Shown one piece after another: positions 1-64,000 of a stretch of 64,000 nucleotides of DNA. Source of the DNA: Erythrobacter sp. WG (GTDB taxonomy: Bacteria > Pseudomonadota > Alphaproteobacteria > Sphingomonadales > Sphingomonadaceae); the NCBI RefSeq assembly GCF_026586795.1, contig NZ_JAPFGY010000002.1:1-64000 (forward strand), given 5' to 3'. Within the stretch, counting starts at the first letter, position 1, and every line of letters begins with the position of its first letter. The translations under genes were made by a program, and so were the position numbers. The notes under the pieces were generated by a model that saw only the letters and a list, made by a program, of their open reading frames with translations, was not told the origin of the DNA and made no database searches.

Positions 1-230
1 CGGCGGCGCTGCTGGCGGCCAAGCGGCGGCTCGGCCCGTTCGCCGCACCGGCGGGCGCGCTCGACCCGCTCGCGGCGCGCAAGGCCCACGAAAAAGCCGT
101 TGCAGCAATGCTGCGCGCAGGCCACCAGTACGAGCACGCGCGCTTCATCCTCGCCGCTGCCAGCGAGGAGGATGTCGCCGAATGGGTCGCCGAAGCGGCG
201 GACGAGGAAGGGATCGAGGAACGATGGTAA
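1..230 (+). CDS. recX: Regulatory protein RecX, C-terminal part (5' end outside window)
   Basis: An open frame enters at the window edge (codons in phase with base 3) and stops at TAA 228-230, giving about 75 residues. Seen: a run resembling the last three-helix repeats of RecX, with 'KRRLGPF', then 'EKAVAAMLRAGHQYEHAR' and an acidic tail ending 'EGIEERW'. RecX binds RecA filaments and limits recombination. The assignment rests on this fragment only, and the N-terminal two thirds are missing. The stop overlaps the start of the following DUF192 lipoprotein gene, so the two are probably co-transcribed. Confidence 0.62.
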   Translation, partial: AALLAAKRRLGPFAAPAGALDPLAARKAHEKAVAAMLRAGHQYEHARFILAAASEEDVAEWVAEAADEEGIEERW

Positions 231-724
231 GGCAATTCCTGGCCGCTGCCGCGCTGGTGCTGGGTCTGGCGGGCTGCTCGACGAGCGAGAGCGCCACCGC
301 TTCCGCGCAGACCCCCGCGCCCGCGCAGGCCGGGGCGACCGTCCACCCGGTCTCGGGCCTCCGGGTGATCGACCTCACCGTCGATCGCGGCGGGAAAAAG
401 CTCCCTTTCAGGGTCGAGGTCGCCGACACCCCCGAGGCGCAGGCGCGCGGGTTGATGTTCCGCCAGAGCCTCGGCGACAACGAGGGGATGATCTTCCCCT
501 CCGACACGCCCGAGCCGCGCAGCTTCTGGATGAAGAACACGCCGCTCAGCCTCGACATCATCTTCATCGGCGCGGACGGGCGCATCCTCAACATCGCCGC
601 CAACACCGAGCCCTATTCGCTCGCCTCGGTAAGCTCCAAGGGGAACGCGGGCGCCGTGCTCGAACTGCGCGCGGGCCGCGCGGCGGCACTGGGCATCGTG
701 CCGGGGGACAAGGTCACGTGGTAG
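224..724 (+). CDS. DUF192 family lipoprotein
   Basis: 166 residues. The ATG at 224 is chosen because it opens directly onto a lipoprotein signal peptide (MVRQFLAAAALVLGLAGC) with a lipobox ending LAGC, and because it overlaps the preceding stop by 7 bases. After a Thr/Ala/Pro-rich linker comes the DUF192 domain, recognised by 'VEVADTPEAQARGLMFR', 'GMIFPSDTPEPRSFWMKNT', 'SLDIIFIGADGRI' and the terminal 'LELRAGRAAALGIVPGDKV'. Proteins of this family are small, often secreted, single-domain beta-rich proteins of unknown biochemical role. The lipobox places it in the cell envelope. Next gene begins 95 bases downstream. Confidence 0.86.
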   Translation: MVRQFLAAAALVLGLAGCSTSESATASAQTPAPAQAGATVHPVSGLRVIDLTVDRGGKKLPFRVEVADTPEAQARGLMFRQSLGDNEGMIFPSDTPEPRSFWMKNTPLSLDIIFIGADGRILNIAANTEPYSLASVSSKGNAGAVLELRAGRAAALGIVPGDKVTW

Positions 725-818
725 GGCGCGGGGGCGGCTCCGCCGCACGGCGCGGGCTGGGCCGGGACATGAAATCCCACCTTGGCCGCTACCGGCAATT
801 CCGCTAGGCGCGGCGGCC

Positions 819-1247
819 ATGGGTATCCTCGCAAAGATCTTCACCTGGTGGGACGGTGCCACCATCGGCACCCACCTGTGGGCAAGCCGCGTCAAGGGCG
901 AGCACGTCGGCACCGATGCCGCCGGCAACAGGTATTACCGCGCAGCCACCAAGGACACCGGCAAGCGGACCGGCTCCTACACCGCGCGCGAGAAGCGCTG
1001 GGTGATCTACAAGGGCGCCAACGATGCCAGCCGCGTGCCGTCCGAATGGCACGGCTGGCTCCACGGCACCTATGACGAGGTGCCCGAAAGCCACCTGCCG
1101 CCGCCCAAGGTGTGGGAAGCGGATTACACCCCCAACGCCACCGGCACCGCTGCGGCCTATCGCCCGCAAGGCGCGCTCGAGCGGGGCGGTGTGCGCGCCC
1201 GGGCGGTCGGCGATTACGAGGCCTGGACCCCCGGCGCGGACGGCTGA
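819..1247 (+). CDS. NADH:ubiquinone oxidoreductase subunit NDUFA12 family
   Basis: 142 residues. It matches the NDUFA12/B17.2 accessory subunit of complex I found in alphaproteobacteria and mitochondria: an N-terminal 'FTWWDGATIGTHLW', then 'GNRYYR', 'EKRWVIYKG' and the diagnostic 'VPSEWHGWLHGTYDEVP'. The C-terminal half is rich in Pro, Tyr and Arg, as in the bacterial homologues. It is thought to sit on the peripheral arm near the membrane junction and to support assembly or stability; it carries no cofactor. It lies alone, away from the nuo operon, as is usual, and is followed after 8 bases by the DUF2155 gene. Confidence 0.92.
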   Translation: MGILAKIFTWWDGATIGTHLWASRVKGEHVGTDAAGNRYYRAATKDTGKRTGSYTAREKRWVIYKGANDASRVPSEWHGWLHGTYDEVPESHLPPPKVWEADYTPNATGTAAAYRPQGALERGGVRARAVGDYEAWTPGADG

Positions 1248-1255
1248 CAGGGCGG

Positions 1256-1858
1256 ATGCGCGCGCTCGTCCTCCTGCTGCCGCTGGCGCTTGCCGGTTGC
1301 GACTGGATCGCGCCCAAGGCGCCCGAGACGGTCAAGGTCCCGCTCGACGAGGCGAGCCCTGCCGCCGCCGCCCCGCAGGCTGACGCCACCGCTGCTGCGG
1401 CCGGGGCGACCGGCGCGACCCCGATGAACGAGCGCGTCGCGGTGATCGGCCTCCTCAACAAGCGCAACAACGTCTCCGAGGAACTGCGCCTCAAGCCCGG
1501 CGAGGCGCAGGAGATCGGCCCGGTCATCGTGCGCGTCTCCGCCTGCGAGCGCACCGCGCCGTGGGAACTGCCGCAGCAGACCGGCGCCTTCGTGCAGGTC
1601 GACATCCGCGGGCGCGGCCAGCCGCAGCACGCCCGCGTCTTCTCGGGCTGGCTGTTCCTCGAGAGCCCGAGCCTCAACGTGGTCGAGCACCCGATCTACG
1701 ACGTCTTCGTCAAGGACTGCATTATGCGCTTTCCGGGCGAGGAAGGCCCGGCCTCGCCCAAGGCCGAACCTTCGGCCCGGCCCTCGGCCGCGCCGTCGGC
1801 TGCCGCGCCGCCCGCGCCGGCTCCGGCCCCGGCTCCGGCGACGACGCCCGCGGCATAG
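1256..1858 (+). CDS. DUF2155 domain lipoprotein
   Basis: 200 residues. The ATG at 1256 gives a lipoprotein signal (MRALVLLLPLALAGC) and sits 8 bases after the NDUFA12 stop; a longer in-frame reading upstream lacks a signal and overlaps NDUFA12. The conserved part runs from about residue 58 ('MNERVAVIGLLNKRNN') through 'LRLKPGEAQEIGPVIVRVSACER', 'WELPQQTGAFVQVDI' and 'HPIYDVFVKDC', typical of the DUF2155 family that neighbours NDUFA12 in alphaproteobacteria. The last 40 residues are a Pro/Ala/Ser tail. This tail overlaps the 3' end of aat on the other strand by 163 bases. Function unknown; envelope location inferred from the lipobox. Confidence 0.82.
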   Translation: MRALVLLLPLALAGCDWIAPKAPETVKVPLDEASPAAAAPQADATAAAAGATGATPMNERVAVIGLLNKRNNVSEELRLKPGEAQEIGPVIVRVSACERTAPWELPQQTGAFVQVDIRGRGQPQHARVFSGWLFLESPSLNVVEHPIYDVFVKDCIMRFPGEEGPASPKAEPSARPSAAPSAAAPPAPAPAPAPATTPAA

Positions 1859-2520
1859 CCCTCGGCAAACCAGCGCCACGCCATCCCGAGGCTGAGGCGC
1901 GGCTGGCCCTGCGCGCGCTCGACCATGCGGCGGTATTCGGACTGCGGCAGATCCACCGCGCCCATCGAGCGCAGGTGTTCGGTCATGAACTGGCAGTCGA
2001 GCAGCGCGTAGCCCGCGTGACCCAGCACCGCCACCAGCCAGGCGAGCGCGACCTTGCTGGTGTCGGGCAACCGGCTGAACATCGATTCGCCGCAGAACAC
2101 CCGGTCGAAGCTGACCCCGTAAAGGCCGCCGACGAGCTGCGAATCGCCCGCCTCGTCCGGCATCCAGCATTCCACCGAATGGGCATGGCCCGCGCGGTGC
2201 ATCCCGATATAGCTCTGCACGATCCGCTCGCTGATCCACGTTTCCGGATGTTCGGGGCGCGGTTCGGCGCAGGCGCGGATGACCTGTTCGAAGGCGCGGT
2301 CGACCGTCACCCGGAAGCGGTCGGCGCGGATCACCTTGCGCAGGGATCTGGAGACGTGGAGCCCGTCCAGCGGGATCACCGCCCGCTCGCGCGGCTCCAC
2401 CCAGAACACCTCCTGATCCTCGCGCCGGTCGGCCATCGGGAAGATGCCGCTGCGATAGGCGAGCAGCAGGGTTTCGACCGGGACCGGAGGGCGGTTGGGC
2501 GCGTGCATGGCGTAGGCCAT
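1696..2520 (-). CDS. aat: Leucyl/phenylalanyl-tRNA--protein transferase
   Basis: 274 residues with the ATG at 2520; a second ATG four codons in is equally possible, and neither has a strong Shine-Dalgarno. Aat moves Leu or Phe from tRNA to N-terminal Arg/Lys of proteins, marking them for ClpS/ClpAP. Seen: 'LLAYRSGIFPMAD', 'FWVEPRERAVIP', 'HPETWISERIVQSYIGMH', 'HSVECW', 'LVGGLYGVSFDRVFCGESMFSR' and 'ALLDCQFMTEHLRSMGAV', all hallmarks of the family. The conserved fold ends near 'WRWFAEGY'. The remaining 50 residues are a Gly/Ala repeat read from the antisense of the DUF2155 tail, making it longer than the 234-residue E. coli enzyme. It is followed in the genome, on the other strand, by tRNA-Trp. 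Confidence 0.92.
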   Translation of the reverse strand: MAYAMHAPNRPPVPVETLLLAYRSGIFPMADRREDQEVFWVEPRERAVIPLDGLHVSRSLRKVIRADRFRVTVDRAFEQVIRACAEPRPEHPETWISERIVQSYIGMHRAGHAHSVECWMPDEAGDSQLVGGLYGVSFDRVFCGESMFSRLPDTSKVALAWLVAVLGHAGYALLDCQFMTEHLRSMGAVDLPQSEYRRMVERAQGQPRLSLGMAWRWFAEGYAAGVVAGAGAGAGAGGAAADGAAEGRAEGSALGEAGPSSPGKRIMQSLTKTS

Positions 2521-2600
2521 ACTACAGGCGCGGTGAGCGCGAGGTAAAGTGGATTGCCTATCCCGGACGGCTTCGGTAAAGGCCGCCGCTCCGGCGCTGC

Positions 2601-2676
2601 AGGGGTGTAGCTCAGCTGGTAGAGCATCGGTCTCCAAAACCGAGGGCCACGGGTTCGAATCCTGTCACCCCTGCCA
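2601..2676 (+). tRNA. tRNA-Trp (anticodon CCA)
   Basis: A 76-base cloverleaf with encoded CCA end. Acceptor arms AGGGGTG and CACCCCT pair. The D arm is GCTC-AGCTGGTA-GAGC. The anticodon stem TCGGT/ACCGA encloses loop CTCCAAA with CCA at 2634-2636. The T arm carries GGTTCGAATCC. In many alphaproteobacteria this tRNA lies just upstream of secE; here secE is 21 kb away. Confidence 0.97.
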
Positions 2677-2990
2677 ACATCCTCCGCGGGTCCCGGGGAC
2701 CGGAAAGCCGCTCGCGCCGCGTTTCCGCCGTGCTGTCGGCCGAACTGCCGAACCTCTTGACCGACCCCCGCAAGAGCGCCTGCGAGCTGTCATGGCCGCA
2801 GCTTGGCGCGCGCCGGAGGAACGGATCGGCATCATGTCCTCCATCGTCCCGCCCGCCCGCCCGATCCCGAGAAGAACCCATACCGGGCAAGAGCGCCGAA
2901 GATGGTGCAGGCGTCCCATTTCGGAACGATCCGGATCGACCGGCGTCTAGAGCAGGCGCCGCGCCGAACAGGGCGGAGCCGGAGACGTGC
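2677..2990. other. Intergenic stretch between tRNA-Trp and porin gene
   Basis: No convincing gene. Open frames here have no recognisable domain and read as GC-driven shadows. A Shine-Dalgarno-like GGAG lies 8 bases before the ATG at 2991. No copy of the tRNA 3' end, integrase remnant or terminator with a U-tract was seen. Confidence 0.5.
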
Positions 2991-4436
2991 ATGGGCCGAC
3001 CAAGCGATCTGAACCGACGCGGCGGCGGCCGGGGGGCGCCAGGACACCGCCGATCGTTTCACCGGGATCAGCCGCAAGACCGACAAGCAACCGTGGTTCG
3101 TCCAAGCGCACCGCGAGCCCGCCGCCTCAGCGCTCGCGTGCCGGGCGCGGTGGCGGGGGCGATGCTGGCCTGCGGCGTGCCGGCTGCCGGTCAGCCGACC
3201 GACGGGGCTGCGTCGCCGGTAACGCCGGCAGGGCAGGGCGGAGCCGAGAGCGCGGCAGCGCCGATCCGGCTGTCAGGCCAGCTGCGCGAGCGCATCAGCT
3301 GGCTCTCGGCAATTGCCTTCGATCGCAGCGATCCGACCGCCGGGCTGTTCTGGACGCAGCGCGCGACGCTCACCGCCGATGCCGACATTGCGCCGAAGCT
3401 GCGCGCCCGCGCCAGCCTTGTCAGCGCGCTGATCGCGGGGGGCGACGAGACCTCGCCTGCCGAGCGCAACGTGCTCGATGTGCAGGAGGCGTTCCTCGAG
3501 ATCGGCCCCGAAGCCGCGTTCCTGCGGCTCGGGCGGCAGGAAATCCGCCTCGGCTCGCAGCGCCTCGTCGCAGTGCGCGAGGGAACCACGGTGCGCCGCA
3601 CCTGGGATGGCGTGCGGGGTCATGCCGCGCTCGGGAAGCTGGCGCTCGATGCCTTCGCGCTGCGGCTCGTTGCGGTTCGGCCCGCCGGGGTGTTCAACGA
3701 TGGCCGCAACGAGGGGCGCGATCTGGCGGGTGTGCAGGCGGGCTTCCCGGCGCTGTCCGGGACCCTCGAGGCCTACTGGCTCGCCACCAGCATCGACGCG
3801 CGCCGGACTCTCGAGGGCACCGCCGACGAGCGTCGCCATTCCTTCGGGCTGCGCGCGGCAGGCGCACGCGGCGGGTGGTTCTGGGACTGGGAGGCGGTCT
3901 ACCAGATGGGACGGCTGGGCACGGGCACGATCCGCGCCTGGACCCTCGCCAGCAAGACCGGGCACCGCTGGGAGCAGGCGGCGTGGCGACCCGAAGTGAT
4001 GTTCTCGGCCAACATCGCCTCGGGCGACAGCGCGCGGGGGGATGGGCGCCTCGGCACGTTCAACGCGCTTTACCCCAACGCGAGCTATTTCTCCGAGGAC
4101 GCGGTGCTCGGGCCGTCCAACTTCTTCAACTTCCACCCCTATGTGACCGTCCATCCGCGCGAGGACCTGACGCTGGGCCTCGATCTCAACCTGTTCTGGC
4201 GGCTGTCGCGGCAGGACGGGGTCTATTCGCCGCAGGGCGCGCTGATCCGCGCGCCGGACGAAACGCGCGCGCGGTTCGTCGATGCGGCGCTGTCGGGGGT
4301 GGCCGAATGGACGCCGCGCCCGGGCCTGCTGCTGAGCCTCGTCGCCACCCACTCCAGGCCGCAGGGCTTCATCCGCGCGACCGGGCCTTCGGACCCTTCG
4401 GATTTCGTCGAGGCGACGGTGCAGGTGACGTTCTGA
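2991..4436 (+). CDS. Alginate-export (AlgE-like) family outer-membrane porin
   Basis: 481 residues from the ATG at 2991 (GGAG 8 bases upstream). The first 60 residues are basic and poorly conserved, so the real start may be a GTG at 3093 or the ATG at 3162, both closer to the hydrophobic signal segment ending near 'VPAAGQP'. From about residue 85 the protein is a beta-barrel: 'IRLSGQLRERISWLSAI', 'FWTQRATLTADADIAPKLRARASL', 'ERNVLDVQEAFLEI', 'FLRLGRQEIRLGSQRLVAVREG', 'RRTWDGVR' and 'FNALYPNASYFSEDAVLGPSNFFNFHP', ending in Phe as outer-membrane proteins do. Family members export or import anionic oligosaccharides or other small polar molecules; the substrate here is unknown. The AraC gene ends 19 bases beyond, on the other strand. 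Confidence 0.8.
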   Translation: MGRPSDLNRRGGGRGAPGHRRSFHRDQPQDRQATVVRPSAPRARRLSARVPGAVAGAMLACGVPAAGQPTDGAASPVTPAGQGGAESAAAPIRLSGQLRERISWLSAIAFDRSDPTAGLFWTQRATLTADADIAPKLRARASLVSALIAGGDETSPAERNVLDVQEAFLEIGPEAAFLRLGRQEIRLGSQRLVAVREGTTVRRTWDGVRGHAALGKLALDAFALRLVAVRPAGVFNDGRNEGRDLAGVQAGFPALSGTLEAYWLATSIDARRTLEGTADERRHSFGLRAAGARGGWFWDWEAVYQMGRLGTGTIRAWTLASKTGHRWEQAAWRPEVMFSANIASGDSARGDGRLGTFNALYPNASYFSEDAVLGPSNFFNFHPYVTVHPREDLTLGLDLNLFWRLSRQDGVYSPQGALIRAPDETRARFVDAALSGVAEWTPRPGLLLSLVATHSRPQGFIRATGPSDPSDFVEATVQVTF

Positions 4437-4455
4437 CGACGGGAAACCCGGGCCC

Positions 4456-5439
4456 CTATTGCAGCGCGCGCCGGTATTCCATCGGGGTGCAGCCGAAATG
4501 CCGGCGGAACACCCGCGCAAGGCCCTGCGGCGTGTCATAGCCGACCGCGATCGCGACCTCCATCACGCTCGTCCCCGGCAGGCGCAGCAGCTCGCAGGCC
4601 ATCTCCATCCGGCGCTGCAATTGCCAGCGGTGCGGCGAACAGCCGAAGGACAGGGTGAAGGCGCGGTGGAAGTGGAATTCCGACATCCCGCAGTGCTCGG
4701 CAAGCGCCTTCAGGCCCTTCGGCTGGCCAATTCCGTCCATCAGGAACGCGGTCGCCTTGCGGATCATCGCCGGGCTGAGCCCGCCCACCACGGTCGGGCG
4801 CGCGGTGCGGCGCGCGCTGCCGACCTGTTGCAGGGCGAGGATGATCGTCACCAGCAGCGAATCCTGGATCAGCAGCCCGGTCTCGCCCTCGAAGGTCAGC
4901 GACTGGCCCAGCTGCGGCATGAGGCTTGCGAGGAAGGGATCCTCGAAGCCGCCGGCATAGAGCGGTTCGAGCTCGGCATCGGCGCGCAGGCCATGCCGGC
5001 CGAGCAGTTCGCGCACCTCGCCGATCGGCACCGCGATCAGGCGCGCAAGGTGCGGGTTCTCGACCGCGAAGACCGACGGCGCCCGTGCCGGGCTCAGGAA
5101 GAAGGGGGTGTGCGCGCTCTGGAAGCGGAACATCCCTGCGCCGAAGTCGATCGCGGCGGCGACCGGATCGCCGAGGATCGCGCACATCACCAGGTCATCG
5201 GTGCCGGCGGTCGTGTAGTGGCCGGCCGGCTGATCGACCAGCAGCGCGCTCGCCCCGTAGCTGCCGAGCTTGGCGGCGCTACGGACGAACTGGCCATGTT
5301 CGCCCTCGATGTAGCATTCGTCGAAGCGCAGGCCGTGTCCGGGTCGCGGGCGCGGGGAGAAGCGGGGTGGTGGCTGCATCCTTGCGGTCCCGATCATGGG
5401 TGGGCAGTCCGGACCATGGCAAAATCCGGACCGCATCAT
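4456..5439 (-). CDS. AraC-family transcriptional regulator
   Basis: 327 residues from 5439; ATG codons at 5397 and 5379 would give slightly shorter proteins. The N-terminal 200 residues are a ligand/dimerisation region with no named domain. The last 100 carry two helix-turn-helix motifs: 'LKALAEHCGMSEFHFHRAFTLSFGCSPHRWQLQRRME' and 'VMEVAIAVGYDTPQGLARVFRRHFGCTPMEYRR', typical of AraC/XylS. It is divergent from the hydrolase gene at 5631 with a 191-base shared promoter region, so control of the 5631-9707 cluster is the simplest inference. Confidence 0.88.
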   Translation of the reverse strand: MMRSGFCHGPDCPPMIGTARMQPPPRFSPRPRPGHGLRFDECYIEGEHGQFVRSAAKLGSYGASALLVDQPAGHYTTAGTDDLVMCAILGDPVAAAIDFGAGMFRFQSAHTPFFLSPARAPSVFAVENPHLARLIAVPIGEVRELLGRHGLRADAELEPLYAGGFEDPFLASLMPQLGQSLTFEGETGLLIQDSLLVTIILALQQVGSARRTARPTVVGGLSPAMIRKATAFLMDGIGQPKGLKALAEHCGMSEFHFHRAFTLSFGCSPHRWQLQRRMEMACELLRLPGTSVMEVAIAVGYDTPQGLARVFRRHFGCTPMEYRRALQ

Positions 5440-5630
5440 AGCTTCGATCGATCCCGTGCGTGGCGCAGCTTACAGCGGATCGGCGCGCCTGCAAAGCGCC
5501 GCGTCGGCCGCGCCGCGCCATGGGCCTGCTTGACAGCAAGTTCGGTCCACTCGCCGCAAGAGCGGCGGTGCGCGGGCGCGCGAGATAGTCTATCGTGCGC
5601 GCCGCAACCCCTGCGACAGGATTCTTTCTC

Positions 5631-6287
5631 ATGCCCACCGCTATCGCCGCCCCCGGTGCCGCCCTGCTGGCGCCTTCGGATCACCTGCTGATCATGATCG
5701 ACCACCAGTCGCAGATGAGCTTCGCGACCAAGTCGATCGACGCGATCATGCTCCGCAACAACGCCGCGCTGGTCAGCAACGCGGCCCGCATCTTCGGGGT
5801 TGCGACCATTCTCACCACGGTCGCCGAGAAGACCTTCTCCGGCCCGATGTTCGACGAGATCAAGAGCCAGTTTCCGGGCCACGAGGTGATCGACCGCAGC
5901 ACGATGAACACCTGGGAGGACGAACGCATCGCGGTTGCCGTCAACGAAGCGGGCAAGAGCCGCATCGTGCTCGCCGGCCTGTGGACCAGCGTGTGCATCG
6001 TCGGCCCGGCGCTCTCGGCGCTCGACCAGGGCTTCGAGGTCTACGTCATCGCCGATGCCTGCGGCGATGTCTCGGAGGAAGCGCACGAGCGCGCGATGGA
6101 CCGCATGGTGCAGATGGGCGCGCGGCCGATCACCGCGCTGCAATATCTGCTCGAGCTGCAACGCGACTGGGCGCGGCACGAAACCTACGACGCCGTGACG
6201 CACTCAGCGATGGCCTTCGGAGGTGCCTACGGCCTCGGCCTCATCTACGCCAAGACCATGCTCGGGCCGGATGCCCACGAGGGCTGA
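5631..6287 (+). CDS. Isochorismatase-family hydrolase, YcaC-like
   Basis: 218 residues. The ATG at 5631 is preferred over an upstream alternative because the family begins close to 'HLLIMIDHQSQM' and an AGGA lies upstream. Asp24 in 'IDHQ' and Cys122 in 'GLWTSVCIVGPA' sit at the catalytic Asp and Cys positions of cysteine-hydrolase members such as E. coli YcaC. The 'MNTWEDERI' and 'VYVIADACGDVSEEAHERAMDRM' motifs also fit that branch. Members hydrolyse amides or related bonds; the substrate is not known. It opens a cluster with XapX, amidohydrolase, DoxX and DUF1275 genes, divergent from the AraC gene. Confidence 0.85.
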   Translation: MPTAIAAPGAALLAPSDHLLIMIDHQSQMSFATKSIDAIMLRNNAALVSNAARIFGVATILTTVAEKTFSGPMFDEIKSQFPGHEVIDRSTMNTWEDERIAVAVNEAGKSRIVLAGLWTSVCIVGPALSALDQGFEVYVIADACGDVSEEAHERAMDRMVQMGARPITALQYLLELQRDWARHETYDAVTHSAMAFGGAYGLGLIYAKTMLGPDAHEG

Positions 6288-6407
6288 CGGGTCCCGCGCC
6301 GCCACCCCGCCGGCCGATGATCGGCGGTGAGGGGGCGGCCGGGCTGTCCCTTTTCCGGCCCCGCCGGCCGCCCCGATCGCCTGAGCGCAACAACCAGGAG
6401 CCTTGCG

Positions 6408-6683
6408 ATGAAGCCTTACCTCGCCGCCTTGGGTGCCGGACTTCTGGTGGGCATCGTCTACAGCCTGCTCAATGTCCGCTCTCCCGCCCCGCTAGTGATC
6501 GCGCTGGTCGGGCTCCTCGGCATCCTCGTCGGCGAGCAGATCGTGCCTTTCGCCAAGCGCGTGTGGTATGGCCACCCGCAAGTCGTCGCCGCGACCCGGG
6601 CGGATTGCGCCGAGCACATCCTCGGCCCGCTCCCGGCCCGCGCGGGGCTCAAGGACACCGCGCAGGCCGGGCGCGAGGCATGA
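6408..6683 (+). CDS. XapX domain small membrane protein
   Basis: 91 residues. The ATG at 6408 has a clear CCAGGAG Shine-Dalgarno. The first 55 residues are the XapX (DUF1427) domain: 'PYLAALGAGLLVGIVYSLL', 'VRSPAPLVIALVGLLGILVGEQIVPFAKR', forming two membrane-spanning helices. The remaining tail is polar with one Cys and ends 'AGREA'. XapX proteins are small inner-membrane proteins of unknown role often encoded beside hydrolases and amidohydrolases, as here. The stop overlaps the next start (ATGA), showing translational coupling to the amidohydrolase. Confidence 0.85.
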   Translation: MKPYLAALGAGLLVGIVYSLLNVRSPAPLVIALVGLLGILVGEQIVPFAKRVWYGHPQVVAATRADCAEHILGPLPARAGLKDTAQAGREA

Positions 6684-8635
6684 TCGACCGGCGCACCGTC
6701 ACTGCCGGCCTCGCCGTGGCGGGGCTCGCACCGCTCTGGAAAGGATCGCCCTTGAACGCTGCCGGATCGACCGCCGACATCATCCTGGTGAACGCCGCGT
6801 TCACCACCCTCGACCGCGCCAACCCCGCGCCTGAGGCGGTGGCGATCGCCGGCAACCGCTTTCTTGCGGTGGGCGACACGGCCGAGGTGATGGCGCTTCG
6901 CGGGCCGGGGACGCAGGTAATCGATCTTGGCGGGCGGCGGGTCATTCCGGGCCTCGCCGACAATCACATCCACATCATCCGGGGTGGTCTCAACTATAAC
7001 ATGGAGCTGCGCTGGGACGGGCTCGCCAGCCTGTCGGACGCGATGGCGATGCTGCGCGCGCAGGTAGCGAGAACGCCCGCGCCGCAATGGGTGCGCGTCG
7101 TCGGCGGCTTTTCCGAGCACCAGTTCGCCGAGAAGCGCCTGCCGACCTTGGACGAGATCAACGCCGCTGCGCCCGACACGCCGGTGTTCATCCTCCACCT
7201 CTACGACCGCGCCCTGCTCAACGCTGCAGCGCTGCGGGCGGTGGGATACACCAAGGACACGCCCGACCCCCCGGGCGGCGCAATCCAGCGCGACGCGAGC
7301 GGCAACCCGACCGGGCTGCTGATCGCCTCGCCCAATGCGGGCATCCTCTATTCGACGCTGGCGAAGGGGCCGAAGCTGCCCTTCGAATACCAGCTCAACT
7401 CCACCCGCCACTTCATGCGCGACCTGAACCGCCTCGGGGTGACAAGCGTGATCGACGCAGGCGGCGGCTTCCAGAACTACCCGGACGACTATGCCGTTAT
7501 CGAGGCGCTGCACGCCGAAGGCCAGCTCACCGTGCGGATCGCCTACAATCTCTTCACCCAGAAGGCGGGCGAGGAGAAGGAGGACTTCCTGCGCTGGACG
7601 GCGAGCGCGCAGTATCATCAGGGCGACGACTATTTCCGCCTCAATGGCGCGGGCGAGATGCTGGTGTTCAGCGCCGCCGATTTCGAGGACTTCCGGATGC
7701 CGCGCCCGGATATGCCGGCGAACATGGAGGGCGATCTCGAGGGCGTCATCCGCATTCTCGCGCAGAACCGCTGGCCGTGGCGGCTGCACGCGACCTACGA
7801 CGAGACGATCACCCGCGCGCTCGACGTGCTCGAGAAGGTCAATCGCGACATTCCGCTGGATGGCATCCACTGGTTCTTCGACCATGCCGAGACGATCAGC
7901 GAACGCTCGATCGATCGGGTCGCGGCATTGGGCGGCGGGATCGCCTTCCAGCACCGCATGGCCTACCAGGGCGAGTATTTCGTTGCGCGTTACGGCGCGT
8001 CTGCTGCCGAGGCGACGCCGCCGTTCAAGCGGGTGCTGGAGGCGGGGGTGAAGACCTCGGCCGGCACCGATGCGACCCGCGTCGCTTCCTACGATCCGTG
8101 GGTGTCGCTGTCGTGGCTGGTGACCGGCAAGACGCTGGGCGGGACCGGGCTCTATCCGCAAAGGAACCTCCTCGACCGCGAGACGGCGCTGAGGATGTGG
8201 ACCGAGAACACCACGTGGTTCTCGAACGAGGAGGGCAAGAAGGGTCGCATCGCAGCGGGGATGCTGGCCGACCTTGCCGTGCTCGATCGCGATTACTTCG
8301 CCGTGCCGGGGGACGAGATCCGCCAGATCACGGCGGTGCTGACGATCGTCGACGGCAAGCCGGTCTACGGCGCGGACGGCTTCGAAGGTCTCGCCCCGCC
8401 GCTGCCGCCTGCGATGCCCGACTGGTCCCCGGTCAACACCTGGGGCGGCTACAACAAGACTGCGCCCGACGCGGCGACCACCGCGCTGGCGAAGGTCGCC
8501 GCGTCGTCTTGCGGCTGCGCAACCAGCTGCGGCGTCCACGGTCATGACCACGCAAAGAGCTGGGGCGCAGGGCTCCCGGTCGCCGATCTCAGGAGCTTCT
8601 GGGGCGCGCTCGGCTGCGCGTGCTGGGCGGTGTGA
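6680..8635 (+). CDS. YtcJ-like amidohydrolase with N-terminal signal
   Basis: 651 residues. ATG overlaps the XapX stop by 4 bases. The N-terminus (MIDRRTVTAGLAVAGLAPLW) looks like a Sec or Tat-type export signal. The amidohydrolase fold follows: 'VNAAFTTLDRANPAPEAVAIAGNRFLAVG', 'GRRVIPGLADNHIHIIRGG' (metal-binding HxH), 'GVTSVIDAGGGFQN', 'IHWFFDHAE', 'GIAFQHRMAYQGE', 'TSAGTDATRVASYDPWVSL' and 'GMLADLAVLDRDYF'. This is the D-aminoacylase/YtcJ branch, which hydrolyses amide or cyclic C-N bonds; the true substrate is unknown. The last 50 residues form a Cys/His-rich tail (CGCATSC, HGHDH, GCAC) beyond the usual fold, a possible metal site. DoxX follows after 2 bases. Confidence 0.87.
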   Translation: MIDRRTVTAGLAVAGLAPLWKGSPLNAAGSTADIILVNAAFTTLDRANPAPEAVAIAGNRFLAVGDTAEVMALRGPGTQVIDLGGRRVIPGLADNHIHIIRGGLNYNMELRWDGLASLSDAMAMLRAQVARTPAPQWVRVVGGFSEHQFAEKRLPTLDEINAAAPDTPVFILHLYDRALLNAAALRAVGYTKDTPDPPGGAIQRDASGNPTGLLIASPNAGILYSTLAKGPKLPFEYQLNSTRHFMRDLNRLGVTSVIDAGGGFQNYPDDYAVIEALHAEGQLTVRIAYNLFTQKAGEEKEDFLRWTASAQYHQGDDYFRLNGAGEMLVFSAADFEDFRMPRPDMPANMEGDLEGVIRILAQNRWPWRLHATYDETITRALDVLEKVNRDIPLDGIHWFFDHAETISERSIDRVAALGGGIAFQHRMAYQGEYFVARYGASAAEATPPFKRVLEAGVKTSAGTDATRVASYDPWVSLSWLVTGKTLGGTGLYPQRNLLDRETALRMWTENTTWFSNEEGKKGRIAAGMLADLAVLDRDYFAVPGDEIRQITAVLTIVDGKPVYGADGFEGLAPPLPPAMPDWSPVNTWGGYNKTAPDAATTALAKVAASSCGCATSCGVHGHDHAKSWGAGLPVADLRSFWGALGCACWAV

Positions 8636-8637
8636 GC

Positions 8638-9030
8638 ATGGACACGCCCCGCGCCTTTCCCCTCTGGCTCCTGCGCCTTGCGCTGGCATCGCCCTTCCTG
8701 TTCAGCGGGCTGACCAAGGCCCTCGACTTCACCGGCGCGACCGCCGAGGTGCGCGGCCTGACCGGGCTGAAGCCTGCGGGCGCCTTCGCCGCCGCGGTAG
8801 TTGCGGTGCAACTCGGCGGATCCGCGCTGCTGCTTGCCGGAGGGTGGGCGGTGGGGATCGGCGCGGCGCTGCTCGCCGGCTTCACGCTGGTCGCGACGCT
8901 GGTCGCGCACGACTTCTGGAACCGGCCGGCGGGCACGGCCTTGCGCGATGCGACCACCTTCTTCGAGCATGTCGCACTCATCGCCGGGCTCGGGCTTGCC
9001 GCATGGGTTAGCGCGCGGAGGCCGGGATGA
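8638..9030 (+). CDS. DoxX family membrane protein
   Basis: 130 residues, ATG 2 bases after the amidohydrolase stop. Four hydrophobic segments with the DoxX pattern: 'WLLRLALASPFLFSGLTKALDF', 'AAVVAVQLGGSALLLAGGWAVGIGAALLAGFTLVATLVAHDFW' and 'HVALIAGLGLAAWV'. DoxX proteins are small inner-membrane proteins; related members work with quinone or thiol redox systems, but no catalytic residue is evident here. Its stop overlaps the next ATG by 4 bases, so it belongs to the same operon. Confidence 0.83.
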   Translation: MDTPRAFPLWLLRLALASPFLFSGLTKALDFTGATAEVRGLTGLKPAGAFAAAVVAVQLGGSALLLAGGWAVGIGAALLAGFTLVATLVAHDFWNRPAGTALRDATTFFEHVALIAGLGLAAWVSARRPG

Positions 9031-9707
9031 GCGCGGGAAAGCCCGCCGGACTTCTGTCGCTGGCCACGCTGCTCGCCTTCCTGTCGGGCTTCGTCGACAC
9101 CGCGGCCTTCATCCACATGAAAGGCCTGTTCGTGGCCCACGTGACGGGCAACTTCGTGCTGCTGGGCGCCGCGCTGGCGAGCGGCGGGGCCATCGCGGGC
9201 AAGGGCCCCGAAGCGCTGCAGCTCGCCGCGCTTCCGGTGTTCTTCGTGGCCGCCATGCTGACGGGGGCCATCGCCGGGCGGCTTTCGCCGGACCGCAGCC
9301 TCGCGGGGATCGTGTGGAGCGCGATGCTGCTGATGCTCTGTGTCGCGGGGGCGAGCGCGGTGCTGGGCAGCGGGCCGTGGGATGCGGCGAGCGCGGTGGT
9401 GTTGATCGCGGCGATGGGAATGCTCAATGCCGCGCACCGGCTCAATCCCGCGATGGGCCCGCCGTTTGCGGTGATGACCGGCAATGTCGCCGCGCTCGCG
9501 ATCCGCACCGCCGAGGTCCTGCACCTCGCCCCGCCGTCGGCGGGCGGCACCTCGGATGCGAGCAGGCCCGAAGCGAGGATGCTGCGCGCGGTGATCGGCT
9601 TTGCCGCAGGATGCGCGGCTGGCGCGCTGTCCCAGACGACGTTCGGCCTTGCGGCGGTGGGCCTTCCCGCCGTGCTGGTGATGGCGCGCCTGGCGCTACG
9701 AAAGTGA
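9027..9707 (+). CDS. DUF1275 (YoaK family) membrane protein
   Basis: 226 residues, start overlapping the DoxX stop (ATGA). Six or seven hydrophobic segments. The family signature is clear: 'LLAFLSGFVDTAAFIHMKGLFVAHVTGNFVLLGAAL', 'AMGMLNAAHRLNPAMGPPFAVMTGNVAALAIRTAEV', and a C-terminal 'VIGFAAGCAAGALSQTTFGLAAVGLPAVLVMARLAL'. Members are inner-membrane proteins of unknown transport role. It closes the cluster that starts at 5631; the next gene begins 109 bases later and belongs to an efflux operon. Confidence 0.85.
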   Translation: MSAGKPAGLLSLATLLAFLSGFVDTAAFIHMKGLFVAHVTGNFVLLGAALASGGAIAGKGPEALQLAALPVFFVAAMLTGAIAGRLSPDRSLAGIVWSAMLLMLCVAGASAVLGSGPWDAASAVVLIAAMGMLNAAHRLNPAMGPPFAVMTGNVAALAIRTAEVLHLAPPSAGGTSDASRPEARMLRAVIGFAAGCAAGALSQTTFGLAAVGLPAVLVMARLALRK

Positions 9708-9816
9708 GATTCCGGCCGTGCCGAGGGGACCGAAACTGCCGCTCGCCCCGCCGCGGGGGAGAGGTTCGCGAAATGGCCACAATTCTGTAGCATCGTATGG
9801 CCGAACAGGGGCGAAT

Positions 9817-11007
9817 ATGAACAGTATCAAGTTGCTAATCCTCGCCGCCGGGTTGCTGGCGGTCGCCGCCTGCTCCGCGCCCGAACCTGCGGCTCCGCCG
9901 CCGCCGACCGTGGCGGTGGCGGCGCCGCTCAAGCGCAGCATCACCGATTGGGACGATTATGTGGGACGTTTCGAGGCGATCGAGGATGTCGAGGTCCTGC
10001 CGCGGGTGTCGGGCAACGTCACCCGCATCGCCTTCCGCGAGGGTCTGACAGTCGGCAAGGGCCAAGTGCTCTACGAAATCGATCCCCGCCCGTTCCGCGC
10101 CGCGCTGGCCCAGGCCGAGGCGGAGGTGGCACGCGCCCGCGCCAACGCGGCGGTCGCGAGGAGCGAGCTCGCCCGCGCCGAGACGCTGCTGCCCGACGCC
10201 GCGATCAGCAAGGAGCTCTACGAGCAGAAGCGCGCCGCTGCCCGCGCCGCCGATGCCGCGGTTGCCGCCGCCCGCGCGAGCGCTGAGGCGCGCCAGCTCG
10301 ATCTTTCCTTCACCCAGGTCCGCGCCCCCGTCGCCGGCCGCGTCTCCGACCGCCGCGCCTCGCTCGGCGATTACGTGACCGCAGGGCAGACCGTGCTCAC
10401 CCGCGTGGTCTCCGTCGACCCGATCTGGTTCACCTTCGACGGGGCGGAGAGCTTCTACCTCAAGTATATCCGCCAGGACGCGAGCGGCGAGCGCAAGTCC
10501 TCGCGCTATGCCCCCAACCCTGTCGAGATCCAGCTGGCCGACGAGGAAGGCTATCGCTGGAAGGGCCGCATGGTGTTTGTCGACAACGCGCTCGATCCGC
10601 GCTCGGGCACGATCAAGGCGCGCGCCGAGGTGGCGAACCCCAGCGGCTTCCTTGTCCCCGGCCTGTTCGGCCGCGCGCGGCTGCTCGGCTCGGGGGCCTA
10701 TGACGGTCTGCTGGTGCCCGACGAGGCAGTGATCACCGACCAGACCCGCCGCGCGGTGTTCGTGCTCGGCAAGGACAACAAGGTCGAGATGCGCAATGTC
10801 GAACTCGGCCCGATGGTGGAAGGGCTGAGGGCCGTCAGGAGCGGATTAAAGCCGACCGACAAGGTCGTGCTTGACGGCCTCGCCCGGCTCCAGCCCGGTG
10901 CGGTGGTGACGCCCAAGCAGGGTGCGATCCGCCCGCGCGCCAAGAACGCAGCGCCGGTCGCGCTGCCGGTCTCCGCGCCGCCGGCCGCCGAAGCCAAGTC
11001 GCAGTAA
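9817..11007 (+). CDS. RND efflux periplasmic adaptor lipoprotein (MexA/AcrA type)
   Basis: 396 residues. The ATG at 9817 gives a lipoprotein signal with lipobox 'LLAVAAC'. The order of domains is that of membrane fusion proteins: lipoyl half ('VEVLPRVSGNVTRIAFREGLTVGKGQVLYEIDPRPF'), an alpha-helical hairpin with Ala/Arg heptads (about residues 95-165), second lipoyl half ('TQVRAPVAGRVSDRRASLGDYVTAGQ'), beta-barrel ('YRWKGRMVFVDNALDPRSGTIKARAEV') and membrane-proximal domain ('LLVPDEAVITDQTRRAVFVL'). It links the inner-membrane pump to the outer-membrane channel encoded next. No regulator gene is adjacent. Confidence 0.93.
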   Translation: MNSIKLLILAAGLLAVAACSAPEPAAPPPPTVAVAAPLKRSITDWDDYVGRFEAIEDVEVLPRVSGNVTRIAFREGLTVGKGQVLYEIDPRPFRAALAQAEAEVARARANAAVARSELARAETLLPDAAISKELYEQKRAAARAADAAVAAARASAEARQLDLSFTQVRAPVAGRVSDRRASLGDYVTAGQTVLTRVVSVDPIWFTFDGAESFYLKYIRQDASGERKSSRYAPNPVEIQLADEEGYRWKGRMVFVDNALDPRSGTIKARAEVANPSGFLVPGLFGRARLLGSGAYDGLLVPDEAVITDQTRRAVFVLGKDNKVEMRNVELGPMVEGLRAVRSGLKPTDKVVLDGLARLQPGAVVTPKQGAIRPRAKNAAPVALPVSAPPAAEAKSQ

Positions 11008-11019
11008 GGGCGGGCCGCG

Positions 11020-14000
11020 ATGACCTTCCCGCACTTCTTCATCAACCGCCCGATTTTCGCGGCGGTGCTGTCGATCCTGATCGTGATCGTCGGCGCGATC
11101 GCCTACCCGGCCCTGCCCGTGGCCCAATATCCCGAGATCGCGCCGCCCACCGTGGTCGTCTCGGCCAGCTTCCCCGGTGCCTCGGCCGAGACCCTGGCGG
11201 AGACCGTCGCCGCCCCGCTCGAGGAGCAGATCAACGGGGTGGAGGATATGCTCTACATGTCCTCCTCCTCCACCGGGGACGGCAATGTCACGATCACCGT
11301 CACCTTCGCGCAAGGGACCGATGTCGATCAGGCGCAGGTGCTGGTGCAGAACCGCGTCTCGACCGCCGAGCCGCGCCTGCCCGAGGATGTGCGGCGGCTG
11401 GGCGTCACGGTGCGCAAGAATTCGCCCGACCTGCTGATGGTCGCGACGCTGATCTCGCCCGACGATCGCTACAACCAGCAATACCTGTCGAACTACGCGA
11501 CGCTCCAGCTGGTCGACCGGCTGAGCCGCGTCGAGGGCGTGGGGAGCGTGCGCATCTTCGGCGGGCGCGACTATTCGATGCGGGTGTGGATCGACCCGGA
11601 CCGGGCGGCCACGCTGAACCTCGATGCCTCCGAGATCGTCGCCGCAGTGCGCGCGCAGAACGTGCAGGTCGCCGCGGGCGCGGTGGGCCAGCCGCCCTAC
11701 AATACCGGCGGCACCGCCTTCACGCTCAACATCCAGACGCAGGGGCGGCTGGTGACCGTCGAGGATTTCGGCGCGATCATCGTCAAGCGGTTCGACGACG
11801 GGCGCCTGATCCGCCTGCGCGACGTGGCGCGGATCGAGCTCGGCGCGCAGGACTACAGCGTCAACGCCTTCAATTCGGGCAAGTCGACCGTCGCCGTGGT
11901 CGTCTCGCAGCTTCCGGGATCGAACGCCCTCGCGACCGCCGAGGCGGTGCGCGCCGAGCTCGACAGCGCGAAGCGGGACTTCCCGCCGGGGCTCGAATAC
12001 GCGATCCCCTATGCGCCCACGACCTATATCGAAGCCTCGATCGCGGCGGTCGAGGACACGCTGTTCGAGGCGATCGTGCTGGTCGCGCTGGTGGTGCTGG
12101 TGTTCCTGCAAAGCTGGCGCGCGGCGCTGATCCCGATCATCGCCATCCCCGTCTCGCTGATCGGCTCCTTCGCCTTCCTTGCGGCGTTCGGCTTCAGCCT
12201 CAACAACCTCTCGCTGTTCGGGCTGGTGCTCGCCATCGGCATCGTCGTCGACGACGCCATCGTGGTGGTCGAGAACGTCGAGCGCGTGATGGAGGAGGAG
12301 GGCCTCTCCCCGCGCGAGGCGGCGCACAAGACGATGGACGAGGTCTCCGGCGCGCTGATCGCGATTGCGCTGGTGCTGATCGGGGTGTTCCTGCCGACCA
12401 GCTTCATCCCCGGCATCTCGGGCCAGTTCTACCGTCAGTTCGCGCTCACCATCATGAGCGCGACGGCGATTTCGGCCTTCGTGTCGCTGACCCTGTCGCC
12501 GGCGCTCGCCGCGCTGCTTCTCAAGCCCAAGGCGCACGGCGACACGCCCCCCGCGCCCGGCTGGCGCGGCTGGGGCACGCGCTTCGCCCGCGGCTTCAAC
12601 CGCGGCTTCGACCGGCTGTCGAGCCGCTACGGCCGCTTCAGTGCGCGCGCGGTCAGGATGCTGGCGATCGTCGGCATCGCCTATGGCGCGCTGATCGGCC
12701 TCACCGTCTGGCGCTTTGCCGAGACGCCTTCGGGGTTCATCCCGGCGCAGGACCAAGGGTATCTCATCGCGGTCCTGCAAATGCCCCCCGGCACCTCGCT
12801 CGAGCGCACCACCGAGGCGCTCGAGCAGGCGCAGAAGATCGCGCTCGCCAACCCGGCGACAGCCAGCACCGTGGCCTTCGGCGGCTTCGATGGGGCGACC
12901 TTCACCAATGCGCCCAATGCCGCGGCGATGTTCGTGTCGTTGAAGCCCAAGGATCAGCGCGCGGGCGCGAACCAGGTCCTCGGCGAGCTGAACGGCGCGC
13001 TCCAGTCGATCACGGCAGGCAGCATCTTCGTGATCCCGCCGCCGCCCGTCTCCGGGATCGGCACCGGCGGCGGCTTCAAGATGATGCTCGAGGACCGCGG
13101 CGGGGCGGGCTATCAGGCATTGGAGACGGTCGCTTTCACGATGATGATGAAGGCCAACCAGGCGCCGGGCATCGGCGGGGCCTTCACCACCTTCAACACC
13201 CGCACCCCGCGCCTCTACGCCGATATCGACCGGGAGCGGGCCGAACAACTGGGCGTCCCGCTCGAGAATGTGTTCGCCACCCTCGCGACCTATCTCGGCT
13301 CGACCTATGTCAACGATTTCAACCTCTTGGGGCGCACCTTCCGGGTTACGGCGCAGGCCGACGCCCCGTTCCGCGAAAGCGCGGCCGATATCCTGCGCCT
13401 GCGCGTGCGCTCCGACAGCGGCGCGATGGTGCCGCTAGGGGCGTTCCTGACGATCCGCAACGAGGGCGGTCCCTACCGCGTGGTGCGCTACAACCTCTAT
13501 CCTGCAGCCGAATTGCAGGGGAACACCCTGCCAGGCTTCTCCTCGGGCCAGTCGCTGGGCACGATGGAAAAGCTCGCCGATGAAACCCTGCCGCAGGGCT
13601 TCGCCTTCGACTGGACCGAGCTTGCTTTCGAACAGAAGCAGGCGGGCAACACCGGGACAATCGCCTTTGCCCTTGCGGTGGTGTTCGTCTTCCTGCTGCT
13701 CGCCGCGCAATATGAAAGCCTGGTGCTGCCGCTGGCGGTGATCCTGATCGTGCCGATGTGCCTGCTGGCCGCCTTGCTGGGGGTCAATGTCATGCGGCTC
13801 GACAACAACATCCTCACCCAGATCGGCCTCGTGGTGCTGATCGGGCTCGCGGCGAAGAACGCGATCCTGATCGTCGAATTCGCGCGGCAGAACGAGGACC
13901 ATGGCATGGAGCTGCGGCAGGCGGCGCAGGAGGCGGCGAAGCTGCGCCTGCGGCCGATCCTGATGACCTCGATCGCCTTCATTCTCGGCGTCCTGCCGCT

Positions 14001-14238
14001 GGTCCTGGGCCAGGGTCCGGGCTCCGAGATGCGTCAGGCGCTCGGCGTCGCGGTGTTCTTCGGGATGCTCGGAGTGACCGTGTTCGGCCTGATCTTCACC
14101 CCCGCCTTCTACGTCATCGCCCGGTTGTTCGGCGACTGGGTGGGCCGGCGGCTCAAGCGCCGCAAGCCCCCCGCCGAAGCCGCAGGCGAGGCGCCCCCTG
14201 CGCCCTCCTCCCCGCCCCAGCCGGAGCCCGGCGCATGA
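11020..14238 (+). CDS. HAE1-family RND multidrug efflux permease (AcrB/MexB type)
   Basis: 1072 residues, 12 bases after the adaptor. A proton-driven trimeric inner-membrane pump for hydrophobic compounds. Seen: N-terminal helix 'FFINRPIFAAVLSILIVIVGAIAYPALPVAQYPEIAPPTV', porter-domain motifs 'YMSSSSTGDGNVTITVTFAQGTD' and 'QNRVSTAEPRLP', the proton-relay pair Asp411-Asp412 in 'GIVVDDAIVVVENVER', the linker near 'SGFIPAQDQGYL', and Lys946 in 'GLAAKNAILIVEFARQ'. Twelve transmembrane helices in the usual 1+5+1+5 layout. The C-terminus is a Pro/Glu/Ala-rich cytoplasmic tail. The stop overlaps the start of the outer-membrane gene, completing a tripartite operon. Confidence 0.96.
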   Translation: MTFPHFFINRPIFAAVLSILIVIVGAIAYPALPVAQYPEIAPPTVVVSASFPGASAETLAETVAAPLEEQINGVEDMLYMSSSSTGDGNVTITVTFAQGTDVDQAQVLVQNRVSTAEPRLPEDVRRLGVTVRKNSPDLLMVATLISPDDRYNQQYLSNYATLQLVDRLSRVEGVGSVRIFGGRDYSMRVWIDPDRAATLNLDASEIVAAVRAQNVQVAAGAVGQPPYNTGGTAFTLNIQTQGRLVTVEDFGAIIVKRFDDGRLIRLRDVARIELGAQDYSVNAFNSGKSTVAVVVSQLPGSNALATAEAVRAELDSAKRDFPPGLEYAIPYAPTTYIEASIAAVEDTLFEAIVLVALVVLVFLQSWRAALIPIIAIPVSLIGSFAFLAAFGFSLNNLSLFGLVLAIGIVVDDAIVVVENVERVMEEEGLSPREAAHKTMDEVSGALIAIALVLIGVFLPTSFIPGISGQFYRQFALTIMSATAISAFVSLTLSPALAALLLKPKAHGDTPPAPGWRGWGTRFARGFNRGFDRLSSRYGRFSARAVRMLAIVGIAYGALIGLTVWRFAETPSGFIPAQDQGYLIAVLQMPPGTSLERTTEALEQAQKIALANPATASTVAFGGFDGATFTNAPNAAAMFVSLKPKDQRAGANQVLGELNGALQSITAGSIFVIPPPPVSGIGTGGGFKMMLEDRGGAGYQALETVAFTMMMKANQAPGIGGAFTTFNTRTPRLYADIDRERAEQLGVPLENVFATLATYLGSTYVNDFNLLGRTFRVTAQADAPFRESAADILRLRVRSDSGAMVPLGAFLTIRNEGGPYRVVRYNLYPAAELQGNTLPGFSSGQSLGTMEKLADETLPQGFAFDWTELAFEQKQAGNTGTIAFALAVVFVFLLLAAQYESLVLPLAVILIVPMCLLAALLGVNVMRLDNNILTQIGLVVLIGLAAKNAILIVEFARQNEDHGMELRQAAQEAAKLRLRPILMTSIAFILGVLPLVLGQGPGSEMRQALGVAVFFGMLGVTVFGLIFTPAFYVIARLFGDWVGRRLKRRKPPAEAAGEAPPAPSSPPQPEPGA

Positions 14239-15680
14239 GCCGCGCGCGCGCCCTCGTTCCGCTCGCCGCCGCGCTGACCCTCGGCGCCTGCGCGGTCGGG
14301 CCCGACTATGCCGTGCCGCCTTCGCCCGGAGGCCCTTCGCCGAGGCTCACCGAGGCCGATGCGGTGGCGACCGCGCCGACCCCGCTGCCGCCGCAATGGT
14401 GGCGATTGTTCGGCGATCCGGTGCTCGACACCCTCGTCACCCGCGCGCTCGATCGCAACACCGACCTGCGCATCGCCGCCGCCAACCTCCAGCGCGCCCG
14501 GGCCCTCACCTCCGAGGCGCGCGCCGGGCGCCTGCCGTCGACCACATTGAACGCCCAATACGTGCGCCAGCGCTTCGGCGGGCAGGTGTTCAACGCGATC
14601 GGCAACGTGCCGGTGGTGACCACCGACTTCTTCACCACCGGGGTCGATGCGAGCTACGAGATCGACCTGTTCGGCGGGGTGAGCCGCGCGGTGCGCGCCG
14701 CCATCGCCGACGAGCAGGCGGCCCGCGCGCAGGTCGATGCCGCGCGGGTCGCGGTCGCCGCCGAGGTCGCACGGACCTACACGCAAGGCTGCGCGCTCGC
14801 GGTGCGGGTCAAGACCGCCGAGGAGGCCGTCGCCCTCACCCGCCGCTCGCTCGCGCTGGTCGAGAGCACCACGCGCGCCGGCTACACCGACGCACGCGAC
14901 CTTGCCGCCGCGCGCACCGCGCTCGCCCAGGCCGAGGCCGCGCTGCCACAGCTCATCGCCGAGCGGCGCGCCTCGCTCTATGCGCTCGCCTTCCTGACGG
15001 GCGATCCGCCCGAGGATGTCTCGGACAGCGCCGCCGCCTGCGCCGCCGTGCCGGGCCTTGCCGCGCCGCTTCCGGTGGGCGACGGGCAGGCGCTGCTCGC
15101 CCGCCGCCCCGATGTCCGCGCGGCCGAACGCACGCTCGCCGCCGACACCGAGCGGGTCGGAGTCGCCATCGCCGCGCTTTATCCGCAGATCCGCCTGCTC
15201 GGCACGCCCTCGCTGGGCTCGACGCGGATCGGCGACCTCGGCAACGCGGCGAGCTTCGGCTTCTCGATCGGGCCGGCAATCAGCTGGAACTTCCCCTTCA
15301 ACGGCGCCGCGCGCGCGCGCGTGCGGGCCGCGCGGGCGGGCACCGACGCATCGCTCGCGCGCTTCGATGCTGCGGTGCTCGGCGCGCTTCAGGAGGTCGA
15401 GCAGGCGCTCGCCCGCCTGTCGGGTGCCCTGGCCGCGGAGGCGAAGCTCCTCGAGGCGGCCGATGCCGCGAAGGAGACCGCGCGGCTGACCGAATTGCGC
15501 TTCAAGGCAGGCAGCGACGATGCGCTGCGTCTCATCGAGGTCCAGCGCCAGTGGCGCGCGGCCGAAGCGTCATACGCCGAAGCTGCCGGCGCCCGCGCCG
15601 AGGCGCAGGTCACCGTCTTCCGCGCGCTCGGGGGCGGATGGGAGGGTGTGGAGAGCGCAGCACCCGATGCGGCAAGCTAG
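14235..15680 (+). CDS. RND efflux outer-membrane lipoprotein, NodT family
   Basis: 481 residues, ATG overlapping the pump stop (ATGA). Lipoprotein signal with lipobox 'LTLGAC'. Two OEP repeats are visible: 'QWWRLFGDPVLDTLVTRALDRNTDLRIAAANLQRAR' with 'SYEIDLFGGVSRAVRAA' in the first, and 'LARRPDVRAAERTLAADTERVGVAIAALYPQIRLLGTPSLGS' with 'ISWNFPFNGAARARVRAA' in the second. These motifs are standard for NodT/OprM channels. It forms the trimeric outer-membrane exit duct for the preceding pump. About 400 bases without a recognisable gene follow. Confidence 0.94.
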   Translation: MSRARALVPLAAALTLGACAVGPDYAVPPSPGGPSPRLTEADAVATAPTPLPPQWWRLFGDPVLDTLVTRALDRNTDLRIAAANLQRARALTSEARAGRLPSTTLNAQYVRQRFGGQVFNAIGNVPVVTTDFFTTGVDASYEIDLFGGVSRAVRAAIADEQAARAQVDAARVAVAAEVARTYTQGCALAVRVKTAEEAVALTRRSLALVESTTRAGYTDARDLAAARTALAQAEAALPQLIAERRASLYALAFLTGDPPEDVSDSAAACAAVPGLAAPLPVGDGQALLARRPDVRAAERTLAADTERVGVAIAALYPQIRLLGTPSLGSTRIGDLGNAASFGFSIGPAISWNFPFNGAARARVRAARAGTDASLARFDAAVLGALQEVEQALARLSGALAAEAKLLEAADAAKETARLTELRFKAGSDDALRLIEVQRQWRAAEASYAEAAGARAEAQVTVFRALGGGWEGVESAAPDAAS

Positions 15681-16086
15681 AGGCGCTTGCAGCCTCGCGG
15701 GAACCGCCGGGGCTGAAGGTCGATCACTTGCATCAGGGGCGGGTGTCATGCGCTGAAGCGCCGCGCGCTGGCTGAAGCGGCACGTCGGGCGGGAGCCGCT
15801 CGCGCCCATAATCTTTGAACGGGATGCAGCGATGCCACGCGCCGGTCAGCGCCCGCGCGCCATCCCGGGAACGCCCGGCGCCTGCCGACCGAGGCGGGCG
15901 AGCGCGCTCTCAACTTCCCGCGGTCCGATCGTCCCCCCACGGCACGGCGCCCAAACGGGCGCCCGCGTGCGATTGCGAAGTGCCTCTTAAGCGCGGCAAG
16001 CTTGGGCCGTTCTGCTCCCCGCAAGGCCGCTTGGCCTGTCGGCGCAGGGCAGGTCTGGTCATGCCGTTCCCCAGGGAGGCCGAGCG
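15681..16086. other. Intergenic stretch between efflux operon and pilus locus
   Basis: No gene supported. A weak GAGGC/GCCTC hairpin at about 15681-15697 lacks a U-tract. The frames in both directions are Arg/Ala/Pro-rich shadows. An AGGGAGG ribosome-binding site precedes the ATG at 16087. Confidence 0.5.
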
Positions 16087-16515
16087 ATGCCGCAGCCGTA
16101 CCGTTCCGGGCACAGCCCTTTCCGGCAGGGTCGCACCGTGCTGCGGGCGGGCGCCTTGGCCGGCCCTCTGGGCGTGCTCGCAGCCTCCGGAGCGCTTGCG
16201 GCGGACGGGCTGCGCTGGAACCTCGAGGCGACCGTGCCGGTGATCTGCGCAATCCTCGAAGTCCAGACCCGCGCCGACCAGCCGGCCGGCCTTGCGGTGG
16301 CGACCAGCTGCAATGCCGAGCGCTACCAGCTCACGGTCACCCGCGCCGCCGGCCCTGCGGGCCTGCGCGCGGCGCGCAGTTCGGCAGGCCCCGTGCAGAT
16401 CAGCGGCAGCGCCGTCACCATCACCAGCACCCGTCCGGGCTATGCCCTCACCACGATCGAGCTCGCCGAACCGGTCGGCACAGAGCGGTTCGCCGTGACC
16501 GTCCAGCCGCTCTAG
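16087..16515 (+). CDS. Small secreted spore-coat-U-like protein
   Basis: 142 residues with a good AGGGAGG ribosome-binding site. Signal peptide probably cleaved near residue 39 ('ASGALAAD'), leaving about 100 residues. Two cysteines, Cys54 ('VPVICAILEV') and Cys75 ('TSCNAERYQLTV'), are placed like the disulfide pair of spore-coat-U pilin domains. The rest alternates beta-strand-like segments and ends 'ERFAVTVQPL', which resembles a terminal G strand. It is convergent with the pilus operon, the two stop codons overlapping in a shared CTAG. A role as a minor pilin or pilus-associated factor is inference; similarity to any named protein is weak. Confidence 0.6.
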   Translation: MPQPYRSGHSPFRQGRTVLRAGALAGPLGVLAASGALAADGLRWNLEATVPVICAILEVQTRADQPAGLAVATSCNAERYQLTVTRAAGPAGLRAARSSAGPVQISGSAVTITSTRPGYALTTIELAEPVGTERFAVTVQPL

Positions 16516-17411
16516 TAGGCGGTGTAGAGCAAGGTCAGCACGTCGCGGTAATCGCCCGCGAAGCGGTTGGTGCCAGGCGCAACCTCGAGCACCATTTCCT
16601 CGCGCTGCGCGATGAGGCCGCGGAACGGGCGGTTGATCTGCGCCCCGGCGGCGAGGTTCACCGGCGCCCCGTCATAGGTCAGCCGGTAAGCAATCGCAGT
16701 CCGCGCACCCTGCACGGTGTGGACCAGTTGGCCCCGGTTTTGCGACTGGATGGTGATGTTGACCGCCGCGTTGCTCTGGTAGAACACCGCCGTGCGGATC
16801 ACCGAGCCTGCGGTCACCTCGCCGAAACTGAGATCGCGGCTCATCGCGCCCTGTTCGGCGAGGAACTTGATCGCCGGGCGCACCGTGATCGTGAACAGCA
16901 CGGCCTGCGGCAGGCCGTTGCCGACCTGCACCAGCACCGTGCCGCGATATTCGCCCGCGGCAGGAAACTGCCCCGCGCTCAGTTCGAACAGGTCGATCGT
17001 CACCGCCTCGCCGCGCACCAGCCGGCTGCGGGCATTGCCGGCGAGTTCGAAGCGGGTGACGTTGGCCTGCGAGACCTGTGCGGAATTGAGCTGGACGAAG
17101 CCCAGCTGGTAGCTGCCATTGGCGAAGACGAACGCGGTCCCCGATTGCGGGGTGATCGTAACGGCTGCGCTGGTGCAGCCGCGCGGCACGTCCTCGCCCG
17201 CAGCCTGAAGCGTGATCTGGAGCACGGTGCGGTTGGCCTGGTTGGGATCATAGCTCTGCCCGCTCGCCTGCCGGCCGGTGATGCGGTAGCCCTCGGAACA
17301 GGCGCCGCCGCCGTTCTGCGCGAGCGCGGCGGTGCCTGCCGCAAGGGTCGCCAACACCAGCAGCACTGCCGCCGCGGCGCGCATCGCCAGCCCGATCCGA
17401 AGCCCGTTCAT
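16512..17411 (-). CDS. Spore-coat-U domain pilus protein, probable tip or minor subunit
   Basis: 299 residues. The signal peptide ends at about residue 32 ('GTAALAQ'). Cys38 and Cys79 form the expected pair of the first beta domain. A second domain of about 130 residues follows and ends 'NRFAGDYRDVLTLLYTAY', the same kind of closing strand as in the three pilins upstream ('GNYRDTVTITVTA'). Two-domain size and last position in the operon fit a tip adhesin or terminator subunit, as in other chaperone-usher systems; this is inference. Its ATG overlaps the usher stop by 4 bases. Confidence 0.72.
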   Translation of the reverse strand: MNGLRIGLAMRAAAAVLLVLATLAAGTAALAQNGGGACSEGYRITGRQASGQSYDPNQANRTVLQITLQAAGEDVPRGCTSAAVTITPQSGTAFVFANGSYQLGFVQLNSAQVSQANVTRFELAGNARSRLVRGEAVTIDLFELSAGQFPAAGEYRGTVLVQVGNGLPQAVLFTITVRPAIKFLAEQGAMSRDLSFGEVTAGSVIRTAVFYQSNAAVNITIQSQNRGQLVHTVQGARTAIAYRLTYDGAPVNLAAGAQINRPFRGLIAQREEMVLEVAPGTNRFAGDYRDVLTLLYTAY

Positions 17412-20400
17412 GGTGCCACCTCGACTGTCTGCGTCCCCAACCGGATGATCGCGGGCGCATCCTCGCCGACCGCGAAGGTGAACACCAGATCCCCGCCGAC
17501 GAATTCCACCCGGTAACGTCCCGCGCTCAGCTTCGAGAGCACCGCGCGCCCGGCGGCATTGGTGAACACCCCGCTCGTCTCGCCCGTGGCGAGGTTGCGC
17601 AGCAACCCGTCGGCGAGCTTCACCGGGGCGCCATCGGGCATGACGAAGGTCACCAGCGCCGAGCGATAGGCGTCGCTGCCGATCGTCAGCCGCACGCCGC
17701 TCGCCGCGCCGGGCTGGGTGAGGTATTCGCCCGCGCCGATATCGTAGCCCGGCGGCGCGCCCAGCACGCTGACGCGGATATTGTCGGGCCGGTAGCCCGA
17801 AAGCTGGCTGATCACCGCCGGGCCCAGTTTGTTGCTCTGCCCCGCGCGCCGCCCGATCCCGCTGGTCTCAACCTCGACGCGCGCCTCCTTGAGCGAGGCG
17901 TGGCGGTCCACCATCACGAAGCCGCGCCCCGGATTGCGGCCGATGCCGAACTCGCCGTCGGCAAAGGCCAGCCCCGATTGCAGGCGGAAATTGACGATGC
18001 TGGAATCGCGCATCCCGCTCGCCGCCTCTGCCCGGGTCCCCACCATCTCGACATCGAGATTGAAGCGCGAATTGGCATAGCGCGCCTGGCCCGTCAGGCG
18101 GCCGAACAGCGGGGTGCGCTCGGCAATCAGCCCGTAATCGAATTCAGGGACGGTGATGTCGCGCACCCGCCGCGCCTCGAAGCGCGCCTGCCGGGTGACG
18201 CTGTCATAGCTGGCGGTCGAGAAATGGCTGCGCCCGAGCGGGATGGTCAGTGTCGCGAGAATACCCCGGTCCGCGCGCCCGCCGATATCGGCATAGCGCG
18301 CGGTCGCCGAGGCGAGCACGCGGCCGAAGGAGGCCTGCACCCCGGCGAACACGGCGCGGGTTGCGGGCCCGCCATCATGGTTCTCGAGGAAATTGCCCCC
18401 CACCGACAAGGCGACGCGTTCCGACAGGCTCACCCGGTAATCGAGCGCCATGTCGAGCTTGACCGGATCGCGCTCGAGCGACTGCGAGAGCCGCCGGTAA
18501 TCGGCCGAGCGGTAATCGACCCGGAGATTGAGCTGGCTGCCGAGGTCCGACAGGCGGAAGGGATCGCCGCGATAGGCGAGACTGACGGCATAGCCCACAT
18601 CATCGCTGGGACGATGGTGGCTCGCGCTCGCGCCCAGGATCAAGGTGCCGCCCGGCACCACGCCAGCGAGCGTCACGCCGAGGTTCTGGTAATCGGCCAT
18701 CAGCGCGAAATGCGCACCCGCGGTCAGCACGTCGCTGAAGCCGCGGGCGTATTGGCCGGTCAACAGGGGCGTGGCGGAATAGGCGAAGCCGCGCGCGGCA
18801 GGCTTGCGCATGAAGCCCGCCGTCACGTTGAACTCGCTGAGGCCCTTGCCGAGTAATTCGATGTCGTTGGCCAGCGTGAAGCTGTCGATCTCGCGCCGCC
18901 CGGTCGCATCCTCGACAATGATGCGGATGTTGGTCGACAGCGAGAGCGCCGGGATGCGGTTCAAATCGACCGGCCCCGCATTGACGTCGAGCGCCTGCAC
19001 CAGCGCGCCGTTGGCATAGATCTCGATCCGCGCCGGACGGTCGAGCGTGAACTGGCGGCGGCCGGTCGGGCGGATGTTGCGCAGGGGCTGGAGCGCGTCG
19101 TAGCGCCGCTCGAGCGATAGCCCCGCAACGTCGACCTCGCCTGCGATCAGCGGCAGGCCCGCATTGAGATCGCCTGCCGCCATGCGCAGCGCCGGGCCCT
19201 CGAAATCCTTGAAGGCGATCAGGCGGTCGCGCTCGAAGGTGCGCTGGCCTTGCCCGGCCAGATTGACGAGGCCGCCGAACAGCAGATAGCCGCCGCGATC
19301 CCGCCCGCCGATGTTGAGGAACCCGGCGAAGTTGTAGGCAAGGCGCGTGCTGCGCTGCGGATCGCTGAAATCGTGGCTGCCCACAAGGTTGCCGGTCACG
19401 CCGAAGGCGAGGTCCGCCGGCGCGACGCGCTCGGCTGCGCCCAGCTTGACGTCGCCCATGAAGTCGAAGGTCTGCGCCCCCACCGCATCGGGCGACAGCG
19501 CGAGACCGATGGTGAGGCTGGAAGGATCATAGGTGGCGGTGATGCCGAGCGTCGCCAGCCGTTCGAGGGAGAGGAAGCTGCCCGCCTCGCGCTTCAGGTC
19601 ATCGCGCCGCGCGGCGGCGAGCTTGTCGCTGAGGGCGCGTTCGAGCGAGCCTGCCTCGATGCCGCGCAGTTCGGTGGGGGTCAGCTCGGCGGTGATCGGC
19701 GCCAGCCGGTTTCCCGCCAGCATCGGGGGCATGGAGATCCGGCTGACCCGCGGCGGCCGAGGGGGGGGAGCGTTGCTGGCGGCGGTCAGCGCGGCACTTG
19801 TCGCAGGCGGTGGCGGCGGCGGCGGCTCCGGCTCTGGCTCCGGCGCGGCGGGCGCAGGTGTCTCTGCCTTGTCGACCGGAACCACGCTGCCATCGGCCGT
19901 GACCGCAACCAGTCGGCCGCTCTCGACCTTGCGCAGGGACTGCGCGGCGAGATCGACGAGGTTGCCGAACAGGAAGGGGGCGGCCCGATCGGGCAGGTCG
20001 ATCGGGGCGACCGGTGCGATGAGACGCGCGCCGCCCGCCTCGCCCGCCGTCCCGGGGGGAAGAACCTGCGTGCCCGCGACCTCGGGTACCAGCGCGAAGC
20101 TCAGCGTGAGGTTCGCCGGGTTGTAGGCGGCCACGATGCCCAGCTCCTGAAGCCGCGCCACCGGCAGGAAGCGGCCCGCCTCGCGCCGCAGTTGCTCGCG
20201 GTGGACCGCGGTCAGGCGGTTGCCGAGCGCCAGCGCCAGCGAACCCGCCTCGATCCCGCGCAGCTCGATCGCGTTGAACTCGGCCGTGACCTGCGGCAGG
20301 CGGTGCCCTTCGAGCACCGGATGCATGATGAACAGGCTCGCTTGCGGCGCGGGCGAGCTCCACACCGCAGCCGCGGCAGCGAGAGCGGTCGCCAGATCGG

Positions 20401-20554
20401 ACGACGGCGGGGGAGGCGGGATCGCCGCCGCGCCGTCGGCCACGGTGAGCCCGCCGGGAGCAGCCCACGCCGCGCTGCCCGTCGCGGTCAGCAGCGGGAC
20501 CAGCATTAGCCGCCCGTGCCGCGTCACCCCCAGGTTACGGCCCCCGCGCCCCAC
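17408..20554 (-). CDS. Fimbrial outer-membrane usher with duplicated N-terminal domain
   Basis: 1048 residues from a GTG at 20554; GTG 20527 or ATG 20506 also give a signal peptide (cleaved near 'SAAWAAP'). The usher threads pilins through the outer membrane. Residues 75-162 and 272-360 are two copies of the same segment (shared 'ELRGIEAGSL', 'REAG.FL', 'LGI.A.Y.P..LT'), joined by a Pro/Glu linker near 230-268. The 24-stranded barrel follows ('GVTGNLVGSHDF', 'RLAYNFAGFLNIGGRDRGGYL', 'GLSLERRYDALQPLRNIRPTGRRQFTLDRPARIEIYANG'). C-terminal domains with 'PDGAPVKLADGLLRNLATGETSGVFTNAAGRAVLS' complete it. PapC-type ushers are about 800-850 residues and have one N-domain, so the extra length is explained by the duplication. 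It is 64 bases after the chaperone. Confidence 0.9.
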   Translation of the reverse strand: MGRGGRNLGVTRHGRLMLVPLLTATGSAAWAAPGGLTVADGAAAIPPPPPSSDLATALAAAAAVWSSPAPQASLFIMHPVLEGHRLPQVTAEFNAIELRGIEAGSLALALGNRLTAVHREQLRREAGRFLPVARLQELGIVAAYNPANLTLSFALVPEVAGTQVLPPGTAGEAGGARLIAPVAPIDLPDRAAPFLFGNLVDLAAQSLRKVESGRLVAVTADGSVVPVDKAETPAPAAPEPEPEPPPPPPPATSAALTAASNAPPPRPPRVSRISMPPMLAGNRLAPITAELTPTELRGIEAGSLERALSDKLAAARRDDLKREAGSFLSLERLATLGITATYDPSSLTIGLALSPDAVGAQTFDFMGDVKLGAAERVAPADLAFGVTGNLVGSHDFSDPQRSTRLAYNFAGFLNIGGRDRGGYLLFGGLVNLAGQGQRTFERDRLIAFKDFEGPALRMAAGDLNAGLPLIAGEVDVAGLSLERRYDALQPLRNIRPTGRRQFTLDRPARIEIYANGALVQALDVNAGPVDLNRIPALSLSTNIRIIVEDATGRREIDSFTLANDIELLGKGLSEFNVTAGFMRKPAARGFAYSATPLLTGQYARGFSDVLTAGAHFALMADYQNLGVTLAGVVPGGTLILGASASHHRPSDDVGYAVSLAYRGDPFRLSDLGSQLNLRVDYRSADYRRLSQSLERDPVKLDMALDYRVSLSERVALSVGGNFLENHDGGPATRAVFAGVQASFGRVLASATARYADIGGRADRGILATLTIPLGRSHFSTASYDSVTRQARFEARRVRDITVPEFDYGLIAERTPLFGRLTGQARYANSRFNLDVEMVGTRAEAASGMRDSSIVNFRLQSGLAFADGEFGIGRNPGRGFVMVDRHASLKEARVEVETSGIGRRAGQSNKLGPAVISQLSGYRPDNIRVSVLGAPPGYDIGAGEYLTQPGAASGVRLTIGSDAYRSALVTFVMPDGAPVKLADGLLRNLATGETSGVFTNAAGRAVLSKLSAGRYRVEFVGGDLVFTFAVGEDAPAIIRLGTQTVEVAP

Positions 20555-20618
20555 GGATCAGGCCATCACCACCGGCAGGCCCCCGTCGCTCGGCTGGGCC
20601 GCAGCCGTGCCGCCTGTC

Positions 20619-21386
20619 TCAGCTTTCACCGCGCAGCAGCCGGACTTCGGTCGGCCCGCCCGCCCCGGCGGCGATGCTCCTGTCGAGCGGGAGCGCGAAT
20701 TCGCGGGTCGCACCGGGCGGCACGATCGGATTGGCGACGAGGGTCGCGACGTCGTCCGGGGTCAGGGTGACGCGCGTGCCGCCTACATTGTATTCGAGTG
20801 CCTGCCCGGTCAGGAAGCCATAGTCGTTGCCGCTGTTGGCGACCTTGAAGCGCAGGATGCCGTCCGCGACCGCCGTGTCGCTCACCGCCAGCCGGGCGCG
20901 CGCCCGGGGGGGCTGGACATAGACCGCGACGCCGAAATTGTAGGTAAACTGGATGCCAGTGCCCTCCAGCTTGTTCACCGGAACCTCGGTCACCTGCACC
21001 ACGAAAGCCTGCGCCGTCTCGCCCAGATCGCCGACATACTGGATGCGGATCGCCTGCGATTGGCCCGCCGGGATCTGCACCTGCGGGGGGAAGGTGATGA
21101 ATTCCTCCTCGGCCGGTTCGAACACCTGTTCGCCGTCGGGCTTGACCACCCGCCGCAGCACCTGGATCTCGACCGGGAGCGGTTCGGTGCGGATGTTGTT
21201 GATTGTGATCGTGGCGCTGTTCTGGCCTCCGCCGGGCTGGAGAAAGACGCGCATCGGCGTGACTTCATAGGCCTGCAGTGCGCCCGAAAGGACCAGCGCA
21301 AGCCCGGCCGCGAAGGCCGTCGCAAGGCGCCGCAGGGCACGCAGGTTGCGCTCGGCAAGGACCGATAGCCTCGTGCTGATGTTCAT
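20619..21386 (-). CDS. Periplasmic pilus chaperone (PapD-like)
   Basis: 255 residues from ATG 21386; a TTG five codons upstream is possible but less likely. Signal peptide to about 'GALQAYE'. The PapD fold is shown by 'VTPMRVFLQPGGGQNSATITINNI', the G1 strand and loop 'FPPQVQIPAGQSQAIRIQYVG', and 'FVVQVTEVPVNKLEGTGIQFTYNFGVAVYV'. It supplies the missing strand to incoming pilins and delivers them to the usher. It lies after an intrinsic terminator that separates it from the pilin genes, and may also have its own promoter in 21387-21466. Confidence 0.9.
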   Translation of the reverse strand: MNISTRLSVLAERNLRALRRLATAFAAGLALVLSGALQAYEVTPMRVFLQPGGGQNSATITINNIRTEPLPVEIQVLRRVVKPDGEQVFEPAEEEFITFPPQVQIPAGQSQAIRIQYVGDLGETAQAFVVQVTEVPVNKLEGTGIQFTYNFGVAVYVQPPRARARLAVSDTAVADGILRFKVANSGNDYGFLTGQALEYNVGGTRVTLTPDDVATLVANPIVPPGATREFALPLDRSIAAGAGGPTEVRLLRGES

Positions 21387-21466
21387 GATGATGGGAGCCA
21401 ATCTTGCCGAAGGTTAATCTGGTTTGTTGATATGGACTAACCTTGCCTGCGGGCAAGCCGCTCACG

Positions 21467-21501
21467 AAAAAAGTGGTGGAACCCCGGGGGCTCCACCACT
21501 T
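21467..21501 (-). terminator. Intrinsic terminator between pilins and chaperone
   Basis: Arms 21471-21480 and 21492-21501 (AAGTGGTGGA / TCCACCACTT) pair perfectly, with a CCCC/GGGG core inside. On the minus strand the stem is followed by six U (complement of the A-run 21467-21472). It lies after the pilin genes and before the chaperone, so it likely acts as a partial terminator. Confidence 0.85.
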
Positions 21502-21544
21502 CGCGTGTGTCATGCGGCGGGGGACAGGGCCCCCGGGCGACGGA

Positions 21545-22099
21545 TCAGAGCGCGGTGACGGTGATGGTCACGGTGTCGCGGTAGTTGCCCGCATAGACGG
21601 TAGTGCCCGGCGCGCCGTTGCCGCCGGCGGCACCCTGCACGCCGAAGGCCTGGAAGCTCACCGCGCCGGTCTCGCCCGCGAGGAACGCGGTGCTGCCGCC
21701 GAAGGTGGTCGCCACCGGCGAGGTCAGCTGCTGGGCGGCGAACGAAAGGCCGGCATCGCCGGTGTGCGCCATGTTGAAGCGGATGCGGCGCGCGTTATCG
21801 GTCGTCGGCTGGCCGCCGAGGGTGAGGTAGCCGTTGTTCTGCGAGGTGATGGTGCGGGTGAAGCCGTTGACGCTGTTGCAGCGATAGGTCGCCTCGCCGG
21901 CGGCGACATCGACAGTGCTGCTAGTCGCGACAGTGGCGAGCTGGCCGAAATCGACCGCCACGGTAGCGCCGCCCGAGTTATAGACGCCGCACGACGGCGC
22001 GACCTGGGCGTTGAGGTTGTAGGTCAGGCTCTGGGCCGAGGCGGGGACGGCTGCGAAAGCGGCAAACCCGGCGGCGATGAGGGCAATCTTGGTCTTCAT
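21545..22099 (-). CDS. Spore-coat-U domain pilin (third of three)
   Basis: 184 residues. Signal peptide cleaved after 'VPASAQ' (about residue 23). Cys37 ('VAPSCGVYNS') and Cys74 ('ATYRCNSVNGF') form the canonical pair. Other shared features are 'VDFGQLATV', 'RRIRFNMAH' and the closing 'GNYRDTVTITVTAL'. It is closest to the pilin at 22140 and like it carries 'NSV.GFTRTI.SQN.G.LTL'. Spore-coat-U domains make chaperone-usher pili in proteobacteria. It is the last gene before the terminator, probably a major or alternative shaft subunit. Confidence 0.87.
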   Translation of the reverse strand: MKTKIALIAAGFAAFAAVPASAQSLTYNLNAQVAPSCGVYNSGGATVAVDFGQLATVATSSTVDVAAGEATYRCNSVNGFTRTITSQNNGYLTLGGQPTTDNARRIRFNMAHTGDAGLSFAAQQLTSPVATTFGGSTAFLAGETGAVSFQAFGVQGAAGGNGAPGTTVYAGNYRDTVTITVTAL

Positions 22100-22139
22100 G
22101 GTTGTGGTCCTTTGGTCAGGTGGTGAACAGATTGGTTGG

Positions 22140-22703
22140 TCAATTGGCGGTAAGCGTGATCGTCACGGTGTCGCGGTAGTTGCCCGAAAGCACGGTCGTG
22201 CCCGGCACGCCGTTGGCCGCCGGAGCACCGCGCACCCCGGACGCCTGGAACGAGATCCCGCCGGTCTGGCCGCCAAGCCAGGTGCCGTTGCCGGGAAAGC
22301 TGCCCGTGACCGGCGCGGTCAGCTGGCGCGCGGCAAAGCCGAGCCCGCTGCCGCCGCCATGGGTCAGGGTGAAGCGGATGCGGCGGCTGGCCTGCGTCGT
22401 GGGCGCACCGTCGAGCGTCAGCCAGCCGCTGTTCTGCGAGGCGATGGTGCGGGTGAAGCCGGCCACCGAATTGCAGCGATAGGTTGCGCTGCCCGCGGGC
22501 GCGTTGACGGTAGCGGCAGTGTCGACGGTGGCGAGCGAGCCGAAGTTGACATCGATCACCGTGCCGGTCGAGCTGTAGACACCGCACACCGGCGCAACCT
22601 GCGCGCTCATGTCGTAGGTGAGGTTCTGCGCCGCCAGCGGCGCTGCGGCGAGCGCGGCGAGACCGGCGGCGAGGATGGTGGACGTGCGCAAGATCTTCTC
22701 CAT
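22140..22703 (-). CDS. Spore-coat-U domain pilin (second of three)
   Basis: 187 residues. The ATG at 22703 is chosen because it starts the signal peptide (MEKILRTSTILAAGLAAL, cleaved near 'PLAAQ'); a longer frame upstream is only the antisense of the neighbouring pilin. Cys40 and Cys77 form the conserved pair. The pattern 'VDVNFGSLATV... YRCNSVAGFTRTIASQNSG' (internal parts omitted) and the closing 'GNYRDTVTITLTAN' match its neighbours. It follows the first pilin after 10 bases. The array suggests subunit diversification by tandem duplication. Confidence 0.87.
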   Translation of the reverse strand: MEKILRTSTILAAGLAALAAAPLAAQNLTYDMSAQVAPVCGVYSSTGTVIDVNFGSLATVDTAATVNAPAGSATYRCNSVAGFTRTIASQNSGWLTLDGAPTTQASRRIRFTLTHGGGSGLGFAARQLTAPVTGSFPGNGTWLGGQTGGISFQASGVRGAPAANGVPGTTVLSGNYRDTVTITLTAN

Positions 22704-22713
22704 GTCAGGCCTG

Positions 22714-23268
22714 TCAGTTGGCGGTGATGGTGAGCGTGACGGTATCGCGGTAATTGCCCGCGAAGACGGTGGTGGCGGTCGGCCCGGCGGTTGTGGCGGG
22801 GCCGCGAACGCCATAGGCGCGAAAGCGGATGATCGCGGTCTGGCCGTTGAGGTAGCGGCGGCTGTTCGGCGCATCGACGAGCGTGCGCACGCGCGGCGCG
22901 GTCAGCTGCGCATAGCCGAAACCGTCGGCGCCCTGATGCTGCATGGTGAAGCGGATGCGGCGATTGGCGCTGGTGGTGGCCTGGCCGCCGAGCGTCAGCC
23001 AGCCGCTGTTCTGGGAAGCGACGGTGCGGGTGAAGCCGGCCGGGACGTTGCAGCGATAGGTGATGTCGCCGGCGCTGCGCTGGACGAACTGGGCAGGCAG
23101 GATGTTCGCGAGCGCGCCGAAATCGACCGCGACGACCTGACCTTCGGTGTTGTAGGCGCCGCAAATCTGCCGGACCTGCGCATTGACGTCGTAGCGGACC
23201 GTCTGGGCAACGGCCGCGACCGGTGCGGCCAGCAGGCCAGCAGCCAGGATCAGCGGAACAAGCCTCAT
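22714..23268 (-). CDS. Spore-coat-U domain pilin (first of three)
   Basis: 184 residues from ATG 23268, which starts a typical signal (MRLVPLILAAGLLAAPVAAV, cleaved near 'AVAQ'). Cys36 ('VRQICGAYN') and Cys73 ('DITYRCNVPAGF') are the conserved pair. It is the most divergent of the three, with 'TLVDAPNSRRYLNGQ' where the others have Gly-rich loops. The closing strand is 'GNYRDTVTLTITAN'. As the first gene of the minus-strand operon it sits next to the 23269-23690 promoter region. Confidence 0.87.
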   Translation of the reverse strand: MRLVPLILAAGLLAAPVAAVAQTVRYDVNAQVRQICGAYNTEGQVVAVDFGALANILPAQFVQRSAGDITYRCNVPAGFTRTVASQNSGWLTLGGQATTSANRRIRFTMQHQGADGFGYAQLTAPRVRTLVDAPNSRRYLNGQTAIIRFRAYGVRGPATTAGPTATTVFAGNYRDTVTLTITAN

Positions 23269-23690
23269 CGATTCACACCCCGTCTTGCGGCGCCGTGCGG
23301 CAGCGCGGCCGTGTCCGAGCGACACTTCAGACGGGGATTTATCGGCGATGTGTAAATTAACGGTTTACCGCAGCCATACCTCGTATTCCTGCCGAGTTGC
23401 CTCCCATTGTCGTCGAGTCGCCTGTCGGTTAGCCGGACCGCGTGACCGTGCCTTGCGGCGAGGTGCCGGGCGCTCGCTTCTCGCCCCGGCTGGTCGGCCT
23501 GCGCTGACGCCCGAGGCGGGGTCCCGCGAGCATCTTGCAATCGCGCCGCCTTCGGCGTAAGGCGCACTCGTCTTTCCGACATCGGCAGATCCTCCAGCCC
23601 CTCCGGCGACCTTGTCCCGGGCGGCGCGGAGCCCTACCTCACAGCCGGCCGGACGAGACGTGAAGGCATTGCGCGAAGGATAAGGCTTCC
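23269..23690. other. Shared promoter region of pilus operon and secE
   Basis: No gene supported. It holds the divergent promoters of the pilin operon (leftward) and secE (rightward). An A/T-rich patch at 23350-23370 contains the inverted repeat GTAAA-N7-TTTAC (23352-23368), a possible operator or promoter element of the pilins. No copy of the tRNA-Trp 3' end was found here. Confidence 0.45.
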
Positions 23691-23933
23691 ATGGCCGACA
23701 AGATGATCGCCCCCAAGGACGGGGCCGAAGTGAAGAAGCCCAGGACCTCGCCCGGCGAGTTCGTCAATCAGGTGCGCGCCGAGACGAACAAGATCGTCTG
23801 GCCGACCCGCGAGGAGACGGTCCGCACCGCGATCTTCGTGTTCATCTTCATGACCATCCTATCGCTGTTCTTCCTCGGCATCGACAGCCTGTTCGGCATG
23901 GTCGTGCGCGCGCTCATCGGGCTGCTCCAGTAA
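23691..23933 (+). CDS. secE: Preprotein translocase subunit SecE
   Basis: 80 residues, the short single-helix form usual in alphaproteobacteria. The conserved amphipathic and membrane parts are clear: 'SPGEFVNQVRAETNKIVWPTREETVRTAIFVFIFMTILSLFFLGIDSLFG' (in pieces), including the invariant 'KIVWPTREET'. SecE clamps SecY in the inner-membrane translocon. nusG follows after 53 bases, the universal bacterial order. Confidence 0.97.
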   Translation: MADKMIAPKDGAEVKKPRTSPGEFVNQVRAETNKIVWPTREETVRTAIFVFIFMTILSLFFLGIDSLFGMVVRALIGLLQ

Positions 23934-23986
23934 GCCTGCCGAGCTCCGCCGCCTCCCACCGACAGACCCATTTCCAAGGACAACCC

Positions 23987-24523
23987 ATGGCCCGCTGGTA
24001 CATCATCCACGCTTACTCCGGTTTCGAGAACAAGGTGCGCGACGCGATCATCGCCGAGGCCGAGCGCCTCGGCCTGTCGGAAGGCGTCGAGGAAGTGCAG
24101 GTTCCCACCGAGACCGTCACCGAAGTGAAGCGCGGCAAGAAGGTGCAGGTCGAACGCAAGTTCATGCCCGGTTACGTGCTCGCCAAGCTGAACATGACCG
24201 ACGATATCTACCATCTCGTCAAGAACACCCCCAAGGTGACCGGCTTCCTCGGCTCGGGCAACAAGCCGCAGGCGATTTCCGAGAAGGAAGCCTCGCGCTA
24301 TTTCGGCGGAGTGGAAGAAGCCAAGGCCGCGCCCAAGCGCGACATCAGCGTCGATTACGAGATCGGCGATTCGGTCAAGGTCAACGCGGGGCCCTTCGCG
24401 AGCTTCAACGGGATCGTCGAAGAGCTCGATTTCGACAAGCAGCGGGTCAAGGTCAGCGTCTCGATCTTCGGCCGCGCCACTCCGGTGGAACTGGGCTTTG
24501 AGGAAGTCGAACTGGTGAAGTAA
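23987..24523 (+). CDS. nusG: Transcription termination/antitermination protein NusG
   Basis: 178 residues, the standard length. NGN domain: 'MARWYIIHAYSGFENKVRDAI', 'VPTETVTEVKRGKKV', 'RKFMPGYVLAKLNMTDDIYHLVKNTPKVTGFLG'. KOW domain: 'IGDSVKVNAGPFASFNGIVEELD' through the end 'ELGFEEVELVK'. It binds RNA polymerase and links it to Rho and to ribosomal protein S10. In most bacteria rplK follows directly; here about 980 bases intervene. Confidence 0.98.
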   Translation: MARWYIIHAYSGFENKVRDAIIAEAERLGLSEGVEEVQVPTETVTEVKRGKKVQVERKFMPGYVLAKLNMTDDIYHLVKNTPKVTGFLGSGNKPQAISEKEASRYFGGVEEAKAAPKRDISVDYEIGDSVKVNAGPFASFNGIVEELDFDKQRVKVSVSIFGRATPVELGFEEVELVK

Positions 24524-24550
24524 GGCGCCTCCGGCCCACGTCGATCCCTC

Positions 24551-24616
24551 CACTCGTGTCGAGCGTAGTCGAGACACCGACACGCACTGGCCTCTCGACT
24601 TCGCTCGAGGCGAACG
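24551..24616. repeat. Palindromic intergenic repeat, family A
   Basis: Two inverted half-elements (GTGTCGAGCGTAGTCGAGAC and its relative CTCTCGACTTCGCTCGAGG) face each other around a short spacer, followed by CGAACGG. The same unit recurs at 30138, 48052 and 57528, always between genes. Confidence 0.8.
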
Positions 24617-24641
24617 GACCTGGGATGGACAAGGGGCGGAA

Positions 24642-24830
24642 GTGAAAACCCGCCCCGGCATCTGTCGGAAGAAGCGCCGCTTCGCCACGCGCGAGGCGGC
24701 AGAGGCGGTCGCCCTCGCCGCCGACACCCCATTGCGCGCCTACAGATGTGGGCTGTGCCGCGGCTTCCACCTCACTAGCCGCACCAAGGGTTTGAGGGTG
24801 CCGCGCGCTTCCGCTTCCGGGCACGTGTAA
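24642..24830 (+). CDS. Small Cys/His protein of unknown function
   Basis: 62 residues from a GTG with AAGGGG upstream. Basic N-terminus 'CRKKRRFATREAAEAVAL', then 'YRCGLCRGFHLTSR'. The arrangement Cys, 'RRF.T...A', 'YRC..C.G.HLT' recurs in short uncharacterised bacterial proteins and could be a small zinc-binding fold (one Cys near the N-terminus, CxxC, His). It sits between nusG and rplK, after a palindromic repeat. No function can be assigned. Confidence 0.6.
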   Translation: MKTRPGICRKKRRFATREAAEAVALAADTPLRAYRCGLCRGFHLTSRTKGLRVPRASASGHV

Positions 24831-25501
24831 TGCTGGGGCGAATGACCGGAAGTGGGTGGAAACAGGACAGTCTTGAGTCTTATTTCTTGAGCCAATCTCT
24901 GACGATCAGCGCGGCACCGTGAAGAGGCGCGCGGACAATAGTGAGGACGGCCAATACGACGAATAATAGAGCGAATCATGCGAAGGGGCCTCGAGCTCCC
25001 ATTGGTGTCGCTCTCTCTCTGCATAGGCCCAAGATGATTGAATGCGTAAGTGTCAACAAGTGAGCGCTAGCTGAAGGGCAGCTTTCGGCGGCAGGGCCGC
25101 GATCGCGGACATTCCCTACGCCTCCGCCGGCCTCCAGGATGTGCCCGGCTCTGTCCCATCGTTCTGCCCGGGCTTTTAGGCCGTTTGCCTCCCAGATGCG
25201 TTTTTGCGCCACGCTCCCGTGCCCGTCGTTCAAGAAACTCGGGCCTAGCTTATTGAAGTGGATACTGAAGTTGACCGTCTGCAAATCGGACAGCGTGTCC
25301 ACTTTGTCCGCTGGCTCGCGGCGCGGCCACAGCCGGGTTGCTTTTTGCCCAACTTGCGCCTACGCGCGCGCCTTCGCTCGGGCTTCGGGTCCGGGTGATT
25401 CCGTGCGGGAGCCGCTGGCGTGCACAGGCCACGGCGTTCGACCGCTCACCATGAGCCGGGCTGGAAACAGCGCGGCAACAGTGCGACAGGAGTAAGGATT
25501 C
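24831..25501. other. 671-base stretch without a clear gene, partly lower GC
   Basis: The first 250 bases are visibly less GC-rich than the neighbours and have stops in all frames. Open frames in both directions (for example 24976-25302 minus, 25139-25495 plus) show no recognisable domain. An imperfect inverted repeat AGTGGATAC / GTGTCCACT lies near 25257-25304. The last part must hold the rplK-rplA promoter and leader; CAGGAGTAAGG at 25488-25498 is the rplK ribosome-binding site. Confidence 0.5.
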
Positions 25502-25933
25502 ATGGCCAAGAAGATTGAAGGCTATATCAAGCTGCAGGTGCCCGCGGGCTCTGCCACCCCCTCGCCGCCGATCGGCCCGGCGCTGGGTCAGCGCGGCGTG
25601 AACATCATGGAATTCTGCAAGGCGTTCAACGCCGCCACGCAGGAAATGGAAAAGGGGATGCCGATCCCGACCGTGATCACGGTCTATGGCGACCGCTCCT
25701 TCACCTTCGTCACCAAGACCCCGCCCGCGTCGTTCTTCCTCAAGAAGGCGGCCAACCTCAAGTCGGGCTCCAAGGAGCCGGGCAAGGTGTCGGCCGGGAC
25801 CATCAAGGAATCGCAGATCCGCGAGATCGCCGAAGCCAAGATGGCCGACCTCAATGCGAACGACGTGGACCAGGCGATGAAGATCATCGCCGGCTCGGCC
25901 CGCTCGATGGGCCTGCAAGTGGTGGAGGGCTAA
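25502..25933 (+). CDS. rplK: 50S ribosomal protein L11
   Basis: 143 residues, full length. N-terminal domain '[38 protein letters not shown]' and RNA-binding C-terminal domain ending '[36 protein letters not shown]'. It forms the GTPase-associated centre with 23S rRNA. AGGAG lies upstream of the ATG and rplA follows 4 bases after its stop. Confidence 0.98.
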
Positions 25934-25937
25934 GCAC

Positions 25938-26630
25938 ATGGGCAAGATGACCAAGAAGGCGAAGGTCCTCAGCGCGCTGGACCGCGAGAAGCTCTACACC
26001 GTTGAAGAGGCTCTCGCGACGCTGCGCCAGTACAAGAGCAAGTTCGACGAGACCGTCGAAGTCGCGATGAACCTCGGCGTCGATCCGCGCCATGCCGACC
26101 AGATGGTTCGCGGCATGGTGTCGCTGCCCTCGGGCACCGGCAAGGACGTGAAGGTGGCTGTGTTCGCGCGCGGCGACAATGCCGAGAAGGCGCTCGCCGC
26201 CGGCGCGGACAAGGTGGGCGCGGAAGACCTCATGGAAGACATGATCGCCGGCAACCTCGACTATGACCGCGTGATCGCCTCGCCCGACATGATGGGCGTG
26301 GTGGGGCGTCTGGGCAAGATCCTCGGCCCCAAGGGCCTGATGCCGAACCCCAAGCTCGGCACGGTCACGCCGAACGTGGCGCAGGCGGTGAAGGACGCCA
26401 AGGCCGGCCAGGTCGAGTTCCGCGTGGAAAAGCAGGGCATCATCCACTCCGGCATCGGCAAGCTCAGCTTCTCGGACGACGCGCTGAAGGCGAACTTCAA
26501 GGCGCTGACCGATGCGGTCGTGAAGTCGAAGCCCTCGGGCGCCAAGGGCAAGTACGTCCGCAAGGTCACCGTGACCTCGTCGATGGGCCCGGGCCTCAAG
26601 GTCGACCTGTCGGAAGTCGAGGGCGCGTAA
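25938..26630 (+). CDS. rplA: 50S ribosomal protein L1
   Basis: 230 residues. Signature pieces: '[33 protein letters not shown]', '[29 protein letters not shown]' and '[25 protein letters not shown]'. L1 forms the mobile stalk at the E site and typically represses its own L11 operon by binding the mRNA leader. A strong terminator follows within 30 bases, so rplJ-rplL are not part of this operon. Confidence 0.98.
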
Positions 26631-26658
26631 GCCGCCCGATCCGGTTCAACCGATCCGC

Positions 26659-26693
26659 AAGGGGCCGGAAGCATCGCGCTTTCGGCCCCTTTT
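26659..26693 (+). terminator. Intrinsic terminator of rplK-rplA
   Basis: AAGGGGCCGGAAG pairs with CTTTCGGCCCCTT (one bulge) around a short loop and runs into TTTT. It lies 28 bases after the rplA stop. Confidence 0.9.
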
Positions 26694-27107
26694 GCATCGG
26701 ACGGCTTCAGGGGCACGACCGGGGCACCCCGGTAGCGGATCGCCGCTGCGGCGCGGGGGTAGGGTCCTTGCGAAGGAGCCCGCCAGGTTACGCGCCGCCA
26801 TCATCGCCATCATCCTTGCAACCCTGGTCGCCACCTTCATCACCCGGTCCTTCATTGCACCGGGCGTGGGGGCAGCAGCGCTGTTCGCGGTGATGCTCGC
26901 CACCTGGCTATGGAATCGCGGCTCACGCCCCGAGGAGGTGCGCCGGACCGAGGCCGCCACCCGCCGCCAGCGCGAGGAGGGGCCGGCAAGGATCTCTAGC
27001 GCCGGCGCGCCCGACCCCTTGCTTTTGCGCTGCGGTTCGCCACATCGTTGGGCGAGGCGCGCACCCTCCTCCCCGACGCGCGCCGTTCAGGAGAGGTCTG
27101 TCTGCAA
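26694..27107 (+). other. Possible small membrane-protein frame without a clear start
   Basis: A plus frame spanning 26692-27132 contains a convincing hydrophobic stretch ('[20 protein letters not shown]', 'GVGAAALFAVMLATWLWNRG') followed by a basic tail. It has no ATG or GTG in a sensible position (only a TTG inside the rplA terminator), and its last part overlaps the gene at 27108. It may be a decayed gene or use an unusual start. Confidence 0.3.
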
Positions 27108-27419
27108 ATGCCGAGGGATTCGGAGAGCCTGACCGGTTGGCTGGCGACGAAGTGGCTGATTGCCGCGGTGGCGCTTGCCGAGCTCGGGCTGCTGGCCAGT
27201 TTCGACGTGCGGCTCGGGATCGCGGCCGGCGCGTTGTTCGGCGGCGTCGCCATCGTGTGGCTCTATCTGGCGCTGCGCTACGGCAGCCTGTCGGGTGCCC
27301 GCTCTGCGCGCAGGGCGATGGTCGAGAGCGCCGAGGCCCATGCCCGCAACCGGCGGAGCGCCGACGAGAAGACCCGGCTAGGCGCGCAGCAGCGCCCGGA
27401 TGCGGCCGAGCGCCCCTGA
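27108..27419 (+). CDS. Small two-helix membrane protein
   Basis: 103 residues from ATG 27108, with GGAGAGG about 13 bases upstream. Two hydrophobic segments: 'WLATKWLIAAVALAELGLLA' and 'LGIAAGALFGGVAIVWLYLAL', then a basic, polar C-terminus. It is not recognised as a named family. The preceding frame (26694-27107) has a similar layout, so the two could be relatives. Its 3' end overlaps the acyltransferase gene on the opposite strand by 42 bases. Confidence 0.45.
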   Translation: MPRDSESLTGWLATKWLIAAVALAELGLLASFDVRLGIAAGALFGGVAIVWLYLALRYGSLSGARSARRAMVESAEAHARNRRSADEKTRLGAQQRPDAAERP

Positions 27420-28271
27420 CCTGTCGGCGATGGCCCTCGCCCCCGCGACCGCACCGTCGAACCCCGCCCGCGCGCCCAGCAGGGTGCGGTTGGCGAGGGT
27501 GGGCGCGAGCAGCATCAGGCTCGAACATTCGGCAAAGTGGGTGCCGAACATCGCCTTGTGCGCACCTTCGCCCTCGGTGAAGTCGAACCAGCGGTAGCGC
27601 TGTTCGGCAAACAGCCGCTCCAACGCTTCCATCTGCAGCACCGTGCCGGGCGAGAGCCGCGCCCAGTCGGGATCGTAGCCGAGGTGCGCATAGACGAGCG
27701 TCGCGCCGGTGACCGGCAGCGAGAGGTAGGCGATCGCCTGCCCGCCCGCGCGCAGCAGGAAGCAGCGCATCCGGTCGCCCTCGGCCGCTTCCAGCATCGC
27801 CTGCCGCGCCGCGGGCGTGCCGGGCAGGCCCGCATCGAGCAGCCGTGCCTGGTAGGTGCGTGCCGAGAGCGGTAGGGCGGCGGCAAGGAAGGCTTCGACC
27901 TCGGCCGGGGTCCGATGTTCGGTCACGGCATAGCCGCCCGCCTCCTCGGCAAGCTTCTTCGCCTTGCGGCGCAGGGTCGAGCGCGTCTTGCCCGAAAAGC
28001 GCGCCATGTAAGCTTCGAAGCTGCCGTCCATCGCGATGTAGTGGCGCCGATAGTCCTGCCGGGCGCCTGCGACGAAACCCGGATAGCGCGTCACCGCCTC
28101 GGCAAGGCGCGCCGTCGGGGCGGACAGGACGCGCACCCCGTCCCGCCCGCCCGGCGGCGCGTCGGGTAGCGCGCCGGCCAGCACGTCCTCGAGCGTGAAC
28201 GCCCAGGTCGACACGCGGCGCGGCACGCTTGCCAGGCGGCGCGAGCCGAGGGTGAAATCGATGGCGCTCAT
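27378..28271 (-). CDS. BioF2-like/FemAB-type N-acyltransferase
   Basis: 297 residues. GNAT-superfamily fold of the BioF2-like type: 'YIAMDGSFEAYMARFSGKTRSTLRRKAKKL' is the characteristic 'f...l..k.R..lrr..r' segment, followed by 'RCFLLRAGGQAIAYLSLPVTGATLVYAHLGYDPDWARLSPGTVL' and 'YRWFDFTEGEGAHKAMFGT'. Such enzymes attach acyl or aminoacyl groups, often in cell-wall or exopolysaccharide assembly. The acceptor is unknown. It follows the polysaccharide deacetylase gene by 25 bases on the same strand, which supports an envelope-glycan role. Confidence 0.82.
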   Translation of the reverse strand: MSAIDFTLGSRRLASVPRRVSTWAFTLEDVLAGALPDAPPGGRDGVRVLSAPTARLAEAVTRYPGFVAGARQDYRRHYIAMDGSFEAYMARFSGKTRSTLRRKAKKLAEEAGGYAVTEHRTPAEVEAFLAAALPLSARTYQARLLDAGLPGTPAARQAMLEAAEGDRMRCFLLRAGGQAIAYLSLPVTGATLVYAHLGYDPDWARLSPGTVLQMEALERLFAEQRYRWFDFTEGEGAHKAMFGTHFAECSSLMLLAPTLANRTLLGARAGFDGAVAGARAIADRSGALGRIRALLRA

Positions 28272-28296
28272 GCCGTGCGCGGGCCCGCGTGCCGCC

Positions 28297-29268
28297 TCAG
28301 GTCGCGCCGTAAAGCGCGTTGGAGACGAATTGCTCGGCGATGCGGATGCCGGTCCGCAGCGTGCTCGGCGGCAGCGCGGTGTTGCGCCCGGTCAGGTGCA
28401 GGCGCGGCGGGATCTCGGCATAGGTACCGGTCGTCACCCCGCGCATTCCTGCCAGCGCCTTGACCAGCCCCGCGAAGCGGCGCCGCACCACGTAATTCAC
28501 CGCCTGCCGGCGGCGGTTGATGAGCTCGAAGGAGTGGCTGACCAGCGTGAAGCTGTCGCGATCGGTGTCGCGGGCGTGACGGATCGCGGCGAGCATCTCG
28601 GCGAGGGTCAGCGCGGTGATCTGGGCATGGCGCAGGCCGCCGCCGAGGGTGGCGATCGCCCCCACCGGCACCTCGACCACGCCCATGTGGCCGAGCGGGT
28701 CGCGATCATCGGCGCCCAGGCTGATGCGGGCCCCGCTCGTGGGGAGCGCCGGGCAGTGACTCGAATCGTAATGGAGCCCGATCGCCGCGAGCGCGCGCAG
28801 CGTGTCGTCATTCGCCCCGTAATTGCCCGCCCGGAAGGCGACCGGCGCCGGGGCACCGGCTGCGATCAGCGTCGCGCGCGCATAGTCGAGGATCGCGCAT
28901 TGCTCCTCGAAGGGGAAGTCGTAGAGGAACTTGCCGGTCGCTTTCGAAGGCAGCGGATTGCCCGCGCCGGCGAGCGCCAGCCATTCGGTGTGGCAGTGAA
29001 GCTGCACGTCCTGCCCGGCCTCCATGATCGGGCCGACCACGTCCTCGATCGCGGCCACGCCCCACACCAGCGCCGGCATCGGATCGACGAAGAACACCGC
29101 CTTCTGCCCGTGTTCGGCGAGGAGCTGGAGCTTGTGGGTGATCCCCGAGGGGCCATCGCGGGTGACGCAGGCGATCGACCGCGCAAAGTTCTCCGCACGG
29201 TCCCCTGGCCCGTTGTACAGGCCCGAGGAGTACTCCGTGTCGATGGTTATGAACACGCGTGTGGTCAT
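28297..29268 (-). CDS. Polysaccharide deacetylase family protein (WalW-like)
   Basis: 323 residues. The ATG at 29268 has a GGGGGAG just upstream; a TTG five codons earlier is possible. Seen: 'RVFITIDTEYSSG' (acid residues at the first motif), 'AVFFVDPMPALVWG', 'DVQLHCHTEWLALAG' (His motif), 'PVAFRAGNYGANDDTLRALAAIGLHYDSSH' (the RxGxxG-like third motif) and 'FTLVSHSFEL'. These belong to carbohydrate esterase family 4-like proteins, which remove acetyl groups from surface polysaccharides. No signal peptide is seen, so it may act on cytoplasmic lipid-linked or nucleotide-linked sugars. It is probably co-transcribed with the acyltransferase. Confidence 0.8.
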   Translation of the reverse strand: MTTRVFITIDTEYSSGLYNGPGDRAENFARSIACVTRDGPSGITHKLQLLAEHGQKAVFFVDPMPALVWGVAAIEDVVGPIMEAGQDVQLHCHTEWLALAGAGNPLPSKATGKFLYDFPFEEQCAILDYARATLIAAGAPAPVAFRAGNYGANDDTLRALAAIGLHYDSSHCPALPTSGARISLGADDRDPLGHMGVVEVPVGAIATLGGGLRHAQITALTLAEMLAAIRHARDTDRDSFTLVSHSFELINRRRQAVNYVVRRRFAGLVKALAGMRGVTTGTYAEIPPRLHLTGRNTALPPSTLRTGIRIAEQFVSNALYGAT

Positions 29269-29322
29269 GCTCCCCCTGTACAAGCAGAGGGTTAAGATGA
29301 GGTGATGATGTCTCCCCGGGCC

Positions 29323-30084
29323 TCAGATGCCGCCGGCGGTGACGGCGAGGCCCTGCGCGTCCAGCCCTTCGGCAAGCGCCGCGCTGCACCGCGCGAGGTC
29401 CTCGGCGCTGACCGAGCGGATGACGAAGTTGGCACCCACGCGGCCTTCGCGGAAGAAAGGGTAGGAGCCGATCTGGCAGGCCGGATGGGCCGCTTCCACC
29501 TCGCGCAGCAGGGTAGCAACCTCGCTTTCGGCGACCCAGCAGCCGAGCGTCTCCGACAGCAGCGGCGCGCCGCCCTCGAGCGTGCCGGTCAGCGCGTCGA
29601 GCATTCCGGCGGTGATGTGCGGGACGCCGGCCATCAGGAACAGGTTGCCGATGCGGATGCCCGGCGCGCCGGACATCCGGTTGGGGATGAGCTCGGCACC
29701 CTCGGGCACGCGGGCCATCCTGAGGCGCCCCTCGTTGAGGCCGCCGCGGGTCGCATAGTAGCGCTCGAGCATCGCGCGCGCCTCGGGATGGATCACCACC
29801 GGCACGCCGAGCGCCGTCGCCACCGCGTCGACGGTGATGTCGTCATGCGTCGGGCCGATCCCGCCGGTGGTGAAACAATAGTCATGCTCGGCCCGCAGCG
29901 CTTCGACCGCCGCGACGATGCGTGCCTCGATATCGGGCACCACCCGGACTTCTACGAGGCGGATGCCCTGCACCTGCAGCCAGCTTGCCACCTGCGCGAT
30001 GTTCTTGTCGTGGGTGCGGCCGGAGAGGATTTCGTCGCCGATGACGATGAGGCCGGCGGTCCAGATCTTGTCGGGAGAGGTCAT
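29323..30084 (-). CDS. CinA-like molybdopterin-binding (MoCF biosynthesis) domain protein
   Basis: 253 residues from ATG 30084. The MoCF fold is clear: 'TAGLIVIGDEILSGRTHDKNIAQVASWLQVQGIRLVEVRVVPD', 'YCFTTGGIGPTHDDITVDAVATALGV' and 'PNRMSGAPGIRIGNLFLMAGVPHITAGMLDALTGTL'. This is the short form of CinA without the nicotinamide-nucleotide deamidase domain. Related domains hydrolyse ADP-ribose or FAD-like nucleotides; the activity of the short form is not established. It is separated from the upstream monooxygenase by a family A repeat. Confidence 0.87.
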   Translation of the reverse strand: MTSPDKIWTAGLIVIGDEILSGRTHDKNIAQVASWLQVQGIRLVEVRVVPDIEARIVAAVEALRAEHDYCFTTGGIGPTHDDITVDAVATALGVPVVIHPEARAMLERYYATRGGLNEGRLRMARVPEGAELIPNRMSGAPGIRIGNLFLMAGVPHITAGMLDALTGTLEGGAPLLSETLGCWVAESEVATLLREVEAAHPACQIGSYPFFREGRVGANFVIRSVSAEDLARCSAALAEGLDAQGLAVTAGGI

Positions 30085-30137
30085 GGGGGCAAGGTTAGGG
30101 GAGATTGGCAGGGAGCGGAAGGATTTCATCACCCCCC

Positions 30138-30200
30138 CGTTCGCCTCGAGCGAAGTCGAGAGGCCGCCGCACAGGTGTCTCGACTTCGCTCGACACGAAC
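30138..30200. repeat. Palindromic intergenic repeat, family A
   Basis: CGTTCG-CTCGAGCGAAGTCGAG on one side and TCTCGACTTCGCTCGACACGAAC on the other form a long imperfect hairpin. It lies between the CinA-like gene and the monooxygenase gene, both transcribed leftward. Confidence 0.85.
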
Positions 30201-30214
30201 ACGGCGAATAACCC

Positions 30215-31723
30215 CTACTCCGCCGCCTCGAGCTGTTGGTCGGCCGCGCGGGCATTGGCGCCGGGCTTCGTGAAGGTCAGGATCCCGTCGGTCAGCGGGT
30301 CGTCCTTCATGCGTTTTCTGTCGACCACATATTCCTGGTTGAGCCGCCAGGGGTAGCTGATCGAGTTGCGCGGCATGATATGCTTGCCGCGCTGGATGTA
30401 GCCGCTCGAGAAATCGAACACGTCGTCCTCGACGATCGCGGCCTCTGCCTCTTTCGTGAGCACCGGGGTGGCGATGACCGTGCCGGTCGCGCGCATATGC
30501 TGCAGGACGCGGCACACGTAGTCCGAATTGATGTCGGCGCGCAGGGTCCAGCTGGCGTTGAGGTAGCCGAACACCACCGCAAGGTTCGGCAGGTTCGAGA
30601 ACATGCAGCCCTTGTAGTAGAACCGCTCGTTGAACGCGACCGGCGCGCCGTCCACGCGCACGTCGATCTTGCCCGCCACCGCGAGCTTCAAGCCGGTGGC
30701 GGTGACCACGATGTCGGCCGGCAGAAAGCGCCCGTCGGCAAGGCGCACGCCGCCCTTCTCGAACTTCGCGATGTGCCCGGTGACGACATCGGCCCGGCCC
30801 TCCTTCATGGCGCGGAACAGGTCTTCGTCGGGCACGAGGCACAGGCGCTGCTCCCACGGGTTGTAGGGCGGGGTGAAGGCAGCCTTGTCGTAGTCCGGCC
30901 CCAGTGCCTTCTCGATCTTCTTGTAAAGCGCGTCGATCACCTTCTGCGGGTTGTCGCGGGCCAGCTTGAAGGAGAAGTCCTGCATCTTGATGTTCTTGAA
31001 GCGGGTCACCCGGTAGGCGAGTTTTTCGGGTAGGATCCTGCGCAGAAAGTTGGCGAAGCCGTCCTTGGCGGGGCGGGTGAACATCCATGTCGGGGTGCGC
31101 TGGAGCATCGTCACGTGATTGGCCTGCTGCGCCATCGCGGGCACGATCGTCACCGCCGTCGCGCCCGAGCCGATCACAACCACGTTCTTGCCCGCGTAAT
31201 CGAGGTCCTGCGGCCAGAACTGCGGGTGCAGCACCTGCCCTTCGAACTCGCCGAAGTCGAAGCCGGGGTCGTAGGGCTCGTCGTAGTCGTAGTAGCCGGC
31301 GCCCAAGTAGAGGAAGTTGGCGGTGAGGTGTGTGCGGCTGCCGTCGGCCTTTTCCATCTCCACGTGCCAGCGCGCCTCGTCGTGGCGGAAATCGGCGGAG
31401 AGCACCTTGTGGCCGAAGCGGATGTGCTGGCGAATGCCGCGCTCGTCGACGATCCGATCGAGATATTCGAGGATCGCGGGCGCATCGGCGATCGACTTCT
31501 CGTGGGTCCAGGGCTCGAAGTCGAAGCCCAGGGTGTGCATATCGCTGTCCGAGCGGATGCCGGGATAGCGGAACAGGTCCCAGGTGCCGCCGAGATTGTC
31601 GCGCCGCTCGACGATGCAGTAGGAGTGGCCGGGCGCCTTCATCCCCATGTGCGCGGCCATGCCGATGCCGGATATCCCGGCGCCGACGATCAGCACGTCG
31701 AAATCTGGCGGCGATGCGGGCAT
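30215..31723 (-). CDS. Flavin monooxygenase, Baeyer-Villiger type
   Basis: 502 residues from ATG 31723 with a GGAGAGAGAGG ribosome-binding site. FAD-binding GxGxxG at 14-19 ('VGAGISGIG'), the Baeyer-Villiger fingerprint FxGxxxHxxxW at 160-170 ('FEGQVLHPQFW'), and NADPH-binding GxGxxA at 185-190 ('VVVIGSGATAVTIV'). Later motifs 'VVTATGLKLA' and 'NLAVVFGYLNASWTLRADI' fit the group. The enzyme inserts oxygen beside a carbonyl or oxidises heteroatoms, using NADPH and O2; the substrate is unknown. It is divergent from the TonB receptor at 31870 with 146 bases between. Confidence 0.92.
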   Translation of the reverse strand: MPASPPDFDVLIVGAGISGIGMAAHMGMKAPGHSYCIVERRDNLGGTWDLFRYPGIRSDSDMHTLGFDFEPWTHEKSIADAPAILEYLDRIVDERGIRQHIRFGHKVLSADFRHDEARWHVEMEKADGSRTHLTANFLYLGAGYYDYDEPYDPGFDFGEFEGQVLHPQFWPQDLDYAGKNVVVIGSGATAVTIVPAMAQQANHVTMLQRTPTWMFTRPAKDGFANFLRRILPEKLAYRVTRFKNIKMQDFSFKLARDNPQKVIDALYKKIEKALGPDYDKAAFTPPYNPWEQRLCLVPDEDLFRAMKEGRADVVTGHIAKFEKGGVRLADGRFLPADIVVTATGLKLAVAGKIDVRVDGAPVAFNERFYYKGCMFSNLPNLAVVFGYLNASWTLRADINSDYVCRVLQHMRATGTVIATPVLTKEAEAAIVEDDVFDFSSGYIQRGKHIMPRNSISYPWRLNQEYVVDRKRMKDDPLTDGILTFTKPGANARAADQQLEAAE

Positions 31724-31869
31724 GGCGGGCCTCTCTCTCCCTGTTTCGTCGCCGATGTAATCACACCGTTCGGGCAAAAGCGAGTCTCGAATGGCAAATT
31801 GCAACCGAGTTTGGTGTGCGACTTTGGTCCGAGGTGACACCTCGCGCGCCGCTCCGTAGAGGTAAGATC

Positions 31870-33921
31870 ATGACATTCCGTGCCCGACTGCTCGCCTGTG
31901 CCCTGCCGCTGCTGATCGCCGCCCCGCTCGCCGCGCAGGAGCTGCAAGCCGATCCGCAGGACGAGCCGCCGGACGAGGAGGTGCCGAAGGGCGAGATCAT
32001 CGTCACCGGGCGCGGGCTCGACCCGGCGCTGTCGAGCGGGATCTACGCGACCACCACGCTGGAGCGCGAGACGATTATCGCCGCGCCTTCGGGGCGGATC
32101 GAGGACGTGCTGCGGAATGTCGCCGGCTTCCAGCAGTTCCGCCGCTCCGACAGCCGCTCCTCGAACCCCAGTGCGCAAGGGGTGACACTGCGCGCGCTCG
32201 GCGGCAACGCCACGAGCCGCGCGCTGGTGCTGCTGGACGGGGTGCCGGTCGCCGATCCCTTCTTCGGCTACATCCCCTTGTCCGCGATCCCGCCCGAAAC
32301 GCTGGGTGCGATCCGCGTGACGCGCGGCGGCGGTTCGGGTCCGTTCGGGGCGGGGGCGCTGGCCGGCACCATCGAGCTCGAGAGCGCCGAGCCGGGCGGT
32401 CTCAATCCGCTGCTCGCCAGCGCGGCGATCAACGACCGTGCCGAGACCGAGGCGAGCGCGGTGCTGACCCAGCGACTGGGCGCGGGCTTCGCCACCGCGA
32501 GCGGTCGTTGGGACCGCGGGCAGGGCTTCTTGACCACGCCGCCCGCCGAGCGCGTCCCGGCGACCGCCCGGGCGCGGTTCGACAGCTGGAATGTCGCCCT
32601 GCGCGCCGCCGCGCCGCTGACGCCCGACATCGAGCTCCAGGCCCGCGTCGCCGCTTTCCGTGACGCGCGAACCCTGCGCTTCGCAGGCGCGCTGTCGACC
32701 AGCGAGGGCCAGGAGGCCTCGATCCGCCTCGTCGGGCGCGGCGCCTTGCCGTTCGACGTGCTGGCCTATGTCCAGGCGCGCGACTTCACCAACATCGTCA
32801 TCTCCGCGACCCGCTTCACCCCGACCCTGAACCAGCGCGCCACCCCCTCCACCGGGGTCGGCGGCAAGTTCGAACTGCGCCCGCCGCTGCTCGAAGGGCA
32901 CGACATCCGCATCGGGGCCGACTGGCGCCGGGCCACCGGCGAGACCGACGAGGATGCGATCAACGCCGTCACGGGCCGCATCACCGAGAGCCGCCGCGCC
33001 GGGGGGACAATCGACAATCTCGGTGTCTTCATCGAGGACGACTGGCAGATCGGCCCGCTCACCCTGAACGGCGGCCTGCGCGCGGATCGCAGCAGCATCA
33101 CCGGCGGCTTCTACCGCGCGGTCAGCCCCACCGGGGTGCCGGTCGCGACGATCCTCCCCGCCGACCGTTCGGAGTGGACGGCCAGCTGGCGTGCCGGTGC
33201 GCTGCTCTACGCCACCCGCCGCCTCGAACTGCGCGCCGCCGCCTACACCGGGCTGCGCCTGCCGACCCTCAATGAGCTCTACCGCCCCTTCGTGGTGGTG
33301 CCGGTGACGACCCAGGCCAATGCCGATCTCGAAAGCGAGCGGCTGCGCGGGTTCGAGGCAGGCTTCGACTGGCAGCCGGTCAGCGCCGTGGTGCTCTCGG
33401 TCACCGCCTTCGAGAACCGGGTGAAGAACGCCATTGCCAATGTCACGGTCGGCCCCAACCTGCGCCGCCGTGCCAACCTGCCCGAAATCCGCGCGCGCGG
33501 AGTGGAGGCCAGCCTCGGCGTCAAGCTCGGCGCGGTGAGCCTCGATGGCTCGCTGGCCTTCACCGATGCCGAGGTGCGCGGCGGGACCGGCCCTTCCGCC
33601 GAACTGGACGGCAAGCGCCCCGCGCAGACCCCGCGGCTGGCGGCCAGCATGACGCTCGGCTGGCAGCCCGCGCCTGGCTGGCGGGTGGCGGGCACGCTGC
33701 GCTACACGTCCTCGCAGTTCGAGGACGACCGCGAGACCGACCGCCTGCCGCCGGCGACCACGCTCGACGCCTTCCTCGCCGCCCCGCTTACCGGCAAGCT
33801 CGCGCTGATCGTGCGGGCCGAGAACCTGACGGGCGAGACGATCGTCACCCGCAACCAGGGCGGATCGCGCGATTTCGGCATTCCGCGCACGGGCTGGATC
33901 GGCATCCGCTACGGATTCTGA
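31870..33921 (+). CDS. TonB-dependent outer-membrane receptor
   Basis: 683 residues. ATG 31870 starts a signal peptide cleaved near 'APLAAQE'. TonB box 'EIIVTGRG' and plug domain: 'RIEDVLRNVAGFQQFRRSDSRSSNPSAQGVTLRALGGNATSRALVLLDGVPV', 'AIRVTRGGGSGPFGAGALAGTIEL' (quoted in pieces). The barrel ends 'RDFGIPRTGWIGIRYGF' with the terminal Phe. It is on the short side for the family. Ligand unknown; the divergent monooxygenase might act on the imported compound, which is inference. Plug similarity is to the Cir/BtuB-like rather than the SusC type. Confidence 0.9.
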   Translation: MTFRARLLACALPLLIAAPLAAQELQADPQDEPPDEEVPKGEIIVTGRGLDPALSSGIYATTTLERETIIAAPSGRIEDVLRNVAGFQQFRRSDSRSSNPSAQGVTLRALGGNATSRALVLLDGVPVADPFFGYIPLSAIPPETLGAIRVTRGGGSGPFGAGALAGTIELESAEPGGLNPLLASAAINDRAETEASAVLTQRLGAGFATASGRWDRGQGFLTTPPAERVPATARARFDSWNVALRAAAPLTPDIELQARVAAFRDARTLRFAGALSTSEGQEASIRLVGRGALPFDVLAYVQARDFTNIVISATRFTPTLNQRATPSTGVGGKFELRPPLLEGHDIRIGADWRRATGETDEDAINAVTGRITESRRAGGTIDNLGVFIEDDWQIGPLTLNGGLRADRSSITGGFYRAVSPTGVPVATILPADRSEWTASWRAGALLYATRRLELRAAAYTGLRLPTLNELYRPFVVVPVTTQANADLESERLRGFEAGFDWQPVSAVVLSVTAFENRVKNAIANVTVGPNLRRRANLPEIRARGVEASLGVKLGAVSLDGSLAFTDAEVRGGTGPSAELDGKRPAQTPRLAASMTLGWQPAPGWRVAGTLRYTSSQFEDDRETDRLPPATTLDAFLAAPLTGKLALIVRAENLTGETIVTRNQGGSRDFGIPRTGWIGIRYGF

Positions 33922-34124
33922 AATCCCGGCTTTCGGCAGATACTTGCTTACCCCAAGCAATGTGCGCAGCAATCCTGCGCGAGAGCGGCAATTGTGGCAT
34001 TTTTGCTACTGTCGGACGAGAACCGTTGCGCCGCTCTTGTGAGGGCCCGCGGCGCTGATAGGTTTCATCCCGCTCACCAAGCCGGCTCAAGACCGGCTGG
34101 TTTGTGGAGAGAGAGGAAACCATC

Positions 34125-36719
34125 ATGCGCAAGTTCGCAAGCTATGCCTGCGGCCTCATGGCCTGCAGCGCATTGACCACCCCTGCCTTCGCCCAGGACA
34201 CCGCCCCGGAAGCCGCGCCGCGGAACGACGACAGCGTCATCATCGTCACCGCCACCCGCCGCGCGCAGGACGTGCAGGACATCCCGCTCGCGGTGACCGC
34301 GATCTCCCCGCAACAGCTCGAGACGCAGCGCGTCGTCAACATCCAGCAGATCTCGGCCCTTGCGCCGTCCTTCACCGCCAGCCAGGCGCAGCTCGCATCG
34401 GGCTCGGTGGTGCTGCGCGTGCGCGGCATCGGGACGACCTCGAACAACATCGGCTTCGAGAGCGCGGTCGGTATCTTCATCGACGGTGCCTACGCCTCGC
34501 GCCCCGGCGTCGCTTTGAGCGAATTCGTCGATGTCGAGCGGGTCGAGGTGCTGCGCGGGCCGCAGGGCACGCTGTTCGGCCGCAACACCTCCGCGGGCGC
34601 GCTCAACATCACCAACGTGCGCCCCGACGTGACCGGCTTCGGCGGTTTCGTGAACGCGGAATACGGCAATTTCAACGAGCGCAGCCTCCAGGGGGCGATC
34701 AACGTGCCGGTCGTCAAGGACACGCTCGCGGTGCGCCTCACCGGCGCGTGGCGGCAGCGCGACGGCTTCCTCGACGTGGTGGACCGCACCGGCCGCAAAA
34801 TCGGCGAGACCAACAATGCCGACCAGTGGCTGGTGCGCGGCCAGATCGGATGGGACACCGAAAGCGGCATTCGCGGCCGGATCATCGCCGATTACTCACG
34901 CAGCAAGTCGAGCTGCTGCGGTGCGATCGAGCTCTACCAGTCGCCGCTGGTGACCGCCGGGCTCTACCAGGCGGTCGGGCTCGGTGCCAATGGCGGCAAC
35001 GGCCAGCCCTTCACCGCCACCGGCAATCGCGACCAGGGCGGCTTCGAGCGGGCGATGGACAACCGCGTGGTGTCCGCCAACCGCCTGCCGGCGGCCGACA
35101 TCGACAACTACGGCGTCACCGGCGAACTCGAATTCCCGGTCTCTGACAACGCCAACCTCATCTTCATCGGCTCGTGGCGCAAGTACAAGGCCTTCGAGGC
35201 CTACGATTCCGACTTCACCGCGGCTGACCTCTTCAACGTCAACCGGATCGCCCTCGACCTCGAAACCTGGACCGCGGAACTGCGCCTCCAAGGCGAGACG
35301 CTGGGCGGCAAGCTCAACTACATGGTGGGCGGCTTCTACTCGAACGAGCAGATCGACCAGTCGATCGACTTCGCGCTCGGCACCGAATACGACCTGAACG
35401 TCGGTGCGCTGCTCGCCGGGGGCACCAGCGGCGCCTCGCTCAACCCGCTCTCGCCGCTGTTCTTCGGACCGCGGCCGCTCGAGCGCCTGACCGGCATCGC
35501 CCCGTCGACCGTCAACAACACCAACCGTTTCCAGCAGGACGCGACCAGCTACGCGATCTTCACCCACAACACGCTCGAGCTCACCGACGGTCTCGAGCTG
35601 ACCGTGGGCGCGCGCTATTCGTGGGAAGACAAGTCGGGCGGGTTCACCCAGACCGCGGTCAACAATCGCCTCTGCCCGGCCGTGCTCAGCAGGGTCGGGG
35701 CCCTGGGAGCCCTTGCGCCGACGTTTGTCACGCTGGGCTGCTTCGGCTTCACCGCACCGGTGAACCTGCCGCAGGCGACGAACCCTGCCTTCCCCCTGAA
35801 CATTCTCCTGCCGCGCACCTTCCAGTCGAACTTCAAGGACGAGGAGCTGATCTACACCGGCAAGCTCGCCTACGAGTTCTCGCCGGGCGTCAACGCGTAC
35901 GCGAGCTTCACCCATGGCTACAAGGCGGGCGGCCTCAACCTCGATACCACCGCAGCCAACGGCGGCGCTGATCCGCGCTTCCTGTCGGAAGAGGTCGATT
36001 CCTTCGAAATCGGGATCAAGGCGCAGACCGCCAACCGCGCGCTGACCGTCAACGTCGCGGCCTTCTACGAAGACTTCTCGAACTTCCAGGTACTCGAGTT
36101 CACCGGCACCGCGTTCCAGACCTTCAACGTGCCCAAGGCGCGGACCAAGGGCGTCGAGATCGAGAGCCTAATCCGCCCGGCGACCGGCCTGACCTTCAAC
36201 CTCGCGGCGACGATCCTCGAGGCGCGCTACCCCAACGATTGCGCGGGCAACCTTGCCTCGGTCACGGTCGTCTCGCTGTGCGGCAACGAGCTCACCAACG
36301 CCCCGCAAGTGGTCGCGCTGGCGGGCGTGAACTGGGACAGGCCGATCAGCGACACGGTCGAATTCTTCGTGGCCGGGCAGGTGCGTCTGGAGAGCGACCA
36401 GCGGACCTCGACGCAGGCGATCGTGCCGCCGACGGTGCCGGCCGGGGCGAGCCAAGCGCAGATTCAAGCCGCTGCCGCCGCCGCGCCGCTGATCGTCGCC
36501 GACATCCAGGACGGCAAGGCCTTCGTCAACCTGCGCGCCGGGCTCAGGTTCATGGACGGCAAGTATGCGCTTGAGGGCTGGGTGAACAACCTCACCGACG
36601 AGGTGGTGCGCGGGGTGACCTTCAACACCACGCTGCGCGGCTCGGGCTTCGCCAACTCGCGCTCGGCCTTCACCCTGCCGCCGCGCCAATACGGCGTGAC
36701 GCTGCGCGCAAAGTTCTAA
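34125..36719 (+). CDS. TonB-dependent outer-membrane receptor (larger)
   Basis: 864 residues. ATG 34125 follows GAGAGAGGAAA; signal peptide ends near 'TTPAFAQ'. TonB box 'SVIIVTATRRAQDVQDIPLAVTAIS' and plug with 'LRVRGIGTTSNNIGFESAVGIFIDGAYASRPG' and 'VERVEVLRGPQGTLFGRNTSAGALNI' place it in the sphingomonad FyuA/'iron complex'-like branch, whose members carry diverse substrates. The barrel contains 'FTHGYKAGGLNLDT' and ends 'LPPRQYGVTLRAKF'. A Cys pair (SCCGAIEL) lies in an early loop. A GC-rich hairpin at about 34076-34103 precedes the ribosome-binding site, and a terminator follows the gene, so it is monocistronic. Confidence 0.92.
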   Translation: MRKFASYACGLMACSALTTPAFAQDTAPEAAPRNDDSVIIVTATRRAQDVQDIPLAVTAISPQQLETQRVVNIQQISALAPSFTASQAQLASGSVVLRVRGIGTTSNNIGFESAVGIFIDGAYASRPGVALSEFVDVERVEVLRGPQGTLFGRNTSAGALNITNVRPDVTGFGGFVNAEYGNFNERSLQGAINVPVVKDTLAVRLTGAWRQRDGFLDVVDRTGRKIGETNNADQWLVRGQIGWDTESGIRGRIIADYSRSKSSCCGAIELYQSPLVTAGLYQAVGLGANGGNGQPFTATGNRDQGGFERAMDNRVVSANRLPAADIDNYGVTGELEFPVSDNANLIFIGSWRKYKAFEAYDSDFTAADLFNVNRIALDLETWTAELRLQGETLGGKLNYMVGGFYSNEQIDQSIDFALGTEYDLNVGALLAGGTSGASLNPLSPLFFGPRPLERLTGIAPSTVNNTNRFQQDATSYAIFTHNTLELTDGLELTVGARYSWEDKSGGFTQTAVNNRLCPAVLSRVGALGALAPTFVTLGCFGFTAPVNLPQATNPAFPLNILLPRTFQSNFKDEELIYTGKLAYEFSPGVNAYASFTHGYKAGGLNLDTTAANGGADPRFLSEEVDSFEIGIKAQTANRALTVNVAAFYEDFSNFQVLEFTGTAFQTFNVPKARTKGVEIESLIRPATGLTFNLAATILEARYPNDCAGNLASVTVVSLCGNELTNAPQVVALAGVNWDRPISDTVEFFVAGQVRLESDQRTSTQAIVPPTVPAGASQAQIQAAAAAAPLIVADIQDGKAFVNLRAGLRFMDGKYALEGWVNNLTDEVVRGVTFNTTLRGSGFANSRSAFTLPPRQYGVTLRAKF

Positions 36720-36743
36720 GCGCCTGAAGCGGAAGCAAAGAAC

Positions 36744-36778
36744 AGGGGCGGCTCGGGTATCCGAGCCGCCCCTTTCTT
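36744..36778 (+). terminator. Intrinsic terminator after TonB receptor
   Basis: AGGGGCGGCTCGG and CCGAGCCGCCCCT pair perfectly around GTAT and are followed by TTCTTGTT. It lies 24 bases after the receptor stop. Confidence 0.92.
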
Positions 36779-36901
36779 GTTGGCGCTTGCTGCCAGATCG
36801 GTCGCTTCAGCGACCGCAAGGCCACGCGGCCGCCCCGCAGGCGATCAGGCCAACAAGGGCCTGAGATTCGGCGAGGACGCAGCCGCGCAAGGCGGCTGCG
36901 T

Positions 36902-38065
36902 TTACATCGACCTCGCGATCAGCATCTTCATGATCTCGTTCGACCCGCCATAGATCCGCGCGATGCGGGTGTCGCGGTACATCCGGGCGATGGCGTAATC
37001 GTTGATGTAGCCCGCCCCGCCGTGGAATTGCAGGCACTTGTCGACCACCTCCGACTGGAGTTCGGTCACCCAGTACTTCGCCATGCTCGCGGTCGCCACG
37101 TCGAGCTTGCCTTCGAGCAGCTTGGCGATGCAGTCGTTGACGAACACCCGCGCCGCCGTGCCGCGCGCCTTGAGGTCGGCGAGGGTGAACTGGGTGTTCT
37201 GGAAGTCCCAGATCGTCTTGCCGAAGGCCTTGCGATTTTTGACATATTCGACCGTCACGTCGAGCGCCTTCTCGATTCCGGTGATGGCGTTCATGGCGAT
37301 CACCAGGCGCTCCTGTGGCAGCTCGCCCATCAGCTGGTAGAACCCGCGCCCCTCGATCCCGCCGAGGAGATTGTCGGCCGGAATGAACACGTTGTCGAAG
37401 AACAACTCGCTCGTGTCCTGCGCGTCCAGCCCGATCTTGTCGAGCTTCTTGCCGCGCTGGAAGCCTTCTGCCCCCTCGGTCTCGAGCAGCAGTAGCGAGA
37501 TGCCCTTGGCGCCCTCGCTGGGATCGGTCTTGGCGACGACGATGATGAAGTCGGCCAATTGCCCGTTCGAGATCCAGGTTTTCGAGCCATTCAGCCGGTA
37601 GCCGTTGCCGTCCTTCAACGCCGTGGTCTTGATCGACTGGAGGTCGCTCCCCGCATCGGGCTCGCTCATCGCGATGGCGCTGACGAGGTCGCCGGTCACG
37701 AGGCGCGGCAGGTATTTTTTCTTTTGTTCCTCAGTGCCATGGCGCACCAGATAGGGCAGGATAATGGTGTTGTGGAGCGAGGCGCCGAAGCCCTCGACCC
37801 CGTATTTCGCCTGCTGGTCGATCACCACCATGTCGTGCCGGAAGTCCCCGCCGTGGCCGCCATATTCGGTGGGCACCGACACGCCGAGCAGACCCGCCGC
37901 CCCGGCCTCGCGCCAGAACTCGCGTTCGACCTGGCCGTCCTCGCGCCACTTGAGGACGCGCTTTTCCGGGGCGTGCTGCTGGTAGAACTTGCCGACCGCG
38001 TCGGCGAAAATGGCGATTTCCTCGTCTTCCATGAAGGCGGGCTGGGGCACTTCGATGACAGGCAT
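36902..38065 (-). CDS. Acyl-CoA dehydrogenase, long-chain/isovaleryl type
   Basis: 387 residues from ATG 38065 with AGGAGAG upstream. It removes two hydrogens from an acyl-CoA and passes electrons to ETF via FAD. Family motifs: 'AIAMSEPDAGSDLQSIKTTA', 'WISNGQLADFIIVVAKTD', 'ELPQERLVIAMNAITG', 'RKAFGKTIWDFQNTQFTLADLK' and 'QFHGGAGYINDYAIARMYRDTRIARIYGGSNEIMKMLIAR' (in pieces). The usual medium-chain catalytic Glu in 'YEGT' is Gly here ('YGGS'), as in long-chain dehydrogenases and the isovaleryl type, where the base sits on another helix, near 'QER'. A parS-like site lies 14 bases upstream of the start codon. Confidence 0.93.
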   Translation of the reverse strand: MPVIEVPQPAFMEDEEIAIFADAVGKFYQQHAPEKRVLKWREDGQVEREFWREAGAAGLLGVSVPTEYGGHGGDFRHDMVVIDQQAKYGVEGFGASLHNTIILPYLVRHGTEEQKKKYLPRLVTGDLVSAIAMSEPDAGSDLQSIKTTALKDGNGYRLNGSKTWISNGQLADFIIVVAKTDPSEGAKGISLLLLETEGAEGFQRGKKLDKIGLDAQDTSELFFDNVFIPADNLLGGIEGRGFYQLMGELPQERLVIAMNAITGIEKALDVTVEYVKNRKAFGKTIWDFQNTQFTLADLKARGTAARVFVNDCIAKLLEGKLDVATASMAKYWVTELQSEVVDKCLQFHGGAGYINDYAIARMYRDTRIARIYGGSNEIMKMLIARSM

Positions 38066-38078
38066 CGGTCTCTCCTGA

Positions 38079-38094
38079 TGTTTCACGTGAAACA
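38079..38094. promoter_or_regulatory. Perfect 16-bp parS-like ParB-binding site
   Basis: The sequence TGTTTCACGTGAAACA is its own reverse complement and matches the chromosomal parS consensus known from Caulobacter and other bacteria. It lies between the crotonase gene end and the acyl-CoA dehydrogenase start, inside the leader of the latter. No other full copy was seen in the window. parA and parB are not in the window. Confidence 0.85.
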
Positions 38095-38165
38095 ATGGGT
38101 CAAAGGGGTGGCTGGCGGGGGGCAAGCACGCACTTTGCGCGGGCAAGCCCCCTGCAAGAACGGAC

Positions 38166-38939
38166 TTAGCGGCCGGTCCAGTTGGGCTTGCGCTTCTCGG
38201 CGAAGGCGGCGGCGCCCTCGCGCGCGTCGTGGCTGACGAACACCGGGCCGATCAGCGCGCCCTGCTTGGCGTAACGCTCCTCCATCGCCCAGCCGCGCGA
38301 TTCCTTGACGATCTGCTTGGACACCCGCACCGCAAGCGGGCCGTTCGCCGCGATCCGCGCCGCGAGCGCCTTCGCCGCGTCGAGCGCCGGGCCTTCGGTC
38401 ACCTCGTTGATGAGGCCGAGGCTGTAGGCGCGCGCGGCGTCGATGAAGTCGCCGGTCAGCGCCAGCTCCATCGCGATCCGTTCGGGGATCTGGTCGGGCA
38501 GCATCATCACGCCCCCCGCCGCCGCCACCAGGCCGCGCTTCACTTCGGGGATGCCGAACTTCGCGCCCGCATTCGCCACCACCAGATCGCAGGCGATCAT
38601 CAGCTCGAGGCCTCCGGCGAGTGCATAGCCCTCGACCGCGGCGATCAGCGGCTTCTTGGGCGGGGCCTGCACCACGCCGCCGAAACCCCGGCCTTCCACG
38701 GTGGGCGATTCGCCGCGCAGGAAGCCCTTCAGATCCATCCCCGAACAGAAGGTCCCGCCCGCGCCGGTGAGGATGCCGACCCTGAGGTCGTCCTCGGCGT
38801 CGAGCCGGTCCATCGCCGCCGCGATCCCCTCGGCCGCGGCCTTGCTCATGGCGTTCTTGGCATCGGGGCGGTTGATGGTGACGATGAGGACGCCGTCCTC
38901 GACGTCTGTCAGCACTTCGGGGGCGGCGGTCTCGCTCAC
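38166..38939 (-). CDS. Enoyl-CoA hydratase/isomerase family (crotonase)
   Basis: 257 residues from a GTG at 38939 with a clear AGGAGAG; an upstream start has no ribosome-binding site. Crotonase fold: 'VLIVTINRPDAKNAMSKA', 'VGILTGAGGTFCSGMDLKGF' (oxyanion hole), 'KPLIAAVEGYALAGGLELMIACDLVVA' (Glu in GGLEL) and 'KFGIPEVKRGLVAAAGGVMMLPDQIP' (second Glu). These two glutamates are the hydratase catalytic pair. It hydrates 2-enoyl-CoA in beta-oxidation; exact chain specificity unknown. The acyl-CoA dehydrogenase lies downstream on the same strand (100 bases), and the thiolase is divergent. Confidence 0.92.
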   Translation of the reverse strand: MSETAAPEVLTDVEDGVLIVTINRPDAKNAMSKAAAEGIAAAMDRLDAEDDLRVGILTGAGGTFCSGMDLKGFLRGESPTVEGRGFGGVVQAPPKKPLIAAVEGYALAGGLELMIACDLVVANAGAKFGIPEVKRGLVAAAGGVMMLPDQIPERIAMELALTGDFIDAARAYSLGLINEVTEGPALDAAKALAARIAANGPLAVRVSKQIVKESRGWAMEERYAKQGALIGPVFVSHDAREGAAAFAEKRKPNWTGR

Positions 38940-39060
38940 GGCTCTCTCTCCTGCTCGAAAATGTGATTGCATTTTGAAACGCAATTCTTGTGCGATTGGT
39001 GCAGTGGGTTTACGCAGGCGTCAACCGCAATTTCGCGCAAAGACGAGAGAGGATCATTCC

Positions 39061-40329
39061 ATGGCCGAAGCCTACATCATCGACGCCGTCCGCACCCCGC
39101 GCGGGATCGGCAAGCAGGGCAAGGGCGCATTGGCCGCGTGCCACCCGCAGCACCTCGCCGCCACGGTCCTGAAGGCGATCAAGGACAGGAACAACCTCGA
39201 TACCAAGACCGTCGACGACGTGATCTGGTCGGTCAGCACGCAGGACGGGATGCAGGCGGGCGACATGGGCCGGATGGCCGCGCTCGATGCGGGCTATGAC
39301 ATCACCTCGTCCGGCACCACGCTCGACCGGTTCTGCGGCGGCGGCATCACCAGCGTCGCGCTCGCCGCCGCGCAGGTGATGAGCGGCATGGAGGACTGCG
39401 TCGTCGCCGGGGGCACCGAGATGATGAGCCTCACCGCCGCGATGAGCCAGGAGAAGATGCGCGCAGGGATCAAGCCGCCGATGATGGGCAGCTACAACGA
39501 GCGGCTCCAGGCGGTCCACCCGCAGTCGCACCAGGGCATCTGCGGCGATGCCATCGCTTCGCTGGAAGGCTTCACCCGCGAGGAACTCGACGAGGTCGGC
39601 TACCGCTCGCAACAGCGCGCTGCCGAGGCGATCAGCGAGGGCCGCTTCGCGAAGTCGGTGGTGCCGGTGGTGGCGGACGACGGCACGGTGATTCTCGACC
39701 GCGAGGAATATCCGCGCCCGCAGACCACCCGCGAGGATCTGGCGAAGCTCGAGCCCGCCTTCCCCAAGATCGCCGATATGCCGCTCGATGCCGAGGGCAC
39801 GACCTTCCGCAAGCTGGTCAACCGCAAGTATCCCGATCTGGAGATCAAGCACTTCCACCACGCGGGCAATTCCTCGGGCGTGGTCGATGGTGCGGCCGCC
39901 GTGCTGATCACGAGCAAAGCCTATGCCGAGAAGCACGGTTTGAAGCCCCGCGCCCGCATTGTCGCGACCGCCAACATGGGCGATGATCCGACGCTGATGC
40001 TCAACGCGCCGGTGCCGGCGGCGAAGAAGGTGCTGGCCAAGGCGGGGCTGACGACCGACGATATCGACCTGTTCGAGATCAACGAGGCCTTCGCGGTGGT
40101 TGCCGCCAAGTTCGTGCGCGATCTCGGGCTCGACTGGGACAAGGTCAACGTCAACGGCGGCTCGATCGCCTTGGGCCACCCCATCGGCGCAACCGGCTCG
40201 ATCCTGATCGGCACGATCGTCGACGAGTTGGAGCGCCGCGGCGGGCGCTACGGCCTCGTCACCATGTGCGCGGCGGGCGGCATGGCTCCGGCGATCATCG
40301 TCGAGCGGGTCGACGGCTTTGTCGACTGA
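39061..40329 (+). CDS. Acetyl-CoA C-acyltransferase (thiolase)
   Basis: 422 residues. ATG 39061 follows GAGAGAGGATC. Catalytic Cys92 in 'LDRFCGGGITSVALAA', the 'EINEAFAVVAAKF' motif, His in 'VNGGSIALGHPIGATGSI' and the second Cys in 'GLVTMCAAGGMAPAIIVE' are all present. It cleaves 3-ketoacyl-CoA to acetyl-CoA and a shortened acyl-CoA, or runs in reverse. It is divergent from the crotonase and the 121-base gap holds both promoters. The thiolase-like gene overlaps its end by 11 bases. Confidence 0.95.
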   Translation: MAEAYIIDAVRTPRGIGKQGKGALAACHPQHLAATVLKAIKDRNNLDTKTVDDVIWSVSTQDGMQAGDMGRMAALDAGYDITSSGTTLDRFCGGGITSVALAAAQVMSGMEDCVVAGGTEMMSLTAAMSQEKMRAGIKPPMMGSYNERLQAVHPQSHQGICGDAIASLEGFTREELDEVGYRSQQRAAEAISEGRFAKSVVPVVADDGTVILDREEYPRPQTTREDLAKLEPAFPKIADMPLDAEGTTFRKLVNRKYPDLEIKHFHHAGNSSGVVDGAAAVLITSKAYAEKHGLKPRARIVATANMGDDPTLMLNAPVPAAKKVLAKAGLTTDDIDLFEINEAFAVVAAKFVRDLGLDWDKVNVNGGSIALGHPIGATGSILIGTIVDELERRGGRYGLVTMCAAGGMAPAIIVERVDGFVD

Positions 40330-41866
40330 GCCGGGGGGCTACGTTGCCGACAACACCCCGGTGATCATCGGGGTGGGCCAATACTCGGAGCGGGTCGGCG
40401 AGCCCGGCTATGCCGCCCTTTCCTACATGGACCTTGCGGGACGAGCGCTCGGGGCGGCGATTGCCGACAGCGGGGCGAGCGGGTCGGTGGCAGGCGCCAT
40501 CGACACCCTCGCCGGGATCCGCGCCTTCGAGATGTCGCGGCCCGACAGGAAGCCGCCCTTCGGGGCGGCGAACAATGTGCCGCGCGCGATTGCGGGGCGG
40601 GTGGGCGCTCATCCCAAGCGCGCGATCCTCACCACCACCGGCGGGCAGACCAACCAGCAGCTGGTGGGCGAGTTTGCGAGCGCCATCGCCGCAGGGGAGA
40701 GCCGCTGCGCTGTGATCGTCGGGAGCGAGGCGATCTCGACCGTGCTGGCGCTCACCGCGAAGGGGGAAATCCCCGACTGGTCGGAGGACGTGCCGGGCGA
40801 CTGCGAGGATCAGGGCTTCGGCGTCGAGGACCTGCTCGAGCCTGCGCTGATGCTGCACGGCGCGACCGGGGCGATCCCGCTCTATGCGCTAGCCGAGAAC
40901 GCGCGGCGGCACCGGCTCGGCATGGGGCTCGAGGACTACCGGCTGGCCATCGGCAGGCTGTTCGCGCCGTTCACGAAGGTGGCAGCGGCGATCCCGCATT
41001 CGGCGGCTCCGGTCGAACGGACGGCCGAGGAACTCGCCACCGTCACCGACCGGAACCGCGTCGTCGCGGAGCCCTACACCCGCATGACCGTGGCGCGCGA
41101 TCAGGTGAACCAGGCGGCAGCGGTGATCGTCGCCAGCGCCGGGCTGGCGCGCGAGCTGGGCGTGCCGGAGGAGCGGTGGGTCCACATCCACGCCGTCACT
41201 GGCGCTACCGAGCTCAAGCTGTCCGAGCGGCCCGACCTGTCGGCGTGCCCGGCCTCGATCGCCAGCGTCGAGGCGGCGCTGGCGCGGGCGGGGAAGGGGA
41301 TGGACGAGATGGCCTATCTCGACTTCTACTCGTGCTTCGCGATCCCCGTGTTCAACCAGTGCGACCACTTCGGCCTTTCCGCCGACGATCCGAGGGGGCT
41401 GACGCTCACCGGGGGCCTGCCGTTCTTCGGCGGGGCGGGGAACAATTACTCGGCCCACGCCATCGCCGAAGCGGTGCAGCGGGTGCGCGCGGCTCGCGGC
41501 AGCTTCGCGCTGGTCGGCGCGAACGGCGGGTGGATGAGCAAATATGCGACCGGCATCTACTCCACCGACCCCGCCGACTGGAGCGGCAATGACCGCTTCG
41601 CCGTGCTCCCCAAGGCGACCGAGAAGGTGCCTGTGGCGACGGGGCCGGTGGCGAGCGCGGTGGTCGAGACCTACACCATCAACCGCAGCCCCAAGGGCGA
41701 TCAGGCGATCTTCATCGGCCGGAGCGACGCGGGCGAGCGGGTGGTGGGCAATGCCGATCTCGGTGACCCCGCGACCGCCGCGGCCTTCGCGGGCGGCGAG
41801 CCCTTCGGGGCGCGGCTCGCCCTGTCGCACGACGCGCGCGGGAGGACGATGGGGCGGGTGACCTGA
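40319..41866 (+). CDS. Thiolase-like protein type 1, without usual nucleophile
   Basis: 515 residues if started at TTG 40319, which overlaps the thiolase stop by 11 bases; no ATG or GTG exists near the conserved start ('VADNTPVIIGVGQYSERV'), so TTG is likely. Thiolase fold: 'RAILTTTGGQTNQQLVGEFASAI' at the place where true thiolases carry the nucleophilic Cys, then 'LDFYSCFAIPVFNQ' and 'LTLTGGLPFFGGAGNNYSAHAIAEAV'. The C-terminal 90 residues ('ETYTINRSPKGDQAIFIGRSDAGERVVGNADL') form the extra domain of the TLP1 group. Members bind CoA esters; their reaction is not settled. Operonic with thiolase. Confidence 0.83.
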   Translation: MSTEPGGYVADNTPVIIGVGQYSERVGEPGYAALSYMDLAGRALGAAIADSGASGSVAGAIDTLAGIRAFEMSRPDRKPPFGAANNVPRAIAGRVGAHPKRAILTTTGGQTNQQLVGEFASAIAAGESRCAVIVGSEAISTVLALTAKGEIPDWSEDVPGDCEDQGFGVEDLLEPALMLHGATGAIPLYALAENARRHRLGMGLEDYRLAIGRLFAPFTKVAAAIPHSAAPVERTAEELATVTDRNRVVAEPYTRMTVARDQVNQAAAVIVASAGLARELGVPEERWVHIHAVTGATELKLSERPDLSACPASIASVEAALARAGKGMDEMAYLDFYSCFAIPVFNQCDHFGLSADDPRGLTLTGGLPFFGGAGNNYSAHAIAEAVQRVRAARGSFALVGANGGWMSKYATGIYSTDPADWSGNDRFAVLPKATEKVPVATGPVASAVVETYTINRSPKGDQAIFIGRSDAGERVVGNADLGDPATAAAFAGGEPFGARLALSHDARGRTMGRVT

Positions 41867-41954
41867 TCGCGCGCCGCGCCTTGCGGCCCATCACCGCAAG
41901 TCATGCCCGCAGCCCTGCCGCAATCTTGCGCGACTCGGTCGCTTGCGGTAGATG

Positions 41955-41968
41955 GTTTCAATTGAAAC
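41955..41968. promoter_or_regulatory. Operator-like palindrome upstream of hppD
   Basis: GTTTCAATTGAAAC is a perfect 14-bp palindrome 28 bases before the hppD ATG. It is the kind of site bound by MarR- or similar dimeric repressors. No such regulator is in the window. Confidence 0.6.
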
Positions 41969-41996
41969 TATCTCCACCAACAGGGAGCGCGACGCG

Positions 41997-43112
41997 ATGA
42001 ACGCCCAGAGCAAAGACCTCTTCGACAACCCCGTCGGCCTCGACGGCTTCGAATTCGTCGAGTTCTGCGCCCCCGAGAAGGGCGTGCTCGAGCCGGTGTT
42101 CGAAGCGATGGGCTTCACCCGTGTTGCCCAGCACCGCTCGAAGGACGTGCACCTCTGGCGGCAGGGCGGCATCAACCTCATCGCCAATTACGAGCCGCGC
42201 TCGGCCGCATGGTATTTTGCCCGCGAGCATGGCCCCTCGGCCTGCGGCATGGCTTTCCGCGTGCGCGATGCGGCCAAGGCCTATGAACACCTGATCAGCA
42301 AGGGCGCGGAGCCCGTCGCCGTCCAGACCGGCCCGATGGAGCTGCGCATCCCCGCGATCCGCGGCATCGGCGGGGCGATCCTTTACATCGTCGACCGCTA
42401 TGAGGGCGCGGAAGGGGGCAACGGCCTCACCATCTACGACATCGACTTCGAGTACCTCCCCGGTGTCGAGCGCCGCCCCGAAGGCGCGGGCTTCCACACC
42501 ATCGATCACCTCACCCACAACGTCTATGGCGGGCGGATGAAGTACTGGGCGGACTATTACGAGACGCTCTTCAACTTCCGCGAGATCCGCTTCTTCGACA
42601 TCAAGGGCGAATACACCGGCCTCACCAGCAAGGCCCTGACCGCGCCCGACGGCAAGATCCGCATTCCGCTCAATGAGGAAGGCGAGGGCGGCAAGGGCCA
42701 GATCGAGGAGTTCCTGCGCGCCTTCAACGGCGAGGGCATCCAGCACATCGCGCTGATCTGCGACGACCTGCCCGCCTGCTGGGACCGCCTGCAGAAGCTC
42801 GGCGTGCCCTTCATGACCGCGCCGCCCGCGACCTATTACGACATGCTCGCCGAACGCCTTCCCGGCCACGGCGAGGATGTTGACGCATTGAAGATGCGCG
42901 GCATCCTGCTGGACGGCACCACGGAAGGCGGCCAGCCCCGCCTCCTCCTGCAAATCTTCGCGCAGGCGCAGGTCGGGCCGGTGTTCTTCGAGTTCATCCA
43001 GCGCAAGGGCGACGAGGGCTTCGGCGAGGGCAACTTCAAGGCCCTGTTCGAAAGCCTCGAACGCGACCAGATCGAGCGCGGCGTGCTCAATGTCGAGGAA
43101 CCGGCGGAGTAA
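41997..43112 (+). CDS. hppD: 4-hydroxyphenylpyruvate dioxygenase
   Basis: 371 residues from ATG 41997 (CAGGGAG upstream). It converts 4-hydroxyphenylpyruvate to homogentisate in tyrosine breakdown. The two vicinal-oxygen-chelate halves are clear: '[19 protein letters not shown]' and '[36 protein letters not shown]' (in pieces). Iron ligands are His171 ('IDHLTHN'), His250 ('[11 protein letters not shown]') and Glu332 ('[11 protein letters not shown]'). C-terminal '[15 protein letters not shown]' is the typical lid. A 14-bp palindrome lies in its promoter. hmgA and other homogentisate genes are not visible; a VOC gene follows after a repeat. Confidence 0.96.
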
Positions 43113-43125
43113 CTCTCCCCACTCC

Positions 43126-43216
43126 CGTTCGCCCTGAGCTTGTCGAAGGGCCGTCCTTCTCTTGGACTGGCGGGACTGATGAAAGTGCGGGGCTTCGACA
43201 AGCTCAGCCCGAACGG
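43126..43216. repeat. Palindromic intergenic repeat, family A-related
   Basis: CGTTCGCCCTGAGCTTGTCG at the left and CGACAAGCTCAGCCCGAACG at the right are inverted copies around a 40-base spacer. This is the 'CTGAGCTTGTCGAAGGGC' subtype of the repeat seen elsewhere in the window. Confidence 0.8.
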
Positions 43217-43224
43217 AGTTTGAT

Positions 43225-43794
43225 ATGACCACCCACCCCGTCAACCTCGCCGGCATCCACCACGCGGCCTATCGCTGCAAGGACGCCAAGGAGACCGTGG
43301 AGTGGTACGCCCGCGTGCTCGGCATGACCTACACCACCGCTTTTGCCGAGGATCACGTGCCCTCCACGGGCGAATATGATCCTTACATGCACATCTTCCT
43401 CGATGCGGGGGGTGGCAACATTCTCGCCTTCTTCGAGCTGCCCAACCAGCCCGAGATGGGCAAGGACCCGAACACGCCCCAATGGGTGCAGCACCTCGCG
43501 CTCAAGGTGCCATCCGAGGACGCGCTGCTCGCGGCCAAGGCGCATATCGAGGCGCAAGGGATCGACGTGCTCGGGCCGACGCATCACGGCATCTTCAAGT
43601 CGATCTACTTCTTCGATCCCAACGGCCACCGCGTGGAACTCGCCGCCGATATCGGCACGCCGGAGCAATATGCGGAACTCGCCCGCGTCGCGCCGGTGAT
43701 GCTCGAGGAGTGGAGCCGAACCAAGCAGGCCCCGCGCCACGCCGACTGGCTCCACGAGCTTGCCCGCGCGGAGCACGCGGCGGCGAAGGGCTGA
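43225..43794 (+). CDS. VOC (glyoxalase/bleomycin-resistance) family protein
   Basis: 189 residues, GGAG 8 bases before the ATG. One vicinal-oxygen-chelate domain: '[28 protein letters not shown]', '[20 protein letters not shown]', '[53 protein letters not shown]' (quoted in pieces). The two metal-ligand candidates HH and FxE are in place. The C-terminal 35 residues are a helical extension. It lies between hppD and bchE; whether it takes part in aromatic-ring catabolism is not established. Confidence 0.85.
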
Positions 43795-43797
43795 TTC

Positions 43798-43889
43798 TCC
43801 CCTCCCCTAGGGGAGGGGCTGGGGGTGGGGGCTCTGCCCTATCGGACGTCGAACCCCCATCCCCAACCCCTTCCCCATGGGGAAGGGGC
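43798..43889. repeat. Palindromic intergenic repeat, family B
   Basis: CTCCCCTCCCCTAGGGGAGG with a GGGGGTGGGGG arm, then the mirror arm CCCCCATCCCCAACCCC and CTTCCCCATGGGGAAGG. Two palindromic cores face each other. Related copies lie at 51204 and 53701. Confidence 0.8.
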
Positions 43890-43970
43890 GAAAGACGTTT
43901 TGATCCAGCGCAAAGCCCCCGCGCGCCGTCTCCCCCACCCTGGCAGCATCCAAGAGGGGGAGTTGAGTCC

Positions 43971-45584
43971 ATGCGCATCCTGTTCGTCCATCCCAACTAT
44001 CGCTCGGGGGGCGCGGAGATCGCCGGGACGTGGCCGCCCGCCTGGGTCGCCTACCTGACCGGCCCGCTGAAGCGCGCCGGGTTCGACGACATCACCTTCA
44101 TCGACGCGATGACCGAGGGGCTCTCGGACGACGAGCTGCGCCAGCGCATGACCGCGCTCCAGCCCGATGTGGTAGGCACCACCGCGATCACCCCCTCGAT
44201 CTACGCTGCCGAGCGCGTGCTGGAGATCGCCGCGCTCCACGTGCCGCAGGCGGTGCGGGTGCTGGGCGGCATCCATGCGACCTTCATGTACCAGCAGGTG
44301 CTCGCCGAAGCCCCGCATATCGACGTGATCGTGCGCGGCGAGGGGGAGGAAATCGCGGTCGCGCTGTTCACCGCAATCGAGCAGGGCCGCTGGCCCAAGG
44401 ACGCGCGTGCCATCAAGGGCCTTGCCTTCCGCGAGGGTGAGCAAGTGGTCGCCACCGAGGCCGCCGACACGATCAAGGACATGGCCTCGATCAAGCCCGA
44501 CTGGGATATCCTCGACTGGAACCAGTACACCTACATCCCGCTCGGCACCCGCGTCGCCATCCCCAATCTGGCGCGCGGCTGCCCCTTCACTTGCTCGTTC
44601 TGCTCGCAGTGGAAGTTCTGGCGCGATTACCGCGTGCGCGATCCCAAGGACGTCGTCGACGAAATCCAGGAGCTGCACGAAAAGCACGGCGTCGGCTTCT
44701 TCATCCTTGCGGACGAGGAACCGACGATCAACCGCAAGACCTTCATCAAATTCTGTCAGGAGCTGATCGACCGCGGCCTGCCCGACAAGGTCAAGTGGGG
44801 GATCAACACCCGCGTCACCGACATTTATCGAGATAAGGAACTGCTCCCCTTCTACCGTCGTGCCGGGTTGGTGCACGTCAGCCTGGGCACGGAAGCCGCC
44901 GCACAGATGAAGCTCGACCGCTTCAACAAGGAAACCAGGGTCGAGGAGAACAAGGAGGCGATCCGCCTGCTGCGCGAGGCCGACATCTTCGTCGAGGCGC
45001 AGTTCATCGTCGGGCTCGACAACGAAACCCCCGAGACGCTGGAGGAGACCTTCCAGATGGCGTGGGACTGGCAGCCCGATCTCGCCAATTGGGCGATGTA
45101 TACGCCCTGGCCCTACACGCCCCTGTTCGAGACGCTGAAGGACCAGGTCGAGGTCCACGATTTCAGCAAGTACAATTTCGTCACCCCGATCATGAAGCCC
45201 GCGGCGATGGAGCGGGGCGAGCTGCTCGACGGGGTGATGAAGAACTACCGCAGGTTCTACAGCCGCAAGGCGCTGTTCCACTACCCGTGGCGCGGCACCG
45301 GCTTCCGGCGGCGGTATCTCTTGGGATGCCTGTGGGCCTTCCTGCGCGCCGGGTTCAAGCGGACCTTCTACGATCTGGGCAAGGCGGGATATTGGGGGCC
45401 GCAGACCAAGAAGAGCGTCGCATTCCACTTCGACGAAAGCCGCGCCGCCGCGATCGACGCGGCCGCCGACTGGGAGACCGCCGCCGACCGTGCCGCTCAG
45501 GCGCAGGAGCGCCGCGAGGCTGTCCGCGCGCAGATGAAACAGCGGGGTGAGACACGCCGGCGGGATCGGATCGATGTCGATTGA
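43971..45584 (+). CDS. bchE: Magnesium-protoporphyrin IX monomethyl ester anaerobic oxidative cyclase
   Basis: 537 residues. GGGGGAG lies before ATG 43971. BchE is a radical SAM, cobalamin-linked enzyme that builds the fifth ring of bacteriochlorophyll without oxygen. Strong matches: '[19 protein letters not shown]' in the cobalamin-binding-like N-domain, '[15 protein letters not shown]', '[11 protein letters not shown]', and the radical SAM CxxxCxxC at Cys204, 208 and 211 in '[19 protein letters not shown]'. '[15 protein letters not shown]' and '[15 protein letters not shown]' also fit BchE. It is co-transcribed with bchJ (11-base overlap). The assignment over a generic B12-radical SAM protein is strong because of the BchJ partner. 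Confidence 0.9.
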
Positions 45585-46212
45585 GGCGAGGCTTCATCCA
45601 CGCCGGAAATCCGGCGCGCTGATCGGGCCCAATGCGGTGCTTCAGGCGGTGGCGGTGATGGAGGAGCGGCTCGGGGCTGCCGAAACCGCCGCGATCCTCA
45701 GCGACGCACAGATCGACCGCCTCCCCTCGGGCGAGCACATGATCCCCGAGATCGAGGCGCTGCGCCTCCACCGCTGGCTGACGCTGCATGATCCGATGGG
45801 CGCCTTCGTCATCGCCGAGGAGGCAGGCGCGCGGACGGCTGATTACATCATCGCCCACCGCATCCCGCGCGCGGCCGTCTGGCTGCTGCGCCACGTGCCA
45901 GCGATGGTCGCCGCGCCGCTGCTGATGGCCGCGATCCGCAAGCACGCCTGGACCTTCGTCGGCGCGGGAGCCTTCGCGCCGACCGGCGCGTGGGCCTTCA
46001 CCATCGATCGCAGCGCAGCGCCCGACAGCCTGCCGCCGCCCGACAGCCTGTTCGCCTGGTACGCGGCCGTCTTCACCCGCCTTTACGGGTCGCTCGTCGC
46101 GGCGGATTGCACCTGCCGGATGCTGGAGCCGGACCGCGACCATATCCCCGCCCGTGCCTACGCCATCGCGCGAAGGGGACGGCTCACCCGGAGGGCAGGG
46201 CCCCGCAGCTGA
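45574..46212 (+). CDS. bchJ: Bacteriochlorophyll 4-vinyl reductase-type protein BchJ
   Basis: 212 residues from ATG 45574, overlapping bchE by 11 bases. V4R-domain protein: '[20 protein letters not shown]', '[20 protein letters not shown]', '[45 protein letters not shown]' (in pieces), '[20 protein letters not shown]'. BchJ affects vinyl reduction of chlorophyllide intermediates; later work assigns the main activity to BciA/BciB, so BchJ may be an accessory factor. Association with bchE is the classic Rhodobacter order. Confidence 0.87.
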
Positions 46213-46321
46213 GGCGGATCTCCTTCAGTATCGCGACACGCTCCGGGTTGGCATCAAGCGACTGAAGGCGGGCCTGGAACGTGCCGTGCGTCAAGCGCTT
46301 CCGGTGCCTGCACGGGCGTGA

Positions 46322-47296
46322 TCAGAGCGGCGCGGGACGGCAGCTCAAGCGGATCTCGCCGCCCGCCAGATCGTAGGTGAGGCGGGAGCAATGCGCGATC
46401 TGGTCGCCGCCGATCCGGGTCAGCAGATCGGGCCGCCCGCGTCCCTTGCGGGCGGAGACGAGGATGTTGTCGGGATCGAAGCGCGGGTCGTCCGCCGCGA
46501 TCTCGCCCACCCGGTTGGGCTGGCCGTAGTCCTCGATCCGCACCGCGAAGCGATCGACGATGAGGCTGCCGAGTGCGACGGGCACGGCGATGCGCATCGT
46601 GCGGGTGGGACGCTCGACGCCGAAGTCCATGACCGCGATGCCCTGCGAATCCGGTTCGAACCCGCCCTCCTGGTGGGTGGCGATGAAGTTCGCGGTGGGC
46701 GCGGTGACGAGATTTTCCCGGCGCTCCGGGGCGAAGATCATCATCAGCCGCTTCTTGCCGACGCCGACCTCGGTGCCGAGCCGGGTGTTGGCCCGCCCGC
46801 CGCTGCGCTTGAGCGCGAAGCGCTGCACCACTTCGTCATCGTGCGGCAGGCGGTAGGCGAAGGTGACGCGGGCGTAGGGCAGGGCGTGGACGCCGATCAC
46901 CCCGTCCGCGCCCGCGATCACGGGGCGGTCGGCCCAGGACACCGTCAGCGGCGTCGGCCCCGCGCCGAAATCGGCGCTCGCTTCGGCCGAACTGCCGGTG
47001 ACCACCACCGGGCCATAACGCCAGCCGCGCTCTCCTGTGGCGGCAAGGGCGAGCCGCGCGGCGACATCGGGATTGACGATCGGCGCGCCGAAGGCCTCGG
47101 CCCGGACGGCGAGGCGCAGCGGCACGCCGTCCAGAAGCACGGTGACGATGGCGTCGCCCTCCAGCACCAGCTCCTCCGGCAGCGGCGCGGGCGCGGGCGC
47201 GGATGCTGGGGCGGGCTCGGCGACCGTCTGTCCGGCGGCGACGGGGATGGCCGGGCAGATGGCACAGGCGAGTGCGGCAAGGTGGCGGGGCGACAT
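46322..47296 (-). CDS. Secreted aspartyl-protease-like protein of unknown role
   Basis: 324 residues from ATG 47296. The signal peptide ends near 'PVAAGQ', followed by a Pro/Ala linker. The body is beta-rich: 'AIVTVLLDGVPLRLAVRAE', 'PIVNPDVAARLAL', 'VSWADRPVIAGADGVIGVHAL'. The 'G.IG...L' element is aspartyl-protease-like, but no clear DTG triad is seen at the usual place. The C-terminus carries two Cys ('AHCSRLTYDLAGGEIRLSCR'), a possible disulfide. No family can be named with confidence; role unknown. Confidence 0.6.
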   Translation of the reverse strand: MSPRHLAALACAICPAIPVAAGQTVAEPAPASAPAPAPLPEELVLEGDAIVTVLLDGVPLRLAVRAEAFGAPIVNPDVAARLALAATGERGWRYGPVVVTGSSAEASADFGAGPTPLTVSWADRPVIAGADGVIGVHALPYARVTFAYRLPHDDEVVQRFALKRSGGRANTRLGTEVGVGKKRLMMIFAPERRENLVTAPTANFIATHQEGGFEPDSQGIAVMDFGVERPTRTMRIAVPVALGSLIVDRFAVRIEDYGQPNRVGEIAADDPRFDPDNILVSARKGRGRPDLLTRIGGDQIAHCSRLTYDLAGGEIRLSCRPAPL

Positions 47297-47328
47297 GGCG
47301 CCCTCATGCCAGCAAGCGCCGCGTGTTC

Positions 47329-47697
47329 CTAGTCGTGGCGGGCGGCGTCCTGCCGGGCGGTGTCCTGCTGGCGGCGCCGTGCCCGTTCGCGCTCCCACCG
47401 CTCGTATTGCCGGCTGCGGCGCACCTCGACCATCTCGATCACCTCGGCCCGCGCGAGCATCCACCACAGCCCGCCGATCAGCCAGACGATGACGCCGAAC
47501 ACGAAGAGCATGACGCCCGCGAGGTAATCGGGCCCGTCGGGATGGGTGCGGACATGATCGCCCAGCCATACGAAGAGGGGAACGCAAAGGCCGAGCCACA
47601 GGGCGAACTGACCCCAGCCCCTGATCCCGCGCGGGACGATAAGGAGGCTCACCAACCCGCCCCTGTAGAGGACGAAGGGCTTGTCCCTTTCGCGCAT
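47329..47697 (-). CDS. Small two-helix membrane protein
   Basis: 122 residues from ATG 47697 (GGGAG upstream; a GTG directly before is possible). Two hydrophobic segments: 'GWGQFALWLGLCVPLFVWLG' and 'YLAGVMLFVFGVIVWLIGGLWWM', then a strongly basic Arg/Glu-rich tail 'SRQYERWERERARRRQQD'. Not recognised. A GTGATATCA motif, like the core of the palindrome upstream of the SPFH gene, lies 46-54 bases before the start. Confidence 0.55.
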   Translation of the reverse strand: MRERDKPFVLYRGGLVSLLIVPRGIRGWGQFALWLGLCVPLFVWLGDHVRTHPDGPDYLAGVMLFVFGVIVWLIGGLWWMLARAEVIEMVEVRRSRQYERWERERARRRQQDTARQDAARHD

Positions 47698-47820
47698 CAC
47701 CTACTCCCGAGGCGGGGGGCGGCGTGCGATGCCTCCTCCCGCGTGATATCAGGGCATTGCAGCCCCCCGGACAGGCGCGCAAGACGATTCTTCGACCGAT
47801 CGGAAACAAGTGTCCGCCTG

Positions 47821-48036
47821 TCACATTTCGGTCGGACCGGCACCCTGATCGGCCGGCGGGCGGCCGCGCCGCGCGGGCTGGCTGCGTTCGACCTTGACCC
47901 CCCGCTTCGCCAGCGCCTCGCGCAGCAGCACCTCGATTTCGGCGTTCACGCTGCGCAGCTCGGCATCGGCGAGCCGTTGCACCGCATCGTGAAGCGCCGG
48001 ATCGAGGCGCAGGGGGAAGGCCTTCTTCGCTGTCAT
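47821..48036 (-). CDS. Arc/MetJ-type ribbon-helix-helix regulator
   Basis: 71 residues from ATG 48036. 'KKAFPLRLDPALHDAVQRLADAELRSVNAEIEVLLREALAKRG' is a ribbon-helix-helix domain: the strand 'FPLRL', helix A 'PALHDAVQRLADAE', and helix B 'SVNAEIEVLLREAL'. The basic tail 'SQPARRGRPPAD' may add DNA contacts. It follows the SPFH gene on the same strand with a repeat between. It probably controls that operon through the palindrome at 49062; this pairing of RHH with SPFH is common in alphaproteobacteria. A toxin gene is not seen. Confidence 0.8.
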   Translation of the reverse strand: MTAKKAFPLRLDPALHDAVQRLADAELRSVNAEIEVLLREALAKRGVKVERSQPARRGRPPADQGAGPTEM

Positions 48037-48051
48037 CTGTCGATCTCTCTC

Positions 48052-48130
48052 CGTTCGCATCGAGCGAAGTCGAGATGTCTTGCAACCGCCGTGCCGGAGC
48101 GAAGTGTCTCGACTTCGCTCGACACGAACG
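48052..48130. repeat. Palindromic intergenic repeat, family A
   Basis: CGTTCGCATCGAGCGAAGTC and TCTCGACTTCGCTCGACACG are inverted arms around a 30-base spacer. It fills the whole gap between the SPFH and RHH genes. Confidence 0.85.
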
Positions 48131-48139
48131 GAACAGGGG

Positions 48140-49045
48140 TCAATAGAGGCTCCCCGCATTGACCACCGGGGTCGTGTCGCGTTCCGAGCACAGCACCACC
48201 ATCAGGTTCGAGACCATCGCCGCGCGGCGCTCGTCGTCGAGATGGACCACGTCCTTCTCGGAAAGCTGGGTGAGCGCGAGTTCGACCATCGAGACCGCGC
48301 CCTCGACCAGCTTGGCGCGCGCGGCGATCACCGCTTCGGCCTGCTGGCGGCGCAGCATCGCGCCGGCGATCTCGGGAGCATAGGCAAGGTGGGTGAGGCC
48401 GCATTCGTCGACGGTGATCCCGGCGACCTGCAAGCGCTCGATCAGGGCGAGGCGCAGCTCCGCGCCGACCTCCTCGTGGTTGCCGCGCAGCGTCACCTCG
48501 AGGTGCTCGATGTCGTCATAGGGATAGCGCGAGCCGATCGAGCGCACCGCCGCCTCGATCTGGGCGGTCACGAACTCGCGGTAGTCGTCGACGTCGAACA
48601 GCGCCTGCGCGGTGTCGGTGACGCGCCACACGACCTGCGCGGCCATCTCGATCGGGTTGCCGCGCGCGTCGTTGACCTTGATCTTCTCGGAGATCACGTT
48701 GTTGGCGCGCACCGCGATCTTCTTGCGGGCAAGCCAGGGGAGCACCCAGCGCAGCCCCTCGTTGCGGTCGGTGCCCTTGTAGGCGCCGAACAGCTGGATC
48801 GCGGCGGCCTCGTTGGGGTTGATCATGTAGAAGCCGGTGAGGATGAACAGGCCGATGAAGCCGCTCACCAGCGCGGCAATCAGCGGCAGGCCGGCGGGCG
48901 GGCCCTCGCCCTCGACGGCGCCGATGAACAGCCACGCCCCGAGAGCGACCAGCGCAAGGCTGACCAGCAGCATGACATAGCCGCTTTGCGTGGTGGCCGC
49001 ATATTCGCGGCTGCGGTTGAGCGCGGGGGTTTCGTGGGGAGGCAT
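48140..49045 (-). CDS. SPFH/Band 7 domain membrane protein
   Basis: 301 residues. Two N-terminal helices ('[22 protein letters not shown]' and '[22 protein letters not shown]' in pieces), then the SPFH domain: '[42 protein letters not shown]', '[45 protein letters not shown]', and a long C-terminal helix '[34 protein letters not shown]'. SPFH proteins form membrane scaffolds and often modulate proteases. A 28-bp near-palindrome overlaps its promoter. RHH regulator downstream. Confidence 0.92.
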
Positions 49046-49061
49046 GACGAATCTCCATTCC

Positions 49062-49089
49062 GATATAAAAGTGATATCACATTTATATC
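49062..49089. promoter_or_regulatory. 28-bp near-perfect palindrome upstream of the SPFH gene
   Basis: GATATAAA, then an A and the core GTGATATCAC, another A and TTTATATC. Every position pairs except the two flanking A residues. It lies 17 bases before the SPFH start and is AT-rich, so it probably overlaps the promoter. The RHH regulator at 47821 is the obvious candidate to bind it. Confidence 0.75.
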
Positions 49090-49148
49090 AGCCTCGATGG
49101 CCGTCAAGCGGTTTCGTATGCGGGGCAGACCGAGCCCCTGCCGCTGCC

Positions 49149-50984
49149 TCAGTAGCCGCTCGCCTGCCCGTCCTTGCGCATCTCGGTGGCCCCCGTGTAG
49201 ACGCCCGTGACGGAATCGCGGGCGATGATCTGATAGCCGCCGAAAGGAATGCCGGTGGTCTCGACCTCGACCTTGTGGCCCATCGCCCTGAGCGCCTCGA
49301 CCGTCGCTGCCGGAATGCCGGGTTCCACCTGAAGCACGCCCAGCGTGTCGATGGGTACGGTGTCGGCGGGGCTCCCCGCCAGCGCGTCGGTCGGCTGGCG
49401 CCCGCCATCGTGGTGGAGCCGCGCGGCGTCCCCCGCTTCCTGCAGGTTCATGCCGTAGTCGACGATGTTGACGAGCACCTGCACGTGCCCCTGCGGCTGC
49501 ATTCCGCCACCCATCAGCCCGAAGCTGGCCCAAGGCTTGCCGTCCTTGCGGATGAAGGCCGGGATGATCGTCTGGAATGGGCGCTTGGCGGGCGCATAGG
49601 CATTGGGGTGCGCGGGATCGAGGCTGTAGAGCTCGCCGCGATCCTGGAACATGAAGCCGAGGCCGTCCGCCACCAGCCCTGAGCCCATGCCGCGATAGTT
49701 CGACTGGATGAGGCTGACCATCATCCCGTCCTTGTCGGCGACGGTCATGTAGGTGGTGTCGCCCTCGCCCTCCAGCTTGGGGGCGACCAGCGCACCGGGG
49801 GTAAAGGCAGGGGTCGCTTTTGCGGGATCGATCAGGGCGAAGCGCTGCTTGCCATATTCCTCGCTGAGCAGTTCCGCCGGCGTCCGCGCAAAGGCCGGAT
49901 CGGCGTAGAAGCGCGCAGCATCCTCGAAGGCGAGGCGCTTGGCTTCGGTGATGTAGTGGATCACCTCGGGGCTGCCCCGCTCCCACTGGCTGAGCTCCAC
50001 GTTCCTGAGGATGTTGACCATCTGGAGCGCCGCGAAGCCCTGGCTGTTGGGCGGCAGTTCGCACAGCTCGTAGCCCTTGCGATAGGGGACGCAGGCGACC
50101 TCGACCCACTCGCTCTGGTGTGCGGCGAAATCGGCGAGGGTAAAGGCACTGCCCTGCCTTTGCAGGTAGTCGACCATCACCTTGGCGAGGGGCCCGGCAT
50201 AGAAGGCATCGCGCCCGCCCCGGGCGATCGCTTCCAGCGTGCTTGCCAGATCGGGATTGCGGAACATCTCGCCGGGCCGGGGCGCGCGGCCGCGAGCAAA
50301 CCATGTCCGCTTTGCGTTCTCGAACTCGAACGGGGTGCGCTTTTGCTGCGCCTCGTAGTTCTTCAGCCCGCGCTCCAGATACATCGCGATCACCGGCGCG
50401 ACGGGGTGCCCCTCGCGGGCATAGCGGATCGTGGGGGCGAGCACCTGTTCCATCGGCAGCTTGCCGTAGCGCCGATGCATCGCGAACCACGCGTCGACCG
50501 TGCCGGGGACGGTTACCGGAAGCGCGCCGACCGGCGGCAGGCTGGTCGCACCTTTCGGCAGCTTGGCCTTGAGCTGTGCCAGCGTCTGCCCCTTGGGCGA
50601 GCGACCGGAGCCGTTGAGACCCACCAGCGCGCCGGTCGCGGGGTCGAGCACGATCGCGAACAGATCCCCGCCGATCCCGTTGCCGGTCGGCTCCATCAAT
50701 CCGAGCGCCGCGTTGGCGGCGATCGCCGCGTCGACCGCGCTGCCGCCCGCCTTGAGGATGTCGAGCGCGATCTGCGTCGCGAGCGGGTGGGCGGTGGCGG
50801 CCATGCCGTGCGGGGCGACCACCGGGCTGCGGCTCCACGCGGCACCCACCGGCCGCGCGCCGGGGCCGATGCCCTTGGTGGCCTCGGGGCGGGTGTCGGC
50901 GGGATTGGGGATGTCCTCGGCAAGGAGCGGCGGGGCGAGGAAAGCGGCGGCTCCGGCAAGGAGCAGGGCGGTGCGGATCGTCAT
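49149..50984 (-). CDS. ggt: Gamma-glutamyltransferase
   Basis: 611 residues with a signal peptide cleaved near 'PPLLAE'. It hydrolyses glutathione and other gamma-glutamyl compounds in the periplasm and matures by self-cleavage. Seen: 'GMAATAHPLATQIALDILKAGGSAVDAAIAANAALGLMEPTGNGIGGDLFA' (pieces), 'NGSGRSP', and the cleavage site 'GEGDTTYMTVADKDGMMVSLIQSN' in which Thr410 is the expected new N-terminal nucleophile of the small subunit. 'LGFMFQDRGELYSLDP' and 'MGGGMQPQGHVQVLVNIVDYGMNLQEAGDAAR' support the family. Cys in 'YELCELPPNSQGF' is conserved. A possible small ORF lies just upstream. Confidence 0.93.
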   Translation of the reverse strand: MTIRTALLLAGAAAFLAPPLLAEDIPNPADTRPEATKGIGPGARPVGAAWSRSPVVAPHGMAATAHPLATQIALDILKAGGSAVDAAIAANAALGLMEPTGNGIGGDLFAIVLDPATGALVGLNGSGRSPKGQTLAQLKAKLPKGATSLPPVGALPVTVPGTVDAWFAMHRRYGKLPMEQVLAPTIRYAREGHPVAPVIAMYLERGLKNYEAQQKRTPFEFENAKRTWFARGRAPRPGEMFRNPDLASTLEAIARGGRDAFYAGPLAKVMVDYLQRQGSAFTLADFAAHQSEWVEVACVPYRKGYELCELPPNSQGFAALQMVNILRNVELSQWERGSPEVIHYITEAKRLAFEDAARFYADPAFARTPAELLSEEYGKQRFALIDPAKATPAFTPGALVAPKLEGEGDTTYMTVADKDGMMVSLIQSNYRGMGSGLVADGLGFMFQDRGELYSLDPAHPNAYAPAKRPFQTIIPAFIRKDGKPWASFGLMGGGMQPQGHVQVLVNIVDYGMNLQEAGDAARLHHDGGRQPTDALAGSPADTVPIDTLGVLQVEPGIPAATVEALRAMGHKVEVETTGIPFGGYQIIARDSVTGVYTGATEMRKDGQASGY

Positions 50985-51016
50985 GGCGCGGCACACTAGA
51001 GGGTGCGCCGCGCCGT

Positions 51017-51130
51017 TCAAGATGACGCGAAGGCAAGGACGTGCATCAGCTGGCTTGGGACGAGGAAGGCGGCGATGCCGAAGATCATCGGCGCGGTGAG
51101 GCAGGTGCGCAGCGGGCGGTCCCTGCGCAT
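51017..51130 (-). CDS. Possible 37-residue membrane peptide
   Basis: An ATG at 51130 with AGGGGGA 2 to 8 bases upstream opens a 37-codon frame ending at TGA 51017-51019. It has basic residues at the start ('MRRDRPLR') then one hydrophobic helix ('PMIFGIAAFLVPSQLMHVLA'). It ends 32 bases before the ggt start. It could be a small membrane protein or an upstream leader peptide. Not recognised. Confidence 0.38.
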   Translation of the reverse strand: MRRDRPLRTCLTAPMIFGIAAFLVPSQLMHVLAFASS

Positions 51131-51203
51131 TCCCCCTACCCTTCATGGAGGGTGCGGGGATGGAGCGAGGCCGAGCGGCCTCGTGCGCGGCCGCTGGCGG
51201 GGG

Positions 51204-51242
51204 AGCCCCCACCCCCCGACCCCCTCCCCGAGGGGAGGGGGA
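51204..51242. repeat. Intergenic palindromic repeat, family B (half copy)
   Basis: AGCCCCCACCCCCCGACCCC then CTCCCCGAGGGGAGGGGGA. The palindromic core CCCCTCCCCGAGGGGAGGGG matches copies at 43798 and 53701. Confidence 0.75.
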
Positions 51243-51248
51243 GATGAA

Positions 51249-51287
51249 GAAAGGGCCCCCGGTGTCGCCACCGGAGGCCCCTTTTTG
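51249..51287. terminator. Bidirectional terminator downstream of katG
   Basis: AAAGGGCCCCCGG and CCGGAGGCCCCTTT pair with one mismatch around a short loop, with A-rich and T-rich flanks on the two sides. It lies 18 bases after the katG stop. Confidence 0.85.
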
Positions 51288-51304
51288 TGTCACCGCTTGA
51301 TCGC

Positions 51305-53578
<2,274 letters not shown>

Positions 53579-53675
53579 CTATGGGGAGAGAATGACGCTT
53601 TCAGGAACTTGCGTCCAATCGATTAATGCGGAAGGTTTGATTGAGCGGGGCGATTAGTGGGGGCGGCGCGCATAT

Positions 53676-53703
53676 GAAAAAGGGCGGGCCGCTTCGGGCC
53701 CAC
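53676..53703 (-). terminator. Intrinsic terminator downstream of ahpF
   Basis: Read on the minus strand, GGTGGGCC and GGCCCGCC pair (one wobble) around CGAAGC and are followed by CTTTTT. It lies about 90 bases after the ahpF stop, past a family B repeat. Confidence 0.75.
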
Positions 53704-53785
53704 CCCCAGCCCCTCCCGCAGGCGGGAGGGGGACTGTTTCGCGCTGTTTCTCCCCTCCCGCCTGCGGGAGGGGCCGGGGGTGGGA
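53701..53785. repeat. Palindromic intergenic repeat, family B
   Basis: CACCCCCAGCCCCTCCCGCA with its palindromic core CCCTCCCGCAGGCGGGAGGG, a spacer of 20 bases, then CCCTCCCGCCTGCGGGAGGG and GGGGGTGGG. The two halves are inverted copies. Confidence 0.85.
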
Positions 53786-53792
53786 ATGTGCC

Positions 53793-55382
53793 TTACGCTG
53801 CTTGCGCCACTTCTTCCACCGGCTCGTTGCGAATGAGGAAGTCGAACGCCCCCAGACCCGCCTTCGCGCCTTCGCCCATCGCGACGACGATCTGCTTGTG
53901 CGGCACGGTGGTGCAGTCGCCCGCGGCGTAGATGCCGGGGATGTTGGTCGCGCCGTGGTCGTCGATCACGATCTCGCCAAACTTGCTGAGTTCGAGGCCG
54001 GTCTCGCGCAGCCATTCGGTGTTGGGGACGAGGCCGATCTGGACGAACACGCCTTCCAGCGCGATCCGGCGTTCCTCGCCATTGGCGCGGTTCTTGACCA
54101 CGAGGCCGCTCACCTTGCCATCGGCCCCGAGGATTTCGGTGGTCTGGCCGTTGGTGATGATCTCGACATTGGCGAGCGAGCGCAGCTTGCACTGGAGCAC
54201 CTCGTCAGCGCGCAGCTTGGTGTCGAATTCGATCAGGGTCACATGGCCGACGATCATCGCGAGGTCGATCGCCGCCTCGACGCCCGAATTGCCGCCGCCG
54301 ATCACCGCGATGCGCTTGCCCTTGAACAGCGGGCCGTCGCAGTGCGGGCAATAGGCCACGCCCTTGTTGCGATACTCCGCCTCGCCCGGCACGCCGAGGT
54401 TGCGCCAGCGCGCGCCGGTGGAGAGGATCAGCGAGCGGGCGCGAAGGGTCGCGCCGTTGGCCATCACGATTTCATGATCGCCGCCCACGTCCTTCGCCGC
54501 GCGAAGCTCGACCGCACGGGCGAGGTCCATCAGGTCGATCTCGTATTCGCCGACGTGCTTCTTCAGGCTGTCGGTCAGCTTCGGGCCTTCGGTGTAGGGG
54601 GTGCCGGGGAGGTTCTCGATCCCCAATGTGTCCATCAGCTGCCCCCCGAAACGCTCAGCAGCGATGCCCGTCCGAAAACCCTTGCGCGCGGTATAGACCG
54701 CCGCCGCCGCGCCCGCCGGACCGCCGCCGACCACCAGCACTTCGAAGGGTGCCTTGGCGGCGAGCTTCTCGGCCTGCTTGGCGCCCGCATTCTTGTCGAG
54801 CTTGGCGAGGATCTCGGCCAGCTCCATCTTGCCATTGTAGAAGGGCTCGCCGTTTAGGAAGGTCGCAGGGACCGCCATGATGTCGCGGCGTTCGACCTCG
54901 TCCTGGAAGGTGCCGCCTTCGATCAGGGTCGCGGTGATGCGCGGGTTCTCGAGCGCCATCAGGGTCAGCGCCTGCACCACGTCGGGGCAGTTGTGGCAGG
55001 TCAGCGAGAAGAACATCTCGAAGTGGTAGTCGCCCTCGAGCGCACGGACCTGTTCGATCAGGTCGGCATCCACCTTGGGCGGGTGGCCGCCGGCCCACAG
55101 CAGCGCGAGTACCAGCGAGGTGAATTCGTGGCCCATCGGCAGGCCGGCAAAGCGCACCCACTTCTCCGCATCGCTCGCGCGGCGGATGACGAAGCTGGGC
55201 TTCCTCGCATCGGTGCCGTCAAAGCGCGCGGTGACGAGATCGTGCAGCGAGGCGATCTGCTCGATCAGCGCGCGTGTCTGGCGCGACTTCTCGCTGTCGT
55301 CGAGGCTGGCAATCAGTTCGACGCCCTCGCGAAGATTGCCGAGATAGGTCTTGAGCTGGGCCTGCATGGCAGCATCGAGCAT
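53793..55382 (-). CDS. ahpF: Alkyl hydroperoxide reductase subunit F
   Basis: 529 residues from ATG 55382. Flavoprotein reducing AhpC. N-terminal thioredoxin-like pair with Cys129-Cys132 ('[13 protein letters not shown]'), FAD motif '[23 protein letters not shown]' from 214, the thioredoxin-reductase-like Cys345-Cys348 ('[14 protein letters not shown]'), NADH-binding '[19 protein letters not shown]', and the C-terminal FAD motif '[29 protein letters not shown]'. Standard length about 520. It is 241 bases downstream of ahpC; a strong hairpin sits between them. Confidence 0.97.
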
Positions 55383-55539
55383 GGGTGTCCTCCGGGCGCG
55401 GGGCGATCCGCGCGAGAATGGTGTGATCCGTGTGTCAGGGTAACGCGGGACCGGATAGCCTGCCCTAAAGGGGGGAGGGGCGGACATCCGGTCCCGGCTA
55501 CGACCCGAGGGCTCCTTGAATGGCCTTCGGGATTTTACG

Positions 55540-55585
55540 ACCGGCGCGGGGCCGAGGGGGAGGGGAGAAGCCCCGCGCGGCCGGT
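55540..55585 (-). promoter_or_regulatory. Strong hairpin between ahpC and ahpF
   Basis: GCGCGGGGC (55544-55552) pairs with GCCCCGCGC (55570-55578), extended by ACCGG/CCGGT outside. No U-tract follows on the minus strand, so it is more likely an attenuating or RNA-stabilising stem than a terminator. It could make ahpC more abundant than ahpF. Confidence 0.45.
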
Positions 55586-55623
55586 CTGGTGTGGCCTTGC
55601 GGCCTTAGATCTTGCCGACCCCC

Positions 55624-56190
55624 TTAGATCTTTCCAACCAGGTCGAGCGAGGGGGCCAGCGTGTCGCTGCCTTCTTCCCACGCCGCCGGGCAGACCTGAC
55701 CGGGGTTGGCGCGCACATACTGCGCGGCCTTGATCTTGCGGGTCAGTTCGTTGGCGTTGCGGCCGACGCCCTCGCAGGTGATTTCCATGATCTGGATCAC
55801 GCCATCGGGATCGACCACGAAGGTCGCGCGGTCGGCCAGGCCGGCGCCTTCACGCAGCACGCCGAAGTTGTTCGACAGCACGTGGTTCTGGTCGCCCAGG
55901 AACGGGAAGGTCAGCTTGCCGATCTTGTCCGAGGTGTCGCTCCACGCCTTGTGGCTGAAGTGCGTGTCGGTCGAGACGGCATAGACTTCGACGCCCATCG
56001 CCTGGAGGGTGGCATACTTTTCGCCCATGTCTTCGAGCTCGGTCGGGCACACGAAGGTGAAGTCGGCCGGGTAGAAGAAGAACACCGACCACTTGCCGGC
56101 GAGGTCCGCGTCGGTGACGGTGAAGAAGTCCTTGCCCTTCTGGAAGGCGGTGGCGGTGAACGGCTTGAGAGTCGAACCGATGATACCCAT
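55624..56190 (-). CDS. ahpC: Alkyl hydroperoxide reductase subunit C (2-Cys peroxiredoxin)
   Basis: 188 residues, exact family length, from ATG 56190. Peroxidatic Cys48 in '[16 protein letters not shown]', resolving Cys167 in '[15 protein letters not shown]'. '[19 protein letters not shown]', '[17 protein letters not shown]' and '[13 protein letters not shown]' are typical of AhpC1. It reduces H2O2 and organic peroxides, recycled by AhpF encoded next on the same strand. An inverted repeat lies in the promoter region. The last codons are followed by a second, nearly identical 18-bp copy (see findings). Confidence 0.98.
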
Positions 56191-56265
56191 GGGAGTTTGT
56201 CCTTGTGTTGGGTCGTGAGGAAAGGGGGTCGTTGCCGACGTTGCCCAGATAGGCATTTGCGCGCT

Positions 56266-56285
56266 GCACAAAAGTAGATTTGTGC
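56266..56285. promoter_or_regulatory. Inverted repeat upstream of ahpC
   Basis: GCACAAA and TTTGTGC flank a 6-base spacer, 76 to 95 bases before the ahpC start. It may be an operator (for example of OxyR or another redox regulator). No such regulator gene is in the window. Confidence 0.45.
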
Positions 56286-56393
56286 GATTGCGAAAATCGG
56301 ATTTTTCAATGAGTGCCGCGGGAACCAATCGGAAAAGCCTCTGAGGCCAACGGTATTCCCGCAGGGCGGGTCAGCGCGTCGCCATCTGTGCCA

Positions 56394-57467
56394 TCAGTGA
56401 CCAATCTGCCCCCGATGCAGCAGCTTGTGGTCCGCCAGCACCAGCGCCATCATCGCCTCCACCACCGGGGTGCCGCGGATGCCCACACACGGGTCGTGGC
56501 GGCCCTTGGTGACGACTTCCACCGCCTCGCCCGCAGAGTTGATCGATTCCACCGGCGTCAGGATCGAGGAGGTCGGCTTGAACGCCACCCGGCACACCAC
56601 CGGCTGCCCGGTCGAGATGCCGCCTGCCGTGCCGCCCGCGTGGTTGGCGAGGTAGACCGGCTTGCCGTCTGGGCCGGGCCGCATCCGGTCGGCATTCTCT
56701 TCGCCGGTGAGGCGCGCGGCTTCGAAGCCGTCGCCGATCTCCACGCCCTTGACCGCGTTGATGCTCATCATCGCGGCGGCGAGGTCGCTGTCGAGCTTGG
56801 CATAGATCGGCGCGCCCCATCCGGCGGGGACGCCGGTGGCGACACATTCGACAATTGCGCCGAGGGACGATCCGGCCTTGCGCGCGGCGTCGACCTTCTC
56901 CTCCCAGCGCTTCGCCGCTGCCGGGTCGGGGCAGAAAAAGGGGTTGTTGGCGATCTCGGCCGCGTCGAAGTTCGCCACGTCGATCCGGTCGCCGCCGAGT
57001 TCGCAGACATAGGCGGTGATGGTGACTTCGGGGATCACCAGCCGCGCCACCGCGCCTGCCGCCACCCGCGCGGCCGTCTCGCGCGCGCTGGAACGCCCGC
57101 CGCCGCGGTAGTCGCGGATGCCGTATTTGGCGTCATAGGCGTAGTCGGCATGGCCCGGGCGGTAGCGCTGGGCGATCTCGGAGTAGTCCTTGGAGCGCTG
57201 ATCGGTGTTCTCGATCATCAGGCTGATCGGCGTGCCGGTGGTCCTGCCCTCGAACACCCCTGAGAGGATGCGCACCAGATCATCCTCGCGCCGCTGGGTG
57301 GTGAAGCGACTGGTCCCGGGCTTGCGGGCGTCGAGGTAGGGCTGGATGACCTCCTCCGAGATCGCGAGCCCCGGCGGGCACCCGTCGACCACCGCGCCGA
57401 GTGCCGGCCCGTGGCTCTCGCCCCAGGTGGTGAAGCGCAAGACGCGCCCGAAGGTGTTCCAGCTCAT
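56394..57467 (-). CDS. aroC: Chorismate synthase
   Basis: 357 residues. Last step of the shikimate pathway, using reduced FMN. Family signatures: '[33 protein letters not shown]' at the start, '[31 protein letters not shown]', '[41 protein letters not shown]', '[26 protein letters not shown]', '[16 protein letters not shown]' and '[26 protein letters not shown]'. Standard length. It is a single gene between ahpC and a repeat cluster; aromatic amino acids downstream include tyrosine, the source of the hppD substrate. Confidence 0.98.
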
Positions 57468-57492
57468 GCGCGCGGTTCTTTACCCAAACTCC

Positions 57493-57593
57493 CGTTCGTG
57501 TCGAGCGCCGAGGCCCTGCCCGAACACCGTTCGTGTCGAGCGAAGTCGAGCCACCTTGCGCAGGAGCCTCTCGACTTCGCTCGAGGCGAACGG
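57493..57593. repeat. Palindromic intergenic repeat, family A, one and a half copies
   Basis: A truncated unit (CGTTCGTGTCGAGCGCCGAG, 57493 on) precedes a full one at 57528-57593 with arms TTCGTGTCGAGCGAAGTCGA and CTCTCGACTTCGCTCGAGGC. It separates aroC and ruvA. Confidence 0.85.
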
Positions 57594-57677
57594 ACGAAGA
57601 GCGGGCGCGCGAGGCGGACGGGGATTGTAGGAGGGTTGGCTCTAGCCAAGTTGCGGCGATACGGTAAGGAACAAACC

Positions 57678-58295
57678 ATGATTGCGAAGCTCTCAGGCAG
57701 GCTCGATGCGACCGGTGAGGACTGGGCGATCGTCGACGTCGGCGGGGTCGGCTACCTCGTCCACTGTTCCAGCCGCACGCTGGCCGCATTGGGCGAAATG
57801 GGGGAGGCCTGCACCGTCCACACCGAATTGCAGGTGAGCGAGAACGACATGCGCCTCCTCGGGTTTGCCGACAGGGGAGAGCGCGACTGGTTCCGGCTGC
57901 TGACTGGCGTGCAGGGGGTGGGGAGCAAGGTGGGGCTGGCGATCCTGTCCGCGCTCTCGCCCGGCGAACTGCGCGAGGCCTGCGGGAAGGGCGACGCGGC
58001 GATGGTGGCACGGGCGCAGGGCGTGGGGCCGAAGCTGGCGGGCCGGATCGTCAACGAGCTCAAGGAGAAAGCCGGAGCCATGCCCGGCCCGGCCGGCCAT
58101 GGCAGCCTAGCCGGTGGCGGGAGCGCGCCTCGGCCGCAAGGCGGCCTCGGCGCGGACGCGGCGAGCGCGCTCGAGAACCTCGGCTTCAAGCCGGCGGTGG
58201 CGGCGCAGGCGGTGGCGCGGGCGCTGGAAGAACTGGGCGAGGGTGCGAGCGAGGGTGACCTCATCCGGGTCGCGCTCAAGAAGGCGGCGGGGTGA
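57678..58295 (+). CDS. ruvA: Holliday junction branch-migration protein RuvA
   Basis: 205 residues. Domain I 'MIAKLSGRLDATGEDWAIVDVGGVGYLVHC', helix-hairpin-helix region 'FRLLTGVQGVGSKVGLAILSALSPGEL' and 'AQGVGPKLAGRIVNELKEKAG', a Gly/Ala linker, and domain III 'DAASALENLGFKPAVAAQAVARALEEL'. It tetramerises on Holliday junctions and recruits RuvB. ruvC is not visible upstream; in many alphaproteobacteria it precedes ruvA. The unknown gene at 58295 is inserted between ruvA and ruvB. Confidence 0.97.
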   Translation: MIAKLSGRLDATGEDWAIVDVGGVGYLVHCSSRTLAALGEMGEACTVHTELQVSENDMRLLGFADRGERDWFRLLTGVQGVGSKVGLAILSALSPGELREACGKGDAAMVARAQGVGPKLAGRIVNELKEKAGAMPGPAGHGSLAGGGSAPRPQGGLGADAASALENLGFKPAVAAQAVARALEELGEGASEGDLIRVALKKAAG

Positions 58296-58753
58296 TGAAT
58301 AATCAGGTCTCCAAAATGATGGAGTTCGTCGCCCGCTGTGCCGAGCCAGACAAGCTGAGGCAAATTGCCAAGAACGCAGAGGCAGGTGGGGAGCCTGCTC
58401 TGGCCACGGCCGCGCGTCTGCGGCTCTACGAGGTACTTCCCGCGGAGAAACCCGGGACCTTTGAACACGCAGTTTGGCAATCTATCTACGCGCTTGAGGA
58501 CGTTTTGAAGCAGGAGCGCGGGAAAACCATTCTTCTCGCGCGAACACGCCAGAAAATCGCACGGCATGGGGAAGTCCGGTGTGTTGCGGACCTTGTAGCT
58601 GGACCGCCGTCGGAAGGCTTCCGGATGCTGCTCGACCGAGAAATGCTTTACCTCTCCTTTGAGGCTGTCGCTTTAAAGTTTCCCGACAAGTTTGAGACGA
58701 TTATACTCGACGCAGCGCGGTCACGGTTGGATGCGGTAGGGTATAGCGCATGA
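58295..58753 (+). CDS. Unknown protein inserted between ruvA and ruvB
   Basis: 152 residues from ATG 58295, overlapping the ruvA stop by one base (TGATG); a GTG directly before is possible. Its stop overlaps the ruvB ATG by 4 bases. Base composition is visibly lower in GC than ruvA and ruvB, with A/T-ending codons. Predicted mostly helical: '[24 protein letters not shown]', '[14 protein letters not shown]', '[18 protein letters not shown]', '[22 protein letters not shown]' and '[20 protein letters not shown]'. No recognised domain, signal or membrane helix. Translational coupling on both sides shows it is maintained in the operon; possible recent acquisition. Confidence 0.75.
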
Positions 58754-59778
58754 CGGACCCCCTCCACTCCCCCACCCGCCAGCCCGGCGACCCGGACGCG
58801 GCGCTGCGCCCGCGCAGGCTCAGCGAGTTCGTCGGGCAGGAAGCAGCCAAGGGGAACCTTGCCGTCTTCATCGCCGCCGCGCGCGCGCGGGGGGAGGCGA
58901 TGGACCATACCTTGTTCTTCGGCCCCCCCGGCCTCGGCAAGACCACGCTCGCGCAGATCATCGCGGGCGAGCTGGGCGTCGGCTTCCGCGCCACCTCCGG
59001 CCCGGTGATCGCCAAGGCGGGGGACCTCGCGGCACTCCTCACCAACCTCGAGCCCAACGACGTCCTGTTCATCGACGAGATCCACCGCCTTTCGCCGATG
59101 GTCGAGGAGGTGCTCTACCCGGCGATGGAGGACCGCGCGCTCGATCTCATCATCGGCGAGGGGCCCTCGGCGCGTTCGGTGCGGATCGACCTGCCGCCCT
59201 TCACTCTGATCGGGGCGACCACGCGGCAGGGCCTGCTGACCACGCCGCTGCGGGACCGCTTCGGCATTCCCGTCAGGCTCAACTTCTACACCCATGACGA
59301 ACTCGACCGCGTCATCACCCGCGCTGCAGGCCTCCTCGGCCTTGCCATCGAGCCCGAGGGCGCGCGCGAGATCGCGCGGCGCAGTCGCGGAACCCCGCGC
59401 GTCGCGGGGCGGCTGCTCCGGCGCGTGCGCGACTTTGCCCATGTCGCCGGGGCGGCCAGCGTCACGCGCCACGTCGCTGACGAGGCGCTCACCCGGCTCG
59501 AGATCGACCGGCTCGGGCTCGACACCATGGACCGCCGCTACCTCGCGATGATCGCCACCACCTACAAGGGCGGCCCCGTGGGGATCGAGACGCTCGCGGC
59601 GGGCCTCGCCGAGCCGCGCGATACCATCGAGGAGGTGGTCGAACCCTACCTCATCCAGCTCGGCCTTGTCGCCCGCACCGCGCGGGGCCGCGTTCTCAAC
59701 GATGCGGGCTGGGCGCACCTCGAACTGACCCCGCCCAGAGAATCACCCCCCGCGCAGTCCGGGCTGTTCGAGGACTGA
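58750..59778 (+). CDS. ruvB: Holliday junction branch-migration ATPase RuvB
   Basis: 342 residues, usual length. Walker A '[12 protein letters not shown]' at 58-69, Walker B '[25 protein letters not shown]', sensor 1 '[23 protein letters not shown]', sensor 2 '[17 protein letters not shown]' and the C-terminal winged-helix '[36 protein letters not shown]' (in pieces). It drives branch migration with RuvA. The start overlaps the unknown gene's stop (ATGA). Confidence 0.98.
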
Positions 59779-60008
59779 CTCCCGAACCCGCATTAACGCT
59801 TAGGCTAACCTGACCCGGCCTTTCGGTGCCAGTTCGGGACAGCGACCCTGAAATCGGCGTTCCGGTGGCGGATTCAGGCGGCTCCGAGTGCGCGGAGATG
59901 GTTAATCCGCATTGCCCCTGCCGGCCTTATGACATCACAAGAAGGCTGGAATTGTAAGGACGGCCTGGCCCCGGCCCCGTCGTCCGCAGGCAAACAGGGT
60001 ACACGACC

Positions 60009-61553
60009 ATGTCGCTCAAGATGGCCATCGCGAAACTGTCCGCCGCTGCGGCGGGTGTGGCGCTGCTCCAAGGTGGTGCGGTCCGTATGGCCGAGCCGAT
60101 GAACACCGATCAGCCGGACTTCTCGACCAACATCGACGGCAAGCTCATTAAGGTCGATCCGGTGAGCGGCGCACGCTACATCAAGACGCGCGAGCGGATC
60201 ATCCCGACCCCGCCCGAAGTTCGCCAGCGCCGCATCGTCGAACGCACCATCGAATGCCAGCCGGTCGGTCCGGCGGGTGCCGCCGGTGCGGCCAGCCGTC
60301 CGGCGGGTGCGGTACAGGCCTATTACGACGCGGCCGAGTGCCCGCCGCTCCAGCAGGTCGCCTATATGCCTGCACCGCTGCCCGCGCTGCCGCCGATCAC
60401 CGGCGGCGGCGGGCCGGGCGGCGGCTGGGGTGGCGGCTTCGGCGGCGGTTTCGGCGGTGGCGGTTTCGGCGGCGGGTTCTTCGGCGGGTTCTTCGGCGGC
60501 GGCGGATCGTCCTCGGGCGACGTGTCGGTGTCGACCACCACCTCGACCTCGGGCGGCAGCACCAGCGGTTCGACCAGCAACGGCGGCACCAGCAACGGCG
60601 GCACCACAGGCGGCAGCAGCAGCAGCGGCGGCGTGACCGTGATCGTCGACAATTCGACGACCACGACATCGTCTTCGGGCACGATCAGCTCCTCGACCGG
60701 CCAAGTCTCGAGCAGCACCGGTGCGGTGTCGAGCTCGGGGAACGTGTCGAGCTCGACGGGGGCGGTGTCTTCGTCCGGCAACGTCTCGAGCTCTTCCGGC
60801 AACGTGTCGAGTTCTTCGGGCAACGTTTCGAGTTCCTCGGGCAACGTTTCGAGTTCCTCGGGCAACGTCTCGAGTTCCTCGGGCAACGTCAGTTCGTCGA
60901 CCGGGGCGGTGACCAGCTCGGGTTCGTCGTCGTCCTCGTCCTCGTCCTCATCCTCCAGCTCGTCTTCGTCGTCCTCCTCGTCCTCGTCCTCCGGCGGCGG
61001 GAGCAGCGGCAAGCCCGGCAAGCCGGGGACCAGCTCGGGCGGATCGGGCTCGGGTTCCTCGTCCTCGGGCTCCTCGTCGTCCGGCTCGTCCAGCTCGGGC
61101 TCATCGGGCGGCAGCAGCGGGTCGTCCTCCAGCAGCAGTTCGTCGAGCAGCAGCAGTTCGTCGAGCAGCAGCGGTTCCTCGGGCGGCAGCAGCGGTTCTT
61201 CGGGCAGCAGCGGCAGTTCGTCGTCCTCGTCCTCGTCGAGCAGCTCGGGCTCCTCCTCGTCCTCGGGCGACATGACCAGCAGCACCAGCAGCAGCTCGTC
61301 GTCCTCGTCGAGTTCGTCCTCGAGCAGCAGCTCGAGCGGCTCTTCCGGTTCCTCCGGCTCCTCGGGCAGCAGCGGTTCTTCGGGTTCGAGCTCCTCGTCG
61401 AGCAGCAGCAGCTCTTCGTCCTCGTCTTCGTCCTCGTCGAGCAGCGGCTCGAGCGGCTCGACCGGCGGTCACGACGTGCCCGCCCCGCCGATGACGGTGC
61501 TGTTCGGCCTTGCCGCCGCAGCGATCCTCGGGCGGCGCAAATTCGTCGGCTGA
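60009..61553 (+). CDS. Ser/Gly-rich surface protein with PEP-CTERM-like tail
   Basis: 514 residues. The N-terminus is a signal-like segment ('AKLSAAAAGVALLQGGAV'), followed by about 100 ordinary residues ('DGKLIKVDPVSGARYIKTRERIIP') with Cys83 and Cys111. Residues 132-166 are Gly/Phe-rich (GGGF repeats). Residues 167-485 are almost only Ser with Gly, Thr, Asn and Val, including seven-residue units SSSSGNV. The last 29 residues are 'HDVPAPP', a hydrophobic helix 'MTVLFGLAAAAIL' and 'GRRK', the three-part layout of PEP-CTERM sorting signals (variant VPAPP for VPEP). That predicts exosortase cleavage and a glycosylated, extracellular filament or matrix protein. The exosortase gene is not in the window. 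A terminator follows. Confidence 0.72.
   Translation: MSLKMAIAKLSAAAAGVALLQGGAVRMAEPMNTDQPDFSTNIDGKLIKVDPVSGARYIKTRERIIPTPPEVRQRRIVERTIECQPVGPAGAAGAASRPAGAVQAYYDAAECPPLQQVAYMPAPLPALPPITGGGGPGGGWGGGFGGGFGGGGFGGGFFGGFFGGGGSSSGDVSVSTTTSTSGGSTSGSTSNGGTSNGGTTGGSSSSGGVTVIVDNSTTTTSSSGTISSSTGQVSSSTGAVSSSGNVSSSTGAVSSSGNVSSSSGNVSSSSGNVSSSSGNVSSSSGNVSSSSGNVSSSTGAVTSSGSSSSSSSSSSSSSSSSSSSSSSSGGGSSGKPGKPGTSSGGSGSGSSSSGSSSSGSSSSGSSGGSSGSSSSSSSSSSSSSSSSSGSSGGSSGSSGSSGSSSSSSSSSSSGSSSSSGDMTSSTSSSSSSSSSSSSSSSSSGSSGSSGSSGSSGSSGSSSSSSSSSSSSSSSSSSSSGSSGSTGGHDVPAPPMTVLFGLAAAAILGRRKFVG
60780..60884 (+). repeat. Five 21-bp tandem repeats coding SSSSGNV
   Basis: Units begin at 60780, 60801, 60822, 60843 and 60864 with the form AACGT-TCGAGTTC-TCGGGC. 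The third and fourth are identical. Each encodes Asn-Val-Ser-Ser-Ser-Ser-Gly. Related degenerate units lie upstream from about 60680. Confidence 0.9.
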
Positions 61554-61571
61554 CGCGCGGCGACCATGCTG

Positions 61572-61609
61572 AAAAAAAAAGGGGCGGCCCATCGCGGGCC
61601 GCCCCTTTT
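61572..61609. terminator. Bidirectional intrinsic terminator
   Basis: GGGGCGGCCC and GGGCCGCCCC pair around ATCGC. A run of nine A precedes and TTTT follows, so it works on both strands. It ends both the Ser-rich gene and the rhodanese gene. Confidence 0.95.
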
Positions 61610-61629
61610 CGTTCGCGCTGCCGGGTCCG

Positions 61630-62127
61630 CTAGTCCGCGAGCTGTTCGGGCTTGTCGATCGGCAGGCCCGCCGCTTCCCACGAGAGCATTCCGCCCGCCA
61701 GGTGCTCCACCGGCTGGCCGGTGAAGGCGGCGAGCTTTTCCGCTGCGATCTCGGATCGCCGCCCCGAGCGGCAGTAGAGCACCACCTTGCGCCCGTCGGA
61801 GAGATCGAGCTTGGCCGGATCGAAGCGGTCGAGCGGGATGTGCTCGGCCTCGGGGATCACGCCCGCGACCGCTTCCTCGCGGGTGCGCACGTCGATGACG
61901 CGCACCTTGCCGGCCTCGATCTGTGCCCAGAGCGCTTCGGGGCTGACCTCGACCACCGAAGCGGCGACCGGCGCGGCCTTGTCCGCCGTGCTCGCCGCTG
62001 CCAGTTCGAAGCCCATCGGCGCCGAAGGGGCGTGGCGCCTGTCCGCATCGCTCTCGCCCCCGCACGCCGCCAGCGCCAGCAGCGGCGGCAGGGCGGCAGC
62101 GAGGCGCAAGGCGGAACGGAGGCGCAT
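61630..62127 (-). CDS. Rhodanese-like domain lipoprotein
   Basis: 165 residues from ATG 62127. Lipoprotein signal with lipobox 'LLALAAC'. Rhodanese domain: 'SPEALWAQIEAGKVRVIDVRTREEAVAGVIPEAEHIPLDRF' (in pieces), active-site Cys loop 'VVLYCRSGRRSEIAAEKLAAF' and 'HLAGGMLSWEAAGLPIDKP'. The loop CRSGRRS fits single-domain sulfurtransferases, here at the envelope. It is directly downstream of acnA (11 bases), so probably co-transcribed with aconitase. Confidence 0.9.
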   Translation of the reverse strand: MRLRSALRLAAALPPLLALAACGGESDADRRHAPSAPMGFELAAASTADKAAPVAASVVEVSPEALWAQIEAGKVRVIDVRTREEAVAGVIPEAEHIPLDRFDPAKLDLSDGRKVVLYCRSGRRSEIAAEKLAAFTGQPVEHLAGGMLSWEAAGLPIDKPEQLAD

Positions 62128-62138
62128 GGCGGCCTTCC

Positions 62139-64000
<1,862 letters not shown>

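Follow-up and report, generated by a model that had tools for sequence, protein, structure and literature searches.

A parS-type palindrome upstream of an Erythrobacter acyl-CoA dehydrogenase gene is probably one of a chromosome-wide set of ParB sites

The 16-bp palindrome TGTTTCACGTGAAACA at 38079-38094 of the window (by which we mean the whole 64,000-nt stretch of DNA that was analysed) is probably a ParB loading site, parS, and would form one element of a chromosome-wide set used by a single ParB, in composite with an array of repeats on one side. This reading draws on features legible in the DNA itself: the number of the sites, their spread, their orthologous positions, their joint respelling in a relative, the phased one-sided array, placement at the 3' ends of genes, and a single ParB clade. 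The palindrome, which is assigned to neither strand and matches the 16-mer exactly, is the sole match in the window at ≤3 mismatches (0.06 expected from shuffles), and we take it to fit the parS consensus. The first-pass annotation, which described it as a base-for-base parS match that was unlikely to arise by chance, was right on both counts: the site is one of 69 in the genome, and the genome-wide mismatch spectrum given below excludes chance.

The palindrome sits within a 100-bp gap between two co-directional genes. On one side is an acyl-CoA dehydrogenase gene (36902-38065, minus strand; Pfam Acyl-CoA_dh_N, E = 4e-27, Acyl-CoA_dh_M, 2e-26, and Acyl-CoA_dh_1, 3e-46), and on the other its upstream neighbour, an enoyl-CoA hydratase gene (38166-38984, minus strand; Pfam ECH_1, E = 2e-49; beginning at 38939 in the crude gene call), whose frame ends at 38166. 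Direct reading of the sequence places 13 bases, with an AGGAG among them, between the palindrome and the dehydrogenase ATG at 38065. The site had earlier been placed 14 bases before the start codon of a metabolic gene, which holds for the gene and its start, not for the distance. A degenerate, weak, one-sided array of 11-bp repeats (38095-38165, plus strand) occupies the rest of the gap, as far as the hydratase stop codon, and the 3' end of the hydratase gene faces it. With three units and a matrix score of 22.4 on the right side of the palindrome, and 7.6 on the left, this array is a weak positive; a stricter array scan of the whole window reported none, the one at this site included.

In the genome that holds the window (G000, 3.31 Mb in 58 contigs), 69 parS-type copies were found at ≤2 mismatches, 60 of them exact, and a count of the core GTTYCACGTGRAAC also gave 69. 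Within 967 kb, which were chosen around sites rather than sampled at random and contain the 60 exact and eight of the nine other copies, there were 60 exact matches, eight with one mismatch, none with two, one with three and seven with four, whereas four permuted palindromes matched nowhere in the same 967 kb at ≤2 mismatches, with 0-1 matches at three mismatches and 4-9 matches at four. Because this spectrum is bimodal when set against the permuted palindromes, and because of the 69 copies in the whole genome, chance is excluded genome-wide. The one-mismatch copies read TGTTCCACGTGAAACA in seven cases and its reverse complement, TGTTTCACGTGGAACA, in one. The start of contig C26 (L029:1-433) and the end of contig C34 (L036:2977-3408) match over 433 bp at 96%, with parS and array on both, and may represent a single locus that was counted twice, or else two strain variants that were both assembled.

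Across 41 genomes of the genus, the core count was 2-4 in 19, eight in two and 11-69 in 20. Among 298 genomes of the family, eight of which belong to the same genus, the remaining 290 had at most 17 sites (0-6 in 283 of them), and among 397 genomes of the phylum, two of which belong to the same genus, the remaining 395 had at most 12. In a set of 20 named genomes, obtained from the 22 best loci minus L104 and L116, we counted 38 sites in LE19-388.1B, 36 in HGW-Alphaproteobacteria-7, 16 in MSM4, 15 in Erythrobacter oryzae COR-2 and 2-8 in the 16 others. Between six and 17 parS-type sites also occur in other genera of the family, namely g68 (G127, G191), g90 (G155, G212, G259, G295, G323) and g35 (G094). 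These are possibly independent, smaller expansions, and GGGTCT was absent beside the sites of G191.

An eight-site cluster lies beside parAB-mnmG in G000 (contig C57), among genes that we take from their translations to encode ParA, ParB, RsmG and MnmG, and there are matching places in the complete relatives G003 and G022. The eight parS of G000 fall within 4.8 kb around mnmG (L053:17165-19769 and L058:499-1967); five are inside called frames, and three parS are found 69-159 bp upstream of mnmG. G003, a single contig of 3,090,363 bp, has 57 sites, of which the eight at 950,136-954,963 correspond by alignment to the C57 cluster, and G022 (2,979,257 bp) has 56, with its eight-site cluster at 418,349-423,160. 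GC skew in G003, taken in 20-kb samples outside 0-0.77 Mb, is weak: it is mostly negative below 0.96 Mb, mostly positive at 0.98-2.64 Mb, where several samples, the one at 2.53 Mb included, are slightly negative, and turns negative again at 2.67 Mb and beyond. The dispersed sites cover both arms evenly in G003 and G022; in five bins from origin to terminus, with the terminus estimated from weak GC skew and set at 2.655 Mb and 2.017 Mb, respectively, they number 11, 11, 11, 9 and 7 in G003 (49 sites) and 12, 10, 10, 9 and 7 in G022.

This distribution bears on a narrower form of our preferred reading, strict nucleoid occlusion, in which ParB (perhaps via MipZ) would block division over the chromosome and the terminus would be free of sites. 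The terminus of G003, as estimated from the weak GC skew, does fall within a 302-kb gap that is the largest site-free one in that genome (P = 0.036 for such a length at the terminus point), yet as a maximum such a gap is not unusual (P = 0.30). In G022, which is related to G003 and does not count as independent, the gap over the terminus is an unremarkable 174 kb (P = 0.21), and a larger one of 210 kb lies away from the terminus. We regard strict occlusion as rather unlikely.

Most dispersed sites carry, on one side of parS, a G-rich array of 11-bp repeats in helical phase. A motif-free test for a period of 11 (identity at lags 11 and 22, with shuffles, z ≥3 on either side) was passed by 45 of 60 dispersed sites in G000, 30 of 49 in G003 and 20 of 28 in G022, by 1 of 300 random positions and by 0 of 24 cluster sites in the three genomes. 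When the side was picked by G minus C alone, identity was higher on the G-rich side than on the other at lag 11 (0.43 vs 0.28 for the 60 sites of G000, 0.37 vs 0.29 for the 49 of G003 and 0.36 vs 0.30 for the 28 of G022) and at lag 22 (0.40 vs 0.28, 0.34 vs 0.27 and 0.34 vs 0.29); at lag 33 it was raised in G000 and G003, not in G022. The repeated unit approximates GGGG(T/G)C(T/A)(G/A)(G/A)nn, its frequencies being biased upward by the counting of only those units that match at least 4 of 5 core positions, and the spacing of GGNCWR is most often exactly 11 bp. Relative to parS, 209 of 253, 125 of 150 and 66 of 79 GGNCWR units (G000, G003 and G022) fall in three neighbouring phases. By a matrix (score ≥20, array start ≤130 bp from parS) that was written after the sites had been seen, and whose random null has an upper tail contaminated by arrays (95%, 10.2; 99%, 35.0), 51 of 60 sites in G000, 42 of 49 in G003 and 0 of 16 cluster sites are array-bearing. 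The lag-identity and period-11 tests are free of both the matrix bias and the unit-frequency bias. Two sites of G000 that lie 37 bp apart have one array in common.

A replication-polar signal like KOPS was considered and rejected, the arrays at the 42 array sites of G003 pointing with the fork at 22 and against it at 20 (P = 0.88). The paired unit GGGTCT-N5-GGGTCT occurs in 10-154 copies in 12 of the 20 many-site genomes of the genus, in 0-2 copies in the other eight, and in 0-1 copies in the 21 genomes with 2-8 sites (reversed control, 0-5). This last figure, together with the strict scan of the window, led us to discard the idea of the array as a genome-wide filler.

The pair is absent from G035, yet of the 20 sites read there 5 show the 11-bp period in the same test, their unit being (C/G)C(A/G)(A/G)AG, spaced by 11 or 22 in nine of ten cases; CAAAG-type arrays stand beside dispersed parS at L323, L324, L328 and L332 of that genome, the unit in G000 being of the GGGGTCTGG type. 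In G039, 1 of 11 sites read passes. The results from these two genomes imply that the period and the one-sidedness outlast the sequence of the unit, and that dispersal does not need the array. Arrays are also found in G000 with no parS-like sequence just upstream (C57:25642-25726, C57:49131, C22:146504, C56:115892 and others), some of them overlapping called genes. Eleven array loci were chosen among the matches listed; at the ten of them that were scanned, 120 bp of G-strand sequence upstream of the array held no parS-like sequence at <6 mismatches, although at one, on C10, a parS lies at a distance of some 260 bp. Seven array loci of G025 were picked for lacking a canonical site (L349-L355): at six of them stands a parS with a single core mismatch, which differs from locus to locus, and at the seventh there is none, a pattern that suggests decay or turnover of dispersed sites in this larger genome.

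Many of the positions are old. Any position with a site ≤400 bp from the projected one was counted as shared; the comparison covered every site of G003 and all but one of G000, and the counts are lower bounds. By this measure, 34 of the 60 dispersed sites of G000 have a counterpart in G003, and 30 of 49 in G003, 13 of 20 read in G035 and 6 of 11 read in G039 have one in G000; for 26 of the 60 no G003 counterpart was found. Nucleotide identity at positions shared by G000 and G003 is roughly 70-90%. In G022, 53 of the 56 sites, including seven of the eight in the cluster, read GTTCCACGTGGAAC. The dispersed sites examined there number 28; at 16 of them G000 has a site in the same position, and in 15 of the 16 both half-sites differ from those of G000. 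The window site is among those respelled: its orthologues lie at 1,424,893 in G003, with GGGTCTAAACGGGGTCT at 1424931-1424947, and at 771,769 in G022, spelled GTTCCACGTGGAAC. Since cluster and dispersed sites have been respelled jointly in G022, whatever selects the spelling reads both. Most simply, the protein reading both, the window site included, would be ParB, because ParAB is encoded at the cluster. GC mutation bias could help the respelling, but alone it is not enough for 53 of 56 symmetrical sites.

These data also weigh on a rival in which a selfish or neutral REP- or MITE-like repeat carrying parS was spread by copying, with ParB binding incidental or serving tolerance. The range of 11 to 69 copies among many-site genomes, the decayed parS beside arrays in G025 and the array loci of G000 that have no parS are all consistent with such a repeat. 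Copying does not explain the respelling in G022 at old shared positions, however, and further evidence against it comes from the 34 of 60 positions shared at such identity and from the arrays of G035, with the same period and another unit. Copies of a mobile repeat should be alike beyond the functional motif; when 2-kb flanks of G000 sites were compared, in all pairs but those headed by sites of the C57 cluster or at C57:73 kb, a single alignment exceeded 250 bp, and this was the 433-bp contig-end overlap of C26 and C34. Shorter likeness between arrays is present. A spreading repeat thus seems unlikely to account for the set.

In G000 and G003 together, 79 of 93 array sites lie in intergenic gaps and the other 14 inside called frames, as judged by crude gene calls. 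The gap statistics apply to the intergenic array-bearing sites, array-less sites and those inside frames being left out: 39 of the 79 are in convergent gaps, 34 in co-directional and 6 in divergent ones, compared with 133, 478 and 227, respectively, in a background of 838 gaps of 60-600 bp (Fisher P = 7.5e-11 for convergent enrichment and 3.9e-5 for divergent depletion). At 50 of the 79, parS is next to the 3' end of a gene, at a median distance of 18 bp.

Placement at 3' ends is what would be expected if parS-plus-array were mainly a transcription barrier, acting through G-rich RNA, a G-quadruplex or an R-loop, with ParB secondary, and canonical G4 motifs are indeed found on the G-richer side of 30/60, 15/49 and 11/28 dispersed sites (shuffle means 9.1, 2.0 and 0.6). 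Half or more of the sites nevertheless have no G4 motif, which led us to reject the G-quadruplex as the whole story, the mostly exact 11-bp spacing points to duplex DNA, and the CAAAG-type arrays of G035 keep the period with few G runs; a barrier of this kind is very unlikely to be the main function.

Gene context similarly argues against an operator for a transcription factor that recognises the same palindrome, such as a beta-oxidation repressor. The position of the window site, ahead of the dehydrogenase start codon, would suit one. An operator is expected at promoters, however, and the array sites avoid divergent gaps and prefer convergent gaps and gene 3' ends; cluster and dispersed sites, moreover, have been respelled together. 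We rejected the beta-oxidation operator, and consider an operator of any such factor highly improbable. The first-pass proposal that ParB could affect the dehydrogenase gene survives as a possible effect specific to this site, the preferences of the array-bearing set being other than those of gene control. The chance that the palindrome is an ordinary origin-proximal parS is negligible in spite of its exact consensus and the presence of ParAB in the genome. We rejected it on three observations: the 69 sites are distributed over many contigs, the cluster of origin type lies away from this site, on C57, and, G000 itself being a draft, the orthologues of the window site are separated from the cluster by 0.47 Mb in G003 and by 0.35 Mb in G022. 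The first-pass annotation, right about the motif, was therefore wrong in the positional conclusion that the window may be origin-proximal, and the genome-wide search for the 16-mer that it had itself proposed returned the result it had named as contrary, many copies scattered round the chromosome.

The ParB of G000, encoded at L053:15328-16281, contains the motifs LGKGLGALLGE, GERRWRA and KSRSHVAN and shares 80-84% identity with the ParB proteins of Erythrobacter oryzae COR-2, the Erythrobacter MAG MSM4 and the Porphyrobacter MAG LE19-388.1B. A full-length ParB was found in 30 of the 31 genus genomes searched (of 41), G007 (23 sites, ~230 contigs) giving weak matches only. No second full-length ParB of this family was found in G000 or G003; G003 has one match, and in G000 the only match besides its ParB is a weak one, at 31%, within a frame of 664 aa. 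In an alignment and a midpoint-rooted tree of 40 proteins (30 from the genus and ten from named relatives), a single clade (100/99) unites the 20 ParB whose genomes have 13-69 sites, and its sister comes from a genome with 3 sites. Seven alignment columns separate these 20 from the 20 others, three of them in the helix-turn-helix, where the many-site proteins have changed from A/S to V, from F/I/L/T to M/V and from L to M/V. Most many-site ParB read EGMIQVDIA...NMMRL(M/V) and their relatives EGMTQAEIA...N(L/I/F/T)QRLL, with G022 (EGMTQVEIA, NMHRLM) and HGW-7 (EGMTQVDVA, NMQRLM) intermediate in part. With Caulobacter residue numbers placed by hand on an alignment to 6t1f, many-site ParB keep the equivalents of R173 and G201, which are in the parS-specific state according to the excerpted ParB/Noc study (PMC7383237), and one of the changed positions corresponds to Caulobacter 179, which that study describes as permissive. 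From the protein sequences we infer that the helix-turn-helix changes may have caused the expansion of sites.

We propose that in one Erythrobacter/Porphyrobacter clade ParB, after changes in its helix-turn-helix, would have taken up tens of parS on both arms besides the origin cluster, and that in the high-count genomes most of these dispersed sites would have turned composite, with parS and 11-bp repeats on one side in near-fixed helical phase. ParB presumably binds the dispersed sites in the cell, and a second protein, or phased bent DNA, might use the array for one-sided loading or sliding of ParB clamps. The whole set could then provide chromosome-wide anchoring or nucleoid organisation, like Noc or nucleoid-retained ParB, rather than act as a gene switch, and the window site would hold a ParB patch, flanked by two CoA genes of fatty-acid type, that affects the acyl-CoA dehydrogenase no more than incidentally. 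Counted against our preferred reading are the incomplete retention of sites, the decay in G025, dispersal without arrays, the arrays of G000 without parS and the weak array in the window. According to PMC5815017, an extra parS in Caulobacter is disfavoured at mid-arm but tolerated near ter and in a zone of ~500 kb round ori, so something must differ in this clade; given that permissive zone, the window site is less extreme than the mid-arm sites. A bolder and tentative version, which we hold to be possible rather than probable, is that of a distributed centromere, in which one ParB would act on about 50-69 parS, mostly composite, a second, array-bound protein would give direction, the barrier to mid-arm sites would have been passed by the helix-turn-helix changes without a Noc paralogue, and the unit would have diverged (GGGGTCTGG-type in G000, CAAAG-type in G035) with the 11-bp period kept.

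As a natural experiment, this clade has raised its sites more than tenfold over both arms, while same-genus relatives kept two to four, and it pairs candidate ParB substitutions on one branch with a new, attached cis element. What confines centromeres to the origin becomes a testable question, and the clade may show how Noc-like function can arise with no gene being duplicated. In the literature searched, mostly outside subscription journals, we found no report of chromosome-wide parS.

The closest known system is the chromosomal ParABS of Caulobacter and Bacillus, which has the same palindrome, parAB beside rsmG-mnmG, with the eight-site cluster here at that place, and the same ParB motifs. 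It differs from the set described here, in which as many as 69 sites are spread along the entire chromosome, in that published parS counts reach 20-23 and lie near the origin in the excerpt of PMC7333895, which also raises the question of why parS stays clustered; parS is almost always near oriC in the part of PMC7383237 consulted. Noc and its NBS sites in Firmicutes resemble the present case in the many dispersed sites of a ParB-family protein, and differ in that the spellings here are those of parS and that a separate Noc paralogue was not found in G000 or G003. We know of no array of the 11-bp type beside NBS. These sites are widely spread except near ter (PMC7383237, as excerpted). In Pseudomonas aeruginosa, according to the excerpted text of PMC10419367, ParB occupies many scattered heptanucleotide half-parS, which are proposed to keep it on the nucleoid. 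The likeness lies in a ParB family with many scattered sites, in our case predicted ones; here, unlike there, the sites are full palindromes, over half of them at positions shared between species and most with an array. Finally, parC of plasmid R1 is an iteron centromere whose 11-bp repeats are bound by ParR. It shares with the arrays described here direct repeats one helical turn apart, a resemblance recognised from the 11-bp repeat alone, whereas in this clade the repeats are attached to type I parS and scattered over the chromosome.
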